From Psococerastis gibbosa (taxonomy: Eukaryota > Arthropoda > Insecta > Psocodea > Psocidae), in the NCBI GenBank assembly GCA_963971405.1, contig OZ020487.1:21189371-21253370 (forward strand): a stretch of DNA of 64,000 bases, written 5' to 3'. The notes under the pieces were generated by a model. It was not told where the DNA came from. It was given only the letters and a program-made list of their open reading frames with translations, and did no database searches. A program made the translations under genes and the position numbers. This document shows, one piece after another, positions 1 through 64,000 of this stretch. How positions within the stretch are numbered: position 1 is the stretch's first letter; the number at the start of each line of letters is the position of its first letter.

Positions 1-59
1 AGTGTAGACGGGTTTCTGAATTTATTTATTATTTTCCAAGTCATTCTCGAGGCATTTTT

Positions 60-1010
60 AGACTTGAAATTTTACGCTCGATATCCTCCCTTCTCCACAA
101 GTTACATTTGTCCCTTACAGTTTTAAGGAGGCTTTTATTTATGCTTCGCTTTAAGCATGGGATCAGGGGATGATCTACTGAGAATTTTCAGGTCCCTCAG
201 CTTATTGAACTCGGATTTGATCTCATCTGGGAGGCGGTCTGAATTTTTTTTCCCCATCCTTTATCAACGTTGTTCTTGTTAAAGTTGCGCTTTTTTGGCT
301 GCGGATCAGCCACACCCTTGTAATTTTCGGGTAACAAGTTTGTTCAGTAATAGTAAGCTTCTGAGCGTCGTGGTCAGAGAAACCAACAGAAAATGACGAA
401 CAATTAAAAAAAGAGCTATCAATATTTACGTAAAAGTTATCTATACATGTAGAGGAATTGGCGCTTATTCTGGTGGGGGTTAAGATTGTTGGATAGAAGT
501 TATAACTTTTGAAAATGTTATAAAATTCGCTTACACGAGCGTTGACGTTTAAAGATAGTAAATTCATATTAAAGTCCCCACAGAAGAGACACATCCTATT
601 TTCCTTGGTCATAATATCACAAATACACTCAACAGCTAGGTATAAGTCATCAGTGTTACACTCGGGCACCCTGTATAGGCAAACAATGGTGATTAGGCCG
701 TTCAAGAGGTCCAGCGCTGTTATTTCTACTTTGCGCTCAGTTGATAAATTAATTAAGTCCGTACGGGCTTTAAATGCTACATTCGGTTTGAGATAGATAC
801 AGCCACCACCATGGCCAAGTTCACCCGAATTCTTGTTTGTCCTAACGAAAGAGCAGGCTAAGTTATAACCTTCAAGTGAGACAAGCTCCTCTGGCCGTAG
901 ACAATGCTCAGTGAGACAGACTATGTCAACCTGTTCTTTCTTTAAGACATGCGGTAATATAGTGATTTTGTTTTTTAGTGATTGGATATTATGGTGGCAG
1001 ACTGGTACTC
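60..1010 (-). mobile_element. LINE endonuclease relic
   Basis: Reverse-strand frames between about 1010 and 105 read as an apurinic-type (EEP) endonuclease of a non-LTR retrotransposon. Visible pieces in order are VDIVCLTEHCL, GGGCIYLKPNVAF, CLYRVPECN, CGDFNMNLL and, near 360-390, GFSDHDAQ. GDFN and SDHD are hallmarks of this nuclease. The longest open stretch is 223-705. Past the nuclease the frame is disturbed and the fragment runs off the left edge. The reverse transcriptase would lie outside the window. The clade (Jockey, CR1 or R1-like) cannot be settled from the nuclease alone. Confidence 0.75.
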
Positions 1011-1429
1011 AAGCAAGTACAACAATTATACCTAACGTCACCTTCTCAAAAGGTGAAAAAACATACTTTTCTAATTTTTTATTAGTTACAATAAACTAAT
1101 CTCATTGCCTTTTGGTTGCGGTGTATGGGGTGCAGTCAAATCAATAACCTCGCAAGACTAGTGGCACAGCATCCATATTTTGTGATTAAACATAAGAAGG
1201 GTGCGTTTTTACTCCACCTACTCCAGGTGCCCAATTATTGGTGTCTGGTGGCCTGTATAGCTCCCCTGTCTTCAGTCTTTCCTTCTCATTAAAGAAGTCA
1301 ATTTCGCATTGACTTTATTTATTTGAAGTAGCCAATGCCGTCCACACACCTACGTTTTTAGTCTGCCTCCACAGGGGTGGGCGCTCCACGATTATGTGTC
1401 ATCCGGGTTGACTCTGTCTGTAATCCCAC

Positions 1430-1563
1430 CTTAGACATACACGACTGGAGCGCCAATTTTGGTGTATAAGATCTGGCCGTCTGCCGTTTTAAGCACCGAT
1501 AAGCCATTCTGGAACGCCTTCCACCGGACACCAACACGGTTCTTTGGTAGAAAATCAAGTTCC
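1430..1563 (-). CDS. possible first coding exon, unrecognised
   Basis: A reverse-strand ATG at 1563-1561 in a reasonable context (CCACAACTATGG) opens a 43-codon frame beginning MELDFLPKNRVGVRWKAFQ and containing DGQILYTKIGAP. The residue make-up and codon pattern look coding. The frame closes just after GTATGT, which could be a splice donor, so this may be exon 1 of a gene whose remainder lies left of the window. It would be divergent from DPM1, with about 600 bp between the starts. An overlapping frame (1358-1558) looks less protein-like. I do not recognise the product. Confidence 0.3.
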
Positions 1564-4645
<3,082 letters not shown>

Positions 4646-4732
4646 ACAAAATGCTGAAAAATTCTAAGAATGGAGAAATTGAAGGTTTGAATGGATCTTT
4701 CCAATTATTCAAATGTTCCATCTGGCAGGCCA

Positions 4733-4909
4733 GACTGTAGCCTGATCGAGGCGATTATAATACCGGGGTTAAATAAATACCCTAGGATTATAATTGTAAA
4801 CAAACAAATTTTGAATAGCACTTTCCATTATAAAATTATCTTGTTTACATTTTTATTACCAGGGGATTAAATAAATACCGGTATTATAATCGCCTCGATC
4901 AGGCTGCTG
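4733..4909. mobile_element. foldback MITE, family A, downstream of DPM1
   Basis: An inverted-repeat element lies about 90 bp past the DPM1 stop. Its right end reads, on the reverse strand, CAGCAGCCTGATCGAGGCGA and continues ttataataccggtatttattt; the left end mirrors this with small changes. The centre carries tgtaaacaaacaaattttga. The same sequence recurs at 8469-9306. No coding capacity is seen. Confidence 0.85.
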
Positions 4910-7900
4910 GTCGAGAATTGATCTAGGCCCAGTTTATATAATCATGCTAATTTAAAGGCTAATTGAGAAATAAATAGTATATTAATATAAGGATTATAGT
5001 CAGAGCCAACTAAATACTTTTACTTAAAATGAAACACTTTACACATCTATTGTATAAGATGGGCCAGAGACAGCAATCTCGTTATGCCCTTTCCCCTTAC
5101 ATGATACTAGGCCTGTAACATTGTCGGAAGGTTGGAACTGGCTGTCATTGATTTAGGTTCAACTATCGTGTTTGTGAAAATATCCACAAACTTTTATTCG
5201 TGTAATTTATGTCATTATTCGCACACTACGGTATGCCAGGAAAGAAGCATTAGACATATTTATAAATTAAATTACTTTTCAAATGAAATGAATAAAAAAT
5301 GTCTAACAGAAAGGTACTAAGGTAAATTTATTTCACGATTTTATTGTTAACATAAGACCATGAACACAATTAATTAAAACCGAACCAATTTTCCATCATA
5401 AAAGAGATCGAGCATCACTAAGTCAAGGCGGTAAATTGGGAATCCTGACCAGGCAGCCCTCTTAAAAATGACTAAAAAAGAATTCCAACTAATGTCTGAG
5501 TACATGGTGAAAACAGCAACACAGATAGATTTTTGTCAGCAGGCCCCTAGTCAGGAATTCCACCAATGATTGGATATCATCCTTGTTTGAACTATGATTT
5601 CACATTCATTGTCACAGCTTATGCTTTGGTGCTTAATAAGGATACTTTGCGACGGAAAGCATCACCATATAAAAATACAGGTAAAAGTAAATCTATGACC
5701 TGACAATTCTCTTGACAATAGTTCCTAAATATACGTCTATGTACAGTCATAATGATGTTATGGTTATACATTTTGTAATTTCCACATTTGTATTGCCCAT
5801 GTTTCCAACAGTATTTTGTTGTGTGCTACGAAATCGTATGTACAGTATTTTTTTTTACTTAATACTTAACATTTTCACTTTATAATGGCTATACTAAACT
5901 AAACCGTAGAAAGAATGTAACATGCATTGCATGGACTGAACTAAGGTCTAGGAGCGGGTATTAAAACTCTAGCTCAAAGCAACTAGAACCCATATTAGAA
6001 AATGAGCGCGAATTTACTAACCTAATGATTAACTATAGCATACTTTACAGCCCTTCAAAGAAAATTCTTCTGGCAAACGTACATAATTATATAGAACAGT
6101 TATTTTTATTATTTTTTTTTTTTAATTTTCAATGCGTCTTTAAGAATGAGCAATAACACAATGAAGACTATAGACTCTATTCGTATAATATGAATACAGC
6201 TTTATAAGGGTTCGCTCACTTATAGTCCGCTACCTTCTTGGCTGTTAGCAAGCAGGCATAGTGTCACCTCCCTGGTGCATTACTACTTACTTGCTCCGCG
6301 TCACTCTGTCAACCTAAGAACTGCAAGCATTTGAACGGGGTCTAAAGCAAGAGTTCCGAGAAGACTTAAAATAAGAAATAAAAAACAAAGTGATCGTGGA
6401 AGAGGCTACATTGTGCAACTACACAACAATTGTGTAACTCAACTCAACATAAATTCAGGAGTCAATTATTGATAATTTTAATAACTATCCAAATTGCTGC
6501 TACCAATCATTTTTAAGTTTTTTTTTTTTTTAAGCGCATTTAAGGTAGAAAAATTTATTGGAAATATAGCTCTGCATGCCTACATGCTGTTGTAGAGTAT
6601 CATGAGTACATGCTTCAAGTTTGGCTACATTATATAAATTAACTGATCTCCTTTATTACAAAGAATCATTATTTTTATGTTAATTCGATGTGTGGAAGAA
6701 ATCAAATCCCAGCCTAGATATGTACTGCAATACTATTTTCTGAAGAACATTTCAATGGAACTGTGGGAAGCACATATAGTTCGACCCGTCTAGAAGCATA
6801 CGTTATCAACCGACAGAGACCCTTCTATGAAAACTCCAAATTGTTTGGATCATAATTGGGGTTCAGAACCAAATGATATCGCACTCGCTCTAAAGAAATA
6901 GAACTATACTTTGTGGTGGCTATTTTCAAATTTTAAAATATCATTTGGTAATGCTTATAAATTAGGAAAACGCCATTCAAGTATTTTTATGTGCTGTAGA
7001 CACTCACCTAAGAGAAAAATCAGAATCGTATTTATTAACCTTACAATAATTATTTAATAATTGCTATCTTTAAAATGACAAACTTTGGAGACATTCGACG
7101 CGATGCCGTGACAGTGACTGGATCCTATTGACCGATCAGCAGGATTCTTTTTTACAGCTTCAATGCAAGATTTAAAATTTGTGATTATTCTTCAGTATCT
7201 TTTTTGAGCCTTCTGAAATTATATCTCCAAATTCTAGTTGTTAGAAAAGAATTATGTGTTAAATAGTAATGTTAATAAGTTACGATACCATTTCCTCAAA
7301 ACAAAACTAGTTTAAGTATTTTTGTCTCAACGAATTTGTACTTTAACATTAGGGGATGCAATAGTCGCATGAGAAAACTATTGAATTATTCCTAACCCTA
7401 AGTTCTACTTAGTGGTGACTTTTGACATACAATACAGTAATTATTATGCCACTAATTTGACATTTGGAAAGAAGGAATCATCAACTTGCTAAATGACGCG
7501 CCATAAAGTGTGAACTCAGTACACTCTCGTTCGCATTTTAAGATCGTTTCGACTAGAACTCAACAAACAACTTATAGGGGGGTTCTCACAATGAATACGT
7601 CATAAGCAAAAAAACATCGGATTCACGAATGCTTCAAGATTTCATTTCGAAACAAGAAGTGGAAGTCTTAATAAGATTGTGAAACCCCCTTAACGCCTCT
7701 ACTATCTGAAAATTAAGTTATTTAAAATATATATGTAAACTAATATATAAAAAAAAATTGTAGAAGTTATAGCGTCAAAATGACGAAGTTGGATCAGTGA
7801 GCAACCGAATGTTACTGCAATACTACTAATATACACCTAAATTCAGCTTCAAAAAGCGCTTTTATAGCATTGTTCGAAATACAATATTAGTAAGTAATGT

Positions 7901-8054
7901 GCAAGGTACAGTAGACAAGAGAATTAATTAAATTAACATAAGGCCACCTACTCTAATTTTGCTAGGAAATGGAGGATAATGAAAATGGTCAGCAATGGGA
8001 TCTCTAGGCATTGAAACGTCCCACCAGCGAGATGATGGCGGCACTTGCTAACCG
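4910..8054. other. spacer between convergent DPM1 and PHAF1
   Basis: About 3.1 kb of AT-rich sequence with short A/T runs and no coding frame that I can support. It should hold the 3' untranslated ends of both convergent genes. I could not pick reliable poly(A) sites, because AATAAA-like strings are common in this composition. Confidence 0.5.
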
Positions 8055-16882
<8,828 letters not shown>

Positions 16883-18258
16883 TTTAAACTATATGTACAA
16901 ATTTACAGCAAAGTATTAAGGAATTAGAAAGAAAAAGTTAATTTTTCCTACTGCGTAGGTCTTTGTCTTAAACTTCACTACGCCATATTGCTTCAGTTCA
17001 AACAACTGTCACTTGAGTTGAGTCACTTCTGCTCATGCGCTTGTAATTTTACCGCTGTTTTTTAAATTCATACGTTCAAGTTTAAATTAAAACATTACTA
17101 ACTTAGACCCAAAGACAATAAATTATTATACCCATTTATGCTAATACCTAATTACGATGTCCCATTAAGTGACGACTGATGGTAGGACTTTCGCAATGTC
17201 TTATAGACTATAAAACCTTACCTTAGTTTACTGCTTGATCGGTGCGTTATACAGAAGCGATTGTGACTGTAACATATTTGGGCCTAGTACAGATACCTAC
17301 TTTGCATGTCTGCATTTTGATTGGATTTTCCATACGGTATACCCTGCAGGCCATCAGTATCTCCGATGATAACGACTAAGTCTAGGTACGAAGCAGGATT
17401 TAGGAACTACATTTGAAATCCCAACCATGCGAGGGCCCGTGGGCCGAGGCGCCACCCACGCAGACGCAAGGGGTGGAGTCAGCCAAAGGCTGATGCGGAG
17501 CCGCTTGTATCCTAAAGAAGCTTGGACGTTTAGAACTCACTTTCCAACGATTCCACAATATTTTTTTTTCTGTAAGCCGTCTTCACCGTCTTCTGTTTCT
17601 CCTTGTGTGATGCACATACATATAGGCCTATGCCGTATCTAGTGGGAAATGTAAACTACCGTACCAACCTAACGAATTGTACCTTGGCTACACTACTCAT
17701 ATCCCTGAATAGTTTAGACATCATGTTACATCTTGGTAGGATTGTTTGCATTGATGAACTTACAGCATTAATTTCATTAACTTGTAACATTTTAATAGCC
17801 ACTAAAAACGTGAAGTGGTAGGTAAAATAAAAGCCAAATAGGCATAAACAATATTAAAACACAGTCAACAAATTTAAAGATACTATCGCAGCATTCGAAT
17901 ATCTCTTAATTAAGTGGGCCAAAAGATCCCGAATTCGCACAATTATAGGTTTTATGAAAAAAAAAATTTCCTATGGCACCACCGACGTTCAGCCTATTTT
18001 TGTAGTTATTCCCCAAAAGCCAGGGCGGCGGCGAACGCTTACCTAATAGGTAGGCTTAGAGCATATATGCAGTGCTACAACTTTTACATTGCGGTTCGAC
18101 CACATATGGGTAAGTACAGGCAGGCCTACCTTACCACTTGTAATAAAACTGCCCAGCAATTTCGTAAAATGACAGTGGCATCAACATTATCTATCACATT
18201 GTATCTTGTTGGGTCTGAATAAGGTAGCCGCTTGTTTTTTTTTTTGTTTTTTTTTACA
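16883..18258. other. spacer upstream of PHAF1
   Basis: The first part should hold the PHAF1 5' untranslated region and promoter. A short GC-rich patch at 17427-17510 (ggcccgtgggccgaggcgcc) stands out against AT-rich flanks. No gene is supported; the open frames at 17427-18222 show no family motif. Confidence 0.4.
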
Positions 18259-20319
18259 CTAAATTACCCTGCAATACAACAGTGTAAAATAAATAACAAT
18301 CCAGGTAAGCAAAAAGGCAAGTATGATGAAGAGAAGTAGTGTCTTCAAGGGGTCGAGAGGAGATTCCGGTTCAGAGTTTCGGTCGCGATGACATTCCTCA
18401 AAAATACACAGCTTCACGTCAGTGAGCCGCACCTGTAAAATTTCACATACATGCATTAGACAATGTGGCGCCATGGCCACTACTGCCACGTTTAGTTGGG
18501 AGTTAGGTTTTTCTTCTGCTGCTTTTGTTTTAATTAAATAATAAACGTTTTCAATTTAAATTAGAGTTATTAATTTGATTAACCATAAAAAATAGAGCTA
18601 TAACATAATCACAGGGGCTGGCGCTCTAGGGTAGAAGTAGGCCAACCTATTTTGACAATTACAGTTCTGCTAACTACAAAGTAATTTTTAGTTTTAGTAA
18701 CTATTGATAGAATTTCACTGCAGCTTACTTGGCAGGCAGGGATTTTCATCAGTAGATTTAGATAAGTTTTAACTCAGTAGCCTACCTACCTAATAAGTCT
18801 AGTAAATTAATAAAAGATAGTAAAATATTGTTATCACCACAATTCTACGAATTACTAAATTTACTAGTACTTGTAGTAGTAGCCAACTTATTTATCGTCA
18901 AAAAGTAAAATTTTTCCCAGACTTGCGTTACTTATTATATATGTACTTGTATATAGCGTATTTATACTAGTACATACTGTATATATACGGTATATGTATG
19001 TATTATCAATGGTCATAGTTATTTATTTCAGGACTTCTTATGGACCCTGGCCTACTTTTAGTGGCCCATAGGTCCCTTGTTCAATGCCAACGACCCCGGA
19101 CATCGGATATTATTTGTATTGTTTCCGCATGCACTTTTGGCCATTGGCAAACTGGTATACGTTCTCGATGTCAACCTACACCGGCTACAAGCGATAATGG
19201 ATAGGCTGAGACTAGCTTACCATTGACGCAATGAAACAGGCGAAAGCATGACTTAACCAAATACAGATACGAGTCATCGTTGGTTATAAGAGTTACCATT
19301 GAATATATTAGGCGCATATTCCACCTACGTCAATAGTCAATAGTAAATGTGGTATTGACGTGGTAGCCGACATTTTTAGATTGTCTTCAATGTCTGCTAC
19401 CACATCATTACCACATTTACTATTGACTATTGACGTAGGTGGAATATGCGCCTAACACTAACTTCAATGGAGTTACCTTGTCAGAAAGAGGCACAATGTC
19501 GGTTGTTGTGCTTAGAGTTTCTTGCGATGCAATCGTTTCATATAACATCTTCACATTAGTCTGAAAGATAAAGCCGCGTTAATACCAGGCAATCATACAG
19601 CTCATTTGTTAAATTACTAAAAAAATAATTTAAGGCGCCCATTCCACATACGTCAATCGTCTATGTAAAATTGAAAAATGACGTCAAAATGACGTAAATT
19701 GACGTGGTAGCAGAATTTTTAGTATGTCTTTAATGTCTGCTAAAACGTCATTTTTCAATTTTTCATTGACGATTGACGTATGTGGAATGGGCGCCTTACA
19801 AAGAAGCCAGAAGGTCGATAAAAATGTTCAAGTCTGAGTATACTGAACTTGAATGTCCAGCTGCTATGGCAGCTCCTACTCCCGTTTCTGCTTTAGTTCA
19901 TTCTTTAAATTTTAGTTACAGCATTATTATCACAAGAAAGTATAACATAAGATCGTAAATACTCAGTATCACGTACTAGTAGTTATGGCGTTGTATTATG
20001 CAGCTAGTGCCCCACTGACAAACTTCGGGAAGTTCTTAGCATTTGCGCTAAGGCGGCTATTCCATCTCTCAATAATCCGTCATTTGTGCATCAAAAATTG
20101 ATGAGATGTTTGTTTTAAGGAGATACTTAACTTATCTGTTATAAATGAAGTTATAATATGGTAGAGACTTATTATTGATGCACAAATGACGGATTATTGA
20201 CAGATGGAATAGCCGCCTAATCAAAATAATAACATCATAAATACCTGCGGCAAACCAATCGAAACCTCCGAGGACACTTCTGTTTCCATCGAATGACAGT
20301 AGGGGTGTGCAGCACTCAT
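18259..20319 (-). CDS. small tail-anchored membrane protein, unrecognised
   Basis: Three reverse-strand exons join in phase: 20319-20245, 19560-19477 and 18432-18259, with GT-AG introns, giving 110 residues. The start ATG begins MSAAHPYCHSMETEVSSEVS and has an in-frame stop 16-18 bases upstream. Residues 26-53 are polar (TNVKMLYETIASQETLS). Residues 84-106 (TLLLFIILAFLLTWIVIYF and on) form one hydrophobic segment beside the C terminus, which ends LLYCRVI. This predicts a tail-anchored protein with its N terminus in the cytosol. The segment before the membrane span holds two cysteines (CIFEEC) and an acidic, proline-containing stretch. I do not recognise the family. Each intron contains MITEs. 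An unspliced frame (18489-18259) is the main alternative for the last exon. Confidence 0.6.
19022..19290. repeat. dispersed repeat S, copy 1
   Basis: Shares blocks such as ttttggccattggcaaa, gataatgga(c/t)a(a/g)gctgaga and tta(c/t)cattgac with the repeat in the last MEAK7 intron (25445-25660), and more weakly with 45960-46110. Probably a SINE or a non-autonomous element; no clear Pol III boxes or flanking duplication were found. Confidence 0.55.
19311..19452. mobile_element. Harbinger-like MITE
   Basis: A near-perfect palindrome with ends GGCGCATATTCCACCTACGT and its reverse complement. Flanks are TTA on the left and TAA on the right. It lies in intron 2 of the 110-residue protein gene. Confidence 0.8.
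19634..19795. mobile_element. Harbinger-like MITE
   Basis: A palindrome with ends GGCGCCCATTCCACATACGT and its reverse complement, flanked by TAA on the left and TTA on the right. It lies in intron 1 of the 110-residue protein gene. Confidence 0.8.
20052..20217. mobile_element. Harbinger-like MITE
   Basis: Inverted ends GGCGGCTATTCCATCTCTCA and its near reverse complement, with TAA directly repeated at 20049-20051 and 20218-20220. It ends 27 bp from exon 1 of the 110-residue protein gene. Confidence 0.85.
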
Positions 20320-20841
20320 GTTTGTGAGCAAGTACTAACCACTTCCTGAAAACAAGGAATTTATTTTAAAATACGCAAACTCCATTTAATAAATTAGTCA
20401 TGTTCGCAATAGGTTTTGGCTTAGACGTGATTGACACATTGATATTTATATGAACTATATTTAGTAGTCTATAAGCATGGTTTGCTGACTAGATGTGGCT
20501 GTTATCAGAGGACAATAAACAGAGATTACGAATTCACTTGTGGTCCATACAATCGACCTTTGACCTCCTATGATGAGTTTAGACACAATATTAGAACCTA
20601 ATTTATATTCTATCTAGAAATAGAACAGAACAGACAGACTGTCTGGCCCAAAATATGAAACCACTTACAGCGTGTAAAGGTAGTGCGACAATATCATCTG
20701 ATATGTTTCTTCTGATGATAAATATTTTTAGTTTTCGGCTTGCTTACCATATACAGTATCTAGTAAGGTGCATTCTATTAATTAGCCTGAGGAGACCACG
20801 AAACGGCTATGACTACTGCAAGTGGATCATAGGTCTTTAGT

Positions 20842-21121
20842 AGTAGTGTTCGTCGGGTTAATAACGACTTAGGCCTCATATTTGGGCCCATAGAGCAACT
20901 CCGACTTGACTGTCCTATTCCAGCCCATAGGACAGTGGACCTCCTGATTTTAGTGGATTCCGAACCACATGGGAAACACAGTGAAGTCACACGATTAGTT
21001 CGGAGGTGACCAGGACAAGTCCTACCATGTTTCCCTACCGGCACTGTGCACACGACCAAGTTATCTGCAGCTTTGAACCTGCTCTGGTCCGCTGGATTCA
21101 ACTTGGCATGGCGACGGGTAG
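20842..21121 (-). repeat. short retroposon-like repeat T, copy 1
   Basis: A 280-bp repeat, nearly identical to 24480-24770. It has a short (TAG)n run at its left end, so it reads as an element on the reverse strand with an (ACT)n tail. An imperfect 14-bp direct repeat flanks it (cataggtctttagt and cataggcctttagt, 13 of 14 match). A tail of simple repeats plus a target duplication points to LINE-driven retroposition (SINE-like). The open frames inside it are not host genes. Confidence 0.75.
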
Positions 21122-21458
21122 CATAGGCCTTTAGTCCATGCGGGAAAAAATTCTATACAACCTGTTAGAACTATTCCTATAAATGTCTGGGAATGGGCAG
21201 CTGTGCAAAAGGGGTTCCCAAACATTACCCTACAATGAGAGGGAGTGAGGATGGCAATAACAAAATCGCAATAGAGTAAAAAAACTAAAGCAAATAAATA
21301 AACTTGTCGAAATATTTGGCGGGAAATTGGAACGTGTCATGGCCAAAAATATTTAAATAATTATTCTATTAATGATTAATCACCTTCATCTATTCTATTT
21401 CCTATCTATTTTCTCTATTTTACTAAAATGATAGCGGCATATTCATGTAAGGATATAA

Positions 21459-21669
21459 GGCGGCTATTCCACTTGTCAATATTCCGTCATTTGTGAAAGA
21501 AGGAAAGAAAATTGTCTTTATTTTCCATATGGGCGAATTTTGGGCCTTTCGGCCCACTCTTACAATTAACCCATTGCGCATCAATAATTGATTTCATATA
21601 GAGTAAAAAAAATATTTCATCAATTATTGAATCACAAATGACGGATTATTGAAAAGTGGAATAGCCGCC
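21459..21669. mobile_element. Harbinger-like MITE with a small insert
   Basis: Same family as 20052-20217, flanked by TAA on both sides (21456-21458 and 21670-21672). The left arm is interrupted at about 21500-21583 by a block containing tgtctttattttccatatgg and gggcctttcggccca, which looks like a LINE 3' end on the reverse strand. Confidence 0.8.
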
Positions 21670-22205
21670 TAAGACTTTTCTGCCAGGGAAAGGGTCCCCT
21701 CACAATTTCAGCCCAGGCCGATTATATTAGAAATTTATTATTTGGGCAACCACTGTTCTTTCTGTTTTCCTAAAAGTATTTGTTAAGATAAACTGAACCC
21801 TGAGGCAACCAAGCTATTCTAAGCCACCAATGCAGTCATTGGGCCTAAAAAACTTTATTGAAATAAATTCAGCGAAAGCTGTCAGCAGCAAACACAGTTA
21901 GTTAACTTGATATCGGTGCCATAGCTATTTCAGATTATTCGTTTGAATACATACCGCAGCTTAATTGTATAGCAACTAATTAAAATATCTTAGGACACAC
22001 CACTTGTTCCATTCTTACAGCTTTATTAATGTATTAGGCCCAATCTCAATTAATATCAGCATGCATAACAGCTCTATCAAGGATATGACATTCTGATACC
22101 ATAATATGCGAGTAAGAAATGCTGCTATTTTTGTGGCGGCTACTGCATTATTTAGCCTATCAATAAATTACATAACATACCACTTGACTATTGTTATTTA
22201 ATTAT

Positions 22206-22344
22206 GGCGGAGATTTCACCAACGTCAATAGTGATAGTAAATGTTTTTTGACGTGGTAGCAAACATTTTTAGACTGTCCAAAAATGTTTGCTACCACGTC
22301 AAAAAACATTTACTATCACTATCGACGTTGGTGGAATCCCCGCC
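22206..22344. mobile_element. Harbinger-like MITE
   Basis: A palindrome with ends GGCGGAGATTTCACCAACGT and ACGTTGGTGGAATCCCCGCC, flanked by TAT on both sides. Its right half is part of the tandem duplication at 22274-22843. Confidence 0.8.
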
Positions 22345-22843
22345 TATGTTCCTTGGTTATTCACTATAGGCTATTGTTACTTCGACTAGGCAGGTACAAT
22401 ACAAACACACACTCATGTATGCAGCGGTATAGTAGGTGACACATGCAAAAGCCAATTGAATCAGAGGTTTTTATGCAATTTTAATGCTGATTGATAGGCT
22501 ATTCAGGAGCAATTTGTTGCGGACCAACCAACAGAGCTGTCTACCACTACCAGAAGAACTGTCTAAAAATGTCTGCTACCACGTCAAAAAACATTTACTA
22601 TCACTATCGACGTTGGTGGAATCCCCGCCTATGTTCCTTGGTTATTCACTATAGGCTATTGTTACTTCGACTAGGCAGGTACAATACAAACACACACTCA
22701 TGTATGCAGCGGTATAGTAGGTGACACATGCAAAAGCCAATTGAATCAGAGGTTTTTATGCAATTTTAATGCTGATTGATAGGCTATTCAGGAGCAATTT
22801 GTTGCGGACCAACCAACAGAGCTGTCTACCACTACCAGAAGAA
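22274..22843. repeat. tandem duplication, 2 x 285 bp
   Basis: Positions 22274-22558 and 22559-22843 are near-identical direct copies, differing by eye only at a few bases near the start. The unit contains the right arm of the MITE at 22206-22344 plus 214 bp of flank. The close match suggests a recent event. Confidence 0.9.
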
Positions 22844-23756
22844 AAAGACTCTACAATATATAATAAAGCTCCTGAACACATGGAATTTGATGCGTCTAAA
22901 TCTCGAAGAGCTAAACATTACTAATGAGATATAGAAGGAATATGTCTTTTTCGGGATGATCTATGTCAAAAGTGAAAAGTTGCCATGATATAACAACTGA
23001 TAAATGTCTAGACTAATTTTTCTCTATGAAATTTGAATTTTTCAGAATCATCTCTAAGTACTTTATAAATAAAATTATGAAAGGGTTGCTACCAAGTTAA
23101 TGCAGATCGATGATAAGGAACTTTGGTGAAACACATCAACACAATACTAGACATCAAAGTTATTTAAACCTTAAAACCTTGACCATGTGAATATGATGAT
23201 GTTGTTAAGTGACATTGAAGAGTGAAATATTGATAAACCGAAAAGTAGGAAGTTTTCATTATTGGTTTATTAGCACTGAAATGGTGATGGCAAATCCCCC
23301 CCCCCCCCCATATGTATTTTACCCTTCTTTTTTCCCATTCTTCCTCTCTTGTTTCTTCTTTATTTAACTTTGCACTTATCAATAATACAATATTTTTGGT
23401 TTTTAGGGTTAGCATGAAAACAAGACTTATTGTTCGCCTTTTGATTATTTTTCAATAAAGTCGTTTTTCATTTCATTTCCCATAGTACTACTTTTAAATA
23501 CAACAATAACAACAACAACAAACACGCAGTTAACTACAATAGGGAAACTAAATTCTCATTATTCTACTAAGATACGGGTATCATATGTAATGGGAATATG
23601 TGTCACTTAGTCCATTGTTAGATAAAATACAGCTACGAGGCTGAGAATATATTAGCTGTGATAACATGAGTACTGCAGCAGTTGAAACAGGTGACTGCGA
23701 CTTGAAAATCATTTACACCATTAAAGGCCTTAACACCACAATACATGACATGTCAG
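22844..23756. other. spacer, no gene seen
   Basis: AT-rich sequence with a run of Cs at 23287-23300. The stretch 23403-23470 (gttagcatgaaaacaagact and tttcaataaagtcgttttt) resembles the sequence just after the transposase stop at 49850-49935, so it may be a fragment of a related element's 3' end. Confidence 0.4.
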
Positions 23757-23955
23757 GACATGTAGAGTAGAGGTACAGACTCCGACTTTCACCCGAAAAG
23801 TTGTTGGTTCTAGTCCCACACTTGCAACATTTTCTGCAGCGAAGGGCACGTAAAGCAAGCAATCCTGGGTCTTCCTAGTTGAGTGAGAGATAGCCCTAAC
23901 TCCGCTAGATTGGCTTAGTAATAGAACAGAAAAGTCAATATTTATTTATTTAGTA
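23757..23955 (+). repeat. tRNA-derived SINE, family U
   Basis: The head contains gacatgtagagtagaggtac and a B-box-like ggttctagtccca at 23806-23819. The tail reads ccctaactccgctagattgg, then a T/A-rich end. Further copies are at 35000-35215 (-), 38262-38375 (-, partial) and 63030-63145 (+, tail only). Confidence 0.7.
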
Positions 23956-24479
23956 TAATTCAATAATTTTACTCTTCAAACGCCGCAGATTTCATTCACT
24001 TTTAATTTTCCCTTGACGATCTAGCCCATTGTTATCCATATTAAACAGAAAAACGGTATATCATATCGCATACCTTTGAGAAAATTAACCAGATAAATCA
24101 ATCAATCAATCAGATAAATTGGGGAAAAAACCAACTGGAGTAATAGCCTAAAGACCTTATTTTCCCTGCACCAGCCGAGCTTTCTGCTAGGTCTCCTGCT
24201 GATATTAAAAGCTAGAAACTGCTATATTAAGCTGCTGCTAAAAATGACTAAAAAATAATTTTTGCTGAAGAGCCTTTCTATAGATGCTTTATAACTTCAG
24301 GTGCTAAATAAAGTAACAAAACCGAGCAGGTTGCTTTTCCTAGCAAGCTTTTGGTTTTGAATTTTTTTAAAAAGAAATTATGGATACCTAATCCCCAATA
24401 CATTGCATACCTACCTTGCCATTATTACCCTGAAGTGCTATATTCTAGACTGTGCAATTGCCCCATCGATCAATTCAGT

Positions 24480-24770
24480 AGTAGTAGTAGTAGTAGTGTT
24501 CGTCGGGTTAATAACGACTTAGGCCTCATATTTGGGCCCATAGAGCGACCCCGACTTGACTGTCCTATGCCAGCCCATAGGACAGTGGACCTCCTGATTA
24601 TAGTGGATTCCGAACCACTTGGGAAACACAGTGAAGTCACACGATTAGTTCGGAGGTGGCCAGGACAAGTCCTACCATGTTTCCCTGCCGGCACTATGCA
24701 CACGAACAAGTTATCTGCAGCTTTGAACTTGCTCTGGTCCGCTGGATTCAACTTGGTATGGCGGCCGGCT
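24480..24770 (-). repeat. short retroposon-like repeat T, copy 2
   Basis: Second copy of the repeat at 20842-21121, with a longer (TAG)n run at its left end. It is flanked by a perfect 12-bp direct repeat, GATCAATTCAGT, at 24468-24479 and 24771-24782. The perfect duplication and high match to copy 1 point to recent retroposition. Confidence 0.85.
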
Positions 24771-25250
24771 GATCAATTCAGTGCTTTAGGTTATGAAAAT
24801 TATTATTGAGATACGTATACAATGCCTTAGTATGTGCTATCTTAGGAATTAGGGCGTCCCTGTTAAATTATAAATGTTTAGAAAGATATCGCAGTTAGCT
24901 GTGTTAAGCAATCAACTATGTTGAACAAAAGGTAAGTATTGCATAATCATGTGAGAACGATATTTTGGTCAATTATGTAAGATAAAGTTTAAATTTTTGC
25001 TTTTTTTTGCGGGTAATGTCAACTATTCTCGTCCACTCCCCTAACTTCACATACGCATATAATTTTTAAACCCGAAAAGTGCTAAATTCATGCAAAAGAA
25101 GTAGAGAAATGGACTTTTGAAGAAATGAAATGAAGATAGAGAAGGCAAGAGTATAATAAATTAAAGGAAACATCCTTACTTGAAATTAACACGGCGGAGA
25201 GAGGATTCATTAATATTACTTCGAATTTGAATTTAGAGTAGGTATCCAAT

Positions 25251-28200
25251 TTATTCCTCATCGGGATCTTCTCTCAGCCCATCACTGTAGGTTTTACGCC
25301 CAACCATATCCAGAATAGCACGGACTTCACTGTTCTTGTCCAGAATGCTGGTGTTGCGTTCTCCACGTTCTTCTGCCGACTGGGGAGGGCTGCCAACGCC
25401 CCAAACTTCAAGATCACGGAACGAAAACTCCTAAAAGGACGATAATTATACAATAAGAGTTCCAACCTGTATTTTATGGATCTAGTGGTCCATTGGTCCC
25501 TTTCCCAATGCCAACCAACCCATGGATTTTTGGCCATTGGCAAAAGCACCTTTGACGCGAAATTAAACCGGGTACAAGAGATAATGGACAAGCTGAGACG
25601 AACTTATCATTGACAAGATGTAACAGGCGTAAGCATGGCTTTACCAAGTACGGAAGTCCATCAAAGGTTAGTGTTAGTTATTTTGCATAATAGGACGGAA
25701 AACTTATGATTCAGCACGCATATTGTTTAAAAATATGTGTGACATTGTGCCATACTAACCTTATCGTATGATAATCTCTTGTAATTCCTGAATGTCGTGC
25801 AAGAATCATTGCTGACTCCTTTGCCGAATTCTGAATCAATCCACAGACCGAAGTATTCCAATTTCCCGCCCATACCTAAAACAATTCCTGAGCATGAAAT
25901 GTATGACAATTAAAAACAGAACCAGACATTTTTAAATCAAGAGCTTTTATATAATGAATTTTGTAATTTCAACACTATAGAAGAATACAATCTTATCAAA
26001 ATTTGCACATGGTTCTTCATTCCATCATAACTTATGCTACGGTCTACAGATCTCTTGTTATTCACATGAAACTTTAAATTTAGTCCAATTAAAATAATTA
26101 GAATGTAACATTAGTGACTTCAATTGGAGTAAACATAACGACACTTAAAAGTTAAAAACTTACCCAAACCATTAGGCATTGTCTGTTGCCCTGTATTTAA
26201 ATACTGGAAATTATTGTTAAAATTAGACGCTGGATAGATGTTCATTGTGGGTTTCAGTGTGAACAAGAAAGAAGAATGTGCTCCAACAAATTTAGGATTC
26301 ATTGCCCAGTTTTCAGAAGCGAAGCCCCCAAAAACAAAATTATGATTATCTCGTACGATTATTAATGTGGGCCCTTCGTTGACTATTTGACCAGACATTC
26401 TGAAGAAAAAAAACACATTTCAGGTTAAAAAAAAAAAAGTTTAATAGCAATTTGAAGTCATTTTAGAAGAGTGTAAGAACAGTGATATGGCCTTATATAT
26501 TAACGAGATCACTCTGATTAATAAAAAATAAAAAAATTAAACTTAATACCTGGAAGAAAGCTATGTAGGCTATTTCGATGTGTGTGTGTAATTTTAAAAA
26601 TGCGAAGTTCAGTGTCAACAAAATAAATAGTATCCAAGTAACCTTTTTCGTATCTAATAATTACTTGCTGTATATATTTATATATTTTTTAACTTTATAG
26701 TATTACCAAATCAATATTGAGAGTGTACGTCCCGTAGGAAATAGGTACTCCTAAATCAGGTGTTTTTACAGACTTCTTATTTTTTTTAAATTAAGAAACT
26801 AATTAATTTTTAATACGGGAGCTTTTTCATAGAAATGAGTTGACGTATTTATATAATTTGCCGTAAAATAGATACGTTGAAAAAACTACAAAACCAAAAT
26901 TAATAATACCATCTCATATGATGAGTAAAGTTGTACTCTACAACTCAAATGAACCAATATTTTCATAACTTGCTTAATTATATAAAAATAAGAAGTATTA
27001 AATTTCGGGCTGCAAATTTTCTACGGGACGTACACTCTTAATATTGATTTGGCATTGCAAATTTAAAGCAAGGTTAAGTACTGGAAAGTTTAGTATTTTA
27101 TGTTTGTTCCGAAATTAGAGAATCAAGAAAAAACTGGACATGGCGGGACTAGAGCTAGAACATTTGCCTCGCCGGGGCATGGCGTTACCACTACATTTCC
27201 GATATAACGTCCTTAGGGGATCACCTCTTCAACCTAAGGCAATTTAATGACTGATAATATTATATATTTCTCTACCTACCTAGAAAAGCTTTCACCGTGA
27301 ATTTTAGTGGTAAATAACAATCGCCACTCCTTCTGATAGTCTGATGGCAAGGCGATGCCCAAAAAGAAAATATCCTCTTGGTCAATGTTTGATATTTCAG
27401 AAAGCCCTTTTCTGAAATCTGACGAATATCGCATCCACATGGGAAATAATGAAGTTTGCAATGGCAAACTTTCAAATAAAACGGAGAATAGTATAGACAT
27501 GAGCGGATCGAAAGTGTACAGCATGTTTCGGACTTCAGAAGTGGAGTATTCTGCCTTGTCGTCCCCGGCGTGAGCCAACACATGGTCACTGAATCTTGAA
27601 CCAAAGTCACTCGTTACAACATAAGACCCCCAACTCAAAAAACTCTTTTTCTTCGAGTATTCCTCCAGTTTTATAAGGCTAATTATGACTGATCGTATTA
27701 GCTAAAATAAAATAATATATTGTACCAATTTATTCAGTTCATACTTAAGAAAATAACAGCGTCAGTTTCAAATCTATGTGTACTTTAATAGGAAGTTTTT
27801 CTCTTCGAATCAAGACTTGTTTGAAATGGTCACAGCCTCTGTACAAATGTATGCACTATATGCCTATGAAGCAGTAAGTAACACAATATCGCTACAGTTG
27901 TTCTTCATCTATTTAAAAATAAATAAAATAAAGCATGAAACATGCTACGTAGACAATGAGCACACCAAAATTTGTTGTTTTTATTGACTTTAATTTTTTT
28001 ATTTAATTTACAAAGTCATTAAAGATTTGGCTCATTGAAGTTGTAGAAGACTACTTCATGCATCATATAATAGGAAATATTAAATTTTTGGTACCTTAGT
28101 TCTTTCATAAATACCAGAACAGACAATACAGGACTAAAATTTCACGTATTCAGGGATTTTTGGAAGAACTACAACTTAAATGAGCTAAATTTTTAATAAC

Positions 28201-30780
28201 TGGCTGTTAATTAAATAAAAAATGAAAAGTATTTAATTTTGGAGTGCCAATTTTCTACGTAGCATATCCTCTTAAGAGAAAACTGTTGTTTTTTTCTTCA
28301 GTTAATATAAGCTTTTCGAAAATGTAATTATTTGACGTTGTAGATAACAAGCTCAAATAATTTTATTGCATTTTCAAAAACCTCGTAGTAACTTAAGAAA
28401 AAAATAAAGCCTATCGGATTATTGGGGTGTGTGTACTTATATTTTGTTTAGCTACCCTTTAACGTCCATATTTAGGTGAAAAGTACATTCGATGCTGAAA
28501 AACATGAGAATTGGAATTGAAATGGAATTATTGACTTTTTGGACTCAATGTTCTTGTGCTGTCTTGGTTGGACCGAAAAATATGCTTAGACTTCCGAAGT
28601 TATGCCTCTACATCTAGCTAAATTCACAATCAGGCGACTTAGTAGGAAAGTGGTAAAATCTGAGTTTACAACGCCGAGGACCCTGTTCCTGTTCTCGCTT
28701 TAAGTAAGAGAACGGTGATAGTTCATGGTGGTATTTTATGCCCTTTAACGTTCCATAGAAGTGACTCTAGATAGGAATATGATTTATAAGTTAAAAACTG
28801 AAAATATTAAGAAAAAAATACTATTTTATATATATATATATACAGTATATACTGTATATAAATATCTTTTTTAAATAGTTTTTAAGGGCATTTGCAAGTT
28901 GTATCTTGTTTTAACTCCCGCCACGTGTGTTTTATTTATTTATTTTATATTTTAATAACATTATTCAAGATTACCTTATGTAGGCTACTCCGATCCGCTA
29001 ACGTATTTTTACTTGCCAATTTGAGAATAAGAGCTGCTTTGTCATCGTAGCTGCCTGAAGTTATGTCATTCGCAAATTCATTATACACGTTAAATGTTAA
29101 GCCTTGCGGGGACGAATACAAATAGTCCTCTAATACCGAGTATAAGTAGTTCTCGAGTATTTGTCTCCATGCGGACTGCAACATATAAAAATAAAATAAA
29201 GGTATAGGCGCATATTCCACCGACCAGTTAGGGCTAAATACAAATATGGTGACGTGGTAACAGACATTCAAGACTTAGGCGGGGTTTCCATCCACCTCGC
29301 ATTGCAGAATGCAAATGACATTGACGGAAATGTTTGTTTTTCTTTTTATAGAAATCTATTAAAATGTTTGTAATTAACATATCCCATGACGCCATTTTTT
29401 GATTTTAGTTTGTTTGTTTGTGATTTTACTTTATGATCATTGATCAATTTTAACTATGGCATAGAGTAAAACAAACATTTTCGTCAATGACATTTGCATT
29501 CTGCAATGCGAGGTCGGTGGAAACCCCGCCTAAGTCTTGAATGTCTGTTACCATGTCACCGTATTTGTATTTAGCCCGAGCCGGTCGGTGGAATATGCGC
29601 CATAGTAGTAGGCCTAGCTATAATAATATTGTTATGCATATTCCGTATCGATACCACAGGACGACTTAACACAAAAACTTCACAAATTGTGCCCAATTTA
29701 TACCATTTGCGCTTAGAAAGTGCTTGTGACCAACCTTTTACAAGATTGAGACAGATGGAGATGTCGCTAAATCTCTCAATGGCATTTTAGAAATAGAACA
29801 AACAAAAAAAAGTATTGTACTTAACTTTTGACCCCACCGTGACAAGTCACTTTTGTACTTAGTGCTGGGGATTTATGCTTTGATTTTTATTGATTGTTCA
29901 ATAATATATATATATATATATATACTTGTAACTTGCTCACTTTACTTATTTAGCAATTCAATGGTTTATGACAGGGGTGGGCACTAATATTGTTGCTGCG
30001 ATCGACCCTGATATTTTTAAGAGCGATGCGATCGAGGCCTGGAAGGCCCTCTATAGAAATCATACCAAATACGAATTGGTCCCCGCGGTCGACTTCTTGC
30101 CCACTTCTGGATTACAATAAAACCATAACTAGCAAATGTGTCAAGAAGTCAAACCGTATGAAGGATTTTAACATGGAAGAGTAAACCGGGCAATAACCCT
30201 AAAGACGAGTCGACAATGGATTTACAGTACATAGCAACCTATCCGATACTCCACTACTTACATACCAATGCAGAAAATGCAAGCCTGCAGCACAAATGCC
30301 ACTTTGTGCAGAAAATCACCAACTAAAAAAACCCCTAGCTGCTTTTTGACACCATACTTTATAACTGGTTCTTTCCTCGTTACTATGTTGAAGACAATAA
30401 ATTGAAAGTAGGTAATTTTAGCAGGCTATAAGCTATCTGCATCATTCAAATCTAGTCACATGACATTATGGGACACAAATTAGGTTACGACTTACGATGA
30501 TAGACTCTAAAGGTGAACTATATATATTTGGAATCAATTGATAAACTACAATCACCATTTGATTTTTCACGTCGGTTACCCTAGCTAGAAGTCTATTCTG
30601 TGGTGTAGGAGTCTAGATTACCCAAAGTTTGGGCTGACGCCGTCAGCCTGACGGTGTGTAGCCTACCTGTAAGTCTTCTTTCAGTATTGAAGCTTTGTTT
30701 TTAGACAGATATGAAAACGATTTTTCATTTTTTGAACTTTTGTTATTTTTCTTATCTTTTTTACTCATATCTCCGCCCAT
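25251..30780 (-). CDS. MEAK7: MEAK7 (TLD-domain protein, TLDC1)
   Basis: MEAK7 is a lysosome-associated TLDc protein linked to mTOR signalling in mammals. Six reverse-strand coding exons join in phase: 30780-30667, 29175-28975, 27701-27280, 26399-26164, 25875-25760 and 25430-25251, giving 422 residues (human 456). The start is MGGDMSKKDKK, which fits the N-myristoylation pattern MGxxxS/T; the human protein also starts with such a site. The C-terminal half is the TLDc domain. Landmarks are WRLLFTTKIHGESFSR, FVFGGFASENW, YLNTGQQTMPNGLGMGGK, YFGLWIDSEFGKGVSNDSC, CTTF and LEVWGVG. The end, YSDGLREDPDEE, matches the conserved family tail. All introns are GT-AG. Intron 1 holds a composite MITE, introns 2 and 3 one foldback element each, and the last intron a dispersed repeat. 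Nothing looks broken. Confidence 0.95.
25445..25660. repeat. dispersed repeat S, copy 2
   Basis: In the last MEAK7 intron. It shares ttttggccattggcaaaa, gataatggacaagctgagac and tatcattgacaagatgtaac-like blocks with 19022-19290. It is shorter than copy 1, lacking part of the middle. Confidence 0.55.
26705..27052. mobile_element. foldback element in MEAK7 intron 3
   Basis: Inverted ends ccaaatcaatattgagagtg and, from the other side, ccaaatcaatattaagagtg, continuing tacgtcccgtag on both. The interior of about 270 bp is AT-rich and has no gene. Confidence 0.75.
27940..28266. mobile_element. foldback element in MEAK7 intron 2
   Basis: Inverted ends around atgctacgtaga and tctacgtagcat, followed inward by gagcacaccaaaatt and aattttggagtgcca. 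The layout resembles the element at 26705-27052 with different bases. It is worn, and its exact limits are uncertain. Confidence 0.5.
29207..29601. mobile_element. composite Harbinger-like MITE, copy 2
   Basis: The same two-layer structure as 10934-11313. The outer element has ends GGCGCATATTCCACCGACC and is flanked by ATA on both sides (29204-29206 and 29602-29604). The inner element spans 29278-29530. It lies in MEAK7 intron 1, starting 31 bp from the splice acceptor of exon 2. Confidence 0.85.
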
Positions 30781-31030
30781 CCCAATAGCTGCACTCTTTA
30801 ATTTATTACACTAAAATTTGAGTATACTACCAAAAGGGTCCTGTCATTTTTTTAGAAATAAAATGTATAGTTTATTAGTTTAAACAAAGTACAAACATTG
30901 ATTTTTCTTCTGCTAGCTTGCTTAACAATTTTCTGCTGCCACTTCAATGATCGTTACTTAAACTTACATCCATGTTTAGCTTACAAGTCATTATAAATAT
31001 AAAAGCACTGTTATTTGTTTATTACGTGGT

Positions 31031-31245
31031 TGGAGACCGTTATCAATATGGCTGCTAGTGTAGCATGTAGCCTTCACAAGATAAGTACGCAATTTGGCCG
31101 GGAAACCTGTGATAAGTGTAACCTGCACAAGCTAAGTACAGAGTATTCGACCGGGTCCAGGTATCCGTTCTGCTATGCTGCAAATGCTGCAATGTGTATT
31201 TGCGTTGGTACTTGGCTCTGACAGTTGGCTTAAACGATCTATATT
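31031..31245. repeat. dispersed repeat R, copy 2 (partial)
   Basis: Matches 8998-9210: ggagaccgttatcaatatgg, ctgctagtgtagc, gtacgcaatttg and gtccaggtatccgttctgct are shared. The right-hand part of copy 1 is missing here. It lies about 250 bp upstream of the MEAK7 start. Confidence 0.65.
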
Positions 31246-31304
31246 CCCTAGATTGGAAATTAACCGTTATCAAATGGCGGAAGGGGCGGAGCTCTAGCAG
31301 ACGA

Positions 31305-31359
31305 AATAGTCTCCACAAGAGAAACATTAAAATTTAGTGTTCAGCTTGTGGAGACTATT
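31305..31359. repeat. 15-bp perfect hairpin
   Basis: AATAGTCTCCACAAG (31305-31319) and its exact reverse complement (31345-31359) are separated by 25 bp. Purpose unknown; it could be the end of a small element. Confidence 0.5.
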
Positions 31360-32219
31360 GCGCACTTTAAAAGCTAAGCATAGAATCCTAGTTTTCAAGC
31401 ATTCCTGGAGACCTTGACGTGTAAACAAAACATAAAAATAAAATGCCCGCTGTACTGCCAATGCGGGCTTTTTTTAACGATGTTTCTTTTAAGTAATTTG
31501 CTGCTGAAGCAAATAAAAATAGTATTGAATGTAACTCAGTTGCCAGATAATACTTGTAAGTACCTTATTTTACTAGTATTGGCCCTACAATGCGTCATCG
31601 TCTGTAGTTTCTAAACCTAACCTAACCACTTCACCAATTTATTGTTGTTTTTATTGTAGTAGTGATTTGTAAACATGGTGCAAATATCTATTGGCGTGAA
31701 ATATCTTCAGCAATCAGCCTACGCATTGCACAACCTGTATACCTTACTGTTTTGTTTAATGCAAACATGCATTCCAGTACAATAACTTAATAATCATAAT
31801 CAGCCTGATGCGAAGGCAAACATGAATGAGGGAAATCATAGCTAACTTATGCTAATTTCATTTCACTTCTACCCGCCACCTGAAGTACTTATATAATTAT
31901 GCAGTTAAACATTGTTTAACTTGAAACTAGCCTATAATATTATGAAATGAGGTTTAACATATTTTACTGTTTCAATAATTATATCAATGGCAACTCTACC
32001 AATGCATTTAATTAGGTCTAACGCTGAATCCATAATGGGTTGCTGTCTGCCAACCTCGGACATAAAGTACCTATACTCTACTTGAATACATTGTTATCAT
32101 AACCTATATTTTATAATTCTCGTGTAGGTAGGGTATGTACAAGTTAACATCATTTCCATTTATTGAACGCAACATTAATTAATGTTTCAAATTTGTTTCA
32201 GTTTTTTATTTGAGAAAAC
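31360..32219. other. spacer, no gene seen
   Basis: AT-rich sequence without a supportable gene. A short cctaacctaacc run lies near 31615. Confidence 0.4.
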
Positions 32220-33000
32220 TATCTCGTTCAGAAAGAGTCGGTGGAGAACCCAAAAGAACAGCCTCCCCAGGATAGGATATTAGCTCTTATCGACACTAAC
32301 TATCATCCCACGACAGGGTTCACTAAACACTTTGTACATGCCGATGACGCAGCTGTTGCAGCACAAGACAAAACGTTCGAGGTGGTTCAGCACGAGTTGG
32401 GACTGGCCCTTGGTACCCTTGTAAGTATTATAAGAACAACTTACTGAAATCAAATCCATCTATTTTCATCTCCGCAATAAGCAGTCTGACAGAGACAAGA
32501 ACACTGAGAACCTCTGCACTTGGGCTTTGCTTCTCAGAGGGATAATACGCAGTTCCTGCGCGCACAACTCGGTTCATGCCGAAAGAGGTGGATGTAAACG
32601 AAACGGTGCGAATCATAACGGGATGTCTCAAACCTACACCGATGAGCAAGATGTACCCAATAGCTGTAATTTGCTGCTATAGAGAGGTCGAAACAGACGA
32701 TCTGTATGAAGCAAACGTCAAAGCCGTCCAAGCTGCTCGATTTTGGACAACCCACTTAAATACTCGTTTTCATGGACACGCGAATGTATATAAAGTTCAG
32801 GCTATGAAACGCCTACCCCAAATGCAGGCTGAGTCGGTTGTCGCATCTTAAGCAAACTCGGCAATTAGGTACTACAATGCCCTGCCCAGCCTTACTAATT
32901 GAGTTTTCAAGGAGAAGGAAGGAATGTCCACTCCACAGCTTGGACGAGTTCAGGGAACTAAGTAATAATCTCACATATCAAACATTTAACAACAGTTATT
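32220..33000 (+). mobile_element. RTE-type LINE relic
   Basis: Forward frames carry reverse-transcriptase pieces of a non-LTR retrotransposon: FVHADDAAVAAQDKTFEVV (the DD catalytic block, in a weakened HADD form) at about 32329-32385, then ETVRIITGCLKPTPMSKMYP at about 32600-32655, then FSRRRKECPLHSLDEF near 32910. The pieces are in order but not in one frame, so this is a dead copy. The 5' half is missing. Confidence 0.75.
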
Positions 33001-33299
33001 TGAGACAATCATAGAAATATTTACTATAGCATACTGATAATAGAATTTCGGTTTGCCGACGAGAACTATTCATTTGGTAGTTCCAATAGAATGTTTGGTT
33101 ATTGTTTTAGGCGCGCGATGTCCCGCCAAGCCCATTCTGGATGCCAGTCACGCAATTACGTGCGACGAGGTGGATGAAGTCTTTCTCGGCATTTTCCAGC
33201 CAGCCTAACATTGGGATTACCACATTTCAAACGAAGGCAGCATAAGAATAAGACCCGTTTCAACCTTTTAAAACAAGTCAATTTAACAAAGGCAGGTAG

Positions 33300-33770
33300 C
33301 CTTACGTTGTCTGTAGTGTTAATAGTCATGAGTATGAGACATGGCTCTCATAGTCATGGAATAATTAGGGTAGAGGCCATTGTCAGCGAGAGGGGGTGAC
33401 ATTTCGGGAGTGGGTGCTACTCCCAGCATCAGGCTAAGTCCTGATGGTTTCAATTGCTCTTGTATTCTACTATGAATTATTAAGTAAATCCGACCCCCTT
33501 GAGGATTTTCCTCGCCGAGCGCCGTGGTCGAGTGGTTAGAGAACTTGCATTTCGATCGGGAGAACGGTAGTTTGAATTCTCGAGGGGATGGGATGTACTC
33601 AATAATTCAGAGTAGAATACAAGAGCAAGGAGTCCGTTGGTCAGAAACCCAACCAGTCCTACTAAGGATGATGATGGGAGTAGCACCCACTTTCAAATCT
33701 TCACCCCCTTCCCCTGACAATGGGCTCCGCTCTAACTATTCGATGACTATCCTCTAATGACTATTAACAG
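33300..33770. repeat. inverted pair of tRNA-derived SINEs, family V
   Basis: The right copy (33515-33770, +) begins with a tRNA-like head: A box TGGTCGAGTGG at 33525-33535 and B-box-like ggtagtttgaattct at 33566-33580, resembling tRNA-Ser or Leu. The body contains agtagaatacaagagcaagg and gggagtagcacccac. The left copy (about 33300-33480, -) is the same body, inverted and lacking the head. Confidence 0.7.
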
Positions 33771-34080
33771 ACAGGCAATGTAAGTCCAACTAGCCCTTTG
33801 TTAAATAGTATTACACCATTGCCATCAACCTTTACCAATAGAGAACAAGTCAAGACCCTAACCAGGCTGTAGCGCCACTGAGTAAGGTAAAATAATTTAT
33901 TATATGATTAATCTCTAAACTTTTGACTCTATTATAATACTCTACCCTTTCTCATTATAAATAAATTACTTTGTTAAGTTTTACGTTATATCATAGAAAA
34001 AACCCAACCGGTTTCGGCAATGTTATGTCAATGTAAGAAAAAAACAGTAGGTAAGTAACGAAAACAATTCTCATGGTGTA

Positions 34081-34600
34081 TTAACGAAGGCTTTCACGGC
34101 CGGAGTCTAACAAGGGGACTGAAGAATCCGGGCTAATAGGCCGTGGTCGATTTGAAAGTAGGCTTCCAAACGTTCCATCAACAACTGCGGTCGACATCTT
34201 CAGTGGCACTACGTGCACGTACACTTCTAAGGATGTATCGCGGGGGTACCGTAGCAACTGACAGAAAGACCGGTGCAGGTGTGGTGGGTAGGCGCTTTCG
34301 TTTCTGGTTGGCGTCATTCTCTTTATTGCTGTTTTGTTGAGGGCTGGATACCATATTTACTTTTAATCCTTCTTCCTTTCTGTTAAATGTTTTGCGGATG
34401 TTTATAAATTTCTATGACCTCCCTGTGTAGTCGGGGGTAGTACGATCAGAAACGAGAGCACCTGCGCACCGAACCAACCATTCCTGCATCCCTGTCCGTC
34501 AGTCACTACGGCACCTCCGCGATACAACCGAAACGTTTGGAAGCCTACTTTCAAATCGACTACGGCCTGTTAGCCCGGATTCTTCTGTCCGCTTAATTTT
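34081..34600. mobile_element. Penelope-like element relic 1
   Basis: The left part (34081-34443) reads on the reverse strand as the Penelope terminal repeat and the tail of its endonuclease region (KMSTAVVDGTFGSLLSNR; cccgactacacagggaggtc). At about 34444 the orientation flips and 34444-34600 repeats the terminal sequence on the forward strand. Such inverted, truncated partners are typical of Penelope insertions. The copy is broken. Confidence 0.7.
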
Positions 34601-34754
34601 CATGGTAATATGTAGGCTAATAAGAATAATTAACACTTCTCGTTGAAGCAAAAATATCGACATGTAAATGCGTAATACAGAAACAGTGGCGGCATACTTA
34701 TAATTTTTAGAACTTAAACCCCGACAGTGCAAGTTATAGAGAAATCTCATGAAA

Positions 34755-35405
34755 ATTGATGTAGCTACAGAGGCTTTCAATGCCGGAGTCGAATGAAGAC
34801 CCAGTAGAATCTGGGCTGATTGGCCGTGGTTGAAATGAAAGTGAACTTACAAACGTTTCGTCAACATCTGCGGTTGACGGCTTAAGGTGAGCAAACTCTG
34901 GTATCCGGGCTGAACAAAACCACAACAAAAAGGATGACGTCGGTCAATTGTGAAAAACAAGGTAATGGAAATTCCCCAGAGGAACATGTTAAATAAAATA
35001 AATATCGACTTTTTTTGTTCTATTACTAAGCTAACCTAGGGGAGTTAGGGCTATAAGCCCTCTCTTACACCCACCTAGGAAAGCCCGGGACCGCCTGCTT
35101 TACATGCCCTCCGAAGCATGGCCAGAAAATGTAGGAAGTGTGGGACTCGAACTAACACCTTTCGGGTGAAGGTTGGAGTCCGTTCCACTACTCTACATGT
35201 CCTGAGAGCGAGCAAATCCCGCTCTCAACACAACAACAACGTCCAGGTATAAAGGTCAGTGCGCAGCCCCCTACCCAGTCACTCGCTACGGAGGCACCGA
35301 GCTACAACCTTCGAAGATGTCGACCGCAGATGTTGACGAAACGTTTGTAAGTTCACTTTCATTTCGACCACGGCCCATCAGCCCGGATTCTACTGGCGCT
35401 TCATA
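34755..35405. mobile_element. Penelope-like element relic 2
   Basis: A diverged terminal repeat lies on the reverse strand at 34755-34950 and on the forward strand at 35225-35405. Both contain tgttgacgaaacgtttgtaa (or its complement) and gcccggattctactgg-like ends. Between them lies a SINE (35000-35215). Only terminal pieces remain. Confidence 0.65.
35000..35215 (-). repeat. tRNA-derived SINE, family U, copy 2
   Basis: Reverse-strand copy of the SINE at 23757-23955, with a better B box: gttagttcgagtcccac (35140-35156 reversed). It sits inside Penelope-like relic 2. Confidence 0.75.
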
Positions 35406-35664
35406 AAAATATAATTTACGTTGCTCCTCCATTGGTTCATCGGCTCCCTTCGTTTGAGTAGGTCAAAGTGGCATTAATGGCGCCGTCCGACAGCTGCGCG
35501 ATCTCTTGCTGAAACAATAGATGAAAACTTAAGAGTCGTTCGGACACCCCCAGAAAAACAGTTTTATACATTCAAAGCCGTATTATATCATAGTGAGATT
35601 CTCCAAAGTGATTTCGTGGAACTTCATCAAACTTAAAATTGTAGAAAGAATGAGACGCAACTGA

Positions 35665-35990
35665 CCCACAATAAAATATATTAACAGTGGCCGGTTTCGG
35701 TAAGATACTATCATCAGGCATAAACAAACAAATTAAACACGCCATTATATACATACCAAGAGGTGGGCGGGGTTGGGAACATAACATGTGGGGAGCAATT
35801 TGGGAAAATGTTGGAAAATTGCTCCCCACTCGTAAGGTCATGTTCCCAACCCCGCCCACCTCCTACCAATTAATATTGTATCCCCCACCCCCTTGGTATG
35901 TACATAATGGCGTGTTTCATTTGTTTGTTTATGTCTGATGATGGTATCTTACCGAAACCGGTCACTGTTAACATATGTTATTGTGGATCA
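35665..35990. repeat. long palindrome with hammerhead-like cores in both arms
   Basis: Arms of about 100 bp or more mirror each other, from acaataaaatatattaacag on the left to ctgttaacatatgttattgt on the right. Each arm holds ctgatgat(g/a)gtatcttacc followed by gaaaccgg: 35691-35717 on the reverse strand and 35935-35961 on the forward strand. The centre contains inverted gaggtgggcggggttgggaa blocks. No protein is encoded. Confidence 0.75.
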
Positions 35991-36339
35991 GTTCCGCCTA
36001 ATTCTATCTACAATTTTAAGCTGTATTATATGCCGTAACCAGCTCCGATTTGCACAATTTTTGAGCTCTTTCGACCAGACATTCTCACCGACAGAATTTT
36101 TCTTTTTACAATTTCCTAGTTCAATAACTGTGGCTAATCATATTGTACACAAAAATTTAGAGTAATATATTTCATAAGATATACAGTACATGCATCTTGT
36201 GATCTTGTGTGTGGTTGCTATTGATTCCTGTTTTAAAAGTTAAAATATTGCCAGTACCTGAACTTGAACTTTTATCACTTGTGATAACGGGACAGTGGTG
36301 AGAATATCTGACAGCGGCGCGGCTGAGCGACCTCAGACT

Positions 36340-38027
36340 TTTTTTTTATTTTTTCCTCGCTTTTATCCCTAGGAGGGGTCAGCGAAACGGCATGTTCTTT
36401 TCCACTCTGCGATTCTGGGCTTCGACTGCGATTGCTCCTACAGTTCTGAGGTCTTGGCGGGCTTTCGCTTTTACCGTCAGCCTGGGCCGTCCTCGTCTTC
36501 TCTTTCCCTCGGCTTCGATACGTTTTATCCGTCTGATAAGCTTATCTGGCCGCCTTCTTTCAACGTGGGCCCACCATGATAGTCGCCGTTCCCGCGCTTT
36601 ATGCGACTATGTTTGCGGTCTTCATTTCAGCTCTTATTTCTTCGTTTTGGCGTCTATCAGCTAGTGTGAAGCCCACGGACCGTCGCAGCATCCGCATCTC
36701 GGCCACATGCAGTCTTTGTTCTTCGGCCTTTCTCAAGGCCCAGCACTCTGAGCCATAAATCAAGGTAGTTCTAACCACTTGCTTGTAGAGTAGCCCTTTT
36801 AGTTTTTGGGCATTTTCCTGTCTGTTAGGATACCACGCATATCTCGCCACTTCAGCCAGCCTATCGAGATTCGACTGCAAGCGTCCTTTTCACACCCACC
36901 TCCCATTTTTAGGGTGGACCATAAGTATTTAAAATTGTTCATTTTTTCGAGCTGAGCGCCTTCTATTTCAACAGTGTGCTCATCAAGTATCCCTCCACTT
37001 TCCATGTACTTAGTTTTTTTGCGGTCAATTTTTTTTTTCATGGTCAATGAAGGCTAGGTGGAGTGGTTCCTTTTTATCCTGCATGGTCCTGAGGTGATCG
37101 GTGGTCCCTTGCCCTGCAATGAAGCCAAGTTGGTTTTCTGTTATGTCCTTCTCCAGTTTGGATCTTACTCGCGCAGTCCACTTCATCGCATGGCTAATCA
37201 GTTTTATGGGTCGATATTTTCCGCAGGATTGCACGTCCCCCTTTCTTTTCTTCATTGATTTGGAATTTGCGGGTCGTAGAGGATTTTGTTGATGAATTTG
37301 GTCATTATAGTTACTCCTGTTGCCCCAAGTGCCTTGAAAGCTTCAATGGGGTAGCTGTCAGGCCCGTGGTTTTGCCATTTGCCATGCTCTTTAGTGCTTC
37401 TTTCACTTCTGCCTCTGTGGTATTGTTTCATTATTACGTTCCTCAGCATTTAGGACCTGGGTTCTTGGGTTTCCAACATTCATAATTCCACTAAAGTACT
37501 CCATCCATTACTAGTTAATGGCCTCCCTTTGGGTAAGGGCTCTTCCTTGCTTGTCTTTAATACATATAACTGTCTGGGCAATGTCCTGTTTATCGCTCAG
37601 CCTTTTCTTAGCTCTTGAATATTTTCTGATCTCCGTCTCGGGTATTCAGTCACTCCTCAGTGGCTGTGTCTCTGGCTTCTGCTCCTGCTCTTTTCGCTCT
37701 TCGTCTAGTGACCGTGTAGCACTCATGGTCGGCCCTTGATTTCGACTTTTGCCATTCCTTGTATGACTTCTTTTTATCTGTCAGTTTGCTTTGCACATCT
37801 TCGTTCCACCACCACGTATCTTTCTGAACCTTTAGTCTTTCCCAGCACATCCGACCGTGAAGACAGTAGAGCTGCCTCAATGTTTTGCCATAGCTTCTTG
37901 ATAGCTAACGCCTCCTATTGGTCGTTCAAAGTTGGCAGTTTCCTCGTGCCTTCCTGGCTGAAGGAGTCACGTATACCATCTCTGGACAGGTCAAACCACC
38001 TTATCTTAGGCTCAAGGGCTTTTAAAT
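36340..38027 (-). mobile_element. RTE-type LINE, reverse-transcriptase part
   Basis: Reverse frames give, in order from the 38-kb end: WFDLSRDGIRDSFSQEGTR, TWWWNEDVQSKLTDKKKSYK, NKILYDPQIPNQ, CGKYRPIKLISHAMKW, NQLGFIAGQGTTDHL, FKYLWSTLKMGGGCEKD and TTLIYGSECWALRKAEEQRL. These are the linker, finger, palm and thumb blocks of an RTE-clade reverse transcriptase. The frame is broken in several places, and the active-site block falls in a damaged stretch near 37040. Its endonuclease half is at 40246-40930, separated by a Penelope-like insertion. Confidence 0.8.
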
Positions 38028-38083
38028 GAACAGAAGGATCCGGGCTAATAGGCCGTGGTCGATTTGAAAGTAGGCTTCCAAAC

Positions 38084-38115
38084 GTTTCGTCAACAACTGC
38101 GGTCGACATCTTCAG
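38084..38115 (-). ncRNA. hammerhead-ribozyme-like core in Penelope terminal repeat
   Basis: Reverse-strand CTGAAGA is followed by a 6-bp stem (GTCGAC with GTTGAC, one G-U pair) and then GAAAC. This matches the CUGANGA...GAAA core of hammerhead ribozymes, which Penelope elements are known to carry. A possible third stem (AAGUG with CGUUU) and a UA cleavage site precede it. Activity is not shown. Confidence 0.5.
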
Positions 38116-38261
38116 TGACACTACGTACACTTATACTGGTAAAATCGTATCGTGGAGGTACCATAGCAACTGATTGAGTTGGTGTAGGTATGGTTTGTTG
38201 AGCAGGAGTTCTCGTTTCTGATTGCTGTGATTGGCCCACTGACGTATTCTCCTTGTAAATA

Positions 38262-38375
38262 AATAATAAGGACTTTTTGTTCTATTACGAAGCCAAACTA
38301 GCGGAGTTAGCCCTCTCTTACACTCAACTAGGAAGGCCCGGGACCGCCTGCTTTACAAGCATGGCCAGAAAATGT
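38262..38375 (-). repeat. tRNA-derived SINE, family U, tail part
   Basis: Matches the 3' two-thirds of the SINE at 35000-35215 (ttgttctattac, gcggagttagccctctctta, ggaccgcctgctttaca). It is inserted in the Penelope element: sequence on either side continues the element. Confidence 0.65.
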
Positions 38376-40154
38376 AGTTGTTTTGTTGAGGGCTGGATAC
38401 CATATTCTATTTACTTTTAATCCTTTTTCCTTTCTTTTATAGGTTTTCGGATGTTTGTAAATTTCTATGACCTCCCTGTGTAGTCGGGGCTAGTACGAAG
38501 CCGTGGTAGAGAGTATTGTAGCCTGCTCAAAACGTACAGTACCTATGGCCTGTTTGTGTTAGCACATCCTCTGTAATTGCTGACCTCTCTGGCTGAAGAA
38601 GGCCACAGTTACGTTTGTGTTCATCTATCCTTGTTTTCAAGCTTCTTTTTGTGGTACCTACCTATGTAGAATTCTGTATACGCCTGCTGATGTCAGTGGG
38701 TCCCTGGCATCTTTGGCCTATCTGAGTAAGCTGTTTAGTTGTTGTGTAGGTTTGAATATTGTTTTCAAATTGTGACGTCGAAAAAGTTTACCTATGCGAT
38801 CCGACACATTTTTATTGAAAGGAAGTTGGACCAATCCCATCGTGGCTGCTGGTTCCTGCCGATCGGTTGCATTACGCGGTGGCCGTATCGTGCTTTTTAT
38901 TTCTCCCTCTGAGTACCCATTCGATTGTAGTGCAATGTCTAAGTGGTTTAGTTCTTCTTTTAGTGCCCGGTGTTCACAGATTCTATTGGCGCGGTGAATA
39001 ATCGTCTTTATCATGGCGCTTTTGGCTGGGATGGTCGTTGGAGTTCTTATTTAGGTACCTATCAGTGTGTGCTGGTTTACGGTATACTGTATGCCCTAGA
39101 GTTCCGCCTTCTTTATTACCAACACGTCAAGAAACGACAAATCACAATTAATCTCTTTTCCATCATGAATTGTATTTTCGGGTGAATCAGGTTCATATGA
39201 TTCAGGAAATTGATTAAGTTTTTTTGGCCATGACTCCATATCACAAAAGTATCATCCACATATCGAAACCAGCATTTCGGTTGCAGAGGAGCTGAGTTCA
39301 ATGCCGTTTTTTCGAAGAATTCCATATAGAAATTAGCCACTACCGGACTTATATTACTACCCATTGCCATTCCGTCCAATTGTTCATATAAGGCCAAATT
39401 CCATTGGAAATACGTCTTCGTCAGCACATGGTGGAACCATTGGGTGATATCGTCAGTGAATTTTTCTTTTATCAATTCCAATGTTTCCTTGATTGGATCG
39501 ACAACAATCGAATGGGTACTCAGAGCGAGAAATAAAACACGCAATACGGCCACCATGTAATACAACCGACCGGCAGGAACCAGCAGCCACGATGGGATTG
39601 GTCCAACTTCCTTTCATTAAAATGTGACGGATCGCATAGGTAAACTCTTTCGACGTCACAATGTGAAAACTATTCAAACCTATACAACAACTAAACAGCT
39701 TACTCAGATCGGCCAAAGATGCCAGGGACCACAAAAAGAAGCTTGAAAACAAGGATAGATGAACCCAAACGTAACTGTCGCCTTCTTCAGCCAGAGAGGT
39801 CTGCAATTGCAGAGCATGCGTTAACACAAACAGACCATACAGCCTATACTGTACGTTTTGGGCAGGCTACAATACTCTCTACCACGGCTTCGTACTACCC
39901 CCGACTATACAGGGAGGCCATAGAAATTTACAAACATCCGCAAAACTTTAACAGAAAGGAAGAAGGATTAAAAGTAAATAGAATATGGTATCCAGCCCTC
40001 AACAAAACAACAACAACGAGAATGACGCCAATGGGCCAATCACAGCAATCAGAAACGAGAACGTATGCGCAACAAACCATACCTGCACCAACTCAATCAT
40101 TTGCTACGGTAACTCCGCGATACAATCTTAGTAGTATAAGTGTACGCAGTGTCA

Positions 40155-40186
40155 CTGAAGATGTTGACTACAGTTGTTGACGAAAC
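40155..40186 (+). ncRNA. hammerhead-ribozyme-like core, forward copy
   Basis: CTGAAGA, stem GTTGAC with GTTGAC (two wobble pairs) and GAAAC lie in the forward terminal repeat of Penelope-like element 3. One stem base differs from the copy at 38084-38115 (C-G has become U-G), and pairing is kept. Confidence 0.45.
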
Positions 40187-40245
40187 GTTGGGAAGCATAC
40201 TTTCAAATCGACCACTGCCTATTTATAAGCCCGGATTCTTCTGTC

Positions 40246-40930
40246 CACTGCTGCGGAAAGACGCAGTTCCCTGGAATCACTTTACAGTTCATGCATGCAG
40301 GTCTATCTCTGCGCCTCAGCATCTGCGCCTGGTGCGTTCCGCTCTTATAGGTGATTAAGTGCTCTTGTCTCTCTTTGAATATGGTGTTACATATATTTAG
40401 TTACTGCGTCTCAGCCCATTCCAGGATCCTCTCGCCTTCCGTGTTTCTCGCTCCGAAACCTTCCCCACCATGTACTGTGGAGTAGCCAGTTCTCTCGTGA
40501 CCAACATGCCTATTTAAGTCGGCTCTTAAAAAACCATTTCAATATCCGGTAGAGTCATCATAAGCTCATCGAAGTTCAGGTTGACTAGGATTTTCTTCTC
40601 GTTGCTACACGTATCCACATATCACGTTCAGCACTACTGCTTCGTCAGTAATTAGAAACTTACAATGCATCACCCGGTCGCTCTTCCTGGTCACCTCAAC
40701 TACTGAATTTTACAGGCTTCCTTCAACAATGACTCCAACTCTGCTTGAACTGTTGCCGGCTTGGCCGTAGTAGATTATTTTGTAACCTCTGACTGAAACA
40801 AAAAGCAAAGTAAGCAAAAATTCCCCACCTCTAGTTTCAGAGAATACCGATATGAAAAAAGAAGTACTATATTTATGCTATATAGAATATACGACGACAC
40901 AGCATTAGGACAGGGCTGGGCACTCGGGTC
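40246..40930 (-). mobile_element. RTE-type LINE, endonuclease part
   Basis: Reverse frames read RILEWAETQ, NICNTIFKERQEHLITYKSG and CKVIPG, the C-terminal blocks of the RTE endonuclease. The next expected block, leading into the reverse transcriptase, resumes at 38027. So this and 36340-38027 are one LINE split by the Penelope-like element. The 5' end is worn. Confidence 0.7.
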
Positions 40931-40939
40931 GATGTTTTG

Positions 40940-43830
40940 CGTTCATTTCACCTTTACACAGGGGACAGACGTCCGAAGCAAAGACCCCGATGCGATGCAG
41001 GGGGAAGGAAGGTAGTCGTGGCCGGTGGTGGTCCTGAAAACAGCAACGCTCAATGCCCTAGGCAGGAACCGGAGTATTGGCAAGTCTATAAGGGTGGCCC
41101 AGTTTTTTCCTGCGCTTGTATGTCTGTGGCGGTTTCTGACCCATGCCCTTACAGCTCTGGCTATGATGGATTTAGCGGAGGTGTATGACAGTGTACTGGC
41201 CGGCTACTCCAATTTTGGCCAGCTCGTCTGCCTTTTCGTTGCCGCCGATTCCTACATGGCTGAGAATCCTCAGCAGAACGATGTGCCATCCACCCTCTAG
41301 CAAATTTGATAGCAGCGTGCGGCAGTTTATTCCTATTTCGCAACCGTGGCACGGTTGCTACTCAGAGCAAGAATCAATCAGGAACACTACTTTATTTTTA
41401 TTGTCTCTTGTTTCTTACAATTTTTTAGCAGGCTCATGCTGCTGCAATATCTCCGTCGTAGTTGGTCAGAGCCCAGAGGTGCACCTACAGGCACTGCGTC
41501 TTGGAAAGCTTCGGACAAAAAAACCTGCTCTTTTTTTCCAGATAAAGGATGGAGGGGCCATTGCAGTATATGTGGAGCCATTCTTTTGCTGCGTATCTAG
41601 TATGAATGGTCTCTAAAGCAGAGCAACATCAGTGGATACGTGTTTTAGCAGATCGTGATTGACTAGGTGCAGCTCAGCAGCTGGAAGCGAGAGAAAGGCT
41701 TGTTGTTGGCAGGGGGAAGGCGCTGCTTCACCCAGTAGTATGTCGTATTTTTTTTCTGATGGAGTCTGCCATGATCAGTAACTTGACTTTCTTTTCAGCC
41801 GGGAAGCAGCTTTTGTATATTGGGTCCTTTTTAGGGGCAGCAAGCGTTTTTGTCTTTCTCAAAAGTTAAGTGCGGCTTTTTCTCTGTGGCATTGCATGGG
41901 TTCTATTCCGGTCTGGACTTCCGTGGCAGCTTAGGTGCAGATTTTGGGGCACCAGTGATAATTCGCATTGACGCATTTTGGGCAACATGCAGTTTTAGCG
42001 TAGTATTGGCACTCGCTGTTACAGTGGCTTCACTACCGTGCTCGAGTATGGGGCGAATATAGGTTTTGTACGTGGATGTCAGCACGTCTTGAGTGGCACC
42101 CTATTTTGTAGCTGTTGGACGTTTAAATAGACAGCACCTCTATCAGGCTTTGTCAGCTATGGATTTCCACGTCATTTTCTTGTCAATCGACAGATATTTC
42201 GTTGCATCCTGCTGCTCCAGTTCCGCGTCTTAGAGGGTAAGTTTGACTTCAGACTGTTTCGTTGACAGGCTGAGTACCTGGCTGACCGTTTTATCGGAGC
42301 TAACGGTGAGACAGAGTTGCTTGTAGCCCCTTTCGCGAGGTTCTCAATGTTTAATTTAGGACAGATTCCTGGCTTTTCAGGTCGCTGCTGGATGCCCAGA
42401 TGAGTAAGTCATCAGCATATACCAAAGCTTCAACTCCTGGCATAGCTCGGATGGTGTTCAGAACGTCATTTACCATCAAGTTGAAGAGTTGACAACTGAT
42501 GACAGCCCCTTGGCTAGTCCTTGCCGCTGCAAGCGGAGCTTTGATGTTTTGCTAAGGAAAAGTTCAGTGCCATTATCAAGAAAGAATTTATCCAGTAGAA
42601 GATTTTACTAGAGATGCCATTTATGGACAAGAACAAGCAGATGCAATGGTTCGGCCACGTCCAAAGGATGGACGAAAACAGGACCACCCGGAGGTTGGCG
42701 GAAGCAAGGCCGCAAGGAAGAAGACCCATCGGTAGACCGAGGACAACTCTCGAGGAAAGGATTGAACAACTCGCTTGAGCAAGAGGGAAAGCGATGGCCG
42801 AGCTCAAGGTGTTAACGTCCGACCAGGGCGATTTCAGGAAATGGGTTCGAGGCGACCCCCCACGGTGCGCACGCGGCACTAAGGGGGAAGAAGAAGAAGA
42901 ATCCATTTATGGCCATCTTGAGCAGGATACTCTCCATACGGTGTCACAAGCTGCTTTTAGGTCCACCAAGACTGAGACAGTGGACATTTTTCGGTGAAAA
43001 GCGTCCTTAACGTGTTGCGTGAAGTCCACTACCTGGTCCATAGTGTTCCTGTGTTTTCTGAATCCAGCTTGTGCATTGTCTAGGCCACCGAGGTAAATGA
43101 ATGGAAGGAGCAGCCTGCTTAATACCATTCTCTCTGCGACCTTGCATAAGGAGCTGGTGAGCGAAATGGGTAGATGGCTGTCTAGCCTCCATGGGTCCTT
43201 TCCCTTCTTCAGAGAGGTAGGATCACTTCACTCTTTCTCTATTGGCTGGGAATTCTGGAATTCCACGTCAGGTTTATAAACTCTAGTAATGTTGCCTTAG
43301 CACTATAGCCCAGATTAATAACCATTTCAGGGAAAATGCCGTAGATGCCTGCAGCCTTATTTTTCTTGGTTTGAGCAAAGGCTGCTTCTACCTCCAAAAA
43401 TGTAAAATTTTCTAGACAGATGCACGTCATTTTTCTGTCGAGGCACTGAGGCAGGGGGCTCTTAACTAGTTTGGCTTTTGCCCTTCTGTAAATTTTGAAA
43501 TTGCTTGCATAAGGCTTCTGCGATTTGCTTGTGAGACGTTAATCTTTGTTTCTTCCTCGGAGTGGTAGCTGTTGTTGCTTATTATTATTATTCAGACTCG
43601 ATACAAAACGGGTTGCTTTACTTACGTCTTTTCTAAAATCAAGTTTTCCCAAGAAGTCTTTGAATGCGTCTCTTTTGTTCGATTTGATGGCTCTGGCAGG
43701 CTTGCTCCTTTCGGAGTTCTATGCAGTCCAGCAGAGATTTGGATGCTTCTGCTTTGCGCCTTGAACGATTTCTCCTCGCCATTTTTAGTAGTTATACACT
43801 TAGGAGCAATAAGTTCTGCATAACATACTA
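40940..43830 (-). mobile_element. LINE with reverse transcriptase and RNase H
   Basis: From the 43.8-kb end, reverse frames give a linker, then AAFAQTKKNKAAGIYGIFPE, QAGFRKHRNTMDQVVDFTQ, VKDAFHRKMSTVSVLVDLKA (palm), STYKTYIRPILEHGSEA and QNASMRIITGAPKSAP, then an RNase H region: EWLHIYCNGPS and LRILSHVGIGGNEKADELAK. RNase H after the transcriptase places it in the I, R1 or Loa groups. It is broken, and it is interrupted at 42627-42902 by another LINE tail. Confidence 0.8.
42627..42902 (+). mobile_element. 5'-truncated LINE tail inside another LINE
   Basis: The forward frame reads WFGHVQRMDENRTTRRLAEA, then GRPRTTLEERIEQLA, the usual C-terminal stretch of several LINE groups, and ends in (GAA)n. 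It is flanked by a perfect 10-bp duplication, CCATTTATGG, at 42617-42626 and 42903-42912. A second copy of the same family is at 57687-57905. Confidence 0.85.
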
Positions 43831-45189
43831 TACACAGAAAAACCTCTTGACTCCTTGCTTCTGAAATAAGAGTTGAAGCACGTTATGCTGGTAAAGGTAC
43901 AAAGTGCAGTAATTTGTTGATAGTCCTACAAGAAAATTGTATTGAGAGCGTTTAGGAGTAAGCTTCTACTTAAACTACTAAGTGCTGGTTCGGTTTTGAA
44001 AAGGCCACGCATTTATTAATATTTTACTTTTACTTTGTACCTACAGGTATCTGCATGAATTAGTTATTGTTTTGTTTCTTTAATTTTAATTTAGAATATG
44101 GACTCTCATGGAAATGGTGAACGAAACATGGTGGGTTACTGTAGGACATGATAGGTGTAACTATAATCGAAGACAATTAGTTTAGCCTGATAATATGCAC
44201 TTATTTAATTTAATATACTGGCATTAACAGCCCAAAATAGCTGTAATACCAATATCATAACAGTCCACAATGTAGTAGGTACGTACCACTAAATATCGTC
44301 GATTTCCTAACTACATTAACTAATTTGGCTCTACGTGGCGGGAGCATACATAGCTAACTCTCCGTTTTGTTCCCATATTTGGAATCCTGTAGAAAGCAAA
44401 GTAAATGTGTAAACATTATAACAAATTCATAAACTACAAGCCGACTTGTTACCAATTCCCAGGGACATAAGGCTTAGGTTCCGGTGTGTACCAATGCAGT
44501 TTTTAATAGTCTTTAATCAGCAGTAATGTTAATGACGTCAAGGAAAGGAATTTATAACGAGTTAACTTGCATATACTGTACTTAATAAATATCCTACGTC
44601 TAGTCAATCCTTTCCGTTCCTTTTTGACCAGTTTTCCATTTATAAGCTGGGCTTGGCCTTAACCGTGATACAATGAGTCATGCATTTGTAAGGGCGGTCT
44701 TACTGACACACCTTTGTACAGGCTGATTAAGTTTACCTTCAGGAGTTAGGGTAGAGAGAGTTTACAAATCGCGTTATTGTAGCAGCACCCCTGCAATCTT
44801 CTTGGATGGCTATTTGTATTACTTTGAATCTCACTGCAACTTGTGCAACTGTCGATTCGACTCTGGATGGTCAAGAATCTTCATAATTGTATTTTTATAA
44901 GAGGTTTCATTAAATCGGTATTAATAACATAAGATATAGTTTAACTGGGTACATTAAAAATAAAACCTTTGCGAACATGCTTGGCCTAACCCTAACAGGT
45001 TGGCGCAAAAATGGCAAATTGCATTTTACTTACCGGAAAAAATAAGCATGGCTCGGGCATTTCGTATTTTTACATCCCACATCTTGCACTCCTTCCACAT
45101 GGTGCTTATTTAATAAAGAAACTTCAAAGTTAAGACAGAATAATTCAAACATGAAAATACTTTAGATAGCCACCGACACAACAAACGTT
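43831..45189. other. spacer, no gene seen
   Basis: AT-rich sequence without a supportable gene, RNA or repeat that I can name. Confidence 0.4.
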
Positions 45190-45959
45190 GCAGCTGCCAT
45201 ATTGTTGATTTTGATTTTTTTTTTACATCTTGGTGTCGCCTATAAGTTACATATGGGTAACGGCCCTCTCCATAATAGACTTTACGGGACAGCCCCGGGA
45301 TGGTTGGCTTATGATTAGGGGGGTATTCCACATACGTACAACGTCAATGAAAATTATGAAATTGATGGTGGCAGCAGACATTTTTACATACTAAAAATTC
45401 TGCTGCCACCATCAATTTCATAATTTTCATTGACGTTGTACGCAGGGGGCTGTCAACGCTGTATAAAATGGAATTTTGCCTTTCTTCCACTAAGAACCGT
45501 CTTCTGCTAAGTGGACGGAGATAATTTTTTCCGCACCGCGGCGCTTGCAGCGTTCCCGCTTAAATTCAAATTTTGGTCTGTAACATTTTAGTTGCCATAT
45601 TCCAATGGAGATTAATATTATTTTTTTTATATTCCATTATAATGACAGTTGACTGTATTTCAACGCTTATATTATGTAATGTGCCATTGGCAGTGTAAAG
45701 TCTAATAAGTTTACGTATGATAAGTAGATAAGTATCGGTAATACAGTAAGCAGCGTTAGTCAATTGCAGTTCAAACGTTAAATTTCCACATTTCAATTTT
45801 ATTCATATACTTTTATACTGTACTGAACATTCCCATTAATACGGTAGTTTATTTTTACTCTTTGGCACTACAGTCTAGAGCCCGTAATGTCCTAAAAAAC
45901 TTTTTCATAACCCGTACGTAGCACATTGTTTATTACTCTAGATTATTATTAGTAACCCA

Positions 45960-46110
45960 TTCGTCCTATGTCGAATGCCTAATACCAACGACCAAAATTG
46001 ATTGTTTTTTCCATTAGCAATCCGTTAAACGTCTTCGATGTCAACTTATGCTATCTACTATACGAGGGATAATGGACACTATGAGAGAATGAGCCATGCT
46101 CAACATGGAC
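45960..46110. repeat. dispersed repeat S, copy 3 (weak)
   Basis: Shares aatgcctaataccaacgacc-like and cttcgatgtcaac...gataatggac blocks with 19022-19290. Diverged, so the match is tentative. It lies inside the large transposon, before the transposase gene. Confidence 0.4.
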
Positions 46111-46391
46111 AAAATGTACAAATGGTCGTCCCACTACTACCTATTCCTTCTCAATCCCTAGGACTTATCACCCTTTTGACTGGCATATTAATTGAATTGA
46201 AACAGCCCACAACCGAGCAATATCGGACTCTTCTTTTGCTAGCTTTCGGCATTTTTCTACTAAAACTAAAATCTAAAATATAATTGCCAATCGAAATTAG
46301 CCATGCGACATCTGTTGGATTACACTCGTAGCTAGCCCAAGAAGGACCCTCCATTGCCGCCATTATTAATTTCCATGGTAAATATTAAAGA

Positions 46392-49300
46392 ATGGTTAGA
46401 ACAAAAAGAAACTGTACTAATTGTTGCGTTTTTAGTTGCAATTCAGCCCATTACAATAGTCCGGGGGCTTCGTTCCATGAATTCCCTAAGGTGAATAGCC
46501 ACAATGTGGTAATAGAAAATAAATTTGGGGTGAAAGAGAAAATTGATGCTAACAAGGCATGGCATCACATTTTGAAAATGGGGAAAACTGCTTCCGTGCA
46601 TATGAAGGTGTGTTCTAAGCATTTTACTGAAAGCGATTTTTTTAATCATGGTAAGTAAATTCATTAACTAAATTGTGCATGTCAAATAGAATATCAATGT
46701 TTATTAGAGCCCAAATAACCCTAGAAATTATAGCAATTCAGCCGTACTCCCTGGCATCCTGTGCAATGTTCATGGTTACACTAACTTATATCTGTTTGTT
46801 GGGGCTGCTTTGGGTTCTAAAATTATTTTTGATGACGCTGGTTATATATAGTATAACTCATTTGACATTAGGCATTAAAAGTGCGCAATGGGCTACTTAA
46901 CAACTTTTGGAAGCAAAATGTATTTCAATAATAATGGACCTTGTATTCATCACCTAGAAATGTCATTGCCAATATGTTCTCATTACTATTAATAAATTGC
47001 TGCAAACTATTGTCGGAGGACCGTACTAATAGTATTATGCAGTGAACTTGCTTGAGTGGCTTTTCTGCTACCTACGTAAACTTGATCGACTGGTGTCTTT
47101 TCATGGCATACATGGTTTGTTACATACCCATATTAATTACGGTAATGTGGCATGGGGTCACTCTGTCAGGAGTAAGCAGGGTAACCTGCTATTACTACAG
47201 AAAAGAACTATCCACATTGTTACAATAATTAATTAAGGGACTTAGTATTGTGTTGTATATTGTATTATTCAATTAGCTAGTAGTGGTTGTATGTAAAGTA
47301 GTATTGAGTGGTAGTAAATACACCAAACTATCTTCTTCTAGTCACTTCATCCTCTCGAACTTCTTCCGTACCTACCCGATAGTTTCCATTGTTGTTGTTG
47401 GAACTCAGAAGCGCCGCGCGCTTATTCAGAATCTCCAACTTCAGATCACTGATTGTCTATTGCCTTTGGTGCTGCATTCTTTCGTTCTTACGACAACTTC
47501 TGAAATTTTTCTCACTTTTTAGATCTTTAATAGTTCGATCCACACGGTAGTAGTTTGACAACCCTTCTAGGTAAATACTTTTGTGCCCAACACTGTAGTA
47601 GTTTGACAGCCCTTCTAGGTAAATACTTTTGTGTCCACGTCCTGGTTATGTTTTGCTCTTTATTTTTATTTTTAGGCGGACCCGTTCAACGCCGAAGATT
47701 AAAAAAAGGAGTAGTGCCTTCAGTTAACTTGCCTGTTGCCTCCCACGATCCAAAAAGTCCAAGGAAGACCAGGAAAGCTCAACTGGCATCTCAACGAATT
47801 TTAAGAAAGGCACGAAGGCATATGCACACCTGTTCTGTGCCTATTGAAGAAATCGCTGAACAGAACCCCACGCCCGATGATTTGGTTGCTGCCAACGCAC
47901 TATTAAATTTGTTTGCACCAGTTGAAGGTACGATTAATTTATTGACTCTCGTACAATTTTGCAAAGTTTAGGTCTACCAACAGGCGCAAGTGAGTTACGA
48001 AGTAAAGCCGGTGAATTAGCTACAGTACATGAACTAAGAGAGGATAGACAATATATACAAATACAAATAGAAATACAAGTATTAAAGTCCTTGACCAGGG
48101 TGTTTCAGGGTAACAGCGACAATCCTCTAGTAGTGGAGTGCCGTAAGCTTCATACCTCGGAATCCAGGGACAGTCCATGAATATTTATAAAAAATTTGAA
48201 AATGTGTTGTTAGTGGACATAGAGAAATTTAAAAAAAATTTGCCCGCTCTCAATTTAGAGCTACAGGGTGTGGCAGCATAACTTCCTGCTTTGTAATGCG
48301 CGCCATTCGGTCGGTGGATGTCGTAGCGAAGTGTTTATGGTCTCGTTCGAGAGGTGGGACTGTACACTTTTGTCTTATGCGTACATATTTCTGAAGATTA
48401 AAACATTTAGATCACGTCCCCCATTCTCGATACATTGAGTATAAGTGGCGCGCCGTAATTCAAAAAAATTGAAAGCCTCGGAATTCAGGGCCAGTCAATG
48501 AATATTTATAAAAACTTTGAAAATGTGTTTTCATTAGAATATAGAAAAATGTTTAAAAATGTTTTTTGCCCGTTCTCAATTTTTAAATACAGGGTGCGAC
48601 AAAACAACTTCCTGTTTTGTAATGCGCGTCATTCGGTCGGTTTTTGTCGTAACAGAGTGTTTGTGGTCCCGTTCGAGAGGCGGGACTATAAACTTCTGTC
48701 TTACATAGTTTTGATTATCAAAACATTATGATCACGTCAAATACTTTTGTAAAATTATTATTGTATTTATAAGATTTTTCTTTTGCAGATTTCATAGCGT
48801 TCTGCGGACATTTTATTACACCATGTCTCCATACTAATCTTAGTTTTTTTTTTATTTACTAGAGACAAGTTCCGAGCATGCTGCACAAACTCCAATGGAG
48901 GGAGGGTTAGAAGACAAAGGTGTTCAAGTCACGAGTGGCAATATTTATGTACCGTTCTCGTGGAAGTTGAAGACAGAGGCGAAATTGAATTCCCTTACGG
49001 GTCTCCCAACCTTCCGGATACTTGATTTTATTGTCGACCTGGTGAAAACCATTGTCGTCGACAAACGAATTCATAGGCTTACTTTGAAGGACAGGGTCAT
49101 TTTGACATTCATGAAGCTGAAACTGAATATTAGTTATGCAGTTCTCAGCATTCTGTTTGGCAATCTGACCCCAACGTCTTGTAGGTCTGAATTCAAGAAG
49201 ATGGTGGTCGCTTTAAGCGTAGTGCTGAAGCCTGCAATACCTTGGCCTTCTAGAGAGGAAATATCTCGAAACCTACCAAAATGCTTTCGTAATTTCCCCT

Positions 49301-49830
49301 TGGCTCGTGTAGTTTTAGATTGCACGGAAGTTGCGATCCAAAAGCCTAAATGTCTCCCTTGTCGCCTTAAGCTTTATTCTCATTATAAAGGTACTCTCAC
49401 TCTAAAATGGATGACTGGTATTTCGCCAGGCGGTTTAATTACCTTCTTGAGCAAAGCTTACGGGGGTAGAGCTTCTGACAGCACCATCTTCCTTCAGAGT
49501 GGGATACTCGATATACTGGAAAAAAATGACTGTATTATGGTGGACAAAGGGTTTCTTGTAGATGTCCCATGTTTTGATAAGGGTATTGACATAATTAGGC
49601 CTACCTTCTTACGCGGAAAAGTTAAATTTAGTAAAGAGGAGGCGTTAGACAATAGAGATATTTCCAGGGCCAGGGTTCATGTGGAAAGGGCTAATGCGCG
49701 CATAAAGTCCATGAACTTTTTTTCACAAAAATTTGAATGGTCACAACTGTCTATTGCTGATAATGCTTTCACTGTTGTCTGTGGCTTAGTGAATTTAACG
49801 TCACCTCTCCTTGCTGACGATAAATTTTAG
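46392..49830 (+). CDS. THAP-domain DDE_Tnp_4 transposase
   Basis: Three exons join in phase: 46392-46650, 47676-47927 and 48863-49830, with GT-AG introns, giving 492 residues. Residues 1-87 are a THAP zinc finger: C12, C16, W57, C74 and H77, with the SxxHF motif CSKHF. Exon 2 gives a basic linker (VQRRRLKKGVVPSVNLP). Residues 242-291 look like the HTH_Tnp_4 helix-turn-helix (RLTLKDRVILTFMKLKLNIS). The DDE_Tnp_4 catalytic core follows, with D323 in LDCTE, D398 in MVDKGF and E445 in HVERA, plus YGGRASDS. THAP should bind the element's ends and the DDE core cut and join DNA. No stop or frame break is seen, so it may still be functional. Intron 2 carries a diverged tandem repeat. Confidence 0.9.
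47547..47639. repeat. 48-bp tandem duplication in intron 1
   Basis: gtagtagtttgaca(a/g)cccttctaggtaaatacttttgtg occurs twice, starting at 47547 and 47595. It lies just before the exon 2 acceptor of the transposase gene. Confidence 0.85.
48152..48735. repeat. diverged 320-bp tandem repeat in intron 2
   Basis: Two direct units begin near 48152 and 48472. Shared blocks are cctcgga(a/t)t, atgaatatttataaaaa, acagggtg(t/c)g, cgcg(c/t)cattcggtcggt and gttcgagaggtgggac. The units differ at many positions, so the duplication is old. A repeated open frame (MRAIRS-like) hints at a worn transposon piece. Confidence 0.75.
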
Positions 49831-50475
49831 GATTACATCTGTATGTTTCTTTTCAATGGTTAACATGAAAAAAAGTCTTTATAGTCTTATTGTTCGCCAT
49901 TTGTATTGCAATAAAGTCGTTCATTCATTCATTCAATTCATTCAATTACCACTGAATTAGAAAGGTAATTAAACAGGCAATAAAATGGATATTTCACTAT
50001 TTTGAAATAATTTCTCTATACGGAGCATTTGGTCAGCATTTTGAACGGAGGGTGGTTTTAGTTTCTAGGGTTTTTAGAAATCCCCCTGAAACGAGACAGA
50101 ATATGAATTACGGCACTGAAATGCTGTATCAACACATAGTGTTACATGTCCCCATTGTAACAGTATTTCAGTGCCGTGAATCCTTACTTTTCTCTCGCTG
50201 CGTCGACTGATTATGTATTATTGTTCTAGTCTAGCCTGGGGGTTTCGACCTCAGACTTCAACTCAACTTCCCCAGCCCGTGGATGCACGTCTGGTGTGCA
50301 ATGGGTTTTCAGAAGTTTGGGGCACGTAATTTTTTTAGGGATGTGTGATTTACTCAAGTTATCATACTGTAGTTAACCAAAAGACCACACCCTGTTTGAA
50401 ATTATTTCTAAAATAAGGTACTTGCCATCTAAATCACTGTTCGTTATTTTTCAATACATTCAGATGTGCACACAT
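49831..50475. other. 3' flank of the transposase gene
   Basis: Contains caataaagtcgttcattcat at about 49909-49930, a likely poly(A) signal region, and then a (CATT)n run. An inverted pair around tttcagtgccgt lies at about 50110-50175. No gene is seen. Confidence 0.45.
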
Positions 50476-50802
50476 CTAATTTTTTTATGGTCTTGGAACA
50501 GCCAGAAAGAAAAGTGTTCTTTTGCCATCATTTCCTCCTACAACTGATGCAGCATTTGAGCACCTTAAACGAGTGTACCTGCAAACTCAAATATGGCTAG
50601 GTCATGATCTAAAAATTTTAAATTGGGGATGGAAATATATCAATAACACGTTCATCCCAATAACAATGAATCAATCGCCAGCTCCGGATAATTTATTACA
50701 AATGCTATTTTGTAACAGCAAAAAGGAATGTGGAGCTGCTTGTGGGTGCCGAAAGAGTGGCTTATATTGCATGTGTTCAATGCTTCCCCTATTATTGAAA
50801 TA
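50476..50802 (+). pseudogene. Cys-rich (CXC-like) coding fragment
   Basis: The forward frame reads LLPSFPPTTDAAFEHLKRVY, QIWLGHDLKILNWGWKY, APDNLLQMLFCN and CGAACGCRKSGLYCMCS. The WGW block, AP..LL and closely spaced cysteines recall a poorly described Cys-rich protein type seen in several invertebrates, often near mobile elements; that link is from memory. The Tc1 insertion at 50803 cuts the frame, and joining across it gives an immediate stop. Whether it belongs to the large transposon or to another inserted element is unknown. Confidence 0.45.
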
Positions 50803-51639
50803 CAACCCAAAGGCAGAGTTCGCACACCTGAAAAATGTACAACCCCTGTTTTTAAAAATAATAATAATAATCTTATTATTTGATATTATAAAGAGTACTT
50901 GCTATCAGTCGATAGAGGACATGATAAAGTATATCTCGCTACACTTACTTCAAATATAAGAATGGTGAGTTCAGAAAAAAATTTCTTCATCCGTTCGTGA
51001 GGCATATTAGTTCGCACACTTTTACTGAACCCCCTTTGGGCTAAATAAAGGCCAAATTTTACTGCAGATTGGAAAATGTACACTTCTGTTTTTATGTTTA
51101 ATACCTGAAAAGTGTTGTAAAATATTGTAAAAATAACATCTACAAAAATGCCTAGTGAAAAACCACTTTCTGAAGAGACAAGGAAGCAGATCATATATCT
51201 TCACCAAACCGGCGAATCTGCGAGGAACATTGTTCAGCAGCTGCTTCTACCACCTTCAACAGTGCAGTCAATTATCAGCCTGTTCCGTGAAAAAAGCAGT
51301 AGCCATCCTAAACGAAAAACATACCGAAAAACTCCCATTCCTCTGAGAGAACGTAGTTACCTGAAGACCTTAATTCTTCGAAATAGGCGCGGAACGTTGA
51401 AGGAAATCACTGAAAAGTGGTGGGAGGCTACTAGTGAAGCTTTCTCTATAAGATTTTGCTGAAGGGTCATGAAAGAAATAAGTTACAAATTGTTTTCAGC
51501 GAAGAAAATGACCGCGCTTTCAAGGTGTCAAACACGAAGGAAGTTCCAATGGGCTAGAAACATTTCAAAATGGGCCAAAGACCGCTGGGAAACAATTATT
51601 TGGTCCGATTAATAACGGTTTGTTCTACATATGGGCAAT

Positions 51640-54600
51640 TGTGGTGTCTGTGGTTTTCTAGAACCACGTATTCCGGAAAAACCATTAGTTGGAGTTGTAT
51701 GGTCGTAAACAATAAATAAAGATGGATGAACGATTTACCGAATTATTAATTTATTACTATATTATTTAATCCTGTACAATAATTAATGGATATAACAGAA
51801 TAGTATAATGGGTAAACTACAGAACAGTGGCGCAGTCGGTAATTAGCCTACTATATTTACTATTTTGCGATTGTTTTTGCTTATTGCTTACTTACTAGTG
51901 CACGTGGTACTTTTACTTTGCCACAATGACAGATCTAAAAGACGTTTTGCAAGCCAATTTGAATATGCAGAAGACGATGTCGGATATTTTGAAGGCTTTA
52001 ACTAGACCCCAAGGGCAAGGTTCACCTGCTCAACCTGCTACAGGTGGGGGAAAGAGTTTTCCAAAACTTGATAAATTTATTGCAAGTGACGACATTGCGT
52101 TACACATTGAAAAATGTAGTGCAGCTTTTAAACTTTACAGCATTACTGATGATAGCACGATGCTGCAATTGTTTATGCATAGTTTGCCTACTGATTTATA
52201 TGGACTTACTAAGGATTTGCTACATCCGAAAACGCTTGCAAACTCACAGTATGATGATGTGACTAAACTTTTGCAAGGTCATTTGCGACCAACACCTTTA
52301 GTCATACCTTCTCGGCATACACTATATAAACGCCGACAGCAAGAGGGAGAATCATTGGCAGCTTATTCGGCATCTTTACGCCACTTAGCTGTTCCTTGCA
52401 AGTATGCTTCCAGCGTGTTATCAGAGGTCCTCAGGGATGTTTTTGTGGCAGGTTTACGAGATCGTCACATTTTAGATCGTGTTCTTGAGGAAGATAACGC
52501 TGATTTCGATAAGATTTATGCTCTGGCGGTGTCTCTTGAATCTGCGTCGTCAGGGACACGGGAATTGCTAGTGCAACCTTCTAGTTCCGTTAATAAAATA
52601 AAAAACAAGTCTTTTCAGAAGAATAAAGTTACTCAGGGCAAGAAGGAATCTACTTCAAAGCAGTCTACCTCTACTACGAAGGGGAAACAGATTGTGTGCT
52701 ACAGGTGCGGTATGGTTGACTCGCACAAGGCTCCTGATTGCAAGAAAAAGAACTTAAAATGTACAAATTGCGGACGCGGCTCTCATGTGGCAGCCGTCTG
52801 CCTTTCAAAGAAAACGGTTCACGCGGTGGAAGATTCATTACCCATTTATACATTGTATTCCGTGACATCCGTGAGTAATGACTTTTATAAACCTTACATG
52901 GTTCCACTGCAAGTAGGGAATAAAACAGTATCGTTAGAATTGGATACTGGAAGTGCTCATACTATTTTAAATGAACATTTATACAAAGACTTACAGTTGA
53001 ATGCTCCGTTGCAACCTACAAAGACTCAGTTCCGGGGTTATGGTGGTACGATAATCACACCTAAAGGAGTTGTTACAGTGCCTGTGACTTATAAAGCCTC
53101 GACGGCTAACTTGCGACTTTTTGTAGTGCCAGGTAACCTGCCTCCACTCATGGGACGTGAGTGGTGTCAAAGTCTGCAAATTTCACCTGTTTTTCATGCA
53201 ACCGCTACAATTACGCCGTCTGCCGAAGCGAAGCTACAGAAATTGTTAGCGGAGAACAAGGAAATTTTTAGCAGTGGCACAGGTATCGCAAAGAATTTTT
53301 GTGCTGAATTACAGTTAAAAACTGGCGCTAGTCCTAAGTACTTAAAGGCGCGACCAGTACCATTTGCTTTGAAGCCAAAAATTTCGGCCGAGATTGACCG
53401 TTTAGTTGCAGAAGGAATTTTACGCCCTGTCGAAAGGTCGGACTTTGCGACTCCAGTGGTTCCTGTACTTAAGGGAGACGGGTCCATACGTCTTTGTGCT
53501 GACTACAGCGTTACATGCAATCAGCTCATTGAGGTTCCTCAACATCCAATGCCAGATATTGAAGATTTGATGTCTACTTTGGGGCATGGTAAATATTTTG
53601 CCAAACTGGACTGTCGTACTGCTTACTTGTCGCTACCTGTTACACCAGACACCGGTAAGATTCTAACCTTAAATACACACAAGGGACTTTATCAACCGAC
53701 ACGTCTGATGTTTGGGGTCAATGCGGCGCCAGCCATTTGGCAACGTTATATTGAAGGTGTTCTACGAGACATCGAAGGAATTTACGTATTTTATGACGAT
53801 ATGTTGGTTCAAGGAGATACAGCTGAACAGCTACTTAGTCGCCTTGCATTAGTGTTTTCTAGATTGAAAGAAAATGGACAGCGACTAAATTACAGTAAAT
53901 GTGAATTCCTGAAATCTTCCGTCCAATACCTGGGTTACAAAATGTCAAAGGACGGCCTGCATAAGACTGATGAAAAAATACAGGCTATACTTAATGCTCC
54001 AAAACCTCAAAATGCCAAAGAGGTAAAATCATTCATGGGAATGGTAACTTTTTATGCACGTTTTATACCAAATTTAGCTACGATAGCCAAGCCTTTATAC
54101 GAGTTAACAAAGCACGATACAAAATTCACATGGACTAAACAGTGCGACCAAAGCTTGAAAGCTTTACAAAAGGAGATAGTTTCAGAGAAGGTTCTTGTGC
54201 ACTACAGGCCGGACCTTCCAGTAATTTTGTCTGTGGATGCTAGCCCGGTCGGAATTGGGGCGGTGATCGCTCATCGTTTCAGTGATGGCTCAGAGAGGCC
54301 TATAGCGTTTGCTTCTCGCATACTTTCACCCAGCGAACGCAACTACGCCCAACTCTGTAAGGAAGCACTGGCGATTAAATGGGGCGTTTCCAAGTTTTAC
54401 CGTTACCTGTTGGGACGTCGATTCTGTCTAGTTTCAGATCACAAGCCTTTGTGTCATATTTTTGGGCCTAAGGCGAAGTTACCAGTTATTACTGCTACAC
54501 GACTTCTACACTACGCGCTGTACTTGCAACAATTTCAGTTCGACGTGAAATACAGAAAGAGTGATGATAACGGCAATGCAGATATGCTTTCACGCCTACC

Positions 54601-56411
54601 TGTTACATCGGAGACCTTGTTTGACCTGGATGATGTTGAAGAATTCCAAACCCATCATTTACAGGTTGTGCCAATCAAGCCTGTGGATCTGGCGAAGGCC
54701 ACCAGAGAAGATCCAGACTTGATGCCTATTCTTGAAAAACTACGTGCTGGTGAGTCATTTCACGATGGCAAATATTCATTGCATGCAGGATGCATATTGC
54801 TAGGCATTCGTGCGGTTATACCAGCAAAATTACAACGCACAATACTCCATGAACTGCATTTGGGTCATATGGGAGTAGTTAAAATGAAAGCGTTAGCACG
54901 TTCATACGTGTATTGGGAAAATATTGACCAAGACATAGAGAATTTGTGTCGCAATTGTGTCAACTGCGCTGAATACAAAACGCAGCAAAAAACCCCCAAG
55001 GTGCACTACTGGGAGTACCCCGCAAAACCGTGGGAGAGAATACATATAGATTTTGCTTCGTATGCAGGCAAAATTTTTTTAATAGTGGTTGATTCTTATT
55101 CTAAATGGCCTGAGATTTTTCCGATGTCTTCAATGACAGCTAATACTACTACTACTGTTTTAAGAACATTGTTTGCTCGATATGGTCACCCGATTTGCTT
55201 AGTTTCGGACAATCAGTCGACGTTTGTGGGAACGGAGTTCCAAGCATTTTTACGTAAACTTGGTATTCGGCATCTTACGTCGCCCCCACACTATCCAGCA
55301 AGCAATGGACAGGCTGAACGTTATGTTGGAAGTATGAAACAAGCTTTACGCTGTCTCCAGAATCAGAACAATTTATACGACAACTTACAAGAATTTTTAT
55401 TTGCATATCGCAGAGCTCCTCACGTGCTTACAGGGCACAGTCCTGCAAGTTTATTTTTGGGGCGAGAGATATCGTCACCTCTTACTATCTTACGCCCGAA
55501 TATTGGTCGGGCCATCTCAGAGCAGAGAGACACCCTTTTCCAAGATCCTGTTTTCCAGCCTGGAGAAAAAGTGGCGGTACGTAACTACACTACGCCGTTA
55601 CGGCGTTGGGTCTTTGGGACCATCATCAGCAAGGATGGGGCATTACAATACACGGTGCAGGTGGGAAACGAGCTGTGGCGTCGACACGGAGGTCAAATAC
55701 GTCCGGTGGGACAGGACATCCCTCTCCGTGAAGAAAGAGCATACAAGCAGCCTATCGCGAATCCTGGTCCTACTCCAATTCAAGCACCGCCCACTCCTCA
55801 GCGAGATTCAAGTATTATGGATACTACTTCGGGCGAGCAGCTGACTACAGTAATTCAAGCACCGCTCACTCCTCAGAGAGATTCCATTATTATAAGCTCT
55901 ACTTCTGGCGAGCAGCAGAGTACATCTAGGCAATCGCTCACTCCAAGGCGAACTTCGATGGCTAATATGCAGATGGAGGCACCTTCGCCTGCTGCAGAAA
56001 CAGTGGCGGCTCGTCGTCCTGTCAGAAATCGCCGAGCTCCACAGCGCTTGAATATATGAAAGTGCGCGTTACGAGTGCATGGCCTGTCGAGTGCAGTGAT
56101 TTTTTTTTTCTTCTCTTATGGTATGTTGCTAGTGTACTGTGGCACCCGCAGAGCTCCCCTGTCCTTTGTCTATTACTATGCCTAGGAGGTTTGCAATTAT
56201 TTTTTTTTCTACAAGGGGGAGGACTGTGGTGTCTGTGGTTTTCTAGAACCACGTATTCCGGAAAAACCATTAGTTGGAGTTGTATGGTCGTAAACAATAA
56301 ATAAAGATGGATGAACGATTTACCGAATTATTAATTTATTACTATATTATTTAATCCTGTACAATAATTAATGGATATAACAGAATAGTATAATGGGTAA
56401 ACTACAGAACA
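51640..56411 (+). mobile_element. Gypsy-type LTR retrotransposon (Mag/K02A2.6-like)
   Basis: Two 187-bp LTRs (51640-51826 and 56225-56411) start TGTGGTGTCTG, end TACAGAACA and look identical by eye. The flanks are GCAAT on both sides (51635-51639 and 56412-56416). A primer-binding site (tggcgcagtcggtaa) follows the 5' LTR, and a purine tract (aagggggaggac) precedes the 3' LTR. One gag-pol frame lies between them. The element looks whole and very young. It sits in the Tc1 transposase gene. Confidence 0.95.
51926..56059 (+). CDS. Gypsy gag-pol polyprotein (element gene)
   Basis: A single frame of 1377 residues. Parts in order: gag-like region (about 1-250); CCHC-type knuckles near 258-293 (CYRCGMVDSHKAPDC and CTNCGRGSHVAAVC); aspartic protease with DTGS near 339; reverse transcriptase with FYDDML near 622; RNase H near 760-890 (LSVDASPVGIGAV); integrase with an HHCC finger near 975-1015 and a DDE core starting HIDFA near 1040 with SDNQSTF and NGQAERYV. 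A short proline-rich tail follows. The arrangement is that of Ty3/Gypsy elements. This is an element gene, not a host gene. Confidence 0.95.
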   Translation: MTDLKDVLQANLNMQKTMSDILKALTRPQGQGSPAQPATGGGKSFPKLDKFIASDDIALHIEKCSAAFKLYSITDDSTMLQLFMHSLPTDLYGLTKDLLHPKTLANSQYDDVTKLLQGHLRPTPLVIPSRHTLYKRRQQEGESLAAYSASLRHLAVPCKYASSVLSEVLRDVFVAGLRDRHILDRVLEEDNADFDKIYALAVSLESASSGTRELLVQPSSSVNKIKNKSFQKNKVTQGKKESTSKQSTSTTKGKQIVCYRCGMVDSHKAPDCKKKNLKCTNCGRGSHVAAVCLSKKTVHAVEDSLPIYTLYSVTSVSNDFYKPYMVPLQVGNKTVSLELDTGSAHTILNEHLYKDLQLNAPLQPTKTQFRGYGGTIITPKGVVTVPVTYKASTANLRLFVVPGNLPPLMGREWCQSLQISPVFHATATITPSAEAKLQKLLAENKEIFSSGTGIAKNFCAELQLKTGASPKYLKARPVPFALKPKISAEIDRLVAEGILRPVERSDFATPVVPVLKGDGSIRLCADYSVTCNQLIEVPQHPMPDIEDLMSTLGHGKYFAKLDCRTAYLSLPVTPDTGKILTLNTHKGLYQPTRLMFGVNAAPAIWQRYIEGVLRDIEGIYVFYDDMLVQGDTAEQLLSRLALVFSRLKENGQRLNYSKCEFLKSSVQYLGYKMSKDGLHKTDEKIQAILNAPKPQNAKEVKSFMGMVTFYARFIPNLATIAKPLYELTKHDTKFTWTKQCDQSLKALQKEIVSEKVLVHYRPDLPVILSVDASPVGIGAVIAHRFSDGSERPIAFASRILSPSERNYAQLCKEALAIKWGVSKFYRYLLGRRFCLVSDHKPLCHIFGPKAKLPVITATRLLHYALYLQQFQFDVKYRKSDDNGNADMLSRLPVTSETLFDLDDVEEFQTHHLQVVPIKPVDLAKATREDPDLMPILEKLRAGESFHDGKYSLHAGCILLGIRAVIPAKLQRTILHELHLGHMGVVKMKALARSYVYWENIDQDIENLCRNCVNCAEYKTQQKTPKVHYWEYPAKPWERIHIDFASYAGKIFLIVVDSYSKWPEIFPMSSMTANTTTTVLRTLFARYGHPICLVSDNQSTFVGTEFQAFLRKLGIRHLTSPPHYPASNGQAERYVGSMKQALRCLQNQNNLYDNLQEFLFAYRRAPHVLTGHSPASLFLGREISSPLTILRPNIGRAISEQRDTLFQDPVFQPGEKVAVRNYTTPLRRWVFGTIISKDGALQYTVQVGNELWRRHGGQIRPVGQDIPLREERAYKQPIANPGPTPIQAPPTPQRDSSIMDTTSGEQLTTVIQAPLTPQRDSIIISSTSGEQQSTSRQSLTPRRTSMANMQMEAPSPAAETVAARRPVRNRRAPQRLNI

Positions 56412-56896
56412 GCAATCAAGGACCCAAAGTCATCAGGATGAAGCCTGAAGCTTATCAGCCACAATGCATAAAACAGACGGTCAAGTTCCCGACCAGTGTA
56501 ATGATATGGGGATGCTTGAGTTCGAAAGGAGTTGGTCACCTGTACTTCGTAGAAGGCCCTGTCAATGACCCTAAGTATTTAGAAATTTGACCTTTTACCG
56601 CCGATAAGTGCCCTACATCCCGAAGGCAATTTCATATTTCAGCAAGACGGGGCCACTTGTCACACTACAAATTCTGCTAGACAGTGGTTTGGTGAAAACA
56701 ACGATTCGGTTTCGACATGGGTAGCTAATAGCCCAGATTTGTCACCAATTGAAAACCTTTGGCTCATCACGAAGAAGGTAGTAGCCAAAAAGATCCCGAA
56801 GACAAAGGAAGAACTGAAATCCATCCATCCAAAATGTGTGGTGTGGTATTACACCAGCGATGTGCAGTAATATTGTTTCTTCAGTGCTCAAAAGAA

Positions 56897-57194
56897 CCTA
56901 ACATCCAAGAAAAAATGGCGCCCGGAGCCCAACTGTCGTACCCTATATGGCGGAGCCAGAATAGACTAAGAACGGGGGTCACAAGATGCCGTGCGAACTT
57001 GTGTAGGTGGGGACTGGCGGAGGTCTCAACTTGCGAGTGCGGACAAGTCCAGAGCGACGGACACCTTCTGGTATGTCCAACGCTGAGAGAAGCCGTGTCC
57101 CAGAGGGATCTTTTGGACGCCAACGACAAGGCCATCCAGGCCGCAACGTTTTGAATCAACGTGTCCTAGGCCCGGACACGTTAAGTAAGTAAGT
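56897..57194 (+). mobile_element. 5'-truncated LINE tail in the Tc1 element
   Basis: The forward frame reads NRLRTGVTRCRANLCRWG and CECGQVQSDGHLLVCPTL, the C-terminal Cys-His stretch of many LINE proteins. The end is a (TAAG)n tail. It is flanked by a perfect 14-bp duplication, AGTGCTCAAAAGAA, at 56883-56896 and 57195-57208. Confidence 0.9.
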
Positions 57195-57686
57195 AGTGCT
57201 CAAAAGAATTGCCGCTGCTATAAAAAGCAAAGGAGGGGTATCGCAGTACTGATAGACACTTCACTTTGACTGTGCGAACTATTACGCCTCCCAAGTTCTT
57301 GAAACAAAATATTAATTCTGAATTGTTCATGTGTATTATGTTTGAAGTTTCTGCTGCTAGATGTACTTTCTCATGTTCTCTATCGATTGACAGCAAGTAT
57401 TCTTTAAAAGACTACATATCTATAAAGTTGATTATTATTATTTTTTTAAAACAGGAGTTTTTGAGGTGTACGAACTATTCTGCCTTTGGGTTGTAAATGA
57501 AGTTAAAGTTAAATGAAGAAAGTATTTGATCTGTACAGATATGTTATGTGATATGAAATATATAAATATATTATTAATGATTTAATATTAATTATTTACT
57601 TTTCTTTAATAACCTCCCTTTTTTTCCCAATTAAATTATTTTTGTTAATATAGGAATTTTCAATATCTGAATTATGATAATTATCA

Positions 57687-57905
57687 CCCGAACCCATTTC
57701 CTGAACTAGCCCCGGTCTGACGCTGCTTTGAGCTCGGCCATTGTTTTTCCTCTTGCTTCGGCGAGTTGTTCAATCCTTTCCCCGAGGGTTGTCCTCGGCC
57801 TGCCGATGGGTCTTCTTCCTTGTGACCTTGCTTCCGCCATCCTCCGGGTGGTCCTGTTCTCGCCCATCCTTTCATTCCTTTGGCGGCTGCTTGTTCTCCA
57901 TTCTT
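57687..57905 (-). mobile_element. 5'-truncated LINE tail, same family as 42627
   Basis: The reverse frame reads NERMGENRTTRRMAEARSQG, GRPRTTLGERIEQLAEARG and FRKWV. It closely matches the copy at 42627-42902, on the opposite strand. It lies in the large transposon, outside the Tc1 element. Confidence 0.75.
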
Positions 57906-58390
57906 CTATCTATGATATGTTAGTTGTTTAAATAAATAAATTTATTATTAATTAATGTACATTAATTATTTACTTTTTTAATAAACCCATATTTTCCCAA
58001 TTAATTTCTATATTTGAATATATGTATATGTATATATTCATTTCATATCACATACAATTTTGATATTCATTTTACTAACTGAATTATTGTTATAATTACT
58101 ATTATTAGTTAAAAAAATTAGTACCACTTTTTAGTTTATACTATTAGCTAAACATTCCATTTGAAATTTTTCAATTTCAGTCCGAGGTTTTCATGTTTTT
58201 AACGCCCCAGGGACTCTACTCACTATTAGGATTATGTCTGATATAATATTTCAATTTTGTCTGCTTGAATTAGCAGGTACCCCGCACACGTTCGTTTAAG
58301 GGGGGCTAGAATATGTGTAAAAAACTTTAATAGTGTAAAAAATAAACGAACAATTACTTATTATTTATTTTATTAGCAACCCTGCTCTTT

Positions 58391-61363
58391 CTAAGCCTTC
58401 GAACAAAACTGATGGAGTAAGTGGCTGAAATAATTACTTTTTAGTCTTACTACTAAATCCCGGCAAAATACTTCATCGAAAATAATATTTTCAATAGACA
58501 TCGCATTGTCCTTCGTATTGAACAACACGAAGTCACATTCGGGTAAATTTAAAAGCAACATTCCTAGTTGTATTTGGCTAAAATAGGAATGATTCCTTTT
58601 AAGGAGGTAACTCCAACTCGGAGTATCGCCCCCGTCCTTATTCTCCACTTTATTTAAATAGCCTCCTGGCCGTCTGGACAAATGCTCAAGCATAGCATGC
58701 ATTGGCAGTGTCTTGCCCGACCAGGGACATTTAATTTCGAGGAGCTTAAGTGGCTGATTTTGGTCATTGAATATGACCCCATCAGGAGAATATCCCATCC
58801 AGGGATGATCCTCTACAACGACAAGGCCACACTCAACGACGCGTTGCTCGGTTTCCCGCGCATAAAACTCCCGTGCCACGGGTTCATTGTCCACGCCGTG
58901 TTGAACAATTTTGCTTGTGAAGGGTTTGGGCATAGCCAATAGCATGGCTTTTTCAGCCCAATTGCCCTTCTTGTAAGTATAAACACTGCGGCAGCGACTG
59001 CCAGTTATACGCCACCGGCGCTCCTTCATCCATTCGCTGCGAAGCATTGCCGTTCTTGTGCACACTTCTACAGAATTAATGGCAGTCAGAACATTTTTCC
59101 TGTAAAACTCACGGCAGCATAGCAGCGGCTCTTCGATTTGTACCTGTAACATTCATGACGGTTACCATAGGCGTAAATTCACAAATTTCTGAAGGGGGGG
59201 GGGGGGTTTAGGACCCTAAGACTTCTATTTTATTTGTTACTCTTTTCAGGCCCGTGATTAGCTTTGCTAACGGGGGCTGTATCCAGTTTAAGGCCTAGGG
59301 CGTGAAGAAGTGTGAAGTCTGCGCAAATTATATGACGTACTGGGGGAAGTTCCAATTAATAGAAAAACGTTGTGCGAAGGTTGAATTAATACATACTGCA
59401 TATTGAATATTATTAGTTCCTGGCGCAAGTCATACAAGTATATGCAGCGGGCAATGTCCTGCCACTCTGTCAAGCCATTAATTGAAGATACGGCACACGA
59501 AAGATTGTTTACTGCAATAGTTGCTTAAACCTACATTCATAACATCGAAGAAACTCAGTGGTCACATTTTCAATAAATATTGAATACATACCTCATGAAG
59601 GTAATTCATATTCCGGTTTTGTCCGTTATCGCAAATAGTTTTGAACTCCTCTGGGGATTCAAAGTATTCCTCCATGAACACATTAACGTCCACATCGAGA
59701 ATTCTATCGAACCCTCTGTAATGCCGCGCTAGAGCACTCCCTTCTAATTTAGTGCATTTTTGGTATGCCTCTTCGGCATTGAATGCATTTAAATGAAGCC
59801 CAGCGTATATTTTTTCAGTAGCCTAAAAATTAATGACAATTGAAATATTATGTTTGATCACACGACGTTGTTAAGTGAGCCCTCATTTTTTTCCTTTTCC
59901 AGGAAGCAATTTGTAGTCTTTGTCCACATTTGTCTACATTAACAAACGCATAGGCCAGTTATAGGCAAGCAAGATCTGAGCAAGATACTCACTCGACAAT
60001 ATAATACTGACACAAAGGGTTGCAGCTTGGCAGTATGAATTGGTATCAAAACTCTTTGAATATGCGACGGCAGCATTATGAAAACTGTATGCTACTATTA
60101 TGTTACCATATTATTGTGAACATCCCAGATAATTACGTTAAAGTTCTGAGGCAGTCACCCTCACATGCTACTGACTGCGATCACGATACCCTTCTCGGCT
60201 GTATAATATGCAGTGAATAATATTTAAATCTACCAATAATCTGCTCTGTAATTGAGTTACTTACAGCTCTTGTTTTATTGTAGCAACAAAATGTTTCCAC
60301 AGGTAGGGCTGCGTACTTCTCTGTTGCTTCTCTCTTGAGGGAACTCCACAGACATCGCATATCAGTGCTAGAAATCTTATCGAGCTTTGATATATCCTTT
60401 GAGCTGTGAAATAAAAAAATATTGTCATAATTTGTTCTTAGCATAATCCAAATATGCGAGACACACAGAAGACTAAGTGAGCGGATATGAAAAAGAATTA
60501 ATTACACCTTAACAAACGGAAAAGAAAAGGATAAAGTGATGGCTTACCTGCCTATGAAATAAGAACTGTGTAAGCTCTCTACGTGCGGAGGGGGGGGGGG
60601 GGTGTCAGTTTCGAAACACATGCGAAAAAAGTACTGGCTACGGTCTAGGTTTCAATACTAGACTGTTTTAGGATCAGCCCCCCACGTATGGGCTACTTAA
60701 TTGTCTTAAATGGGGGCATGAACAACAGGCAATTACAATGGAAGCAATAGGGGACACTCACACCTACAAGACAAGTGCACATGAGTTTATGAGGCGACAA
60801 TACGGTGAGACCTTGTAGGTCACAGGCCAGTGTGAGCGACTGGATGTAATTTTGCAATACAAGGCTGAGCATTTCACACACAATTTTCCAAACGAACTGA
60901 GAGCGGCGATACACATATTACTATGGGAGTCCTATCTATCATCTAGCCTACTAACAATTGGAAATTGGCAAAAGTGCAATTTTCCCCAATCGCGAAAAAA
61001 AAAATACGAATGGTATAATATAACTGTTACTAACCTGAAGCATGTCAATAATATTGCCATGACATGTTTGCACTGTCCTGCAGCACCCGCTTTGCAGCTA
61101 CATATAAAATTTGAGGGCTGCCCAGAATATGTAATAGTGCCCTTCACGGTGTGAGGCTCTGAAGAGAGAGCAGAGCTCTGTTGGACAAGCCCGTAAATCT
61201 TTATAAACCTTTCGTTGCTCTCTGTAGGCACCGTTCCACAAAGCAATACGTGGTTTCCCAAATACAACTGTTCGCCTTCCGTGTAATTACGACTGCCAAC
61301 AGACGCATTGCACACAGCCAATATATCAGGCAATTTGATCCGAAGGGGCGTGCTTTCGTACAT
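58391..61363 (-). CDS. SWIM zinc-finger and YqaJ-type nuclease protein
   Basis: Four reverse-strand exons join in phase: 61363-61035, 60403-60265, 59822-59592 and 59143-58391, giving 483 residues with GT-AG introns. Residues 88-100 form a SWIM finger (CSC...CKH). Residues 274-480 match the YqaJ/lambda-exonuclease-like fold: RRWRITGSRC at the start, D354 in GYSPDGV, E369 and K371 in LLEIKCP (the D...ExK nuclease core), and YFSQIQLGMLL. Proteins of this type accompany ISL2EU transposases and probably process DNA ends or resect strands during transposition; that role is inferred. The ATG at 61363 is the first in frame, but the frame stays open back to an acceptor-like ttttattcag near 61410, so an upstream exon is possible. 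No break is seen. Confidence 0.85.
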
Positions 61364-61918
61364 GGCGAGCCGAATAATAACACTAATATATTTAACAACA
61401 CCACTGAATAAAATAAAACTTTAAATGAACACAATATATTACAATAAACTTAAAAATAAAACAATTTATTAACGTGGGAATCATGGAAAAAACAATGATG
61501 GGTCATTCGTACTCAATAGAAGGCGGCGATATTTTAAAGGCGGTGGAATTAGCTTCAGTCGCCAATAGTGCCCAGTTGAAAATGCAAACAAAACAATTTC
61601 AGTAATGGCTGGTAGGCTGGATGGCGTGCGTCCTTCAGTGATCAGTCCTTGATTTTGGACTATCTTTTTGAAAATAAGTTTCAAATTGAGATTTTAGTGA
61701 TAGTTTCAGAATTTGTAAAAAAATCATTACAATTTTTAAAATACATTTTATTCCCATGAATATTTAATTTGACATTTAAATATTTACAAAAGAATTTAAC
61801 TTGAGCTCTGTTGTTCAAGGAAAGTGGACGGAGAAAAAATTTCCGCTGCGCGGCGTGGCGCTGCTATCGCGAACTGAATCCCTATCCCGGTGACGAGTCT
61901 AGTTATCTGTTGTCTATG
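61364..61918. other. right subterminal region of the large transposon
   Basis: No coding frame. Holds the promoter side of the nuclease gene and, at 61822-61875, gtggacggagaaaaaatttc followed by a GC-rich tract that mirrors the left subterminal region at 45511-45550. Confidence 0.45.
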
Positions 61919-62150
61919 GTTGTACGTATGTGGAATACCCCCCTTAACGGGTGCCTCGTAGGCATATTATGGCTCCCGCCGCTCCTATCTTTATGGTAAT
62001 AGTGTAGTGTATACAAACATTACACTCATTACAGTTACACAAACAAATTACAAATGTTGAAACTTGAAAGTTGAAATTTACAAAACCAGTAACGGTTTTC
62101 TAATCTTTTTCCGTGATATTTAATCATTTGAGTTCATCAGCCACCTTAAA

Positions 62151-64000
62151 ATGAGTATCAGCGTCCCACCAGAAATGTTTTATGGCCCTCCATCAACACG
62201 ACAAAATGAAATAGAGAAATTGTTGAAAAAAAAACCATTACCCAGAAAGTTGGGATTGCCGCCCTATCTGAAGGGTTTACTTGGCCCTTCAAGAACATGG
62301 AAAGTCTTCTCAAAACAGCAAGATGCATTGCACTTTACAAAAGATGGAGGTAAAGAACTCATGGCCTTTGCCTTTGAGCATGGGACAGGTCAGCGATCAT
62401 TTTTAGCCTGTCATCCAATCATGCTATGGTTTATTGGAATGCAAAGATGTCAAAATAAAAGATGCACATATGAAATAATACAAGAAACGAGCAAATGCAA
62501 ACTTTACTTAGACCTAGAATATGAAATCGAATATAATTTAGCGCATGATGGCAAACGAATGGTGGAAACGGTAATTGTCATGGTTTGTCACAAGCTTTAT
62601 GAGCAGTACCGATTGAATTGCTCTAGAAATAAAGTTCTTGACCTTGATTCTAGCACAAACACAAAATTTAGCCGTCACTTAATATTTCAACTTGAATACG
62701 CAGCATTTGAAAATAATTACGCTGCTGGGAATTTTGTCAAATCTATCTGCAGTGAAATAAATGGTAAGAATCCAATTAAATTACTGTTATCGTACATGCC
62801 TGTCAGTCGGTCTTTTACATGAAGAGAGCGCCCAGACCGATAGTTTGTACATAGCCATTTGTCATTGTCCAGGATTGTCATTTAACCTTTACCCATAATT
62901 TGTAATAATAATTTCCGTGCCCCAATAATCTCATATCTCGTTCGGAATTAACAAAAATGTATCGCGAATTTTTCTCACTGAACGAAAATACGGAACTGTC
63001 ATTACTAAGTTGAAGTAACCATTGAGCGACACTGCATTTTCTGGCTATGCTTCCAATGGCATGTAATGCAGTCGGAGGGTAAGAAAAGCCTCTGTAACTC
63101 GACTAGGTTGGCTTAGAAGTATAAAAGTTATTATCTATTTATTTAAGAATGAATTATAACGCCTGGTTATGGCAAATTGTTGACTTGCTAACAGTTAACT
63201 TTGGTTAAAGAGGTTACCTCCTCGTTAGAGCCGAAATGAGAGAATATAGAATAACTTGACTTAGTGGGATTGGAACCCTCAATCTACGCCTAACTGGGGC
63301 GTCGTCCAGCTTTCTCTATATTCTCTAATTTCTGTTGCCAGTTAGCCTACCAGACACTGAATCGTCTTGATCTTTCTTACTTTGAACGCACCCCTACTAT
63401 GTATTGTGGCTGCTTAGCTTAATGGAGAGTAATTTATATCTGTTACCGTATTGTTGCAGGTGCCGTGACTAACGAGGAGCTTATGCATCAAACTTGCATA
63501 AAATATTGTTTATTGGAAAGCCAGGTCCAAGAGCTTCTTATTACAGATCGAAAAGGTATAAAAAAGCATTTCATTGACGAAGGTGTTTACACAAGAAACA
63601 GACACTTCCGACTTCTAGGATCAACCAAACTTCATAAAAATTCGCCGCTCGTCATCAGCGAAAGTAATATATTTAACCCAATGAAAAAAGAAGAATATGC
63701 CCACTTCCTCTCTTCGTTAGTTACTTATTTTGATAATGAGATCCGTATGACTCTTAACTTCGGACCTATCATACGCAGTGGAAAGCAAGAAATGGTGCCG
63801 CGCTTAGCTGTCACCGACCCAAACCCAATTCTCCAACCATCAGGTCAAACTGGTCTTGAAGACTTTATCCGACAGGTGGGTTTTTTAACAGTACTACTTG
63901 TTAGATTTACTGATCGTTATTCTAAAAGACTAAAATTGAGTGATTGGCCACCAGAAACCCATACTGTCCGTTTTTTATACCAATCAAGTTCGGTGATAGT
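62151..64000 (+). CDS. PRIMPOL: primase-polymerase PrimPol, 5' part
   Basis: PrimPol reprimes DNA synthesis ahead of stalled forks and bypasses lesions, in the nucleus and mitochondria. Two exons are in the window: 62151-62763 and 63460-63875, GT-AG, in phase, giving 343 residues; the remainder is beyond the right edge. The archaeo-eukaryotic primase motifs are all present: motif I D121-x-E123 in CKLYLDLEYE, motif II SRH at 174-176 in KFSRHLIFQ, and motif III D244 in HFIDEGVYTRNRHFRLLG. The QTCIKYCLLE and EYAHFLSSLV blocks are also recognisable. The zinc-knuckle and RPA-binding parts would lie in later exons. The ATG at 62151 gives about seven more residues before motif I than the human start. 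The coding exons are free of insertions, though the gene begins about 230 bp from the large transposon nest. Confidence 0.95.
63030..63145 (+). repeat. tRNA-derived SINE, family U, tail only
   Basis: In PRIMPOL intron 1. It shares cattttctggctatgcttc, ctctgtaactcgactaggtt and ggcttag with the SINEs at 23757 and 35000. The tRNA-like head is missing. Confidence 0.6.

Follow-up and report, generated by a model that had tools for sequence, protein, structure and literature searches.

How can two genes of a kind associated with a 2-bp target duplication come to be enclosed by an 8-bp one? The question is raised by the segment 45443-61918 of the window (the whole stretch of 64,000 nucleotides from Psococerastis gibbosa that was analysed), which the initial annotation described as an intact-looking two-gene DNA transposon with an 8-bp duplication and without clear inverted repeats at its ends. 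It noted that ISL2EU elements make a 2-bp duplication, which is borne out by excerpts of PMC4482050, and considered that either the true ends lie a few bases inside the apparent ones, or the element represents an unusual or new lineage. According to our analyses, the segment almost certainly comprises two nested transposons, an ISL2EU-type element (B) inside a P-like element (A), with separate duplications; the genes and the 8-bp duplication seem to form one unit because B landed inside A. The 8-bp puzzle is accounted for by nesting, and the finding is mostly ordinary. The components are listed below (window coordinates, no strand assigned):

45318..45442, host MITE, left part: palindromic (foldback), interrupted by A; 25-bp terminal inverted repeat, uninterrupted relatives
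45435..45442, left copy of the 8-bp target duplication GTTGTACG, made by A
45443..46284, outer element A, left part: P-like, non-autonomous; matches short copies in one or two pieces
46283..46284, left copy of the 2-bp target duplication AT: AT precedes left ends; short A copies have the site uninterrupted
46285..61564, inner element B, two-gene ISL2EU-type: ends TGCCAATCGAA... and ...TTCAGTCGCCA; other copies with the same ends
61565..61566, right copy of the 2-bp target duplication AT: AT follows right ends
61567..61918, outer element A, right part: terminus and 5' leader of a P-type gene
61919..61926, right copy of the 8-bp target duplication GTTGTACG, made by A
61927..61943, host MITE, right remainder: same basis as the left part

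The 8 bases common to both break points are real: GTTGTACG occupies 45435-45442, adjoining 45443 on its outer side, and 61919-61926, adjoining 61918 likewise. They belong to A, a non-autonomous element of about 1.2 kb whose left and right ends each have 210 matches genome-wide. Among 41 rows of short A copies with both ends, 38 have 8-bp flanks that agree at 7 or more positions, and in 36 of these all 8 are identical. The window copy is excluded from this count; two rows have a common right end (L016), and the second of them is among the three whose flanks do not match (40 of 1150 candidates were scored for one search and 40 of 241 for another). An uninterrupted copy of the host MITE (L063) contains GTTGTACG once at the place where A is inserted. 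Since the flanks of short A copies match and L063 has a single copy, GTTGTACG is a true 8-bp target duplication. The two-gene element of the initial annotation is therefore present and of ISL2EU type, but the 8-bp duplication assigned to it belongs to A. The host MITE has a perfect 25-bp terminal inverted repeat (45318-45342 and 61919-61943), outside which TTA occurs at 45315-45317 and again at 61944-61946. Judging from the window copy, TTA may be the duplication of the MITE itself; the outer ends and flanks of its uninterrupted relatives elsewhere are variable. We considered this inverted repeat with its TTA flanks (45318/61943) as the ends of B and rejected it as part of the host MITE.

The true ends of B lie much further in than a few bases: 842 bp on the left and 354 bp on the right separate them from the apparent ones, because B sits inside the non-autonomous, P-like A. 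The uninterrupted site ATATAATAGTGCCC, with AT once, was found in 58 of the 58 short-A loci searched (L002-L030, L032-L060), a fuller count than our first reading of 10 of 13 loci, and also in 39 of the 41 two-ended A rows, the other two having base changes and no insert. At the same site the window reads ATATAAT-element B-ATAGTGCCC. Eight further places have an end pair of B with a spacing of 10.4-10.5 kb: C1:31.93M (two, head to tail), C1:13.65M, C3:9.57M, C3:36.26M, C12:40.29M, C19:12.30M and C21:0.80M, where the first C1 copy was read whole and the others in part. AT directly precedes 9 of 9 left ends and directly follows 7 of 10 right ends, and it is present on both sides in five of the seven single copies with both sides read. 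The right end at C12 is followed by TT, the right terminus at C21 is eroded, and CAT stands at the C1 tandem junction. At C19 and C1:13.66M the left flank is TAT, and therefore a 3-bp AAT duplication is excluded.

These data also bear on the possibility of a single autonomous element, 16.5 kb long, that made the 8-bp duplication and of which the 1.2-kb copies would be internal deletions. Its ends and its 8-bp duplication are indeed common to the short copies, and P elements commonly occur as short copies with internal deletions, as stated in excerpts of PMC7776569. However, eight other places have a B flanked by AT of its own, the AT duplication coincides exactly with the inner junctions, and a different, P-type transposase gene starts inside A and is continuous through the B site. 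Moreover, A sequence is absent from all 15 other B-end loci fetched (L069-L083, ten of which are pieces, 111-base or 1.5-kb-flank, that come from six single copies) and was seen only at the B of the window. With independent copies of B found outside A, we rejected the single element, to which we attach hardly any probability. As a separate observation, another A copy lies 26 bp from the B copy at C1:31.93M.

The two genes of B are convergent:

46392..49830, + strand, transposase gene: exons 46392-46650, 47676-47927 and 48863-49830; THAP, HTH_Tnp_4 and DDE_Tnp_4 domains
58391..61363, - strand, YqaJ gene: exons 61363-61035, 60403-60265, 59822-59592 and 59143-58391

Both models read through all splice sites, as initially annotated. 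The transposase model encodes 492 aa without a stop, with GT/AG splice sites, and its Pfam matches exceed the cut-off (DDE_Tnp_4 3.5e-33, THAP 6.7e-11, HTH_Tnp_4 3.7e-8); the YqaJ model is open through to its own stop and contains the YqaJ domain (1.3e-15). Among ten near-identical copies, the last exon is full length and open in eight for the transposase and in nine for YqaJ. A PDB search with the last transposase exon gave no match up to E 1, and in one Pfam search no domain was obtained for five of eight proteins (two YqaJ exons, 50480-50887, 46029-46280 and 62151-62822). Near transposase places, YqaJ was convergent at 40 of 64, on the same strand at 9 and missing at 15, a count that overstates the pairing because the omitted rows are mostly repeats of a transposase family of about 32% identity and weak YqaJ rows; it covers a hand-chosen 64 of 124 transposase places and 63 of at least 151 YqaJ matches. 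The compared members of this family have no close convergent YqaJ.

Two further elements are nested inside B:

50803..57493, no strand assigned, Tc1-like element: TA on both sides (50801-50802 and 57494-57495), inverted arms
51640..56411, + strand, Ty3/gypsy-type LTR retrotransposon inside the Tc1-like element: LTRs 51640-51826 and 56225-56411

The Tc1-like element encodes a Sleeping Beauty HTH domain (51121-51459) and is also present in the C1 copies of B. The retrotransposon has reverse transcriptase, RNase H and integrase domains, 100% identical LTRs and GCAAT on both sides; its insertion site is empty in the C1 copies.

As the initial annotation had noted, clear inverted repeats are missing: by local alignment, neither the ends of A nor those of B match better than shuffles. 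The two ends of A have in common only CA...TG. The ends of B start with TG (TGCCAATCGAA and TGGCGACTGAA) and agree in inverted orientation at 7 positions out of 12 (nominal p 0.018); between the ends of two different relatives, 9 of 12 agree (nominal p 0.0005, with the length chosen afterwards). Copies of B elsewhere with a 2-bp duplication, which the initial annotation had named as evidence against its reading, do exist, although without the usual GG-type ends. Might B then represent a DDE_Tnp_4 superfamily lineage that is new and falls outside ISL2EU? Such a placement could appeal to the barely inverted TG ends, to the missing A|AT|T context (A precedes in three and T follows in none of five AT/AT copies, a small sample), and to a length of about 10.5 kb against the mean of about 4.8 kb given in excerpts of PMC4482050. 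However, this size is inflated by the nested Tc1-like element, and the AT duplication, the THAP, HTH and DDE domains and the YqaJ partner all fit ISL2EU. We regard the new lineage as very unlikely; nor is it needed.

Over its right 449 bp, A corresponds to the 5' end of a P-type transposase gene, the first codons of which (minus strand) are found near the inner edge of the left part of A. The gene with the right end of A carries PF21787, PF21788 and PF05485, and the open gene on C15 combines RNase H and GTP-binding domains of P type with a C-terminal Ulp1-type peptidase domain. The B insertion site is continuous in a P-type copy (L084) and likewise in the A copy located at C1:17.33M. Domain searches listed 121 P-type places and scored 150 hAT places of 913 candidates; 53 of the former and 70 of the latter were compared with 101 right ends of A (100 of the 210 genome-wide matches and one from a separate search). 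Within 9 kb inside these ends lie 3 of the 53 P places and 1 of the 70 hAT places. Two of these P places are P-type genes 1306 and 1308 bp inward from such an end, counted as far as the nearer border of the matching domain. At the third, C1:17332011, an A copy with ends 8.1 kb apart encloses another P-type gene, which looks like a later insert in the right part of A, because the copy is continuous with A from its left past the B site. The link concerns the right end: the left half of A is absent from the 3.1 kb beyond the P-type gene that shares this end, and neither the left end of A nor the 3' end of the full-length P-type copy was found in the stretches read.

An 8-bp duplication would also suit a hAT-like A. 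The CAGGGG start of A and the approximate flank consensus gTTnnAAc of two-ended short copies agree with what we take to be the hAT end and target consensus, and one of the 70 compared hAT places is some 3 kb inward from a lone right end of A (C1:24601956). Against this, a THAP/P-type transposase gene has its first codons within A, the open C15 gene has P-type domains, and the two P-type genes lie at nearly equal distances inside right ends of A. After the comparison of domain places with these ends we rejected hAT as the owner of the duplication and consider a hAT-like A improbable. A is P-like or P-derived; it is not filed as a standard P element because its ends show no terminal inverted repeat above shuffles. 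We suggest that A was moved in trans by a P-type transposase cutting with an 8-bp stagger, and that the P-type gene found may encode this mover. It is possible, although we propose it only tentatively, that A and its presumed mover represent a P-derived lineage that lost the terminal inverted repeats but continues to make exact 8-bp duplications at many sites, the mover being a THAP/P-type transposase with a C-terminal Ulp1-type peptidase fused to it; a literature search for P element transposase combined with Ulp1 gave a single paper, which to judge from its title concerns Rep endonucleases.

Almost certainly, the locus is a series of nested insertions, every one with a duplication of its own. 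A short P-like A inserted into the palindromic MITE, duplicating GTTGTACG, and B into A, duplicating AT, with the Tc1-like element (TA) already aboard; the Ty3/gypsy-type retrotransposon entered the Tc1-like copy of the window, duplicating GCAAT. In the insertion of B, the THAP and HTH domains presumably bind its degenerate ends and the DDE_Tnp_4 domain would cut and join at AT with a 2-nt stagger, after which repair would leave AT at either end; the YqaJ protein, whose family is exonuclease-like, may help end processing or repair. This arrangement removes an apparent exception to the rule that the length of the target duplication tracks the transposase group, and illustrates that nesting can imitate a new lineage. 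Our data likewise indicate a P-like family that lacks visible inverted repeats, and the ISL2EU-type family, with several near-identical copies and open tested exons, is useful for asking what role YqaJ has in transposition.

With respect to known systems, the excerpts of PMC4482050 describe ISL2EU by an AT duplication, a THAP, HTH and DDE transposase and a second gene with YqaJ, with terminal inverted repeats of 6-259 bp usually starting with GG and A|AT|T reported as conserved flanking bases. B resembles this group of the PHIS superfamily in the duplication, the transposase and the YqaJ gene, and differs in its degenerate ends starting with TG, in the missing A|AT|T context at five sites, in its size of about 10.5 kb owing to nested insertions, and in one head-to-tail pair (PMC4482050, PMC9179366, both in part). 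With PIF/Harbinger it shares a DDE transposase with HTH and two genes, but in that group the duplication is TWA and the second gene is of Myb/SANT type (PMC4482050, same excerpts). The same source classes the groups by the composition of the duplication; because the duplication itself defines the group, B is filed as ISL2EU-type despite the missing A|AT|T. A GG start, described as usual, is not a strictly defining feature. By these published features of its sequence, we classify B as a probable new member of the ISL2EU family, not a new lineage.

In turn, A resembles the P-MITEs of Anopheles gambiae (PMC1562414) and deleted P elements (PMC7776569), as far as they are described in excerpts of these papers: it is short, has many copies and exact 8-bp duplications, and keeps the start of a THAP/P-type gene. 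The described P elements have inverted repeats of 13-31 bp, with 6-8 mismatches in two of the Anopheles P-MITE subfamilies (PMC1562414), whereas none is detectable in A. Unlike the systems described in these excerpts, the C15 gene has the additional C-terminal Ulp1-type peptidase domain.

The interval 45443-61918 has GTTGTACG on both sides in the window sequence (C12:21189371-21253370) and is enclosed by a palindromic repeat, a MITE whose 25-bp inverted ends lie at 45318-45342 and 61919-61943 and which has uninterrupted relatives elsewhere in the genome. The initial annotation saw here one element with an 8-bp duplication. Its 8-bp flanks and its two-gene element are real, but their combination is the product of nesting of two elements, themselves accompanied by further insertions:

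45443-46284 and 61567-61918: A, the outer, P-like non-autonomous element (about 1.2 kb), to which the 8-bp duplication belongs
46285-61564: B, the inner, two-gene ISL2EU-type transposon
50803-57493: Tc1-like element in B, present also in the copies on C1
51640-56411: gypsy-type element with identical LTRs, in the window copy

Directly to the right of the nest, an open frame (62151-62822) has no Pfam match; it looks similar to PrimPol.

In the window B sits between ATATAAT and ATAGTGCCC, while the uninterrupted site, ATATAATAGTGCCC, is present in 58 of 58 A loci searched; counted by rows, it occurs in 39 of 41, the other two showing base changes and no insert. Of the 40 candidates scored (among 1150 found with 45314-46394 as the query), most begin at 45442-45443 and extend to 46284 in one or two pieces, and two further matches (L019, L020) start inside the palindromic repeat. 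The right part, 61564-61918, also recurs (40 of 241 candidates scored), and in many of the places shared with the left part it is joined straight to it. Short copies of A measure 1193-1711 bp in the rows with matching flanks; flanks agree at 7 or more of 8 positions in 38 of 41 rows and at all 8 in 36. At no more than two mismatches, each end of A has 210 matches in the genome, the reversed control none. Left and right ends alternate every ~1.3 kb in an apparent tandem array of A at C1:7743856-7750367.

A retains the first codons of a P-type transposase gene, and a P-type domain search placed such genes inward of two of its right ends, at distances of 1306 and 1308 bp. The copy on C15 (L084, C15:20972700-20979700) shares the right 449 bp of A at 94.9% and is continuous through the insertion site of B; its 1145-aa frame (L084:424-3858) carries THAP, P-type RNase H and GTP-binding domains and a C-terminal Ulp1-type peptidase domain (PF02902, 2.7e-9). 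Past this gene, 3.1 kb of sequence showed no left end of A, which leaves the link between A and the P-type gene one-sided. Two A ends at a distance of 8.1 kb enclose a third P-type gene (C1:17332011); since that A copy, followed from the left, carries on beyond the B site, and the sequence read close to its right end has no match to A or L084, the gene looks like a later insert. One right end of A that stands alone has a hAT-type domain match ~3 kb inward (C1:24601956-24605216). A resembles the short P-derived elements with 8-bp duplications known from Anopheles, as described in the part of PMC1562414 consulted.

The genes belong to an element separate from A. At C1:31928712 there is a copy of 46285-61564 (99.94-99.96% identity) that lacks the gypsy-type insert, and a second follows head to tail, its start and right end having been read; this pair (C1:31928712-31949727), with CAT between the copies, may be genuine or may result from misassembly. 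Six more copies, known from their ends and exon matches only, have ends 10.4-10.5 kb apart (C1:13.65M, C3:9.57M, C3:36.26M, C12:40.29M, C19:12.30M, C21:0.80M). AT precedes the left end in 9 of 9 copies and follows the right end in 7 of 10, the tenth copy (C20) having no matched left end. The three right ends without AT are the tandem junction (CAT), an eroded end on C21 and one on C12, whose TT could also be an AT if the element has lost its final base. A was not found in 15 loci with ends of other B copies (L069-L083: nine right ends with ~1.5 kb beyond, six left ends with ~85 bp beyond), being present only in the window's own locus; outside this set, at C1:31.93M, there is a separate copy of A whose end is 26 bp away from B's left end. 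With AT-flanked B copies at other sites and A absent from L069-L083, the earlier attribution of genes and 8-bp duplication to one element does not hold.

That both genes are open across their splice sites is borne out for the models, whose start codons and splice sites are predicted: a 492-aa transposase with THAP, HTH_Tnp_4 and DDE_Tnp_4 domains, and a four-exon YqaJ gene whose last exon holds the YqaJ domain and matches solved exonucleases (2.5e-6). The last exon is open and full length in eight of ten near-identical copies for the transposase and in nine of ten for YqaJ, the ten including the broken copy on C20. A 108-aa frame of B (50480-50803), cut off by the Tc1-like element, is probably a fragment of another element, judging from relatives (43-45% identity) inside frames of 1487-1585 aa elsewhere. 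DDE_Tnp_4 families that have diverged (~33% identity) seemingly have two YqaJ-like frames nearby, one per strand, for instance at C14:4074775-4078584.

According to the portions of Han et al. (2015, PMC4482050) consulted, ISL2EU elements make AT duplications, in line with the 2 bp given by the initial annotation, encode a THAP + HTH + DDE transposase and, in most autonomous candidates, a YqaJ gene; their inverted ends usually begin with GG, their context is A|AT|T and their mean length is near 4.8 kb. In these terms the end sequence of B is untypical, the A|AT|T context was not seen in five B sites, and B is longer, its length being raised by the nested Tc1-like element and, in the window, by the gypsy-type element. 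B shares with ISL2EU the AT duplication, the transposase architecture and the YqaJ gene, and the best-supported reading is that it represents a new ISL2EU-type family in the Psococerastis gibbosa genome.
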